This document shows positions 1 to 36,371 of a DNA stretch of 36,371 nucleotides, piece by piece (within the stretch, counting starts at the first letter, position 1; every line of letters begins with the position of its first letter). The stretch comes from Acidobacteriaceae bacterium. GTDB taxonomy: Bacteria > Acidobacteriota > Terriglobia > Terriglobales > Acidobacteriaceae. The notes under the pieces were generated by a model that worked only from the letters and a program-made list of their open reading frames with translations, had not been told where the DNA came from and searched no databases. A program made the position numbers and the translations under genes. The stretch lies in the NCBI GenBank assembly GCA_003165795.1, contig PMWW01000175.1, positions 1 to 36,371 of the forward strand, given 5' to 3'.

Positions 1-724
1 CTGCATAAGTTGTTCCATAGAGGTTACCAGCGCTGTCGGAGATCACGCCGCTTAAAGGACCTGATCCGTCAGGGCCGGAAAAGCTGTAAAGAACGCTCTC
101 CGCGTAGCCGCCACCGGAAGGCGTCAGTTTGTAAACAACGCCATTTCCGTTACCCCCGGCGAACGTGGTGTTGTAGATGTTACCCGCTGGGTCTAAAAGG
201 AGGTCACCAAATCCAGGATAAGCTCCGTCAGCACCTCCCGTGAAATTATAGAGCACGGTTTCCATCCAGGGGCAGATTGAGGTCTTGCAGACCGTCGGGA
301 AGGGTCTCAGATTGAATACCGTGCCAGGTCCGTAAGTGCCGCCTTCTGCGGTCGTGCCGTAGAGAGTGCCGTTCCGGCCAAAGATTACTCTGGCTCTTGG
401 AAGACCCCCGTCGCTTAAGTCAAAGCTGAACAGTGGGTCAAGCAGCCAGTTGGATCCCGAGCGCTTCAGCTTGTAGGCCGTGCCGTAACCGTCGCCGCCG
501 ATAGATGCCGTGCCGTAAAGGTTTCCTGCTCCATCCAACGTCACGCCGGCTTCAGGCGTTCCCCCGTCCTCTCCGCCGGAGAAGTTGTGAATTACGCTGT
601 AGGTTTGCGCCTGCGCCGGTTGGGGTGCGACGGCAACCAGCAGAAACGCGATTGCCAGCGCGACCGTCGCCGCGCCGAAGCTTGAGTTGAAGATCAAACT
701 TCTAAGTTGTCTTGGGTTTGCCAT
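1..724 (-). CDS. GloVer tandem-repeat secreted protein (3' end outside window)
   Basis: The frame is open from ATG at 724 to the window edge, so 241 codons are visible and the C-terminus is missing. The start has a good ribosome site (AAAGGAG, 9 nt upstream). Residues 1-40 form a signal peptide: a charged start, a hydrophobic run (VALAIAFLLVAVA) and a PAQAQ-like cleavage site. The rest consists of roughly 50-residue repeats around the motif GNLYGTT (GNLYGTA, GTLYGTT, GNIYNTT, GNLYGTTYA), each followed by a G-x-V-[FY]-K-L strand. This is the Gloeo/Verruco (GloVer, TIGR03803) repeat of secreted, probably beta-propeller-like proteins. Its biochemical function is unknown; a surface or extracellular role is inferred from the signal peptide. 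The gene downstream of it on the other side of a decayed copy (start 2734) is a paralogue. Confidence 0.85.
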   Translation of the reverse strand, partial: MANPRQLRSLIFNSSFGAATVALAIAFLLVAVAPQPAQAQTYSVIHNFSGGEDGGTPEAGVTLDGAGNLYGTASIGGDGYGTAYKLKRSGSNWLLDPLFSFDLSDGGLPRARVIFGRNGTLYGTTAEGGTYGPGTVFNLRPFPTVCKTSICPWMETVLYNFTGGADGAYPGFGDLLLDPAGNIYNTTFAGGNGNGVVYKLTPSGGGYAESVLYSFSGPDGSGPLSGVISDSAGNLYGTTYA

Positions 725-771
725 TTGAGGTTCTCCTTTCGAACATTGAGGGTTGGTTCGCCGCAGTCGCG

Positions 772-787
772 TTGGACAAGTGTCCAA
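772..787. promoter_or_regulatory. short perfect palindrome upstream of GloVer gene
   Basis: TTGGACA-AG-TGTCCAA is a 7-bp perfect inverted repeat with a 2-nt centre. It lies about 48 bp upstream of the ATG at 724. The position suits an operator or promoter-proximal site for the minus-strand gene, but no factor can be named and chance is possible. Confidence 0.25.
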
Positions 788-879
788 GCGAGAGCGAACT
801 TCAGCGATGGGCTTGGGAGCGAATGGTCTGCGTTGGCCTTTCCCTTCGTGTTTATCGTTACTTTGCCTTTCGCCTTCCT

Positions 880-989
880 GCCAGCATTCCCCAGGAACTG
901 CACCTGTGAGCCGCCAGCGTAGGCGGTGCCGCAAGATTACCGGTCGCGTCGAATACCACATTGCTGATCGGGTTGGCCCAACCGAAGGG
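880..989 (-). pseudogene. decayed GloVer-repeat remnant
   Basis: This lies in the 372-bp gap between the two GloVer genes. On the minus strand one frame reads PFGWANPISNVVFDATGNL (989-933). The adjoining frame continues GTAYAGGSQVQFLG (about 930-889). Joined across a small indel that replaces the expected Tyr codon, this gives the core motif GNL(Y)GTAYAGG of the neighbouring proteins. No start codon or complete repeat set remains, so it is probably the tail of a lost paralogue. The rest of the gap shows only the hairpin at 1034-1062 and a palindrome near 780. Confidence 0.45.
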
Positions 990-1033
990 CGAACCTAGGG
1001 CACCTGACTCTCCAGCGCGGCATGGTGAAATTT

Positions 1034-1062
1034 CCCACCCAAGCAAAACCAGCTTGGGTGGG
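1034..1062. repeat. 11-bp perfect hairpin, REP-like or terminator
   Basis: CCCACCCAAGC, a 7-nt loop, then GCTTGGGTGGG form a perfect 11-bp stem. It sits 35 bp beyond the stop of the minus-strand GloVer gene ending at 1097, so it could end that transcript. No T-run follows on that strand, which fits an intergenic palindromic repeat better than a classical Rho-independent terminator. Confidence 0.5.
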
Positions 1063-1096
1063 CGCACCGACACGAAGTCCCTTGAAACCAAGACTT

Positions 1097-2734
1097 CTAT
1101 TCCAATCCCACCTTGCCGCCCACACCGATGCCGGTTAACGGCACCATCTGAGGACTGTTCGGAGCATTGTCGGTTATAGTGATATCCGCGTTCCGCGTTC
1201 CGGAAGCGGTAGGCGAGAAAACAACCGTGATGGAGCAATGGCCTCCCACCGGCAAGGTACTCGGGTTTATCGGGCAGGTATTGCTCTCGGAGAAGTCGCC
1301 GCCGTCAGCTCCTGTGATGGCAATGCTTGCGATAAGCAACGGTGCCACTCCAGTGTTGGTCAAGATAACCGTTAGGGGAGTGTTGGGTATATCGAAGCCC
1401 TGGGGACCGAAATTGAGGCTGGTGGGGGAAAGGCTAACGGCCGGGCCAAGCCCCACTTCCAGACTGAAGACCGTACCGGCGCTGAAGGCACCGCCTGAGA
1501 AGGTTGTTCCGTAGAAAAGCCCATTGGATTCCGCCAGCCAGCTAGGGCTGGAACCGTCAGCGCAATTGGGCAGCGCGCAAAAGCTGTAGACCGGGGTGAG
1601 CGTAAGCGACTCGGTGAGCTTGAAAATCCCGCCGCCGCTGTTGCCCCCGTCAAGAGCTGTTGACCCGTAAAAGTTCCTGTCCGTATCTTGCAGCAGCATT
1701 GCGGTGGGGAGAGAGCCAGTAGCGGGGGTGAGGCTCACCGTTGTCAGCGTGTACGGGGACTGTGGGCTGATTCTGAAGACAGTGCCACAGCCGCCAAAAA
1801 AGCAGTTGTTGTTGGCGCCGCCGCGTGCCGTTGTCCCGTAGAGGTTCAAGTCGCCGCCTTGAATCAGCGGGGCGCCAGGGAAAAAGCCGTCACTACCCTG
1901 GAAAACGTGCAAGGTGGTCACTGTGTACGGGGACTGCGGGATCATCTCGAAGACTGTGCCACAACCATAGCCACAGGTCTGCCCCGACGTGACGCCCTGT
2001 GAGGTTGTCCCATAAAAATTTCCGTTAGTAGCCTGCACCAATCCGGCTTCGGGGGTATAGCCGTCCGAAAAGTTAAAGCTATGCACTGTAGTTAGTGTGT
2101 ATGGGGACTGTGGGCTGATTTTGAAGACAGTGCCACAGCCGCTGGGCTGAAAATCGGCACAGTTATTGCCGGCGCCGCCGTAGAAGGTCGTCCCGTAGAA
2201 GTCCCCATCGGTGGCTTGTATCAGCGTGCCCTCGGGGATAGAGCCGTCAGCATTAGTGAAGCTGTGCAGCACCGAGTACTGCGAGCCGTCTGGGCTGATT
2301 TTGAATACCGTTCCGCAGCCGTTTGTACAGTTATTGCTGGTGCCGCCGTTGACGGTTGTGCCATAGAAGAACCCGTCGGTCCCTTGCACCAAGCCAGCGT
2401 AAGGGAAAGAGCCGTCAGTCGGATATCCTAAAAAGGTGTGCAGCGTGGTCAGAGTATACGGGGACTGTGGGCTGATTTTGAAGACGGTCCCTTGATAGTT
2501 GCCGTTCGCCCCGCCTTGGTAGGTTGTGCCGTAGAGGTTCCCGTCGGTGCCCAGCACCAGCCCGGCGTAAGGGTTGTCACCATCGGGGCCGTTGAAACTT
2601 ATCAGAGTGGTGAGGGTTTGTGCGGGCGAGGCAATTACTGCCACGGCTGAGAAAACACACACCAGAAAGCTTGTTTTCAACGCACGTAGGCTCGCGCCGA
2701 GTATCAAGCTCCGAAGTCGGATTAGGCTCGTCAT
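1097..2734 (-). CDS. GloVer tandem-repeat protein with Hydin/SPD-2-type C-terminal domain
   Basis: 545 residues. ATG at 2734 is chosen because AGAAGGAG lies just upstream and the product then starts with a signal peptide (hydrophobic FLVCVFSAVAVIASPAQ, cleavage near residue 38). A longer in-frame start at 2836 would add 34 residues unlike a signal sequence. Seven GloVer repeats follow, marked by NLYGTT, FFYGTT, DFYGTT, NFYGTT, NLYGTT, NFYGST and LFYGTT. Most carry GTVFKISPQSPYTLTT-like strands, and several have Cys pairs (NNC..GCGTVF) that may form disulfides. The last 110 or so residues (VSLSPTSLNFGPQ to the end) form an immunoglobulin-like ASPM/SPD-2/Hydin domain, often a choice-of-anchor module. 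The protein is probably exported and surface-associated; ligand and function are unknown. It is a paralogue of the gene ending at the window start. Confidence 0.85.
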   Translation of the reverse strand: MTSLIRLRSLILGASLRALKTSFLVCVFSAVAVIASPAQTLTTLISFNGPDGDNPYAGLVLGTDGNLYGTTYQGGANGNYQGTVFKISPQSPYTLTTLHTFLGYPTDGSFPYAGLVQGTDGFFYGTTVNGGTSNNCTNGCGTVFKISPDGSQYSVLHSFTNADGSIPEGTLIQATDGDFYGTTFYGGAGNNCADFQPSGCGTVFKISPQSPYTLTTVHSFNFSDGYTPEAGLVQATNGNFYGTTSQGVTSGQTCGYGCGTVFEMIPQSPYTVTTLHVFQGSDGFFPGAPLIQGGDLNLYGTTARGGANNNCFFGGCGTVFRISPQSPYTLTTVSLTPATGSLPTAMLLQDTDRNFYGSTALDGGNSGGGIFKLTESLTLTPVYSFCALPNCADGSSPSWLAESNGLFYGTTFSGGAFSAGTVFSLEVGLGPAVSLSPTSLNFGPQGFDIPNTPLTVILTNTGVAPLLIASIAITGADGGDFSESNTCPINPSTLPVGGHCSITVVFSPTASGTRNADITITDNAPNSPQMVPLTGIGVGGKVGLE

Positions 2735-2894
2735 AGTTCTCCTTCTAGCCGCGCAGTTCCGCTTTTTTCGGGCAGGACCGCCGGGATTTTGGCATGGCGT
2801 GTCAGCCACGATGGAGGCAGAGTGGGTCGGGCGCAAGTAGCATCGGCGGATGTTACGGTATCTTGCCTTCTAACTTCTTGACTTACTTTGGCTC

Positions 2895-2923
2895 TTGTCG
2901 GCTGGCCGGAGTGAGGCTATACT
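2895..2923 (+). promoter_or_regulatory. promoter for TPR protein gene
   Basis: TTGTCG (2895-2900), a 17-bp spacer and TATACT (2918-2923) form a good sigma-70-type promoter 63 bp before ATG 2986. It lies in the 251-bp divergent region shared with the minus-strand GloVer gene. Confidence 0.5.
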
Positions 2924-2985
2924 GCCAGCTATCCCAGGCACATCTGGCTGCCCACCGAAGTAACTTGCCTGAAAGTGGAGTGTCC

Positions 2986-5361
2986 ATGCACGAACGGACC
3001 TTGACCAGCACGGCGATCTCATCGCAAGAGGTCGAAGCCGAGCTGGGGAGAATTCTGGCGTCGCCCACCTTCAGCAAGGCTGCCCGCCATAGCTGCTTCC
3101 TGGAGTTCGTCGTTCGCAAGACCCTCGCGGGATCCGCGGATCTCATCAAGGAATATTCGATCGGCTTAGAGGTGTTCGGCCGTCGTTCCGAAGACTACGA
3201 TACGGGCCTCGATCCCGGGGTGCGGGTCGAGGCGGGACGGCTTCGTTCGCGGCTGGCCAATTACTACCAGACCGACGGCAAGCTTGACGAGGTCCGCATT
3301 CAGCTGCCCAAAGGCACCTACGTTCCGGTCTTCTATCGCAACGGGATTGAACCACCGTTGGAGGAGGCGGCAGCGGATACAGACTCAGCCCCGCCGGTGG
3401 CGAAACCGCGGGATGAAGTCACCGTTCGTCCCGCTCGCAAGACTTGGCGCCGATGGCTCGCCGCTGCAGCGGTCCTAGTGGTAGCCGCAATCGCGGTGAG
3501 CTATTTCGTCGCTCACCGGCCGCCCAAGTTCACCAATAAAGACAGCATCGTCCTCGCCGACTTCGATAACAATGCCGGCGACGCCGTCTTCGACGATACC
3601 CTGAAGCAAGGACTCTCGGTCCAGATTGAGCAATCGCCCTTTCTCTACCTGGTTTCCGACAGTAAGGTGAACGCAACCTTGAAGCTGATGGGGCGCGCCG
3701 CCGGCGACCGATTGACGCCGGCGGTCACACGCGAGGTGTGCTTGCGCATGGCCAGCACGGCCATGTTGACCGGCTCGATTGCCCGCTTGGGCAGCCAGTA
3801 CCTGATTGGCTTGCAGGTAGTGGACTGCAACAACGGGGACGTATTGGCAGAAGCGCAGGAGCAAGCGGCAAACAAGGAAGCGGTGCTGAAGGCCCTGGAC
3901 GCTGCGGCAATCAGCTTGCGCGGCAAGCTTGGAGAATCGCTTAGTTCGGTGGAGAAGTACTCCACTCCGCTGGCCCAGGCGACCACACCCTCGCTGGAAG
4001 CGCTGAAAGCCTACAGCCTGGGCCTAAAGACAAACCTTGCGAAAGGGGACACAGCGGCTCTGCCTCTCTTAAAGCGGGCGGTGGAACTGGACCCAAATTT
4101 CGCCGTTGCCTACAACGCGATTTCGGGGGCCTACAACAACCTCTACGAACCAGGACTGGCGCGGGACAATGCGCGCAAGGCTTATGAGTTGCGGGAGAAG
4201 TTGAGCGAACGGGAGCGGCTTTCCATCGAGGCATGGTACTACGTGACCGCAACCGGAGAGCTGGAAAAGGCGGCGCAGGCTTACGAACGATGGCAGCAGA
4301 CCTACCCGAGAGACGCTTTGCCTTATACCGGTCTGGCATTTGTCTACTCTAATCTTGGAGATCTGGAGAAAGCGTTTAAGCAAGACCGCGACGCAATGCG
4401 TCTGGAACCAAACGACGAGATCAACTACACCAACCTGGGCAACGGCTACGTGACTCTCAACCGTCTGGGCGACGCGGAGGCGGTATACAAACAGGCTGAG
4501 GATCGCAAGCTTGAGGGCGAATTCCTCCTGGAGAATCGCTATCTACTGGCTTTTCTGAAGGGCGACACGGCCCGGATGGCGGAGTTGGTTTTGGCTGCCA
4601 AGGGCAAGCCGGGCACAGAAGACGTTTTGCTGGCTACGCAAGCCGACACAGAAGCTTGGTACGGGAAGTGGAAAGATGCAAGCGAGCTGATTCGGCGGGC
4701 GATGGATTCGGCCCAACGCAACGATGCAAAAGAGACCGCCGCAGGGTATCAGGTGGGGACGGCGCTGCGCGAGGTGGAATTGGGCAACCTAGAGCAGGCG
4801 CGGGCCGATGCCGAGGCAGCAGTGCAGCTGGCCCCGAACCGCGATGTGCGAGCAATGGCGGCGTTGGCTCTGGCCCGCGCAGGCGATACGGCAGAAGCAG
4901 AGAAGCTGGCGGCCGAACTCGACAAGGAATTTCCCCTAGACACGCTGGTCCAGAAATATCGGCTGCCAACTATAAGGGCGGCCATCGCCTTGCAACGCAA
5001 CGACCCGGGCCGGGCGGTCGAACTCCTGCAGGTTTCGAGCGGGATCGAGCTGGGTGATGCAGGCTATCTGCTCCCAGTCTATTTGCGGGGAGACGCCTAT
5101 CTCATGCTGCGCAACGGCAACGCGGCAGCGACGGAATTTCAGAAGTTCATCGACCACTACGGTCTGGTGGCGAATTTTCCCTGGGGCACAGTAGCCCGCC
5201 TCGGCCTGGCTCGCGCCTACGCCCTCGACGCCGCCAAAGACTCCGGCGCACGTTATAAAGCCCATGCCGCTTATCAGAATTTTCTAACTCTCTGGAACGA
5301 CGCCGATCCCGACCTTCCCGTCTATCAGCAGGCCAAAGTCGAGTACGCCAAGCTGAACTAG
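2986..5361 (+). CDS. membrane-anchored TPR protein with acidobacterial N-terminal domain
   Basis: 791 residues. ATG 2986 follows a GTGGAG site and the promoter at 2895-2923; an in-frame ATG at 2794 lies upstream of that promoter and is not used here. Residues 5-120 (LGRILASPTFSKAARHSCFL, EYSIGLEVFGR, DPGVRVEAGRLRSRL, LPKGTYVPVF) match an N-terminal domain widespread in Acidobacteria and related phyla, thought to be cytoplasmic and regulatory. One transmembrane helix spans about 157-176 (LAAAAVLVVAAIAVSYFVA). A FlgO/TolB-N-like module (IVLADFDNNAGDAVFDDTL) covers about 185-330, and TPR repeats fill about 335-780. The outer half resembles the C-terminal half of acidobacterial Ser/Thr kinases, but there is no kinase domain. 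It is probably a transmembrane sensor or scaffold; the signal and partner are unknown. Confidence 0.8.
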   Translation: MHERTLTSTAISSQEVEAELGRILASPTFSKAARHSCFLEFVVRKTLAGSADLIKEYSIGLEVFGRRSEDYDTGLDPGVRVEAGRLRSRLANYYQTDGKLDEVRIQLPKGTYVPVFYRNGIEPPLEEAAADTDSAPPVAKPRDEVTVRPARKTWRRWLAAAAVLVVAAIAVSYFVAHRPPKFTNKDSIVLADFDNNAGDAVFDDTLKQGLSVQIEQSPFLYLVSDSKVNATLKLMGRAAGDRLTPAVTREVCLRMASTAMLTGSIARLGSQYLIGLQVVDCNNGDVLAEAQEQAANKEAVLKALDAAAISLRGKLGESLSSVEKYSTPLAQATTPSLEALKAYSLGLKTNLAKGDTAALPLLKRAVELDPNFAVAYNAISGAYNNLYEPGLARDNARKAYELREKLSERERLSIEAWYYVTATGELEKAAQAYERWQQTYPRDALPYTGLAFVYSNLGDLEKAFKQDRDAMRLEPNDEINYTNLGNGYVTLNRLGDAEAVYKQAEDRKLEGEFLLENRYLLAFLKGDTARMAELVLAAKGKPGTEDVLLATQADTEAWYGKWKDASELIRRAMDSAQRNDAKETAAGYQVGTALREVELGNLEQARADAEAAVQLAPNRDVRAMAALALARAGDTAEAEKLAAELDKEFPLDTLVQKYRLPTIRAAIALQRNDPGRAVELLQVSSGIELGDAGYLLPVYLRGDAYLMLRNGNAAATEFQKFIDHYGLVANFPWGTVARLGLARAYALDAAKDSGARYKAHAAYQNFLTLWNDADPDLPVYQQAKVEYAKLN

Positions 5362-5590
5362 AGTCTTCTTCCCAGACCGCTCCACTCCCCTGATCGTAGT
5401 CGGCCAAGACGGGTTTTGCTGGTTGACAATTCCTATACCTCGGCGACGAAACCGGGAGAACCTGACCATGTCGCACCACCGTCCAGCGCTTGCTTTTGGT
5501 TGGTCCTGGAGAGCGACGGCTGCCAAGTGCGGCAAGCTCAGGACGATTCGGAAACGCCAACCTCAAACCGTCAGTCCAAATCATCCCGTG

Positions 5591-5596
5591 TATAAT
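5591..5596 (+). promoter_or_regulatory. -10 box of tRNA-Arg
   Basis: A perfect TATAAT lies 9 bp before the first base of the tRNA. No convincing -35 box is visible at 16-18 bp spacing. The rest of the 244-bp gap back to the TPR gene shows nothing I can support. Confidence 0.55.
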
Positions 5597-5605
5597 TTTT
5601 GCAGT

Positions 5606-5682
5606 GCGCCCGTAGCTCAGCTGGATAGAGCGAACGCCTCCGGAGCGTTAGGTCGGGAGTTCGAATCTCTCCGGGCGCACCA
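5606..5682 (+). tRNA. tRNA-Arg (anticodon CCG)
   Basis: A complete cloverleaf can be drawn. The acceptor arm is GCGCCCG/CGGGCGC with discriminator A5679 and an encoded CCA at 5680-5682. The D stem is GCTC/GAGC. The anticodon stem is AACGC/GCGTT with loop CTCCGGA, giving anticodon CCG at 5640-5642, which reads CGG (Arg). The T arm is GGGAG/CTCTC with loop TTCGAAT. It has its own TATAAT upstream. The secreted-protein gene starts only 31 bp after the CCA, so the two may share a transcript. Confidence 0.97.
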
Positions 5683-5713
5683 TAGTTCTTACTCCCTTCT
5701 TGCCATCTCCCTT

Positions 5714-6460
5714 ATGTTTTGGCCTAGGATTATTGCCGCCTTGCTCTGCTCCGCAACTATGCTGGCGGCGCAGGACCTTCCCACCGGAACGGCGCTTCCC
5801 GTCATGCTGAGCTCCACTCTCAACTCCAAGGACAATAAGCCGGGTGAAAAGATCGAAGGGAAGCTCATGCAAGAGGTTCTCTTGCCGTCCGGCGCGAAAA
5901 TCAAATCCGGATCGCACCTAACCGGACATGTGATTCTAGCTGAGGTGACCGGATCGGTCTCGCGCATTACCTTGACCTTCGACACTCTGGAGAATCAGGG
6001 ACACACGATTCCGCTGAACGTCAGCCTGCGCGCGATGGCTGCCACGGAAAGCGTTTTTCAGGCAAAGACTCCCATCGATGCCGCCTCGACCTACGAGTCT
6101 TCCTATGGGTGGACCACGAAACAGGTGGGCGGCGATGTGGTATTTCGCGGTCGTGGATACATCGCCTCGCCCCAAGGGAAGGTCGGGCGTTGGAACGGTA
6201 CGGGGGCTTGGGGAAAGTTGACGCCCGCCGGCGATTGCGTGACCACGAATAGCAACGATCAAGAGCAGGCCCTGGGGGTGTTTTCGACGACGGCCTGCGG
6301 CATCTATGGATTTGAGAACCTGAAACTCACTCACCCGGGAAGCACGGCGCCCCTCGGACAGATCACCTTGGAATCGACCACGGACCTCCTCATTCGCGGC
6401 GGTAGCGGTTGGCTTCTGCTGGTCAATACCGCCTCCGGCAATTCCGCAAACCCCAAATAG
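5714..6460 (+). CDS. secreted VirB10/TrbI-like barrel protein, hypothetical
   Basis: 248 residues from ATG 5714. A longer reading of this frame runs back through the tRNA and is artefactual. The N-terminus MFWPRIIAALLCSATMLAAQ is a short signal peptide. The next part (LPTGTALPVMLSSTLNSKDN, PGEKIEGKLMQEVLLPSGA, IKSGSHLTGHVI) has the order seen in VirB10/TrbI-type beta-barrels (low-potential loops, a Pro-Ser-Gly turn, K.G..L.G) but without any secretion-system neighbours. The C-terminal half contains two Cys (DCVTT, TACGIYG) and is not recognised. No Shine-Dalgarno sequence is visible, and the gap to the tRNA is too short for an ordinary promoter. It is probably periplasmic or outer-envelope; the function is unknown. 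Confidence 0.75.
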   Translation: MFWPRIIAALLCSATMLAAQDLPTGTALPVMLSSTLNSKDNKPGEKIEGKLMQEVLLPSGAKIKSGSHLTGHVILAEVTGSVSRITLTFDTLENQGHTIPLNVSLRAMAATESVFQAKTPIDAASTYESSYGWTTKQVGGDVVFRGRGYIASPQGKVGRWNGTGAWGKLTPAGDCVTTNSNDQEQALGVFSTTACGIYGFENLKLTHPGSTAPLGQITLESTTDLLIRGGSGWLLLVNTASGNSANPK

Positions 6461-6547
6461 GCCGCTCCTCGTGCCCCGGGATGCGGCCATCGCCGCCCGC
6501 ACCCCTGTCGCTTAGGGAGGCTCCGATCAAGTCCGCTGTGTCGAAGG

Positions 6548-6740
6548 GGACGGCGTTCAGAGACTGTGTCGCGACTGCGGCAGAAATCTTGCAGTCGAAC
6601 AAATGGCTGGAAAATTTATCAGACCAGCCGCGCAGCGGCGGCTATGAAGTTAGCCCGGCGCAGCGCGCCGGGTAAGGTGGGAAGTAATCCTGAGCCGCGC
6701 AGCGGCGGCACGGTTGCGACATAGTCTCTTCAGGCCGTCC
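6548..6740. repeat. 193-bp MITE-like element with 28-bp terminal inverted repeats
   Basis: The left arm 6548-6575 and the right arm 6713-6740 are inverted copies matching at 23 of 28 positions, with identical blocks GGACGGC, AGAGACT and TGTCGC. Inside are two direct copies of AGCCGCGCAGCGGCGGC (6626-6642 and 6693-6709). Between them is a hairpin CCCGGCGC-AGC-GCGCCGGG (6654-6672). There is no open reading frame of note. The structure suits a non-autonomous mobile or REP-type element. It fills most of the 402-bp gap before the next gene; the remainder shows nothing I can support. Confidence 0.6.
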
Positions 6741-6862
6741 CTAATCAGGACTTCCTTAGAATGTCTACTTGCGCAATTCGGCGATTCCGCATACAACAGC
6801 AGAACGCTGCCGTTGCTCTAAACTATTTCGCGGCGCGCACGGCGCGGCCCTTGAGGTGGACC

Positions 6863-7153
6863 ATGCAAAGCTGGAAAAAAGCAGTCATATTCGGATCGAT
6901 TGGCGCGGGTGCGGTGCTCGTCCTTACCGGGCGCCGGCCAATAGGGATGGCGGTCGCCGCCGCCGGTTTCGCCGTACTGGCTTCCGAGTATCCCGAGAAG
7001 TTCGAGGCGGTGTGGGAGAACGCTCCCGACTACCTGCAAAAGGGAATACAGATTTTCTCCACCCTGCAAAAGCTGGGGGAAGGCTTCGCCGAGCAAGCCG
7101 AGCGGCGCAGCGTCAAAGCATGGCGTGACGTTCGCTCGGAGTATGGCTCGTAG
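6863..7153 (+). CDS. small hypothetical membrane protein
   Basis: 96 residues from ATG 6863, chosen for the GAGGTGG ribosome site directly upstream; an in-frame ATG at 6761 would add 34 residues with no clear site. Two hydrophobic stretches near the N-terminus (AVIFGSIGAGAVLVLTG and PIGMAVAAAGFAVLASEYP) suggest a helical hairpin in the inner membrane. They are followed by a soluble, charged C-terminal part (KFEAVWENAPDYLQKGIQIF, then QAERRSVKAWRDVRSEYG). I do not recognise the family. It is probably an inner-membrane protein of unknown function, transcribed alone. Confidence 0.65.
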   Translation: MQSWKKAVIFGSIGAGAVLVLTGRRPIGMAVAAAGFAVLASEYPEKFEAVWENAPDYLQKGIQIFSTLQKLGEGFAEQAERRSVKAWRDVRSEYGS

Positions 7154-7228
7154 CGACGACCTTGCTGCGACAGCGCTGACGGAATTGGTAGCCGCATCGG
7201 CGCTCCGCATTCCCTAAGCGGCGACTCC

Positions 7229-7555
7229 CTACTCAATCCCCAATTGTTTGCGCGCGTCAGAACTAAGCCGCTCCGGCGTCCACTGCGGGTACCACACAAT
7301 GCTGACCGTGGCATTCTTCACGCCCGGCATGCGCAGCAATCGCTGTTTCACGTCTTCGCTGATCGATCCTTGCGACGGGCAGCCCTGCGCGGTCAGTGTC
7401 ATTTCAACCTCGATGTCGTCACCCTCAAGGGTGGCCACTTCGGTGGGCCTCACGCGAACTTCGTAGATCAATCCCAGATCGACGATGTTCACCGGAATTT
7501 CTGGGTCGTAACATTCTTTTAGTGCCGAGATGACTTCTTCCTGGGTAACAGCCAT
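7229..7555 (-). CDS. MIP18/DUF59-family Fe-S cluster assembly factor (SufT/PaaD-like)
   Basis: 108 residues, the usual length for a stand-alone DUF59 protein. The N-terminal signature VISALKECYDPEIPVNIVDL, with the DPE acid pair and GLIYEV, is intact. So is the GCPSQGSI loop with its conserved Cys (residues about 62-69), followed by an amphipathic helix and VSIVWYPQWTPERLS. Members help mature or insert iron-sulfur clusters in the cytoplasm. A GAGG site lies 6 nt before the ATG. It is divergent from trpC and shares the 123-bp region 7556-7678. No suf genes are adjacent, so the specific client is unknown. Confidence 0.85.
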   Translation of the reverse strand: MAVTQEEVISALKECYDPEIPVNIVDLGLIYEVRVRPTEVATLEGDDIEVEMTLTAQGCPSQGSISEDVKQRLLRMPGVKNATVSIVWYPQWTPERLSSDARKQLGIE

Positions 7556-7649
7556 TCAATCCTCACTGCTCCTAGTCTAAAGGAAGATGGCAGGCACGGG
7601 GCGGCGGGTCGGGACGGTCGGATGGCAATTCGTCGGCGCCCGCCGGCAA

Positions 7650-7669
7650 CCTGTCTCAACAGGTATACT
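7650..7669 (+). promoter_or_regulatory. trpC promoter with operator-like dyad, probably leaderless
   Basis: TATACT (7664-7669) lies 9 bp before GTG 7679, so transcription would begin at or next to the start codon. Abutting it upstream is CCTGT-CTCA-ACAGG (7650-7663), a short inverted repeat that could bind a regulator between the -35 and -10 positions. No leader peptide, T-box or terminator hairpin is present ahead of trpC. Confidence 0.4.
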
Positions 7670-7678
7670 TTTTGCAAC

Positions 7679-8479
7679 GTGCCCACCAAGTTGGAAGAAA
7701 TCGTCGCCGCCACTCGCCGCCAGGTTGCCACCGCCAAAGCGTCGGCCGATCTTGGTGCGATGGGCGTGGCCGCTGAGACTCACCAGCCAAGGGGGTTTCG
7801 CCACTCTCTGCTGTCGGCGGCACAGGCAGGCGTCGCCGTAATCGCGGAACTCAAGAAGGCGTCCCCATCCAAAGGGCTGATTCGCGCCGATTTTCCCGTG
7901 GCCAAGCTGGCGCGGGAGTTGGAAACGGCTGGCGCTGCGGCACTTTCGGTACTCACCGACGAGCAGTATTTCCAAGGCTCTCTGCAAAATCTGAAGATCG
8001 CCTCAGAAGCGACCCGTCTGCCTTGCCTGCGAAAAGACTTTATCGTCGACCCGTTCCAGCTGATGGAAGCCAGGGCGCACGGCGGCGACGCGATCTTGCT
8101 CATTGTCGCCGTCCTCAGCCAAGCCGACCTGGCATCGCTGGGCAAACGCGCCCGCGAACTAGAACTCGACGTCCTCTGCGAAGTGCATGATGACGCGGAG
8201 CTACAGCGCGCGCTCGATGCCGGTTGCCAGACCATCGGCGTCAACAACCGCAACCTGCACACCTTGCAAGTCGATCTGAATACTTCTTTGCGGTTGGCTG
8301 AGCTGATTCCCGCCGGGGTATTGAAGGTCGCAGAAAGCGGTATCGAGAGTGCTGACGACGTTGCCCGATTGCGGCAGGCCGGGTTCGACGCTTTCCTGAT
8401 TGGCGAGTCACTGATGCGGGCCAGGTGTCCGGGTGACGCGCTGCGCGACTTGTTGGCGCAGTCGGTGGCCGCCCGCTGA
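7679..8479 (+). CDS. trpC: indole-3-glycerol phosphate synthase
   Basis: Converts the carboxyphenylamino-deoxyribulose phosphate made by TrpF into indole-3-glycerol phosphate, the fourth step from chorismate to tryptophan, in the cytoplasm. 266 residues form a complete (beta/alpha)8 barrel. The GTG at 7679 gives (M)PTKLEEIVAATRRQ, the normal family start; an ATG 57 bp upstream adds an unlikely Arg/Pro-rich extension. Active-site motifs: IAELKKASPSKG (E57, K59, SPSKG), CLRKDFIVDPFQ, LCEVHDDAEL, IGVNNRNL, VAESGI and FLIGESLM. First gene of an operon continuing into trpF 22 bp later. The upstream trpE, trpG and trpD are not in the window. Confidence 0.95.
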   Translation: MPTKLEEIVAATRRQVATAKASADLGAMGVAAETHQPRGFRHSLLSAAQAGVAVIAELKKASPSKGLIRADFPVAKLARELETAGAAALSVLTDEQYFQGSLQNLKIASEATRLPCLRKDFIVDPFQLMEARAHGGDAILLIVAVLSQADLASLGKRARELELDVLCEVHDDAELQRALDAGCQTIGVNNRNLHTLQVDLNTSLRLAELIPAGVLKVAESGIESADDVARLRQAGFDAFLIGESLMRARCPGDALRDLLAQSVAAR

Positions 8480-8501
8480 TGCCGGCCGGAGCGTGGTCGC
8501 C

Positions 8502-9170
8502 ATGACTTGGATAAAGTTTTGCGGGACCACCAACCTGCATGACGCGCAAATGAGCATTGCCTCCGGAGCCAATGCTCTGGGGTTCATTTTTGCGCCCAGT
8601 CCGCGGCAAGTTGAAATCGCGCGGGCGGCAGAGATCGTCGCCGCACTGCCGGATGGAGTGGAGAAAATCGGAATCTTTGTGAACGAATCGCCGGCGCGCG
8701 TGGCTGAGATTGTTACGCTAGTCAGATTGACCGGAGTGCAATTGCACGGAAACGAACCGGCGGAACAGTTGCCGCAGTTTCGGCACGCGCTGGGCAGTCG
8801 CAGGATCATCAAGACCCTGCTAGCCAGCGAACTGTTGAGCGGGAAGGACATGGTTGCAGGATACTTAGGATCGTGCGATAGCATTGATGCCGTCTTGCTC
8901 GATTCGGGATCGGCTGCAAAGCCGGGCGGAACCGGCATTCCCTTCGCTTGGGAAGACGCCGTGCCGCTGGCGGCGGAGATTCAGGCAGTTGTCCCAGTGA
9001 TTATCGCCGGCGGCCTGAACCCACGGAATGTCGGCGAGGCGCTCCGATTGTTTTGTCCTTGGGGCGTCGATGTAGTCTCAGGCGTGGAGCGTGAGCCAGG
9101 CAGGAAAGATGAAACGAGGTTGGGAGATTTTGTAGCCGCAGTGCGCCGGGCGCAGGTAAGCGTGAGGTAA
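8502..9170 (+). CDS. trpF: phosphoribosylanthranilate isomerase
   Basis: Catalyses the Amadori rearrangement of phosphoribosylanthranilate, the step before TrpC. 222 residues from ATG 8502, giving the standard N-terminus MTWIKFCGTTN. The catalytic Cys (C7 in KFCG) and the general-acid Asp (D134 in AVLLDSG) are both present, with GVQLHGNE and the phosphate-binding IIAGGLNPRNV and GVDVVSGVE. A longer in-frame start at 8433 would overlap trpC and is not supported. The gene is 22 bp after trpC and 9 bp before trpB. TrpC and TrpF are separate proteins here, unlike the fused enzyme of E. coli. Confidence 0.95.
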   Translation: MTWIKFCGTTNLHDAQMSIASGANALGFIFAPSPRQVEIARAAEIVAALPDGVEKIGIFVNESPARVAEIVTLVRLTGVQLHGNEPAEQLPQFRHALGSRRIIKTLLASELLSGKDMVAGYLGSCDSIDAVLLDSGSAAKPGGTGIPFAWEDAVPLAAEIQAVVPVIIAGGLNPRNVGEALRLFCPWGVDVVSGVEREPGRKDETRLGDFVAAVRRAQVSVR

Positions 9171-9179
9171 ATCGCGATT

Positions 9180-10427
9180 ATGGAAGAAACCCGCAGCACG
9201 CAGAGTTCACCGCCGGCGGTAATGCCGGCCACGGAAGGCCAGCCGCCGAAACGCGCCGTCGCCGGACGCTTCGGTGCCTACGGAGGGCGCTATGTGCCCG
9301 AGACCCTGATGGCAGCCTTGCAGGAGCTTGAAGCTGCCTATGCCGAAGCGCGCAAGGACAAGTCGTTCCGCGACGACTACCGTCGTTTGCTGGCCGACTT
9401 CGCGGGACGTCCCACTCCGCTGTTTCTCGCCGAGCGGCTGACGGAAGAGTTGGGCGGCGCCAAGATCTATCTGAAGCGTGAAGATCTGCTGCACACCGGC
9501 GCGCACAAAATCAACAACTGTATCGGGCAAGCGCTGCTGGCGCGGCGCATGGGCAAGCATCGCATTATCGCCGAGACCGGCGCCGGCCAACACGGTGTCG
9601 CCACCGCAACCGTCTGTGCGCTGTTTGGCATGGAGTGCGTGGTGTACATGGGCACCGAAGACATGCGGCGGCAGGAGCTGAATGTCTTTCGCATGAAGCT
9701 GCTGGGCGCCGAAGTGCGCGGCGTGGAGTCAGGTTCGCGTACTCTAAAGGACGCTATCAACGAGGCCATGCGCGATTGGGTCACCAACGTTCGGACAACC
9801 CATTACCTGCTGGGCAGCGTGTTGGGAGCGCATCCTTACCCTACGATGGTGCGCGACTTTCATCGCGTCATCGGCCAGGAGGCACGCAAGCAGATCCTGA
9901 AGGCCGAAGGCCGGCTGCCCTCGGCGGTGATTGCCTGCGTGGGCGGTGGTTCCAATGCCATTGGCGTGTTCTATGAATTCATCAAGGACGCCGAGGTCAA
10001 GCTGATCGGCGTTGAGGCCGGCGGGCGCGGCCACTCCCTGGGTGAACATGCGGCGCGCTTCGACGGCGGCGCTCCCGGCGTGTTGCAAGGTACTTATTCC
10101 TACGTGCTGCAAGACAAGGCGGGGCAAATTGCGTTGACCCACTCGGTTTCTGCCGGACTCGACTATCCCGCGATCGGTCCCGAGCACGCGTTGCTGCACG
10201 ATCAAGGCCGGGCGGAGTATGTCTCGGCGAGCGATCAGGAGGCGCTCGATGCCTGCCTGAAGTTGGCGCGAATGGAAGGCATCATTCCCGCGCTGGAGTC
10301 GGCGCATGCCGTGGCCGAGTGCCTGAAGCGTGCTCCCACAATGTCGCAGTCTGACATTGTGATAGTTAACGTCTCCGGTCGTGGCGACAAAGACATCGGA
10401 ATTTTGCGGGAGAACCTGCAGTTCTAA
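9180..10427 (+). CDS. trpB: tryptophan synthase beta chain
   Basis: Condenses indole with serine on pyridoxal phosphate, as the beta part of the alpha2-beta2 tryptophan synthase. 415 residues, a little longer than the usual 395-400 because of an N-terminal extension of about 30 residues before [14 protein letters not shown]. The PLP lysine is K110 in [11 protein letters not shown], and the phosphate cradle GGGSNAIG is intact, as are [12 protein letters not shown] and [14 protein letters not shown]. The sequence is of the TrpB1 type that works with TrpA, not the stand-alone TrpB2. A GAGGT site lies upstream of the ATG. It lies 9 bp after trpF and 22 bp before trpA. Confidence 0.97.
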
Positions 10428-10449
10428 GTATCGTGGCCTCGGGAGAACC

Positions 10450-11232
10450 ATGTCAATTCGATTCAATAGGCAGCCGGGACTGGTGGCGTATATCTCCTGC
10501 GGCGATCCCAGTTTGGACACGTCGCGTGATGTGGCGCTGGCGGCCATCCAAGCCGGCGCTGACGTGATCGAATTAGGCGTGCCGTTCAGCGATCCGGTGG
10601 CCGACGGACCGGTCATCCAGCGGGCCAGCGAACGTGCGCTGGAGCATGGCACCAATCTGGCCGGCGTGATCGAGGTAGCTCGCCAGATCCGAGAACAGTC
10701 CGATGCCGGCCTTATCATGTTTTCTTACTTGAATCCCATTCTGCAGTTTGGGCTGCAGAAGTTTTGCTCCGCCGCCGCCGACGCCGGAATCGATGGAGCG
10801 CTGGTGACTGATCTTCCACTAGAGGAAGCGGTCGAGTATCTGCGCGCGATGAAGGCGCACAAACTCGCGCCCGTTTTTCTGGCCGCTCCCACCAGCACCG
10901 AGCAGCGGCTGCGCGCCATCGCCAAACACTCACGCGGCTTTGTGTATGCCATCTCGCGTACCGGCATTACAGGAACACGACAGGAGCTGGCGGGCGATGC
11001 GCGCTCCCTGGTCGAGCGCCTGCGAGCGTACACCAAATTGCCGATCGCAGTCGGCTTTGGTATCTCGACGCCAGAGCAGTTCGTTGAGGTTGGCAGCTTC
11101 GCGGATGCGGCCGTGGTCGGCAGTGCAATCGTACAGACGGTCGAACAAAACCCGGGACAGGAAGCTGCGGCTGTGTCAGAATTCTTAGCTTCCCTCACCG
11201 GAACAACGCAATCCACTGCGGCCGGAAGTTAG
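10450..11232 (+). CDS. trpA: tryptophan synthase alpha chain
   Basis: Cleaves indole-3-glycerol phosphate to indole and glyceraldehyde 3-phosphate and channels the indole to TrpB. 260 residues from ATG 10450, preceded by CGGGAG; an earlier in-frame start would overlap the end of trpB. Both catalytic acids are present: E41 (VIELGVPFSDP) and D52 (VADGP), with PVIQRASERAL after them. Further motifs are YLNPILQFG, VTDLPLEEA, YAISRTGITG and the phosphate loop VGFGIS. It ends the tryptophan part of the operon; the chorismate mutase gene follows 36 bp later. Confidence 0.97.
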   Translation: MSIRFNRQPGLVAYISCGDPSLDTSRDVALAAIQAGADVIELGVPFSDPVADGPVIQRASERALEHGTNLAGVIEVARQIREQSDAGLIMFSYLNPILQFGLQKFCSAAADAGIDGALVTDLPLEEAVEYLRAMKAHKLAPVFLAAPTSTEQRLRAIAKHSRGFVYAISRTGITGTRQELAGDARSLVERLRAYTKLPIAVGFGISTPEQFVEVGSFADAAVVGSAIVQTVEQNPGQEAAAVSEFLASLTGTTQSTAAGS

Positions 11233-11268
11233 GCTGCCGCAGTCACACCACCAAGAGGCGGATAGAAC

Positions 11269-11583
11269 ATGGATATCGCGGACTGGCGCAAGAAGATTGA
11301 CGATCTGGACCGCCGATTGGTGCAGTTATTGAATGAGCGGGCGCAATGCGCGCACGAGATCGGCAAGCTGAAGCGCAATTCCTCCATGCCCATCTACGAG
11401 CCGAATCGCGAAAAGATCATCTACGAAAACATCGCGCGCAATAATCCGGGACCGCTTTCGGACAGGCAGCTCCGCCAGGTGTATGAACGCTTGATTGACG
11501 TGATGAGGCAGATTCAGCGCGACGAGATGGCGCCGGAGGCTGGAAATGAAAAAGAGCCCACCGAATTGGAAGCCAACGATTAA
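11269..11583 (+). CDS. chorismate mutase, AroQ class, monofunctional
   Basis: Rearranges chorismate to prephenate, the branch point to phenylalanine and tyrosine. 104 residues, all helical, with the AroQ pattern: IDDLDRRLVQLLNERAQCA (first helix, active-site Arg), EIGKLK, IYEPNREKII and a last helix with VYERLIDVMRQIQ. There is no fused prephenate dehydratase or DAHP synthase domain. The C-terminal tail is acidic and probably disordered. A GAGGCGG site lies upstream of the ATG. It sits between trpA and DAHP synthase, next to the enzyme it may associate with: in several bacteria an AroQ domain is fused to or bound by type I-beta DAHP synthase and conveys prephenate feedback. Confidence 0.92.
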   Translation: MDIADWRKKIDDLDRRLVQLLNERAQCAHEIGKLKRNSSMPIYEPNREKIIYENIARNNPGPLSDRQLRQVYERLIDVMRQIQRDEMAPEAGNEKEPTELEAND

Positions 11584-11593
11584 ACGGCAGTGC

Positions 11594-11613
11594 TTAGGGC
11601 TAAGGGCTAGCTA
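11594..11613. repeat. short TTAGGGCTAAGGGCTAG intergenic repeat
   Basis: The 85-bp gap between chorismate mutase and DAHP synthase holds two adjoining GGGCTA-type units. A related GC-rich run in the opposite sense (CCTAGCCCTGAGGCC...TAGCCCCTAGCCC) lies at 30606-30643. Both look like members of one dispersed simple repeat; no function is apparent. Confidence 0.35.
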
Positions 11614-11668
11614 AAGGTCAAGAGCGGGCTGGCTACCGGCTAAACACGAAAGGCGAAGAGCGGAAATC

Positions 11669-12685
11669 ATGATTGTGGCGATGTGGGAGAGCGCGACCGA
11701 CGACCAGATCCAGGAGGTCACCAACCATCTGGTCAAGATGGGCTTTGCGGTGCATCGCACAACCGGTGCGCGACAAAGCGTACTGGCGGCGGTGGGCAAG
11801 CGCATCGACTTCGACATTCGTGAACTCGAGGTGCTTCCCGGCGTACAGGGAGTGCACCGCATCAGTGCTCCCTACAAGTTGGTAGGACGCGAATTTCGGC
11901 ACGAAGGCACGATCGTGCGATTGCCGAATGGGGTAGAGATCGGCGGTAAGCAAGTGGTCGTCATGGCTGGCCCCTGCTCAGTGGAGTCGCGCGAGCAGCT
12001 CTTTGCTGCCGCTGAGATCGTGGGCCGGGCTGGCGCGAAAGTCTTGCGGGGCGGCGCTTTCAAGCCGCGCAGCTCCCCTTACACATTCCAGGGACTCGGC
12101 CTGGACGCGCTCAAGCTGCTGCGCGAAGCCGGCGATTGCTACGGGCTGATGGTGATCAGCGAGGTGATGGAAATCTCGCAGATCGAGCTCATGCTGCCCT
12201 ACATCGACATTTTCCAGGTGGGCGCGCGCAACATGCAAAACTTCAACCTATTGCGCGAGCTGGGCAAGGTGCGCAAACCGGTATTGATGAAGCGCGGTAT
12301 CGCAGCCACCATCGAAGAGATGTTGTTGTCCGCCGAGTACATCATGTCCGGCGGCAATTATCAGGTCATCCTGTGCGAGCGCGGTATTCGCACCTTCGAG
12401 ACCTACACCCGCAACACGCTCGACATCTCGGCCATTCCCGTCGTGCACAAGCTGTCGCACTTGCCGATCACTTCCGACCCCTCGCACGGAACCGGATTGC
12501 GTGACAAGGTTGCTCCCATGGCGTGCGCCTCCGTTGCCGCCGGTGCGGATGCGCTGCTCATCGAGGTACATCCTTCGCCCGACGAGGCGCTCTCCGATGG
12601 AGCGCAGTCGCTCTTTCCCGAGCAGTTCGCCGAGCTGATGGATCAGTTGCGGATGATCGCTCCCGCCGTCGGTCGCACGATTTAA
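11669..12685 (+). CDS. aroF: 3-deoxy-7-phosphoheptulonate (DAHP) synthase, type I-beta with ferredoxin-like regulatory domain
   Basis: Condenses phosphoenolpyruvate and erythrose 4-phosphate, the first step of the shikimate pathway. 338 residues. Residues 1-70 form the ferredoxin-like domain (MIVAMWESATDDQIQEV, then PGVQGVHRIS), which in characterised homologues binds Tyr or Phe for feedback inhibition. The catalytic barrel follows: VVMAGPCSVESREQL, KVLRGGAFKPRSSPYTFQG, QVGARNMQNF, PVLMKRG, ILCERGIRTFE, SDPSHGTG and LLIEVHPSP, with the metal-binding Cys, His and Glu in place. It lacks a fused chorismate mutase, which is encoded just upstream. TyrA follows 17 bp later. Confidence 0.95.
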   Translation: MIVAMWESATDDQIQEVTNHLVKMGFAVHRTTGARQSVLAAVGKRIDFDIRELEVLPGVQGVHRISAPYKLVGREFRHEGTIVRLPNGVEIGGKQVVVMAGPCSVESREQLFAAAEIVGRAGAKVLRGGAFKPRSSPYTFQGLGLDALKLLREAGDCYGLMVISEVMEISQIELMLPYIDIFQVGARNMQNFNLLRELGKVRKPVLMKRGIAATIEEMLLSAEYIMSGGNYQVILCERGIRTFETYTRNTLDISAIPVVHKLSHLPITSDPSHGTGLRDKVAPMACASVAAGADALLIEVHPSPDEALSDGAQSLFPEQFAELMDQLRMIAPAVGRTI

Positions 12686-12702
12686 ACTTCCTTCAGGAGA
12701 GC

Positions 12703-13560
12703 ATGGCGATTCGACAGATCACGATTGTGGGCACGGGGCTGATCGGCGGATCGCTCGGCCTGGCGCTTCGTCAAACGGGATTCGCCGGAACCATCGTGGG
12801 CTGCGACAAGCCGGAAGTGCTTGACGCGGCGATCACCCGCGGAGCCATCGACCGTGGCGCATCCGATCCGCGAGAAGCGGCACTGGATTCGGACATTGTG
12901 GTACTGGCGACTCCGGTGGGCGCTATTCTTTCGCTGCTCGAACGGCTTGCACCGGCGATTCCGGCAGGCACGCTTATTACCGATACCGGCAGCACGAAGG
13001 AACAGCTCGTCGAACGCGCGCGCCTGGTGCTGGGCGACAACGCCGCAGCGCGAATACTGCCCGGCCATCCCATGGCTGGCAAAGAGCATGGCGGAATCGA
13101 ACATGCCGACTCGAATTTGTTCCGCGATGCGGTGTGGCTGGTCACACCCATCGACCCGGAGAAGTCCTACACAACGCAGCAGCAGGAATATATGGAATTG
13201 TTGCGCTCGATTGGCGCGCGCGTCATCGCCATCGATCCGCAGCGGCACGATCGGCTGTGCGCGTGGATCAGCCATCTGCCGCAGATGATGGCCACGGCGC
13301 TGGCATCCATGCTGCGCGAGGAACTGGGCGATGACGAAACGGTGGCACAGATCGGCGGCCGCGCCCTGCGCGAAATGACGCGAATCGCGCACAGTCCATA
13401 TTCGATGTGGCGCGATATTGCGCTCACTAACAGCGAAAACATCGACGAGGCGCTGCAACGCTTCGAGCAGGAGTTGGCGCATCTGCGGGAAAACTTGCGC
13501 GGACCAGGATTGCGGGAGATGTTCGAGAGCGCGAATCGGTTTGGCGAAGGCAGGGGCTAA
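12703..13560 (+). CDS. tyrA: prephenate dehydrogenase
   Basis: Oxidatively decarboxylates prephenate to 4-hydroxyphenylpyruvate, the precursor of tyrosine. 285 residues from ATG 12703, preceded by CAGGAGAGC; a longer in-frame reading overlaps aroF and is rejected. The Rossmann motif VGTGLIGGSLGLAL is at residues 9-22. Other family motifs are LATPVGAI, DTGSTK, GHPMAGKEHGGIEHA and the catalytic-region WISHLPQMMATALA. No ACT domain follows, so feedback control is more likely through DAHP synthase. Last gene of the aromatic operon; no strong terminator is visible after it. Confidence 0.95.
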   Translation: MAIRQITIVGTGLIGGSLGLALRQTGFAGTIVGCDKPEVLDAAITRGAIDRGASDPREAALDSDIVVLATPVGAILSLLERLAPAIPAGTLITDTGSTKEQLVERARLVLGDNAAARILPGHPMAGKEHGGIEHADSNLFRDAVWLVTPIDPEKSYTTQQQEYMELLRSIGARVIAIDPQRHDRLCAWISHLPQMMATALASMLREELGDDETVAQIGGRALREMTRIAHSPYSMWRDIALTNSENIDEALQRFEQELAHLRENLRGPGLREMFESANRFGEGRG

Positions 13561-13608
13561 GAGTTATTGCGCAACTTGATGTTTTGTCGAGAGGGAAACC
13601 TTTGCACC

Positions 13609-13640
13609 TCAGGTCCCTCCGCTCCGGTCGGGATGACAAA
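13609..13640. repeat. dispersed intergenic repeat (GGGATGAC type)
   Basis: The plus strand holds CCTCAGGTCCCTCCGCTCCG followed by GTCGGGATGAC. Read on the minus strand it is GTCATCCCGACCGGAGCGGA and so on, a form I associate with dispersed repeats in acidobacterial and other genomes. A related copy with the core GTCATCCTGAGCG is at 30649-30697. Noncoding. Confidence 0.45.
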
Positions 13641-13698
13641 CATCCCGGGAACACATGTAACTCACCACAATAGTTGTTGGATGCCGTAACGGGATGCA

Positions 13699-13727
13699 TT
13701 GTCCATCGCCAGCGCGGCAGGTAGAAT
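13699..13727 (+). promoter_or_regulatory. scoAB promoter
   Basis: TTGTCC (13699-13704), a 17-bp spacer and TAGAAT (13722-13727). It ends 22 bp before ATG 13750, separating scoAB transcription from the aromatic operon upstream. Confidence 0.5.
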
Positions 13728-13749
13728 CGTCAGTCCTTAAGAATCCACT

Positions 13750-14451
13750 ATGCCAATGAACAAGGTAGTTGCGAACGCCGACGAGGCCGTCCACGACATT
13801 CATGACGGCGCAACCCTGATGGTCGGGGGCTTCGGCCTGTGCGGCATCCCGGAGAACCTCATCGGCGCGCTGGTGAAGAAAGGCGTCAAGGACCTTCACA
13901 CTATCAGCAACAACGTCGGCGTGGATGACTTCGGCCTCGGGCTGATGCTGGCCGCCGGACAGATCACCTCGCACAAGGGCAGTTACGTTGGCGAGAACCG
14001 TTTGCTGGAGGAGATGGTGCTGACTGGCCGCATCGATCTCGAACTGGTTCCCCAAGGCACGTTGGCTGAACGCATACGCGCCGGCGGCGCGGGAATTCCA
14101 GCGTTCTACACGCCCACCGGGTTCGGCACGGTCGTGGCCGAAGGCAAGGAGTCGCGCCAGTTTGACGGACGTCCTTATGTGCTGGAGCGCGCGCTGAAAG
14201 CCGACTTCGCACTGATCAAGGCATGGAAGGGCGATCGCTGGGGAAATCTGGTGTATCGCAAGACCGCGCAAAACTTCAATCCAATGATGGCAACGGCGGC
14301 GAAGATTACCATTGCCGAGGTCGAGCACCTGGTCGAACCCGGCGAGATCGAACCGGAGCAGGTGCATACGCCCAGCGTCTACGTACAGCGGATTTTTCAG
14401 GGGGCGGGGTACGAGAAGCGCATCGAGCGGCGGACGCTGCGCAAGGCGTAA
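13750..14451 (+). CDS. scoA: 3-oxoacid CoA-transferase subunit A (succinyl-CoA:acetoacetate type)
   Basis: Subunit A of the enzyme that moves CoA between succinyl-CoA and acetoacetate or a related 3-oxoacid, in ketone-body or fatty-acid use. 233 residues. The N-terminal motif [17 protein letters not shown], with the G-G-F-G-x-x-G-x-P CoA-transferase signature, is intact. So are [34 protein letters not shown] and FYTPTGFGT. The pair order A then B, with B starting 29 bp after A, is the usual bacterial one. The exact 3-oxoacid cannot be fixed from sequence. Confidence 0.93.
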
Positions 14452-14480
14452 TCGCCCAATTCGCGAGGCGGGAGAAGTCG

Positions 14481-15167
14481 ATGGCAAGTGAAAAAGTTGG
14501 CAAGCAGAAGGACACGGAGAAACGCGATCGCATTGTGCGCCGCGTGGCTCGTGAGTTGCGTGACGGCTTCTACGTCAACCTCGGGATTGGCATGCCGACG
14601 TTGGTAGCTAACTGCGTGCCTCCGGGCATCGAAGTTGTGCTGCAGAGCGAGAACGGCATGTTGGGAGTCGGCCCTTATCCGCTCGCCGGCGAGGAAGATG
14701 GCGACCTGATCAATGCGGGGAAAGAAACCGTGAGCGAACTGCCGGGCACCGCCTATTTCTCCAGCGCCGAATCGTTCGCCATGATTCGCGGCGGTCACAT
14801 CGACCTCAGCGTGCTGGGCGCTATGGAAGTGGACGAAGATGGCAATCTGGCCAACTGGATGATCCCCGGCAAGATGGTCAAGGGCATGGGCGGCGCCATG
14901 GACTTGGTAGCGAGCGCCAGGCGCGTCATCGTGGCCATGGAGCACACCACCCGCGACGGCGCTCCCAAGATCCTGAAACGTTGCACGCTGCCCATTACCG
15001 GTTTACGCGTGGTGCACAACATCGTCACCGAGATGGCCTACATCCGGGTCACGCAGACCGGCCTGGTGCTGGAGGAGATGGCGCCTGGGCTGACTATGGA
15101 GGACGTGCAGCGAGCGACTGAAGCGCCGCTGATTGTCAGCCCCGAATTAAAGACGATGGAATTCTGA
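14481..15167 (+). CDS. scoB: 3-oxoacid CoA-transferase subunit B
   Basis: Partner of the preceding subunit and carrier of the catalytic glutamate: E57 in [14 protein letters not shown], which forms the enzyme-CoA thioester. 228 residues from ATG 14481, with a GGCGGGAG site upstream; a longer frame overlaps scoA and is rejected. Other motifs: [37 protein letters not shown] and [19 protein letters not shown] terminator follows 29 bp after the stop. With scoA it makes a complete heteromeric transferase. Confidence 0.94.
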
Positions 15168-15196
15168 AACAGGACTTCGCGGTTGCAGGCCATGCA

Positions 15197-15227
15197 AAGG
15201 GCGCATCCTGTGCGCCCTTGTTTCTTT
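15197..15227 (+). terminator. Rho-independent terminator of scoAB
   Basis: AAGGGCGCA, loop TCCTG, TGCGCCCTT: a perfect 9-bp stem (15197-15219) followed by GTTTCTTT. It sits in the 73-bp gap between the converging scoB and ilvE. On the minus strand only a weak T-run follows, so any effect on ilvE would be weaker. Confidence 0.8.
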
Positions 15228-15240
15228 GCTCGAGCCTCGC

Positions 15241-16185
15241 CTACACGGTCACGGTCTGCTTTACCGGAACCGGTGTCATCCAGTTGAAACGGTCTTCGGC
15301 GGTGCCGTTCACGATGCCATAGAACTGGCGGCGAACCGCCTTGGTGATGGGACCAGCGATACCGTGGCCGACCGTGATCTTGTCTACCGAACGAATGGGC
15401 GTGATCTCGGCGGCCGTCCCGCTAAAGAACAGCTCGTCGGCGATGTAGAGCATCTCACGCGGGATGATCTGCTCGATCACGGGAATATCCAGCTCCTGGG
15501 CGATGTGGATGACCGAATTGCGAGTAATGCCCGGGAGGACGCTGTTGCCTAGCGGCGGGGTGTAGATGCGGTCTTTGTGCACGATAAAGATGTTCTCGCC
15601 CGAGCCCTCGCTGACGTAGCCGTTGACGTCGAGTGCGATGCCTTCGCTGTAGCCGTTGACGATAGCTTCCATCTTGATGAGCTGCGAGTTCATGTAGTTG
15701 GCGCCGGCTTTGGCCATGGTCGGCATGGTATTGGGCGCCAGACGCGTCCATGAGGAAACGCAAACATCCACGCCATCGTCGGAGTCGGCGCTGCCCAGGT
15801 ACTTACCCCACTCGTAGTTGGCGATGTACACCTCGATGGGCGAGTTAAAGGGGTTGACGCCAACTTGCCCGTAACCCCGCAACACGATAGGGCGGATGTA
15901 GCAGGGCGACACCTTGTTGGCGGTCACCAGCTCAACCGTGGCCTGGCACAGCTCGTCCAGCGTAAAGTCCAGGTCAATGCGGTAAATCTTGCAGGACTGG
16001 AGCAGGCGGAGGGTGTGGTCCCGCAACCGAAAAATGGCGGGACCTTTGGGCGTCTGATAGCAGCGAATTCCCTCGAATACCGATGAGCCGTAGTTCACCA
16101 CGTGAGCCATCACATGGATCTTGGCGTCATCCCAGGGAACCAGGTGACCATTGTTCCAGACGAAGTCACTTGCCTTGATGGCCAT
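15241..16185 (-). CDS. ilvE: branched-chain amino acid aminotransferase
   Basis: PLP enzyme that moves the amino group between glutamate and the 2-oxoacids of leucine, isoleucine and valine; class IV fold, cytoplasmic. 314 residues. The start at 16185 (MAIKASDFVWNNG) is chosen because AAGGAGAT lies just before it; the in-frame ATG at 16200 overlaps that ribosome site. The PLP lysine is K159 in MAKAGANYMNSQ. Motifs GSSVFEGIRCY, IRPIVLRGYG, EGSGENIFIV, LPGITRNSVI and ELFFSGTAAEITPI are complete. It converges on scoB and shares no operon with other branched-chain genes here. Confidence 0.95.
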   Translation of the reverse strand: MAIKASDFVWNNGHLVPWDDAKIHVMAHVVNYGSSVFEGIRCYQTPKGPAIFRLRDHTLRLLQSCKIYRIDLDFTLDELCQATVELVTANKVSPCYIRPIVLRGYGQVGVNPFNSPIEVYIANYEWGKYLGSADSDDGVDVCVSSWTRLAPNTMPTMAKAGANYMNSQLIKMEAIVNGYSEGIALDVNGYVSEGSGENIFIVHKDRIYTPPLGNSVLPGITRNSVIHIAQELDIPVIEQIIPREMLYIADELFFSGTAAEITPIRSVDKITVGHGIAGPITKAVRRQFYGIVNGTAEDRFNWMTPVPVKQTVTV

Positions 16186-16316
16186 TGCGATCTCCTTCAA
16201 TAGCGGAGTAGTACAGATTTGTCAGCTGCGGGCCCGAAGAACCTGCCGGCCGGAGTTCGTTCACACGCTGCGGCGATCGGTAGAATTTCACTATTGGGGA
16301 TTCAGCTTAACCCGAG

Positions 16317-16322
16317 ATTATA
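16317..16322 (-). promoter_or_regulatory. -10 box of ilvE
   Basis: Perfect TATAAT on the minus strand, 131 bp upstream of the ilvE start; a -35 box is not clear (GCCTTG at 17 bp is weak). The long untranslated stretch it implies shows no T-box sequence. The rest of 16330-16515 shows nothing I can support. Confidence 0.4.
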
Positions 16323-16520
16323 TCTGACCAGGGCGACCGCAAGGCTACCCATTTGAGGCTTTTCCCGCGCCTGTGACTGTCCCCACCCTAGTGGATGCGT
16401 AACCCAGGCCGACGGGTACGAAAATCGTGCGAAAACTCAGGACCGGGTGGAGATGTAATTTCGGCGTCTACACGGCATTTGCAATAGGAGTAACGCCCCT
16501 CATCCCGAAGACACCTGCAT

Positions 16521-16705
16521 CCGCACCTACAACTTTGCATCGTGGGCTTCGGCAATGTCGGCAGGACCTGGGCGGCGCTCTTGCAGACAAAGCGGCCCGA
16601 ACTCAACCGCCGTCACGGGATTGGGTGGCGCGTGCCGGGCGTGGCGTCTCGCCGACTGGATTGACTGACCGCCGGAGGGATTCGGCCTCGAGAAGATCTT
16701 CTTTT
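16521..16705 (+). pseudogene. remnant of homoserine-dehydrogenase-like NAD-binding gene
   Basis: One plus-strand frame reads LQLCIVGFGNVGRTWAALLQ then TKRPELNRRHGIGWRVPGVA and SRRLD before a stop at 16662. This is the start of a homoserine-dehydrogenase-type Rossmann domain (GFGNVG, then the KRPEL helix and a VPGVASRRL strand). The neighbouring frame upstream reads RTYN, and the frame downstream reads PPEGFGLE, as in a GW-x-x-DPEGFGLE continuation. At least two frameshifts and an in-frame stop have therefore occurred, and the remaining 300 or so residues are gone. No start codon or ribosome site remains. It occupies the middle of the 609-bp ilvE-DUF1175 gap. Confidence 0.55.
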
Positions 16706-16761
16706 CGCCAACCCTCACCCTCATGCGCCAACTGCCGCTAGCCAACCCGTCCCCTTACATT

Positions 16762-16767
16762 TATAAT
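16762..16767 (+). promoter_or_regulatory. -10 box of the DUF1175-A2M operon
   Basis: Perfect TATAAT 27 bp before ATG 16795, followed by a GGAGG ribosome site at 16780-16784. The -35 region is weak. It is the only promoter-like site seen before the three-gene plus-strand operon. Confidence 0.5.
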
Positions 16768-16794
16768 CCGTGCTCCCGCGGAGGATGACCATTC

Positions 16795-17844
16795 ATGCGC
16801 GGCGTGCCTCGCTGGTTGGCAGTGGTGGCTGTGCTCGCGATAGCGACGGCGGTGTGCGCGTTCACCGTGCACCGCGCGCTGACCCCCGCGTCGTTGGTCT
16901 GGCGGCTCTCCGCTGCTACGATTCCCGCCGACGGTTTCACCTCCTCCGAACTGACGATCCGCTCCTCGAATGGCCGCGGTCTACGTGGCTTGCACGTGGA
17001 AGTGGAAACTCCACATGGTGCCGCGGTCGAGTCCTTGAGCATCGCGGGCGTCTCGGCAACCGCGTCGCTGAGAGCGGGAGTGCTGCCCGGCGGCAGTAAG
17101 GTGCGAATCACCGCCCCCGGCTTTACGCCGCAGGAAATCACGCTGCGGACGACGCCCGATAACGGCGACACCGTGGGCGACGGCACGCCGGATTTCCTGC
17201 GGCTGCACGACCCCGCCGACCGGCTGGCTTTCCGCCATTGGTTCACGCTGCTGGCGGAATCGCAGTATTACCGAGACAACTCACTGCCGCCGGAGATTGG
17301 CGATTGCGCCGCGCTACTGCGTTTCGCCTATCGGGAAGCATTGCGCGAGCACGACGCGGCGTGGACGCGGACCGTGGCGCTGGCTGGGCCGGCTTCGGCC
17401 AGCGACATTCAGCAGTATCAATATCCCTATACGCCGGTAGCGGCCGCGCTGTTTCGCGTGCGTGGCGGAACGTTTACGGCCAGTGACCCGCGCGATGGCG
17501 GGTTCGCGCAGTTCGCCGATGTGGAGACGCTGTGGCGGCACAACACGTTTTCTGTCGGGCGAGACCTGGCGCGCGCTCGTCCCGGCGATTTGTTGTTCTT
17601 TCGCCATGACGGTGGGAAGATGCCGTTCCACGCCATGATTTTCCTGGGCCACAGTCAGGTAAGGCCGGACAGCGAGCAATTCCTGATCTACCACACCGGT
17701 CCGAGCGGGAGTACGCCGGGTGAAATCCGTCGTCTCTCGGTCGCGCAACTCCTGAACTATCCCGACGCGCGCTGGCGGCCGATTGCGTCAAACCCCGGGT
17801 TCCTCGGTGTCTATCGCTGGAACATCCTGCGGGGGGCCGAGTGA
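16795..17844 (+). CDS. DUF1175 (YfaT-like) protein with NlpC/P60-like motifs
   Basis: 349 residues. An N-terminal signal anchor (WLAVVAVLAIATAVCAFTV) places it outside the inner membrane. Residues about 35-115 look like an invasin-type immunoglobulin domain (IPADGFTSSELTIRSSNGRG, then the LHVEVETPHG strand). The rest fits DUF1175. GDCAALLRFAYREAL (Cys171) and FHAMIFLGHS (His279), followed by IYHTGP, have the order and spacing of the Cys and His of NlpC/P60 cell-wall peptidases, so a papain-like amidase on peptidoglycan is a reasonable inference. RBS GGAGG. Its stop overlaps an ATG at 17844 in the A2M frame. In E. coli, yfaT (DUF1175) likewise precedes yfaS (A2M), which supports a shared function. 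Confidence 0.75.
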   Translation: MRGVPRWLAVVAVLAIATAVCAFTVHRALTPASLVWRLSAATIPADGFTSSELTIRSSNGRGLRGLHVEVETPHGAAVESLSIAGVSATASLRAGVLPGGSKVRITAPGFTPQEITLRTTPDNGDTVGDGTPDFLRLHDPADRLAFRHWFTLLAESQYYRDNSLPPEIGDCAALLRFAYREALREHDAAWTRTVALAGPASASDIQQYQYPYTPVAAALFRVRGGTFTASDPRDGGFAQFADVETLWRHNTFSVGRDLARARPGDLLFFRHDGGKMPFHAMIFLGHSQVRPDSEQFLIYHTGPSGSTPGEIRRLSVAQLLNYPDARWRPIASNPGFLGVYRWNILRGAE

Positions 17845-17949
17845 TGCGAGGGCGTCGCTATGAACCGCAAGCAGAGGGCTCAAGTCGATTCATCGAATCT
17901 GCCCGGACAATTGCCTCCGGTTTGCGAACACGGGTGAAAACGAAGTTGC

Positions 17950-18112
17950 GGGTAGAGCGGACCTTCAGGTCCGCGTCACAGCCTCTGTCCGAGATGGAGC
18001 CGGCTTCAGCCGGCGAAACAAACGTGCTGCCGAACCGCTGCCGCAGGCTGAAGCCTGCTCGCAAGAATTGGACTGGAATGGCTGAACCCAGACCTGAAGG
18101 TCCTCTCTACCC
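17950..18112. repeat. 163-bp nested palindromic element between DUF1175 and A2M genes
   Basis: The ends 17950-17971 and 18091-18112 are 22-bp inverted repeats with one mismatch (GGGTAGAG.GGACCTTCAGGTC). Four small hairpins lie in a row: GGACCT-TC-AGGTCC (17959-17972), GCCGGCT-TC-AGCCGGC (17999-18014), GCAGGCT-GA-AGCCTGC (18043-18058) and GACCT-GA-AGGTC (18091-18102). The first two loops are TC and the last two GA, so the whole is one large imperfect palindrome. This is typical of REP/MITE-like intergenic elements. It happens to be open in the A2M reading frame. Confidence 0.75.
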
Positions 18113-18134
18113 GAACAGCGCTTCAGATCAGATT

Positions 18135-21100
18135 TTGCGACGGCGTCTCGTCTTGTCGTTTCCGTTGCGCCACATGGTTGTTGTCCTTTTACTTCAACTC
18201 TTCGTCCTGCCTTTGCTGGCGCAACCGGATGCCGATACCCAATCGTGGTTCTCGCTCACCAGCCAGCGCACCTACTTGCCCGGCGAGAAGCCGGAGATCT
18301 CGATCAACGCTCACAACGTGAATCAACTGGAGTTCCGCGTCTACCGGGTAAACAATCCAGTGAAGTTCTTTAGCCAGATGCAGGAGCTGCACAACTTCGG
18401 CGGGCAGGGACCGGCCATGCCCAAGCAAGCGCACACCTGGCTGGAAAAATTTCATGCGTGGAAGCATCGCATCTGGACCTGGATTCGCGACTTCATCCGC
18501 GGCCAGTTCTCGCCCGATTCGCGGCACCGGATTCGCCTGTGGGAGTTGGGCGGCGGCGAGAAGAAGCAGGGGCCAAGAATCGAGACCTTCGCGCAAGTGC
18601 CCGTGCTCAATCAGCAACAAGTGGTATCGGTTTGGAAGTGGTCGGTCCCGGCGCACGAGCAATGGGAGAGCATGACCGTCGCCGTCCCGGTGAGCGACAA
18701 GGGTGTGTATCTGGTCGAAGCCACCGATGGCAAACTGCGCGCCTACACCATCGTCGTGATTACCGAGGTGGCAATCATCACCAAGGCCGGGCCGGGACGG
18801 CTGATGAGCTTCGTGGTCGATCGACGCAGCGGCGATCCCATCGCCGGCATGACAGTGCGGGTGTGGATCGATCAGAAGGAAGTCGCTTCGAAAACGACTG
18901 ACCAGCAAGGCTTGGTCGACACTCCCATTAACGACGCCAAGCCGGAGAACGTCGCCGTGCTGGCGACCGGCGCCGATCAGTTCGCGATCAACACGCCGGG
19001 CGCGTGGAACCTGGGCAACGCGCCCGATCGCAACCTGAAGGGCTACACCTACACCGATCGCCCGGTCTATCGGCCCGGCGACACGGTGCACTTCAAGAGC
19101 ATCGTACGCGCCCAAACTTCGAGCGCCTACACCGTCCCTCAAGGCCAGAATCTAAGCTTGGAGATGCGCGATCCGCAGACCTATGAGGTGATGTGGACGC
19201 AGACGGTGAAGCTCAGCGAAATGGGAACGGCGAATTGGAACTACACAATTCCCGCGGACGCCAAGCTGGGATCGTATTACCTGTCGATGCAGATGGGCGA
19301 GCGCTACGTCGAAGGCACCAGCTTCTCGGTTGAGGATTACAAGAAGCCCGAGTACGCGGTGAAGGTGACGGCGCAAACGCCGCGCGTACTGGAGGGGCAA
19401 CCGATCGAGGCAACCATCGACGCGCGCTATTACTTTGGCGAGCCGGTGGCGAACGCAAAGGTGAAGTGGGTGGTACACACTTCGACCTATTGGCCGATGG
19501 GCCACGACGAAGATGAAGATCAGGCGGATGCCGGCGGCGAAGGCGATCAAAGCGACAACGCCGATGCCCAGAATGATGACTCCTACGGCGGCGATCAGGA
19601 GACCGAGCAGAGCGGCACGCTCGACGCTGACGGCAAACTGCAGATCACGGTGCCGACGCGCGTTGACAGCAAGAAGCAGGACTTGGTGTATCGCATTGAA
19701 GCGCGCGTGACCGACGCCGGCAATCGCGAAATAGCCGGCCACGGTTTCGCGCTCGCCACTTACGGCAGCTTCTTCCTGACCGCCGAACCGAACTCCTACG
19801 TCTACATCAAGGGCAGCACCGCGACCGTGACCGTCGTTGCGCAAGACTACGACAAGAAGCCGGTGCAAGCGTCATTCCGCGTGGAGATGAATCGCTGGGA
19901 CTGGCGCAAGGGCGCGGGGCCGTTAATCACTACCACTCAGGACCAAACCGATGCCAACGGAAAAGCGCAGATTAAGCTGACGATTCCCGACTCTGGCGAA
20001 TTTCGCGTGCGCGTAATGGCAACAACGCCCGGGAAGCGCGACATCGAGACTACGGCATTCCTCTGGGCGCCGGGCGAAAGCCCGTGGTGGAGCGGCCCTG
20101 CGCAGGAGCGCGTACAAATCGTTCCTGACAAAAAGACGTATCATCCCGGCGATACCGCGCACGTGCTGATCGTGACCAGCCAAGAGCCAACGTACGTCCT
20201 AGTGACTGCCGAAGGCAACGGGCTTTATTCCGGACAAGTGATCAAGAGTAACGGCGGCAGCATCACGGTCGATGTCCCCATCAAGCCTGAGTACGCACCG
20301 AACTTCTATGTCGCCGCGGTCTTCATTCGCGGCAACAAGTTGTATCAGGGGTCCAAGAGCCTGAACGTTCCGCCGACGCAGCACCAGCTCAACGTGCAAC
20401 TGGTGCCGTCGAAGCCTCAGTATCAGCCGGGCGAAGCCGCCAGTTACGCCATCAAGGCCAGCGACTCCGGCGGCAAGCCTATCGCAGCGGAGTTCAGCCT
20501 GGGCGTGGTCGATGAGGCGATCTACGCCATCAAACCGGAGACTGTTGGCAGCATCGTGAATGCCTTCTACGGTCGCGTGTATTCGCAGGTGAGCACGGAC
20601 ACTTCGCTGACCTACTACTTCAACGGCCAGGCGGGCAAACGCAAGATGCAGTTGGCCAACGTGCGCTCGTCCAAGGCGATGGCGCAACTGAAGCCCGAGC
20701 GACTGGTGCAGCCGAAGGTCCGCAAGGCCTTCCCCGACACCGCGTACTGGGTGGCCGACATTCGCACCGCCAGTAACGGTCAGGCAAGCGTGCACTTCGA
20801 CTATCCCGACGCCATCACCTCGTGGCGCGCCACCACGCGCGGCGTCACCCAAGACACCAAGGTCGGCAGCGCGGTAACAAACACCATCGTCCGCAAGAAC
20901 ATTATGGTGCGGCTGGTGGTGCCCCGCTTCTTCCGCCGCGGCGATGAGATCACGCTCTCCACCATCGTGCAGAATTACCTGCCCGCCGACAAAGTCGCGC
21001 AAGTCTCGATGCAGTTCGATGGACTGCAGGTGCTCGACGGCGCACAACGCGACATCAACGTTCCCACGCGCGGGTTGGTGAAGGTCGACTATCGCGTGCG

Positions 21101-22823
21101 CGTGCTCAACGTGGATTCGGCCAAAGTCCTGGGCAAGGCACTTACCGATGTTGAGAGCGATGCCATGGAACTCACGCTCCCGGTGGTTCCGTTCGGCGTA
21201 AGGCTGGCGATTGCGAAGTCAGGCTCGATCGCCGGCGCGGGCACAACCGATACATCGCAGCCGTTAACGTTCCCTGCCGCTGCTGAAGCGGGCACGCGCA
21301 AGCTGACCATCAGCGTGACGCCCTCGATCGCCGGAAGCGTCTTTGCCGCGCTCGATTTCCTCACCTCTTATCCTTACGGCTGCACCGAGCAAACTATGTC
21401 GAGCTTCCTGCCCGACGTGTTGGTGGCGAATTCGCTGCAGAAGCTGGGGGTGAAGTCGAACATCGATCCGGGGACGCTGCACAAGCAAGTGCAGGCCGGC
21501 CTCGACCGCCTCTACACCTATCAGCATGACGATGGCGGCTGGGGTTGGTGGCAGACCGACGACAGCCATCCCTTCATGACTGCGTACGTGCTCGCCGGAC
21601 TCAGCCAGGCCAAGGCTGCGGGCTTCGACGTCAAGCAGGACGCGATCGATCACGGCCGCGACTGGCTGCGAGCGCAGTTCGATCATTCTGAAAAGGTTCG
21701 TACCGATCTGCGCGCTTACATGGCCTACGCGCTGGTGCTCAGCGGCGTGCACGACGTCGCGGTGGTCGATTCCGTGTGGAACCAGCGATCAAATTTAACT
21801 GCCTATGGACAAGCAGTCCTCGGACTGGCGATGCTGGAATTGAGTGATGCCCGTGCGAAAGATCTGACAACCCAGCTCGAGGGCGAGGCAAAGCAGGACG
21901 ACTCGCAAGCCTGGTGGCCAAGCGAGAACAATTATCTGATGGACTTTGCCGGCAACACGACGCCCGAGTCCACGGCCTACGCGTTGAAGCTGATCAATCG
22001 CACCGATGCCAACAGTCTGCTGCTGCAGAAGGCTGCGGTCTATCTCGTCAGTCATCGCGACGAAGGCTACTACTGGGACTCGACCGAGCAGACAGCCATG
22101 GTGATCTATGGCCTTACTGACTATCTTGAACGCACGCAGGAACTGAAGCCCAACTACAGCGCCGACGTGCAGGTCAACGGCAAGACGGTCGCGACCAAGA
22201 AGTTCACGCCAGCCGATGCGCTCGCTGCCGCGACAACAGTGACGCTCAACGAATCGCAACTCGCGCCGGAAGCCAATCAGGTCCGCATCGTGAAGTCGGG
22301 TGATGGACGCCTGTACTGGTCGATGCGCGGCGAGTACTACTCGAACGAGCCCAAGATGGTGAACACCGGCAGCTTCAAACTGAGCACGGCCCGCGAATAC
22401 TACAAGCTAACGCCGCAACAGAAGGAGGGCCGCGTCGTCTATCACCTCGACAAACTCTCCGGGCCGGTGCAGGTGGGCGACACGCTGGCAGTACGAATCA
22501 CCGTCGGCGGGAACGCGTGGAAGTATCTGATGATCGAAGATCCGATACCTTCGGGCACCGAGTCCATCGCGCGCGACGACCTGTACGAACTGGACCAGCG
22601 ACCGGATTGGTGGGACCGCTGGTTCAGCGATCGCGAATTGCGCGACGATCGCACCACCTTCTTCAATATGTATTTCCCGCAAGGGCAGCATGAATATGTT
22701 TACCTGCTAAAGGTCGTCAACCCTGGCATCTTCCACGTGAGTCCGACCAGCGTACAGCCCATGTATCAGCCGGACTATCTCTCCACCAGCGATGCCCTAA
22801 CGATGACGGTAACTGCGCAATGA
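18135..22823 (+). CDS. alpha-2-macroglobulin family protein with intact thioester motif (YfaS-like)
   Basis: A large secreted protease trap, about 1562 residues. The frame is open from 17841 (ATG 17844 overlaps the previous stop), but that stretch contains a palindromic element. I place the start at TTG 18135, which gives an RRRLVLSFPLR charged head before VVVLLLQLFVLPLLAQ; ATG 18174 is the alternative. Domains in order: MG1 (TSQRTYLPGEKPEISINA), MG2/3 (YTYTDRPVYRPGDTVHFK, near 305-320), a highly acidic loop at about 457-495, the bait-region/A2M_N_2 part (VVDEAIYAIKPE), the A2M domain (DTAYWVADIRTASNGQA), and a thioester domain with GCTEQ (Cys1083, Gln1086) and GGWGWW. A C-terminal receptor-like domain ends the protein. 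Known bacterial A2Ms guard the periplasm by trapping proteases. It overlaps the next gene by 4 bp. Confidence 0.88.
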   Translation: MRRRLVLSFPLRHMVVVLLLQLFVLPLLAQPDADTQSWFSLTSQRTYLPGEKPEISINAHNVNQLEFRVYRVNNPVKFFSQMQELHNFGGQGPAMPKQAHTWLEKFHAWKHRIWTWIRDFIRGQFSPDSRHRIRLWELGGGEKKQGPRIETFAQVPVLNQQQVVSVWKWSVPAHEQWESMTVAVPVSDKGVYLVEATDGKLRAYTIVVITEVAIITKAGPGRLMSFVVDRRSGDPIAGMTVRVWIDQKEVASKTTDQQGLVDTPINDAKPENVAVLATGADQFAINTPGAWNLGNAPDRNLKGYTYTDRPVYRPGDTVHFKSIVRAQTSSAYTVPQGQNLSLEMRDPQTYEVMWTQTVKLSEMGTANWNYTIPADAKLGSYYLSMQMGERYVEGTSFSVEDYKKPEYAVKVTAQTPRVLEGQPIEATIDARYYFGEPVANAKVKWVVHTSTYWPMGHDEDEDQADAGGEGDQSDNADAQNDDSYGGDQETEQSGTLDADGKLQITVPTRVDSKKQDLVYRIEARVTDAGNREIAGHGFALATYGSFFLTAEPNSYVYIKGSTATVTVVAQDYDKKPVQASFRVEMNRWDWRKGAGPLITTTQDQTDANGKAQIKLTIPDSGEFRVRVMATTPGKRDIETTAFLWAPGESPWWSGPAQERVQIVPDKKTYHPGDTAHVLIVTSQEPTYVLVTAEGNGLYSGQVIKSNGGSITVDVPIKPEYAPNFYVAAVFIRGNKLYQGSKSLNVPPTQHQLNVQLVPSKPQYQPGEAASYAIKASDSGGKPIAAEFSLGVVDEAIYAIKPETVGSIVNAFYGRVYSQVSTDTSLTYYFNGQAGKRKMQLANVRSSKAMAQLKPERLVQPKVRKAFPDTAYWVADIRTASNGQASVHFDYPDAITSWRATTRGVTQDTKVGSAVTNTIVRKNIMVRLVVPRFFRRGDEITLSTIVQNYLPADKVAQVSMQFDGLQVLDGAQRDINVPTRGLVKVDYRVRVLNVDSAKVLGKALTDVESDAMELTLPVVPFGVRLAIAKSGSIAGAGTTDTSQPLTFPAAAEAGTRKLTISVTPSIAGSVFAALDFLTSYPYGCTEQTMSSFLPDVLVANSLQKLGVKSNIDPGTLHKQVQAGLDRLYTYQHDDGGWGWWQTDDSHPFMTAYVLAGLSQAKAAGFDVKQDAIDHGRDWLRAQFDHSEKVRTDLRAYMAYALVLSGVHDVAVVDSVWNQRSNLTAYGQAVLGLAMLELSDARAKDLTTQLEGEAKQDDSQAWWPSENNYLMDFAGNTTPESTAYALKLINRTDANSLLLQKAAVYLVSHRDEGYYWDSTEQTAMVIYGLTDYLERTQELKPNYSADVQVNGKTVATKKFTPADALAAATTVTLNESQLAPEANQVRIVKSGDGRLYWSMRGEYYSNEPKMVNTGSFKLSTAREYYKLTPQQKEGRVVYHLDKLSGPVQVGDTLAVRITVGGNAWKYLMIEDPIPSGTESIARDDLYELDQRPDWWDRWFSDRELRDDRTTFFNMYFPQGQHEYVYLLKVVNPGIFHVSPTSVQPMYQPDYLSTSDALTMTVTAQ

Positions 22824-23581
22824 CCGCGAAACATGGTGGCGTGGCCAAGTTGTGGCTGCTGAACCTAATCGGCAATGCCGCGCTGCTGGCCGCAATCTAC
22901 TTCTGGCTGCTGTTGCCCGATGCTCATGGCTGGCAGGTGGCTGGCTCGGGCGTGCTCGCGATCATCATCATCTTTTTTGGATTGTGGCTGCGTACCGGAA
23001 CGTTCGCCTACTTCAGAGTTGCAGAGTTTCGCGACCATGCAACTGTATGGCGCGCCTTCCGCCATGCCCTGCGGCACATGATTGCACTGGCGCTGTGGGG
23101 CATTTTGTTCGCGGCAATAGCGTGGTCGCTGATTTCTCTTCGCAAGTATGCTCCGCAATTTGGAGTGTGGTTCTGGCAGAAGTCGCCGTCGTTCTTGCGC
23201 TTTGGCAGTCCGCGTCAAGTCTTCCACGCCGCTAACGGGCTGCTGTGGTTGCTCCTCTGGGTGCTGCTGCCCGCCGTGTGGTTGCCGATCGCAACCACCG
23301 TCGCTGCTGCTGGACTCCCTTTGAAGCGGATGGCGCGGTCCCTCCGCGTGCTGAAGCGGGCGATATATTGGCTGTGGTTCTGCGCTCTGATGCTGATCGG
23401 CGGCTATGTGCCTTTCAAGCTGGTCCGATGGGTCCCCGAGCTCAGCGATCTTCGCAAACAGGCCTGGAGCATGGGGCTGCGCTTCTTCGTCGCTTACGTA
23501 ACCTTGATTACTGCCTTCGTCGCGCTTCTGCTGGTCGTCAGCTCGCACGTGGAAAAAGAAGATTCCGAGCCGATCACGTAA
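22820..23581 (+). CDS. polytopic membrane protein of the A2M operon, unknown function
   Basis: 253 residues with about six hydrophobic helices: LLNLIGNAALLAAIYFWLLL, VLAIIIIFFGLWL, MIALALWGILFAAIAWSLI, LLWLLLWVLLPAVWLPIATT, WLWFCALMLIGGYVPF and FFVAYVTLITAFVALLLVVS. Positively charged loops lie between them. The ATG overlaps the A2M stop (ATGA), so translation is probably coupled and the product may anchor or assist the A2M at the inner membrane. I do not recognise a named family and no catalytic motif is visible. It converges on the SpoIID-type gene, with 18 bp between stops. Confidence 0.7.
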   Translation: MTAKHGGVAKLWLLNLIGNAALLAAIYFWLLLPDAHGWQVAGSGVLAIIIIFFGLWLRTGTFAYFRVAEFRDHATVWRAFRHALRHMIALALWGILFAAIAWSLISLRKYAPQFGVWFWQKSPSFLRFGSPRQVFHAANGLLWLLLWVLLPAVWLPIATTVAAAGLPLKRMARSLRVLKRAIYWLWFCALMLIGGYVPFKLVRWVPELSDLRKQAWSMGLRFFVAYVTLITAFVALLLVVSSHVEKEDSEPIT

Positions 23582-23599
23582 GACAACGCCCGTTCGGGC

Positions 23600-25402
23600 T
23601 CATCGTCCTCCGGAGCGCTGCGCAACCCCGCTTGCCGCCAGCTCGGCGGGCAAACCGTTCTGCACCCAATCCAGCAGAGCGTCTTTGCCGTTCTGCTGCG
23701 CCAGTTGCGCTACGCGCGCACGCGCTGCGGCGTAAGCGCTTCGCAACTCTTCCTCACTTTGCGGAGCGCGCAAGGCCTTCTCCAGGCTGGCCCCATCGTC
23801 AAGTCCTCTTCCGGCAGTTGCCGCGGAATTCGGTCCCGCGAGATACAGCACCAGGCCTTCGCGAAACCACTGCGGCGTTCCGGGGCGCGCGTACGACTCG
23901 ATCAACATATGCAGCAACTCGTGGCGAATGGTGCTGTCGAGCGTGCCCGCGTCCCGCAGGACCTCGGGCGGTTGCATCTGGATGGTCCGTCCGCGAGTGG
24001 AAGCGGCCACCCATCCCGGCTCGCCGGTTGAGTTGCGAAAAGCTGCAACTGTCGCGTAGACCTTCAACTTCGGTGTGGCGCGATACACCAGCCCAGTGTT
24101 CTCTTCCGACTCATGCAACATTCGCGTGGCCAGCGGAAGCAGCGAGCGATCGCGGTCCGGTTGTGTGGTTAGCAATTCAATATCTTCATTGGCGAGCTGT
24201 TGCCAGGGAGTTCCCTGCGCAGCGACGCCGAGCTTGGTGCCAGGATAGTAGAAGCTAAGGATCTCGCGATAAGAATGGCCTTCCTCGCCCATTACCTCGG
24301 CGCCCACCTGGCACAGACCGACGCCATGCCCCGAGCCGCGGCCGTGAAAGACGATGCGATCGCCGTGATCGCTCATGTCATACAAGTTGCTTTTCAGGCG
24401 ATCCCATCCAATGTGCCGTCCGACGGCTGAGCGAAATGCCAGCCCCGACACGCTAACGCTGCCGCTGCCGGCGACGCTAACAAACTCCACTCGCCCACTC
24501 GAGGTGCGGTGCAAGACCGAGACCGAACGCAGCTTTCCCGGGACATTGATGCCGTCGTCGGCAAGCGCCTGCTGCAGTTCACGCTTGGAAACTTCGCTGC
24601 GCCACTGCGTGCCGCCGTTGCGCACGCAATAGTGGTCGGAGTGTTGCGTCAAGTAAGGCGCGCGCGCCTCATCGTTTCCCAGAATGTAATGACCGTCTTC
24701 GGTGGTGCCTCCGCAATTCGCGTAGTAATAAGTGGCGGCCGGCTCGCCGTCATACCAAAGCACCTCACCGGCGGTGGACTCGGCGATGCGGCGCAGATGC
24801 GGATCGATGCCGGCGAGGCGCAGGTCCTGGCAATGCGTGGTGTCGCAGAATTCGAAGCCGTCCATCGCGTGGCGGCTGCCGAAGTGAATCGCAAAAGTAC
24901 GCGCAGCCACCGCCATCGCCTTAAGCGCCTCATCAGACTTGAAGTTGCCGGTCTCTCCCGCCAGCACTCCAGCGATGTACTCTTCCATGGGCATGAGTGC
25001 GGTGACTAGAAGATGGCCGTCGTTGGCCCGCAGCTCGATGGGGAAGTCGGCATGGATCGGCGGATCGCCGGCCGCGTTCATCTGATACGCGCCGGTGATG
25101 CGAAGCTCAGCTGTAGCGGATTTGTCGCCCTCAATCTGGATGGACGAACCAGAAGCATGCAGGGCCAGCGAAGCGATCGCTGTGTCTTTGCAGCTCGCAC
25201 ACTTGCGGAGCAGCGCCTGGCCGGCATCCGCACGCAGGTGCAGGTCATGCGGCGGATGCAGATACCACAATCTGACTCGGACCGTCTGGGGAAAACCGCT
25301 CCGCAACACTGACTTTGCAGTCGAACCGCTGTACGCGGAAGAGGCATTTCCCATGATCCACAAAGTCAGCAGGAGGCCCAGGGTCGCGAGTAATCGTCTC
25401 AC
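23600..25402 (-). CDS. SpoIID/LytB-domain protein fused to a C-terminal HExxH metalloprotease-like domain
   Basis: 600 residues. The GTG at 25402 overlaps the stop of the upstream PBP gene (GTGA), with AGGAG 8 nt before it. It gives a signal peptide ([20 protein letters not shown]). A CASC pair is at 68-71. The SpoIID domain spans about 115-395: [16 protein letters not shown] (catalytic-type Glu150), [27 protein letters not shown] and [19 protein letters not shown]. SpoIID enzymes are lytic transglycosylases on glycan strands stripped of stem peptides. At 492-520, [12 protein letters not shown] (HELLH, His494 and His498) and [13 protein letters not shown] (Glu515) have the layout of a gluzincin zinc protease (peptidase MA-like). 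Probably periplasmic; the substrate of the second domain is unknown. Confidence 0.82.
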
Positions 25403-26349
25403 GGTTGCGCTCCTGCGGTTCGCTGGGCAACTCCTGCATTCTGAGTGTCGGCGAATGCGGTAAAGATCTCGCGGGCGACGCCGGCAGCATCGCTTCCGCC
25501 ATGACCTTTTTCCAGGAACACGACCAGCACGATCTCGGGATTTTCCGCTGGTGCATATCCGGCAAACCAGGCGTGCGTCCACGCACCCTCGTCAGCCGGG
25601 GCAGTCCCGGTCTTGCCCGCAACTTTCATGGACGCGGCGGGCTGCGCCATGCGTCCCATGCCGTAGCTAGTTGACTGCTGCAATCCATCGAAGAGCGGCG
25701 CGAGCTGTGCGTCATGATTCATCTGCCGCAGCGCGACATTGCGATAGGCGCTCGCCAACTCCAGCGGGGTAACGTCGATCCCCCACTCGCCAATAGCTTG
25801 CAGCTGCAACTGCTCGGTTGACCGGGCCAGCGCAACTTTGCCGGCGACTTCCTCCGGCGTCAGCCCCGTAAGCGATTGGAATCCGTCGCGCACCAGGCTG
25901 TCATGCAATTGCGCCGGGGTAAGCCGGGTGGCGACGCTGGTGAAATAGGAATTGCAAGAGTAGGCCAGAGCGGCCGCCGGATCCAACGGCTGCGCAGTTT
26001 GCGGATGAGTGCAGTCGAGCCTGTGTCCGTCAATCGAAACGGAACGCCGGCACACCAGCGCACTGTGCCCATCCACCTTGCCGCTTTCCAGCAGCGCCAG
26101 CAACGTAAACGTCTTGATGCTGGAGCCGGGATGGGCCACGCGACGCGCAGCCACCTCAAGATGGTAGCTGGCCAGCACTCGTCTTGAATGAACATCGAGA
26201 ACTACCGCGGCCCCTCGACGTCCCGCCATGGCACGGACAACTGTGCTCTGAAACGTCGCGCTGGCTGGCTGGGCGATTGCCAGCGTGCTCACCGCGAGAC
26301 ACGCGAGCACCGTGGCAAAACACCGGCCGGCCAGTTCCAGGCGAAGCAT
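25399..26349 (-). CDS. minimal penicillin-binding protein, transpeptidase domain only
   Basis: 316 residues with signal peptide ([15 protein letters not shown]). All three active-site motifs of the serine acyl-transferase family are present: S76-S-I-K79 (HPGSSIKTF), S131-C-N133 and K246-T-G (VAGKTGTA). [19 protein letters not shown] and [20 protein letters not shown] match the FtsI/PBP2-type transpeptidase fold. No N-terminal dimerisation or glycosyltransferase domain exists, so it is unusually short. It may be a transpeptidase, carboxypeptidase or endopeptidase; a beta-lactam sensor is less likely. ATG 26349 is used because a promoter ends just before it; the in-frame 26382 start lies upstream. 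It overlaps the SpoIID gene by 4 bp, so the two are co-translated. Confidence 0.82.
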
Positions 26350-26355
26350 GGTTCG

Positions 26356-26382
26356 ATTGTAATGGCAACTATCAACTGGCAA
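26356..26382 (-). promoter_or_regulatory. promoter of the PBP-SpoIID operon, probably leaderless
   Basis: On the minus strand TTGCCA (26382-26377), a 15-bp spacer and TACAAT (26361-26356). The ATG at 26349 begins 7 nt after the -10 box, where transcription would start, and there is no Shine-Dalgarno sequence. The short spacer lowers confidence. Confidence 0.4.
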
Positions 26383-26431
26383 TGAGCGACTAGCTTAGGC
26401 CGAACCAAAACCTTATACTGCTGCGTTGCTT

Positions 26432-27397
26432 CTACGGTATGAGCACGATTTTCCCGTGCGCTCCCGAGTGCTTCATGATCTCGGCGTGCGCGCGCGCAGC
26501 TTCGGCCAGCGGGATCTTCTGGCCGACCACGGGCCGCAGCGTAGCATTCTCCAATCCAGCGACCAGTGCGGCGTGCATCGCGCGATACTCCTGCTCCGAC
26601 GTGTTCATGAGGGTCACGCCGCGAATGTCGGCCTCGCGCGACATCGCATCGCGGGGATTGATCTCGATGCTTCCGCGACTGCCGATCACGGCCACGCGGC
26701 CTTTCTTCGCCAGTACCGAAAGGTCCTTCGCCAGGTTCTTGTTGGCCAACAACTCGACAATCACGTCCACGCCTCGCCCGTCTGTCAGCTTCATCAGCTC
26801 GTCGAGATATCCCTCTACCGAGTGGTTGAGCGCGTGGTGAGCGCCTTGCTCCTTCACCAACTTCATGCCGTCTTCGCTGCCCGCGGTTCCGATCACAGTC
26901 ATGCCGGCCGCTCGCGCCAGTTGCACCGCCGCGGTTCCCACTCCTCCGCTGGCGCCGTGGACTAGCACGGTTTCCGCCGGCTTGGCCTCGGCGCGCTGAA
27001 ACAATCCGCGATAGGCGGTGCCGTAAGCGACGCCCATCGCCGCGCCTTGCTCAAAAGTAACGTTGTCGGGCAGCGGTTGCAGCTGGGTCTCATTGCACAA
27101 CGCCTGCTCGGCATAGGTGCCGGTGCTGGAGCCGGTGGTGTAGACGCGATCTCCTTTTTTCACCCGCTTGACGCCTGCCCCGACGGCCGCGACCACACCG
27201 CCCGCGTCGGTGCCCGGCGTGTAGGGAAGATTCGGTTTCGAGGCGTAGGTGCCGGTGCGGATGTAGGCGTCCACCGGATTCACTCCCGCAGCATGAATGC
27301 GAACCACAACCTGCACTGGCCCGGGCTGAGGATCGGGCACTTCTTCCAGCTTCATCACTTCGGGACCGCCGAATTGGTGTACACGTATGGCTTTCAC
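26432..27397 (-). CDS. NADPH:quinone reductase / zinc-independent medium-chain dehydrogenase
   Basis: 321 residues, the usual length for the quinone oxidoreductase (zeta-crystallin/QOR) branch of the MDR superfamily. The GTG at 27397 is supported by AGGAGG 5 nt upstream. Motifs: AAGVNPVDAYIRTGTY, PYTPGTDAGGVVAAVG, GDRVYTTG, and the nucleotide-binding VLVHGASGGVGTAAVQLARA, with GVDVIVELLAN and GRVAVIGSRG after it. The structural zinc-binding Cys cluster of alcohol dehydrogenases is absent. It reduces quinones or reactive enones with NAD(P)H in the cytoplasm; the natural substrate is unknown. Its stop is 82 bp before the PBP start, which has its own promoter. Confidence 0.88.
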   Translation of the reverse strand: MKAIRVHQFGGPEVMKLEEVPDPQPGPVQVVVRIHAAGVNPVDAYIRTGTYASKPNLPYTPGTDAGGVVAAVGAGVKRVKKGDRVYTTGSSTGTYAEQALCNETQLQPLPDNVTFEQGAAMGVAYGTAYRGLFQRAEAKPAETVLVHGASGGVGTAAVQLARAAGMTVIGTAGSEDGMKLVKEQGAHHALNHSVEGYLDELMKLTDGRGVDVIVELLANKNLAKDLSVLAKKGRVAVIGSRGSIEINPRDAMSREADIRGVTLMNTSEQEYRAMHAALVAGLENATLRPVVGQKIPLAEAARAHAEIMKHSGAHGKIVLIP

Positions 27398-27438
27398 GAT
27401 TTCCTCCTATAGCTAGAAAGCTAGCAGATTTTCCCTGA

Positions 27439-27781
27439 CCCAGGTGTGGCAAGAAGCGTTCCGGTGTTCTACTTGGTATCGGGCTCATGGTTGGCATCGT
27501 CGGCGCGGCCTTCTTCCTTTCTATGCTGCGGTTGCTGCCGTCGCCAGCTACGGAATCTGGACGCTGCGCGAGTGGGACGCATTTTGTCTATCGTGCTGGC
27601 GGTCATCTCCCTGCTGATCTCCTTGCCCGGCCTGCTGATGATGGGGCTACACTTGCACCTTTTCTTCGGTACCTATCGCCTCTTCCGAATCGCCATCAGC
27701 ATCCTTATTATCTGGTATCTCATGCAGCCTCAGATCAAAGTGCTGTTTCAGCGAAGAACGCCACTGGCGCCTGCCGTCTAG
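27439..27781 (+). pseudogene. frameshifted small membrane protein gene
   Basis: Three plus-strand frames in turn make one continuous membrane protein. First comes SGVLLGIGLMVGIVGAAFFL (open from 27439, ATG 27487), then FYAAVAAVASYGIWTLREW, then GRILSIVLAVISLLISLPGL and on to QPQIKVLFQRRTPLAPAV ending at 27781. The breaks lie in TTCTTCCTTTC (27511-27521) and in the GGG run at 27574-27576, where one added G would restore EWGRILSIV. The restored product would have three to four helices, similar in style to small acidobacterial membrane proteins of unknown function. Either the gene has decayed or two base-calling errors are present. No ribosome site is clear. Confidence 0.6.
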
Positions 27782-27917
27782 GCACGACGTAGTAGTCGGG
27801 ATCGAGCGCAACTTCCGGCCGCTTGGCCACCGCCAAGCCGGTCTCGCGCTGCCGCATGGTGAGGTAGAAGTTGATGCCCGCCTCCACGATGGCTACGAGC
27901 AAGAATTGGATGCGCAA
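27735..27917 (-). CDS. possible small protein or gene fragment
   Basis: 60 codons from TTG 27917: (M)RIQFLLVAIVEAGINFYLTM, then RQRETGLAVAKRPEVALDPD and YYVVPRRQ. It has one hydrophobic segment and protein-like composition, but no ribosome site or recognised family. Its 3' end overlaps the frameshifted gene on the other strand by 47 bp. It may be the tail of a lost membrane-protein gene or a chance frame. Apart from this and the promoter at 28010-28037, the gap to the amidase gene shows nothing I can support. Confidence 0.25.
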   Translation of the reverse strand: MRIQFLLVAIVEAGINFYLTMRQRETGLAVAKRPEVALDPDYYVVPRRQAPVAFFAETAL

Positions 27918-28009
27918 ACCCCGAACTGCCTATTGCGGCAGAGCTAGGCTCGCCAGCCACCTGGCCCAGAGGGTGGGGTCACTCCCCTGATTCCGTCCTC
28001 TTTACGTGC

Positions 28010-28037
28010 TTGTTAGTCCCTCCGTGGAACCTATAAT
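28010..28037 (+). promoter_or_regulatory. promoter of the amidase gene
   Basis: TTGTTA (28010-28015), a 16-bp spacer and a perfect TATAAT (28032-28037). It predicts transcription from about 28044, ahead of the candidate starts at 28086 (GTG) and 28134 (ATG). Confidence 0.6.
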
Positions 28038-28133
28038 CGAAGTGCTCTGGACCACGTCTCCACCGGACTGCCTCGCGATGCCGCTGTGACGCAATTGTGC
28101 CTGCGGCAGTTGGGTACCCGGAAACTTGTGCCG

Positions 28134-30578
28134 ATGGCGATCCCCTTCTCCCAGAGAACCGGTGGAACCAGCCACGCGCGCCGCCTTTCCTCGCCTTATT
28201 TAAGCGACAGGCTAAGCTGGCTTCGAGTGCTCGGGGCTTTTGTCCTGCTTTCGCTCCTGGCCAGCGCAAGCCTCAACGCATCGCCGCCCAGCCCCAGCGC
28301 CCGCAAGGAGCAGGCCCGCGAGCAATTCGACAAAGCCGAACAAATGCGCGAGGCGCTCAACGGACGTCCCGCCGATCAGCGCTCACGCAAGGATTATCAG
28401 CGGGTGGCTGACGCCTACCGCAAGGTCTATTACGTGGCGCCCGCATCCAGCAAAGCCGACGCCAGCGTGGTCGCGGTCGCCGAAATCCTGGCCGATATGG
28501 GTCGCCAGTTCCAACCGGACGAGAAAGACCTGCGCGCCGCCATCAGCCAGTACGAGTTCTTGCGGCGCGAGTATCCCGGCAGCAAATATCGTTTCCAGGC
28601 TCTATTCACCGTCGGCCAGATCTATAAAGAGGACTTGGGCGATGACGATGCCGCTCGTGAGACGTTCGAAGATTTCCTGAAGCACTATCCGCGTAATTCG
28701 CTTGCACCGGAAGCGAAGCAGGCCTTGGCTGAACTGAACCAGCCGCAGCCCAGCAAGAAGCCGGTCGAGGAAGCCCATACCAACAAGGACCAACCGCCCG
28801 CTGCCGAGACCGCTTCCCTGTCCACGGCAAAGAAAAAATCCGCGCTGCCCATGGTGACTGGAATCCGGCACTGGTCGACGCCCGACTACACCCGCGTGGC
28901 CATCGACGTCGATAGCGAAGTCAAGTATGAAGCGGGACGCGTTCCCAATCCCGACCGCATTTTCTTCGACCTACCCGATACCAAGCTCGCCTCGGTGCTG
29001 GTGGGCAAGAGCTTCGAGGTGCAGGATGGCTTCCTGAAGAAAATCCGGGTCGCCCAATATCAACCGGGATCGACCCGGGTGGTGCTTGAGGTCGCGGACG
29101 TCTCCGACTACTCGGCATTTCTGCTTCCCAATCCATATCGGCTCATCATCGACATTCACGGGCGTCAGCCGCAGTCGCCAACCCAAGTGGCCCGGGCAAA
29201 CGCTGCCGCGCCCCCTGGAAGTGGTGATAGGTCCGTGACCGCAGTGGAGAACGAGAAGCCATACCGCTCGGTGGAGAAGGCCAACGAGGCGGGAAAAGCA
29301 AACGCTACCTCCAACAGCGCCGGTGGTACGAAGAAGACGGCTTCTTTGCCGAACATAGTTGCCGCCAAGCCAGGGATTACGACACCACAACCTGCTCGTT
29401 CTGCTGCATCCACTTCCGCCAGTTCGTCCAAAGCAACGCCTCACAGAGTTGTTGTGGATGACGACGACGCCGATGACGCTAGTTCGGATGCGACCCCGCC
29501 TGCGCCGGCGAGTTCCAGAGCACTAAGCCCGAAGGCGAGTAAGCCGGTCGATGGAAGCTTTTCAACTTCGACAGCGTCGGCTGCGGACAACCCAACGGCA
29601 CAAAAAGCGAGCAACAAGCCGAAGCCGACCACAACAGTAACGAACCCCAAGCCGCCTGATCCGTTGTTTTCCGGGCCGGGCGACAGCAGTGGTCCAGAGT
29701 TGAAGGCGACAACTCAGCCCACCACCGCGCCGACCGCGGTGGCCGTCGCTCCGCGTTCCACTCAGAAGAAGACTACGAAGACCGCCGCAGCAAACCTGCC
29801 GACGACTCATGAAGCCGAGCCCACTTCCTCCGGCGACCGCAGCCTGACGCGTGCGCTAGGCCTCAAGATCGGACGCATCGTGGTCGATGCCGGACATGGC
29901 GGTCACGACGCCGGCACCATCGGTCCCAATGGATTGCTGGAGAAGGACCTGGTGCTCGACGTAGCCCTGCGCCTCGGTCGCCTGCTGGAAACTCGATTGG
30001 GCGCCGATGTTATCTACACTCGCGACGACGATACTTTCATCCCGCTGGAGACCCGGACTGCCATCGCCAACGAGCACCAGGCTGACCTGTTTATCTCGGT
30101 ACACGCCAACTCCAGTAGCGACCCGTCGGCTCGCGGCGTCGAGACCTACTACTTGAATTTCACTTCCAATCCCGATGCGCTGGAAGTGGCGGCGCGCGAA
30201 AACGCAGTGTCGGAAAAATCGATCTTCGAGCTTCAGGACCTGGTGAAGAAGATCACGCTCAAAGACAAGATCGACGAATCGCGCGAGCTGGCGACCGACG
30301 TTCAGACGTGCCTGTACAACGGACTGGCTACCCGGCATTCCACCCTGCGCGACCGAGGCGTCAAGAAAGCACCGTTCGTGGTTCTGATCGGCGCCAACAT
30401 GCCCAGCATCCTGGCCGAGATCTCCTTCGTATCTAATCCCACCGACGAAGCCAGACTGGAAACGCCTGAGTATCGCGAGAAGATCGCCGAGTCGCTCTAC
30501 AAAGGCGTCGCCAAGTATGCCGACGGGCTCAGCGGCATCAAGGTCGCGGCAAGATTCAACAAGGAAGCCGGACAGTAG
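28134..30578 (+). CDS. N-acetylmuramoyl-L-alanine amidase with TPR and AMIN domains
   Basis: About 814 residues from ATG 28134 (GTG 28086 is possible; neither has a clear ribosome site). The signal or anchor helix is WLRVLGAFVLLSLLASASL (about 44-62). TPR-like repeats cover about 95-215 (YEFLRREYPGSKYRFQALF, ETFEDFLKHYPRNSLAPEA). The AMIN domain is at about 240-345 (GIRHWSTPDYTRVAIDVDSE, then NPYRLIIDIHG) and targets such enzymes to peptidoglycan. A long Ser/Thr/Pro/Ala-rich linker runs about 345-575. The catalytic Amidase_3 domain runs from about 582: VVDAGHGGHDAGTIG, LLEKDLVLDVALRLG, ISVHANSS and SILAEISFVSNPTDE supply the zinc ligands and catalytic Glu. It cuts the amide between MurNAc and the stem peptide, as AmiA/B/C do in cell separation. 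Confidence 0.92.
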   Translation: MAIPFSQRTGGTSHARRLSSPYLSDRLSWLRVLGAFVLLSLLASASLNASPPSPSARKEQAREQFDKAEQMREALNGRPADQRSRKDYQRVADAYRKVYYVAPASSKADASVVAVAEILADMGRQFQPDEKDLRAAISQYEFLRREYPGSKYRFQALFTVGQIYKEDLGDDDAARETFEDFLKHYPRNSLAPEAKQALAELNQPQPSKKPVEEAHTNKDQPPAAETASLSTAKKKSALPMVTGIRHWSTPDYTRVAIDVDSEVKYEAGRVPNPDRIFFDLPDTKLASVLVGKSFEVQDGFLKKIRVAQYQPGSTRVVLEVADVSDYSAFLLPNPYRLIIDIHGRQPQSPTQVARANAAAPPGSGDRSVTAVENEKPYRSVEKANEAGKANATSNSAGGTKKTASLPNIVAAKPGITTPQPARSAASTSASSSKATPHRVVVDDDDADDASSDATPPAPASSRALSPKASKPVDGSFSTSTASAADNPTAQKASNKPKPTTTVTNPKPPDPLFSGPGDSSGPELKATTQPTTAPTAVAVAPRSTQKKTTKTAAANLPTTHEAEPTSSGDRSLTRALGLKIGRIVVDAGHGGHDAGTIGPNGLLEKDLVLDVALRLGRLLETRLGADVIYTRDDDTFIPLETRTAIANEHQADLFISVHANSSSDPSARGVETYYLNFTSNPDALEVAARENAVSEKSIFELQDLVKKITLKDKIDESRELATDVQTCLYNGLATRHSTLRDRGVKKAPFVVLIGANMPSILAEISFVSNPTDEARLETPEYREKIAESLYKGVAKYADGLSGIKVAARFNKEAGQ

Positions 30579-30648
30579 AGGGCTTTTCGCTTTTCGCCAT
30601 TGGTTCCTAGCCCTGAGGCCTTAGCCGTTAGCCCCTAGCCCTGCCTTT

Positions 30649-30697
30649 TGTCATCCTGAGCGCCGGCGGCGCTTCGCCGCCAGAGTCGAAGGACCTG
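30649..30697. repeat. dispersed GTCATCCTGAGCG repeat with 7-bp hairpin
   Basis: GTCATCCTGAGCG, then GGCGGCG-CTT-CGCCGCC (30665-30681), then AGTCGAAGGACC. This is a common dispersed intergenic repeat form. It lies 71 bp after the amidase stop and may help end that transcript. A related copy is at 13609-13640. Confidence 0.5.
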
Positions 30698-30803
30698 CTT
30701 TCCTCGCCCTGGCACGCATCCTCTACCATTGTGCACGCACACTTCCCGGAAACTTAATCCCTCTCGCAGTAGTCTAAAATCAGTAGGTAACCTGATCGCA
30801 GTG

Positions 30804-31865
30804 ATGAAACGCATTCTTATCTTCGTTGTCTTCTGCCTGACGTGTGGTGCACTCTCGTTCGCGGCCGATGGTGGCGGCGTCCTTCCTAAGTCTTTTGCCG
30901 GCTGGACGCAGTCTGGTCAAGCGCAAACTTCCGCCAACCCCGCCCAGGCTGATCCTGCATATCCTGCCGTGCTGCAGGAGTATGGTTTCGCTGATTCGGA
31001 AACCGCCACCTACACCCGCGAAGACGGACGCAAGTTGACCATCAAGGCGGCCAAATTCAACGATGCAACCGGCGCCTATGGAGCGTTCACCTTCTATCGC
31101 CAGGCGGCCATGAGGACCGAGCAGATCGGCACCAAGGCTGCCTCGGCCAACGACCGCATTCTCTTCTTCCGCAGCAACCTGCTGGTGGACGCCAGCTTCG
31201 ATCGCGTTACCGCCATGTCGGCTGCCGAGCTGCGGGAGTTGGCAGGGATGTTGCCGGCGGCATCCGGTTCCGCGGGAAATCTGCCCACTCTCCCTGAGTA
31301 TTTGCCCAAGAACGATGTCGTGGAGAATTCGGCCAAGTACATTCTCGGACCGCAGGCACTTCTGGCGGTGAAGGCGCCGCTCACCGCCGAGCAGATTGAC
31401 TTCAGCCACGATCCCGAGATTCTCATTCAGGAGTACTCCTCGAAGGACGGGCCTCTGACGTTGACTTTGCTCCAGTATCCGACGCCGCAAATCGCTGGTG
31501 CTCGTTTGCGTGCCTTGCAAAGTGCGCAGCAAGCAGCCCCGGGATCTCTGTTGGCCAGACGCAGCGGGCCACTGGTCGATGTGGTGACTGGCGCCACCAG
31601 CACGAACGCTGCGCAGACTCTGCTCAGCTCGGTGAACTACGAAGCCGAGGTCACGTGGAATGAAGCAACTTCAATCAGTAAACGCGATAACATCGGCAAC
31701 TTGATCGTTGGAATATTCGCGCTGATTGGAATCATCCTACTGATCTCTCTCATCTTCGGCGTCTTCTTTGGAGGTGTTCGCATAGTTATGAAGCGTCTTT
31801 TCCCCGATCGAGTCTTTGACCGGCCGGAGGATGTGGAGATCATCCAGCTTCATCTAAGAGAGTAG
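30804..31865 (+). CDS. probable DUF6599-family membrane-anchored protein
   Basis: 353 residues from ATG 30804, with signal peptide MKRILIFVVFCLTCGALSFA. The sequence VLPKSFAGWTQSGQAQ, then VLQEYGFADSETATYTREDG and AKFNDATGAYGAFTFYR fits the DUF6599 pattern of acidobacterial envelope proteins; this assignment is from memory of the family. A single C-terminal helix (LIVGIFALIGIILLISLIFG, about 300-320) and a short basic tail mean the body is probably periplasmic and the tail cytoplasmic. The function is unknown. A -10-like TAAAAT is at 30775-30780; the ribosome site is weak. It stands alone between the amidase gene and a noncoding island. Confidence 0.7.
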   Translation: MKRILIFVVFCLTCGALSFAADGGGVLPKSFAGWTQSGQAQTSANPAQADPAYPAVLQEYGFADSETATYTREDGRKLTIKAAKFNDATGAYGAFTFYRQAAMRTEQIGTKAASANDRILFFRSNLLVDASFDRVTAMSAAELRELAGMLPAASGSAGNLPTLPEYLPKNDVVENSAKYILGPQALLAVKAPLTAEQIDFSHDPEILIQEYSSKDGPLTLTLLQYPTPQIAGARLRALQSAQQAAPGSLLARRSGPLVDVVTGATSTNAAQTLLSSVNYEAEVTWNEATSISKRDNIGNLIVGIFALIGIILLISLIFGVFFGGVRIVMKRLFPDRVFDRPEDVEIIQLHLRE

Positions 31866-31902
31866 GAATCCACCTTAAGTAGCTGAAAATAAATAGGTTT
31901 AC

Positions 31903-31933
31903 TTGAAAATTGCCGAAACTGGGCAAATTTCAA
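31903..31933. other. 12-bp inverted repeat in AT-rich intergenic island
   Basis: TTGAAAATTGCC (31903-31914), loop GAAACTG, GGCAAATTTCAA (31922-31933): 11 of 12 positions pair. No T-run follows, so a protein-binding site or mRNA 3' hairpin is more likely than a terminator. The surrounding 31870-32000 is clearly more AT-rich than the genes on either side. Confidence 0.45.
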
Positions 31934-32004
31934 TCATTTACCGGCGGTTCCCTTAATCCATTGTAAACTATTGAAAATACAGCAATTTAAGTCCCAGAAA
32001 TTGC

Positions 32005-32033
32005 TTGACACGCACTTTCCGGAACCCTAGTAT
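32005..32033 (+). promoter_or_regulatory. strong promoter with dyad over the -10 box
   Basis: A perfect TTGACA (32005-32010), a 17-bp spacer and TAGTAT (32028-32033). An inverted repeat flanks the -10: ACTTTCCGGA (32014-32023) and TCCAGAAAGT (32037-32046), 9 of 10 paired. This placement is that of an operator. Transcription should start near 32040. Confidence 0.6.
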
Positions 32034-32039
32034 TTGTCC

Positions 32040-32123
32040 AGAAAGTTTTGACGGTCTAGCCTCCGTTGGAACTATTCTCCCTTGAAGAGAAGGCCGCCCT
32101 GTTGCCGGGTGGCCTTTTCGTTT
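32040..32123 (+). ncRNA. candidate small RNA or leader RNA
   Basis: About 85 nt between the promoter at 32005-32033 and the terminator at 32090-32123, with no reading frame of note inside. The layout is that of a free-standing small RNA. The alternative is an attenuated leader of the ABC exporter gene, whose start lies 316 bp beyond the terminator. I do not recognise it as any known RNA family. The 5' end is inferred from the promoter only. From 32124 to 32439 I see nothing I can support. Confidence 0.4.
32090..32123 (+). terminator. Rho-independent terminator
   Basis: AAGGCCGCCC (32090-32099), loop TGTTGCC, GGGTGGCCTT (32107-32116): a 10-bp stem with one G-T pair, followed by TTCGTTT. It is far from any upstream coding stop (225 bp), so it probably ends the short transcript starting near 32040. 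Confidence 0.75.
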
Positions 32124-32439
32124 GCGCCGAAGCTGTGGGAAAGTCGAGCCCGTTGTGAAAAACAACCTCCTCTCGCTCGGCGAAAGACAACCACAAGGAA
32201 TTCCGCGTCCTTACTCCAACTCACGCGATTCACACTTTTCTTCATTAGCAGAGTTACCGAACTTCAAACTCAAGCCATAACGCATGAGCGAATTGTCGCG
32301 CATCATCTTGCGGGCGATCGCACTGGCCCCTGCCCGAGTTATTTTCCCATCCTGCATCATTCCAGTAACGAAGTGCGACCTTCGCCACTCTGTTCCGAAC
32401 CCAAACCGGGTTGTCGCGAATCCAAGTAACTTGCACTAC

Positions 32440-34305
32440 ATGGTGGGTCCCGGCCCCTCACAACCGGCAAAGAAAACCGAAATCTTCAAGGCGCTGCCGG
32501 AAATCTGGCAGCTGGTTCGTCCACGCCGCGCACTTCTCGCCCTGGGATTGGGGTTGATGGTGATCAATCGTGTGTCCGGGTTGGTGCTGCCGGCTTCCAC
32601 CAAATACCTGGTTGACGACGTTATCGGCAAGCGGCATTTCAAACTTCTTTACCCGCTCGTGGGCATCGTACTTGCGGCAACCTTCATCCAAGGGCTGACC
32701 TCGTTTGCCCTGACGCAGACGCTTTCCAAGGCCGCGCAGAAGCTGATCGCGGAACTTCGCCGCCGCGTGCAGGAGCACGTTGGCCGGCTGTCCGTCGCCT
32801 ACTATGACGCCAACAAGACCGGCATGCTGGTCTCGCGCATCATGAGCGACGTCGAGGGCGTGCGCAACCTTATCGGCACCGGACTGGTGGACTTCGCGGG
32901 TGGACTTCTGACTGCCGTCATCGCGTTTGTGGTGCTCATGGGCATCAGCCCGGTGATGACCGCCATTGCTTTCACGTTTCTGCTGGTATTCGGTATCGGT
33001 TTGCGCAAGGCCTTCCGGGTCATCCGTCCCATCTTCCGCGAACGCGCCAAGATCAACGCCGAGGTGACAGGACGCCTCACCGAATCGCTCGGGGGTGTGC
33101 GAGTGGTGAAGGGCTATCACGCCGAGTCGCGCGAGCACGAAGTGTTCAGCGGGGGAGTCGAGCGCCTGCTGCAAAACGTGTTCAAGACCCTGACCGCAAC
33201 CTCGGTGATGAGTTTGTCGTCATCAACCCTGATGGGGGTCATCGGCGCCATCGTCATGTTCATGGGGACGCGACAGATTCTCGCCGGTAAGCTCACCCTT
33301 GGCGGATTCTTCACCTACACCATGTTCCTGGGATATCTGGCGGCACCGCTCATCCAGGTGGTCGGCATCGGCACCCAGATCACAGAAGCCATCGCCGGAC
33401 TGGAGCGTACCCGCGAAGTGCTGGACGAAACGCCGGAGAACGAAGATCCCGCCCGCACTGTCGCGCTAGGCGAGATCCGCGGCGACGTTGCCTTCCGGAA
33501 CGTTACCTTCGCTTACGAGCAACAAAAAACGGTCCTGGACGACGTCTCGTTTCACGCCCGTCCGGGAACGGTTACAGCGATGGTCGGATCGTCCGGCTCG
33601 GGCAAGTCGACCATCATTGGATTGATCGCCGCTTTCCACAAGCCCAACCAAGGCCAAGTTGTGGTTGATGGCATCGATCTCTCCACGGTGCGTCTGGAGT
33701 CGTATCGCACCCAGTTGGGAATGGTGCTGCAAGATTCGTTTCTCTTTGACGGCAGCATTCGCGAGAACGTGGCCTTCTCCAAGCCGGACGCCACCGCGGA
33801 GGAGATTCTTCGCGCCTGCGCCATCGCGCGGGTGGACGAGTTCGCGGAAAAGTACGATCTGCAGTACGACACCATCATCGGCGAACGTGGCGTGAAGTTG
33901 TCGGGCGGTCAGCGGCAACGGCTGTCCATCGCGCGAGCGATTCTGGCCAATCCTCGAATCTTGATCCTAGACGAAGCGACCTCCAGCCTGGACTCCGAAT
34001 CCGAGTCCATGATTCAGGAAGGCCTTTCGTACCTGATGCAGGGACGAACTACATTCGTCATCGCCCACCGTCTATCGACCATTCGCCGAGCCGACCAGAT
34101 TCTGGTGGTGGAAGGCGGGCGCATCGTGGAACACGGAACTCATCGAAGTTTGTTCGATCTTGGCGGACGCTACTACGAGCTTTACACCAAACAGCACGGC
34201 GTCGAAGAGAATCTCTTCCTGGCGCCGGGAGAAGGCGACACGGTGGAAGAAACCGATACCGTCGGGCCCGCCGCTGCTCCCGACCCCAGCGCTCTGCTGC
34301 GATAA
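32440..34305 (+). CDS. ABC exporter half-transporter (MsbA/MdlB-like, fused TMD-NBD)
   Basis: 621 residues from ATG 32440; a longer frame from 32284 adds unlikely residues. An N-terminal six-helix exporter domain (about 25-325; LVDDVIG, the SVAYYDANKTGMLVSRIMSD coupling region, GLTSFALTQ) is followed by a nucleotide-binding domain. The NBD has Walker A GSSGSGKST (about 383), the Q-loop MVLQDSFLFDGSIRENV, signature LSGGQRQRLSIARA (about 486), Walker B ILILDEATSSLDSES and H-loop FVIAHRLST. It probably works as a homodimer exporting lipids, peptides or drugs; the substrate is not readable. The acidic C-terminal tail (about 30 residues) is unusual but not diagnostic. The potassium-channel gene follows 85 bp later. 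Confidence 0.93.
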   Translation: MVGPGPSQPAKKTEIFKALPEIWQLVRPRRALLALGLGLMVINRVSGLVLPASTKYLVDDVIGKRHFKLLYPLVGIVLAATFIQGLTSFALTQTLSKAAQKLIAELRRRVQEHVGRLSVAYYDANKTGMLVSRIMSDVEGVRNLIGTGLVDFAGGLLTAVIAFVVLMGISPVMTAIAFTFLLVFGIGLRKAFRVIRPIFRERAKINAEVTGRLTESLGGVRVVKGYHAESREHEVFSGGVERLLQNVFKTLTATSVMSLSSSTLMGVIGAIVMFMGTRQILAGKLTLGGFFTYTMFLGYLAAPLIQVVGIGTQITEAIAGLERTREVLDETPENEDPARTVALGEIRGDVAFRNVTFAYEQQKTVLDDVSFHARPGTVTAMVGSSGSGKSTIIGLIAAFHKPNQGQVVVDGIDLSTVRLESYRTQLGMVLQDSFLFDGSIRENVAFSKPDATAEEILRACAIARVDEFAEKYDLQYDTIIGERGVKLSGGQRQRLSIARAILANPRILILDEATSSLDSESESMIQEGLSYLMQGRTTFVIAHRLSTIRRADQILVVEGGRIVEHGTHRSLFDLGGRYYELYTKQHGVEENLFLAPGEGDTVEETDTVGPAAAPDPSALLR

Positions 34306-34390
34306 CATTTGAAATCGAGGACGCTTTCGAAATAGTCTTGGGTTCGCCGATTTCCCGTATACACTCGATCAGTCCGCGGAGGACACGTCA

Positions 34391-35086
34391 GTGCCGGCCA
34401 GCGCCTCAGCTTCAACCAAGACCGCCAAACCCGCTCACCGGAAATTGCCGCATCACTTTACGGCGTTGCTGCTTGCCGAGCTGGCGTTCATCCTTGGCTA
34501 TCCCTTCGTGATCGAGACGGCGGCCCACGACGAACTGTTTCGGCTGCTGGCGGTGCTCATATTTTGCGCTTCCCTTTACGCTGTCTTGGGAAGAGGCCGC
34601 ATCACCCTGGCCGCGTTCCTTCTGGGCATCCCCGCCATCGTGATCCACCTGGCCAACGTGTTTGGCTATCTGCTGTCATGGGAAGTGGCGACCTTGGCTT
34701 TAGGAGTTCTTTTTCTGGGCTATGTCACCACCATTTTTATCTGGGCGATTGTGCAGAACCCGAGTGTAACGACCGATACACTGGCGGGCGCAGTTTCGGC
34801 CTACATGCTGGTTGGGATCACCTATGGCTTGGCCTACGGAATGATTGAACAACTGCAGCCAGGGTCGTTCCGGGACACGGTCCAACCGGGAAAGCATTTC
34901 ATGCCGTCGGAATTGATCTTCTTCAGCTTTGTGACATTGACCACAGTGGGATACGGCGACATCATTCCCTGGGGGCCGCATGCCAGATCGCTGGCGATCC
35001 TTGAGGCGGTCACCGGAATCATGTATCCCGCAGTGCTGATTGGGCGGCTGGTTGGATTGCACGGCCGTAAGCGAGAGGAGTCGTAA
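34391..35086 (+). CDS. potassium channel protein, two-helix pore with extra N-terminal helices
   Basis: 231 residues. The GTG at 34391 has GGAGG 8 nt upstream. The selectivity filter TVGYGD lies in the pore loop LIFFSFVTLTTVGYGDIIPW, between helices AVSAYMLVGITYGLAYGMI and ILEAVTGIMYPAVLIGRLVG: the Ion_trans_2 pore. Four more hydrophobic helices precede it (ALLLAELAFILGYPFV, RLLAVLIFCASLYAVL, LAAFLLGIPAIVIHLANVFG, LALGVLFLGYVTTIFIWAI). The fourth lacks the regular Arg/Lys series of a voltage sensor. No RCK or cyclic-nucleotide domain follows. It conducts potassium across the inner membrane; gating is unknown. Confidence 0.92.
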   Translation: MPASASASTKTAKPAHRKLPHHFTALLLAELAFILGYPFVIETAAHDELFRLLAVLIFCASLYAVLGRGRITLAAFLLGIPAIVIHLANVFGYLLSWEVATLALGVLFLGYVTTIFIWAIVQNPSVTTDTLAGAVSAYMLVGITYGLAYGMIEQLQPGSFRDTVQPGKHFMPSELIFFSFVTLTTVGYGDIIPWGPHARSLAILEAVTGIMYPAVLIGRLVGLHGRKREES

Positions 35087-35227
35087 CTCCAAGGCCTGCT
35101 GTCCTGGTCCGCATAACTTGCCGCAGCCTGGACAGGATGCTCACCCGCGCGCCCGTGGGATAAACGACAGCCCAACTACTTCCCCCAAATGCGATTGCCA
35201 TATAGCATCGTTGTAGAGGTATGCCAA

Positions 35228-35599
35228 TTGCACCGTTTGTTCCGAGTGCCATTTTTTTCTATTCTGCTAACCACGCTTTGGCTAGCCGCAATCGCTCAAC
35301 CGGTTTGGGCCCACGCGGTCTTGATGCAGTCAACACCCAAGCTCAACTCCACCGTCAAAGGGCCTGACGTGCCCATCTGGCTGCGCTTTAACGTCAGGGT
35401 CGACGGCGGCCGTTCGCGACTACACCTACTCGGCCCTGATGGCGCGCCGCAGAAACTGGAAAGCGTAAGGCAGCCCACTCCCGATACTCTCACCGTGCAG
35501 GCCACCGGTTTGAAGCCTGGAAACTACAAGCTGCAGTGGCAGGTACTCGCGTCCGACGGGCATATCAGCCAAGGCGAAGTTCTGTTCAGGGTGAACTAG
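35228..35599 (+). CDS. copC: CopC-family copper-binding periplasmic protein
   Basis: 123 residues from TTG 35228, chosen for the AGAGG site 8 nt upstream and the resulting signal peptide (HRLFRVPFFSILLTTLWLAA, cleaved at VWA|HAV). ATG 35189 is an alternative that adds 13 residues. After cleavage the N-terminal residue is His1 (HAVLMQSTP). The C-terminal ASDGHISQGEVLFRV holds the second conserved His. These are the Cu(II)-binding positions of CopC/YobA proteins. PKLNSTVKGPDVPIWLRFN is the family's beta-sandwich start. It passes copper to CopD, encoded 6 bp downstream. Confidence 0.88.
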   Translation: MHRLFRVPFFSILLTTLWLAAIAQPVWAHAVLMQSTPKLNSTVKGPDVPIWLRFNVRVDGGRSRLHLLGPDGAPQKLESVRQPTPDTLTVQATGLKPGNYKLQWQVLASDGHISQGEVLFRVN

Positions 35600-35605
35600 C
35601 CACCC

Positions 35606-36034
35606 ATGATGCTCAAGCTGGTCGACATCTTTGGTTATCTGTCGGTACTGTTGCGGGCGGGAACACTCGTCTTCCAGTCGTTACTGCTGGGAGGCTGGCT
35701 GTTTCTCTTCTGCATCGCACGTCCTAGTCGCGAAATCGCCGATAGCAACGGCTTTGAACGGGTGCGTTCGGCATCGCTGCGCATGTTTCGCGCGGCCGCA
35801 ATCGCACTTGTGATCGTGCAGGTGCTCTACCTGTACGTGAATTCGTCAGTGCTGATGGCGACCGCCGAAATCCGGATATCAGGCGTTGCCGGAGCCAACT
35901 TCTTCATCGCCGGAAGTGTGATTCTGGTCGCCGCGCTGACGATAGCGGCGACGGCGAGTTTGCCAGGAAAGCTCGCCGGCTGGTGGCTGGCGCTAGGGCA
36001 GAGCCGGTCTCGGAAATCTGCACAGGACGATAAG
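35606..36034 (+). pseudogene. copD: copD, truncated by an IS3-family insertion
   Basis: From ATG 35606 the product begins as a CopD-type copper-transport membrane protein. It has helices YLSVLLRAGTLVFQSLLLGG, FRAAAIALVIVQVLYLYVNS and ANFFIAGSVILVAALTIAAT. At about residue 130 (nt 36000-36034) the reading changes to a Ser/Arg-rich sequence without helices, and the same frame then runs through the transposase gene in a shifted phase. CopD proteins usually have about eight helices and 280 or more residues, so most of this one is missing from here. The rest of the gene may lie on the far side of the element, outside the window. Confidence 0.7.
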
Positions 36035-36371
36035 TGGAATTTCTGCCTGACGGCGGGCACGCTGTGGCCTGCGAATCAGGAGAGACCATGCCAAGACGAC
36101 CGCGCCGGAACCACACACCGGCCTTTAAGGCGAAGGTTGCGATTGCGGCGATCAAGGGCGATCGAACTCTGGCTGAACTTGCAGAGCAGTTCGACGTCCA
36201 CCCCAATCAGATCACAACGTGGAAGGCGCAGCTTGAGGGCGGAGCTGCCGATGTTTTCGGCCCCGGCAACGGAGCGGCGCAACCGGCCGTCGACGTGAAG
36301 TCACTGCACGCGAAGATCGGCGAACTGACGCTGGAAAACGATTTTTTAGAAGGCGCGCTCACCAAGGCGGG
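36033..36371 (+). mobile_element. IS3-family insertion sequence, left part
   Basis: Identified from its transposase OrfA. The left end is probably at about 36033-36036, where copD-like coding stops and TGGAATTTCTGCCTGACGGC begins, 52 bp before the OrfA start. The exact end needs the right inverted repeat, which is outside the window. Confidence 0.7.
36088..36371 (+). CDS. IS3-family transposase OrfA (C-terminus outside window)
   Basis: 94 codons are visible from ATG 36088, with AGGAGA just upstream; the window ends inside the gene. The N-terminus RRNHTPAFKAKVAIAAIKGD, then RTLAELAEQFDVHPNQITTW forms the helix-turn-helix of IS3-family OrfA. IGELTLENDFLEGALTKAG begins the leucine-zipper region used for multimerisation. 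OrfB with the DDE domain normally follows by a -1 frameshift and should lie just past the window. The part visible shows no damage, so the element could be active. Confidence 0.92.
   Translation, partial: MPRRPRRNHTPAFKAKVAIAAIKGDRTLAELAEQFDVHPNQITTWKAQLEGGAADVFGPGNGAAQPAVDVKSLHAKIGELTLENDFLEGALTKA

Follow-up and report, generated by a model that had tools for sequence, protein, structure and literature searches.

The described systems closest to the locus analyzed here are IhtA of Chlamydia and the pair Yfr1 and Yfr2 of cyanobacteria. IhtA, according to the available part of its description, is a trans-encoded small RNA (sRNA) that represses translation of the small histone-like DNA-binding protein HctA; it is conserved across the lineage, contains stem-loops, the last of which is likely a terminator, and has a 6-nt loop region that is the complement of the first 6 nt in the hctA open reading frame (ORF) (PMC3469542). 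Yfr1, as presented in the accessible text of PMC2190773, is a 54-69-nt RNA with two stem-loops around an unpaired, ultraconserved, pyrimidine-rich ACUCCUCACAC, and in most cases occupies a conserved locus. Yfr2 is a second RNA with a motif nearly complementary to that of Yfr1, for which it may be a sponge or decoy (PMC6778093, accessible text).

Here we examine an intergenic unit in a window of 36,371 nucleotides (the whole stretch of DNA that was analyzed), where an earlier note, made from the letters alone, had proposed an sRNA gene. From the comparison of genomes, we consider it probable that this locus is the gene for a trans-acting antisense sRNA that would block translation of a tiny Lys-rich, H1-like protein. 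By analogy, the proposed action would be most like that of IhtA, and the build like that of Yfr1, as far as the accessible descriptions of both go.

An RNA gene with a conserved fold

The features of the locus are collected in Table 1. The unit is intergenic as reported, and its distances of 140 bp from the upstream stop and 316 bp to the ATG at 32440 both agree with the sequence. The claim of a non-coding RNA of about 85 nt with its own promoter and terminator is supported by conservation, structure and covariation, at a length of 84 nt. The fold of the sRNA has a predicted energy of -38.7 kcal/mol versus -22.0 for shuffled sequences (z -5.33; 0/200 shuffles as good), and the target-pairing segment lies partly in the 3' strand of hairpin 1. 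The transcribed part is conserved from the predicted start at 32039/32040 through the terminator. The terminator hairpin of the earlier note is present, with 13 pairs in the fold in place of the 10 bp claimed; it is absent from the output of a consensus terminator scan, probably because the T-tract begins within the stem.

Table 1. Positions, in the window, of the sRNA gene, its parts and its conserved upstream neighbor
Feature	Position	Strand	Description
Upstream DUF6599 gene (PF20244)	30729..31865	+	Conserved neighbor, outside the RNA; by eye, signal-peptide-like start and C-terminal hydrophobic segment
Promoter	32005..32033	+	-35 TTGACA 32005-32010, 17-bp spacer, -10 TAGTAT 32028-32033
Small RNA, about 84 nt	32040..32123	+	Two hairpins and a pyrimidine-rich linker; from fold, covariance model and blastn
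Hairpin 1	32040..32078	+	Arms 32040-32054 and 32063-32078, one bulged A
Target-pairing segment CUAUUCUCCCUU	32072..32083	+	Linker and base of hairpin 1; exact complement of AAGGGAGAATAG
Intrinsic terminator	32087..32123	+	Hairpin 32087-32119 (arms 32087-32099/32107-32119, 13 pairs) and T-rich tail

Covariance in relatives, which had been suggested as a check, is indeed seen in the terminator helix. In an alignment of 51 rows, each with one exact 22-mer through which 45 of the rows had been found, 99.4% of the cells are paired (0/500 shuffles), and 10 pairs are changed on both sides, all of them within the terminator helix (10 of its 13 pairs). The presence of the 22-mer in every row makes the 3' arm of hairpin 1 invariant by construction; variation in this hairpin is found on the 5' side only, with 99.1% of the cells still paired, and two-sided changes are absent from it among the 51 rows. 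Diverged members that lack the 22-mer have changed hairpin 1 strands and retain the fold; indeed, the succession of hairpin, linker and terminator recurs in diverged relatives, some of which have a third hairpin. Judged by how this conserved unit of promoter, hairpin 1, C/U-rich linker and terminator evolves, namely, as RNA, the locus is a real RNA gene. The loop of hairpin 1 is GCGCAU or GCGCGU in members from f5, f7, f8, f10 and f12 (L247, L182, L271, L277, L279) and not in f1 (the family labels f1-f13 were assigned by the search tool).

The promoter, with its TTGACA -35 element and 17-bp spacing, is confirmed at 32005-32033 and scores 10/12 against the consensus. Five such sites are observed between 28000 and 36371 versus 2.4 expected, so that the promoter pattern by itself is weak evidence, and the case is carried by conservation; TTGAC[AT] is kept at -35 in 80/80 relatives (among the matches listed). 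The dyad across the -10 element also exists in the window sequence (arms 32014-32023/32037-32046, 9/10 matching), but the regulation that it was thought to suggest is unsupported. Among the matches listed, 0/80 relatives reach a match of 9, the mean best match being 5.0/10 versus 4.97 for shuffled spacers, and the dyad is thereby ruled out as an operator; its upstream arm drifts freely in these 80 relatives, and its downstream arm is conserved, being the 5' arm of hairpin 1. Just before the -35 element, an A/T-rich stretch, TTGAAAATAAAG...ATTTA (31970-32004), is conserved in many relatives and may be an UP element or the site of a regulator.

Distribution and genomic neighborhood

The source genome is 99% complete and carries the unit as a single copy by blastn, the 10 other matches being short, with E 0.69 or worse. 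By the same method, the sRNA is found in 8/9 genomes of the genus (the source genome included) and in 181/200 genomes of the bacterial family. A covariance model built from 51 relatives, with the window among its rows, gives the window sRNA 104.8 bits, a score for one of the model's own rows. In a class sample, this model matched 71/74 same-family genomes at E<=0.001 and 77/299 genomes overall; 4/6 of the non-family matches are genuine by neighborhood and reading, whereas the weak matches L185, L186 and L188 were set aside after reading as terminator-only. Phylum-wide, there are matches outside the bacterial family in 15 genomes (E 2e-5 to 1e-2), and G623, the sole one read, is terminator-only. 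The named relatives, among the matches listed, are Acidobacteriaceae, Granulicella, Edaphobacter, Acidicapsa, Terracidiphilus and Sulfotelmatobacter. Two assemblies, DAHUYD01 and JARLGE01, have two sRNA-bearing contigs each (L087 and L098; L113 and L126), indicating a second copy or a mixed bin.

The sRNA gene typically follows a DUF6599 gene on the same strand (110/120 loci, a few of which are one place counted twice). The 10 loci without DUF6599 comprise 6 with less than 770 bases of upstream sequence, 3 terminator-only matches, and L180, where the match ends further off. DUF6599 itself is present in 141/151 genomes of the class sample versus 0/14 control genomes, and its name was not found in the literature searched (most subscription papers lay outside the search). 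We further inspected 40 DUF6599 loci, mainly from families other than that of the source, and read a unit of promoter, hairpin, pyrimidine linker and terminator 3' of DUF6599 in 28 of these: f3 1/1, f4 4/4, f5 6/6, f6 6/7, f7 4/8, f8 4/4, f9 0/5 (with little sequence past the stop in one locus), f10 2/2, f12 1/1, f13 0/1 and f1 0/1 (a contig end). The f10 units are located 830-860 nt further on from DUF6599. With a second model, 15/28 units reach E<0.01; the remaining 13 (every f4 unit, five from f5 and four from f6) were identified by eye. Read-through into a shared terminator is a possible reason for the linkage. In six loci (L247, L244, L279, L277, L278 and L365, from f4, f5, f10 and f12), the sRNA is followed by a tRNA-Thr(CGT) gene; these loci were scanned because a tRNA was visible there.

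Self-regulation through the DUF6599 start was rejected: by eye, no conserved complement lies upstream of the start in 37 loci. In one of these, L183 (G295), AGGGAGAA precedes the DUF6599 start codon and includes a 7-nt complement (GGGAGAA) of the sRNA of the same genome; a few other upstream regions in this set are purine-rich.

A tiny Lys-rich gene with the complement on its ribosome-binding site

The earlier note had proposed a search for matching sequence near start codons, and such a match was found: the linker CUAUUCUCCCUU is the exact complement of AAGGGAGAATAG, a conserved 12-nt site covering the ribosome-binding site of an apparently separate gene of 20 codons, MATKKAAKKAKKAAKKSKKH, on another contig (G000:C10:85721-85732). 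This gene reads as a small separate unit with upstream hairpins and a terminator, and Pfam has no family for the 20-aa ORF of the source genome. Exact AAGGGAGAATAG occurs outside the sRNA gene in 8/9 genus genomes, with 9 matches, 8 of which are located just before the same ORF. With one mismatch allowed, 77 sites were counted by hand across the genus versus 61 for the reversed-pattern control, so that there appears to be one specific site and no general enrichment; no second genus-conserved site was found among the complement matches read.

At the family level, AGGGAGAATAG-N{2,10}-ATG was detected in 124/150 genomes versus 6 for the reversed pattern, and 27/30 of the matches fetched precede a Lys-rich ORF of 12-37 codons. 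In all 47 genomes where both genes were read, an 11-bp core is accompanied by a Lys-rich ORF of 12-24 codons; the core was required on both sides by the search and the script, and the ORF was not required. Pairing extends to the adjacent base outside the core in 35/47 genomes (permuted mean 28.9; 33/20000 as high; kinship ignored). Because the search patterns required part of the complement (AGGGAGAATAG or GAGAAT), the free tests are only those of the flanking positions and of ORF identity. The Lys-rich ORFs look translated, given that synonymous codons are used freely in 29 distinct f1 ORFs (Lys AAG 218/AAA 72, with all four Ala codons used). Many of the tiny Lys-rich ORFs (L282 at about 1380-1660; L302-L331) have an upstream hairpin, for example, CCATGAAAAATGG, and a terminator of the GGGGACGC type.

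Co-variation of the RNA and its predicted target between lineages

A class search with GAGAAT-N{3,14}-ATG-Ala-(Thr/Ala)-Lys-Lys, in which the GAGAAT flanks are free of the search condition, yielded matches in 91/299 genomes, some of them in unrelated proteins, with none for the reversed pattern among the matches listed; 23/39 f5 genomes have the pattern by hand count. From 30 loci of this search, we set aside six as unrelated proteins (L332, L333, L334, L342, L345, L347), another seven because the same-genome sRNA was not read (L343, L344, L346, L338, L339, L336, L341), and L359 as a second, 9-nt site, which belongs to a second Lys-rich gene in G418 with AGGGAGAAT.

The two partners differ in concert between lineages. 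The f1 pair joins sRNA CUAUUCUCCCUU to target AAGGGAGAATAG. In f5, the sRNA typically has UUCUAUUCUCCUCUCA and the target (T)GAGAGGAGAATAGAA or close variants, with complementary runs of 10-19 nt in 9 genomes and MAAKKKAKKKKR-like target ORFs of 11-25 codons. In f6, sRNA UGAUUCUCCC corresponds to GGGAGAATCA before H1-like ORFs (9-10 nt, 3 genomes), which span 25-97 codons in genus g121. In g32, the pair consists of sRNA UUCUCCCUGA and target TCAGGGAGAA (10 nt, 3 genomes), and the target is a Lys-rich protein of 124-131 residues with DUF6496 where scanned; assignment of this protein to HC2 (PF07382) was rejected, the match of 28.6 bits versus 40 (E 1.9e-06) being below the Pfam cut-off. In each target column, it is the matched lineage that has the greatest mean longest run (f1 11.9, g32 10.0, f5 13.7, f6 9.8), and matched sRNA-target pairs average 12.2 versus 9.7 when permuted (0/20000; 26/28 pairs, kinship ignored). 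The two pairs left out, from G113 and G058, had an sRNA that failed the pattern, and both are included in the 47-genome set. The g32 sRNA performs slightly better against f1 targets (11.2) than against its own (10.0). Thus, across the genomes compared, the predicted complementarity between the linker and the Shine-Dalgarno region is exact, conserved and co-varying between four lineages.

In g64, the sRNA has changed to CUGCCUCCCAU, and the expected ATGGGAGGCAG-N-ATG was found in 0/6 genomes; the DUF6496-like genes there have a complement of 6-8 nt only. A degenerate target search of 34 genomes from other lineages gave a match in 29 versus 8 for the reversed-pattern control, g32 alone being convincing, with no convincing target in f3, f4, f7, f8, f10 or f12. 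The linker of f4, f7, f8 and f10 has changed, as has that of g64. A 20-codon Lys-rich ORF was also seen in G437 (f2), whose sRNA was not located. L427 and L422 (g32 and g64) encode a Lys-rich N-terminus fused to a DUF6496 domain (PF20106), and L428, L433, L419, L432 and L359 resemble such a fusion by eye.

Proposed mechanism and alternative explanations

The unit has, by sequence, the own promoter and intrinsic terminator that are expected of a trans-encoded base-pairing sRNA, and a conserved antisense match at the ribosome-binding site of another locus is found in the family, f5, f6 and g32, and is missing in g64. Dependence of such sRNAs on Hfq or another chaperone is common but not universal. 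The predicted sRNA fold leaves CCCUU unpaired, with UUCU mostly bound to the 5' AGAA; upon cofolding with the target, hairpin 1 opens and a 12-bp duplex forms, for a net -13.0 kcal/mol. When limited to the hairpin arm and linker, the duplex energy is matched by at most 3/300 shuffles in each of 26 pairs, and that of the whole sRNA is no better than for shuffles (95/500 as good). We propose that the unpaired CCCU(U) of the sRNA would start pairing with GGGA of the target, and that hairpin 1 would then open at its weak base (AGAA/UUCU and the bulged A), letting the duplex lengthen to 11-12 bp (in f5, to as many as 19 bp). This duplex would block ribosome entry, and abundant sRNA would keep the tiny basic protein from being made; in this way, either the timing or the amount of a minimal nucleic-acid-binding protein would be under sRNA control.

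The same pairing could serve a type I toxin-antitoxin-like system, with a Lys-rich peptide that is harmful when over-made and the sRNA as a trans-encoded antitoxin over the ribosome-binding site. Such a system would fit the very small size of the ORF (f1, 12-37 codons; f5, 11-25) in an apparently lone unit with 5' hairpins and a terminator, the conservation of the RNA partner over the ribosome-binding site, and the near-complete g45 genomes G052, G109 and G137, which lack the sRNA match and the target pattern alike (the g45 genomes G173 and G186, both outside the target-pattern search, have the sRNA match). Type I toxins, however, are generally hydrophobic membrane peptides. The Lys-rich peptide is poly-basic instead, the sRNA and target genes are unlinked and both widespread in the family, and some targets are longer (25-97 codons in f6 g121, 124-131 in g32); we regard this explanation as unlikely. 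The chances appear still slimmer that the Lys-rich mRNA acts chiefly as a sponge or decoy, with the real targets of the sRNA being other mRNAs whose ribosome-binding site reads GGGAGAA. A pair of small, structured RNAs whose conserved motifs complement each other would be reminiscent of Yfr1/Yfr2, as described in the accessible text of PMC6778093, and the second Lys-rich gene in G418 offers another, 9-nt site; yet the ORF is kept as coding sequence, the motif lies on its ribosome-binding site, and the matches read include no second genus-conserved site.

Two further explanations were weighed. A protein-binding RNA, titrating CsrA or Hfq or acting in a 6S-like manner, with the target complement secondary, is suggested by the conserved hairpins and by a GGA that most of the members read have in hairpin 1, but GGA is lost in L181, L184 and L189 with the pyrimidine linker kept, and there is no Rfam match at the cut-off; this function is improbable. 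A cis-acting leader or attenuator of the ABC transporter gene, which lies on the same strand with its ATG (32440) 316 bp downstream, is highly improbable: the ABC gene is 3' of the RNA in 4/120 loci, all within the genus, and did not turn up in G001 or G008, also members of the genus, within the sequence available. Elsewhere, the RNA stays and is followed by other genes or by tRNA-Thr, and this loss of synteny argues against the leader. Antisense control of the Lys-rich mRNA is our preferred reading.

Implications and comparison with known systems

These observations describe an sRNA family that spans several bacterial families within one class and for which natural compensatory change backs a specific predicted target. 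Its members are carried by contigs of the cultured genera Granulicella, Edaphobacter and Acidicapsa (among the matches listed), and the partner genes include conserved ORFs of 11-37 codons, which we judge easy for annotation to miss. We somewhat favor the broader view that, across the Acidobacteriota class, the two genes would form a module in which a dedicated sRNA and the ribosome-binding site of an 11-37-residue poly-lysine protein have evolved together, be it a switch that sets the dosage of a minimal nucleoid protein or a type I-like toxin-antitoxin system of the core genome, encoded in trans and with a peptide that is cationic instead of hydrophobic. Acidobacteria are common soil bacteria. 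A 2022 review gives, in its available part, 4 distinct annotated sRNAs for this phylum (PMC9029176), and our search of mostly open papers on Acidobacteria sRNAs, DUF6599, anti-Shine-Dalgarno sRNAs and H1-like proteins found no description of this RNA or of the pair.

Among the described RNA families, Rfam 15 has no match over the sRNA at the gathering score (the window contains only a tRNA, at 5606-5679) and only tRNAs in 20 relative and target loci, so that membership in an Rfam family is ruled out. The suhB/mmgR RNA (RF00519) scores 17.3 bits (E 0.38) versus a gathering score of 41 bits and was rejected as an assignment; it resembles our RNA in the stem-loop, the CUCCCU linker, the GC-rich terminator and a weak covariance-model similarity. 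ctRNA_p42d (RF00489) was likewise rejected, with 24.4 bits, over the terminator part only, versus a gathering score of 50 bits.

The RNA shares with Yfr1, as far as the accessible descriptions go, two stem-loops flanking a pyrimidine-rich segment, a locus that is conserved in most cases, and a second RNA bearing a complementary motif. It is not a Yfr1 member: the unpaired ACUCCUCACAC motif, as given in the accessible text of PMC2190773, is absent, the segment here being CUAUUCUCCCUUGAA. It differs from the Yfr1/Yfr2 pair, again as accessibly described, in motif, phylum and targets, and its partner is a protein-coding mRNA. The likeness to IhtA-hctA, judged from the available part of that work, is one of a trans-encoded sRNA set against a small basic histone-like protein, with the repression proposed here from sequence comparison; both RNAs are also conserved within their lineages and consist of stem-loops ending in a likely terminator. 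In contrast to IhtA, the complement here is about 11-19 nt long (9-10 in f6 and g32), covers the ribosome-binding site, co-varies between lineages, and belongs to another phylum. By this analogy, our findings suggest that RNA control of H1-like basic proteins, as in the Chlamydia IhtA-hctA pair, also operates in a second phylum.
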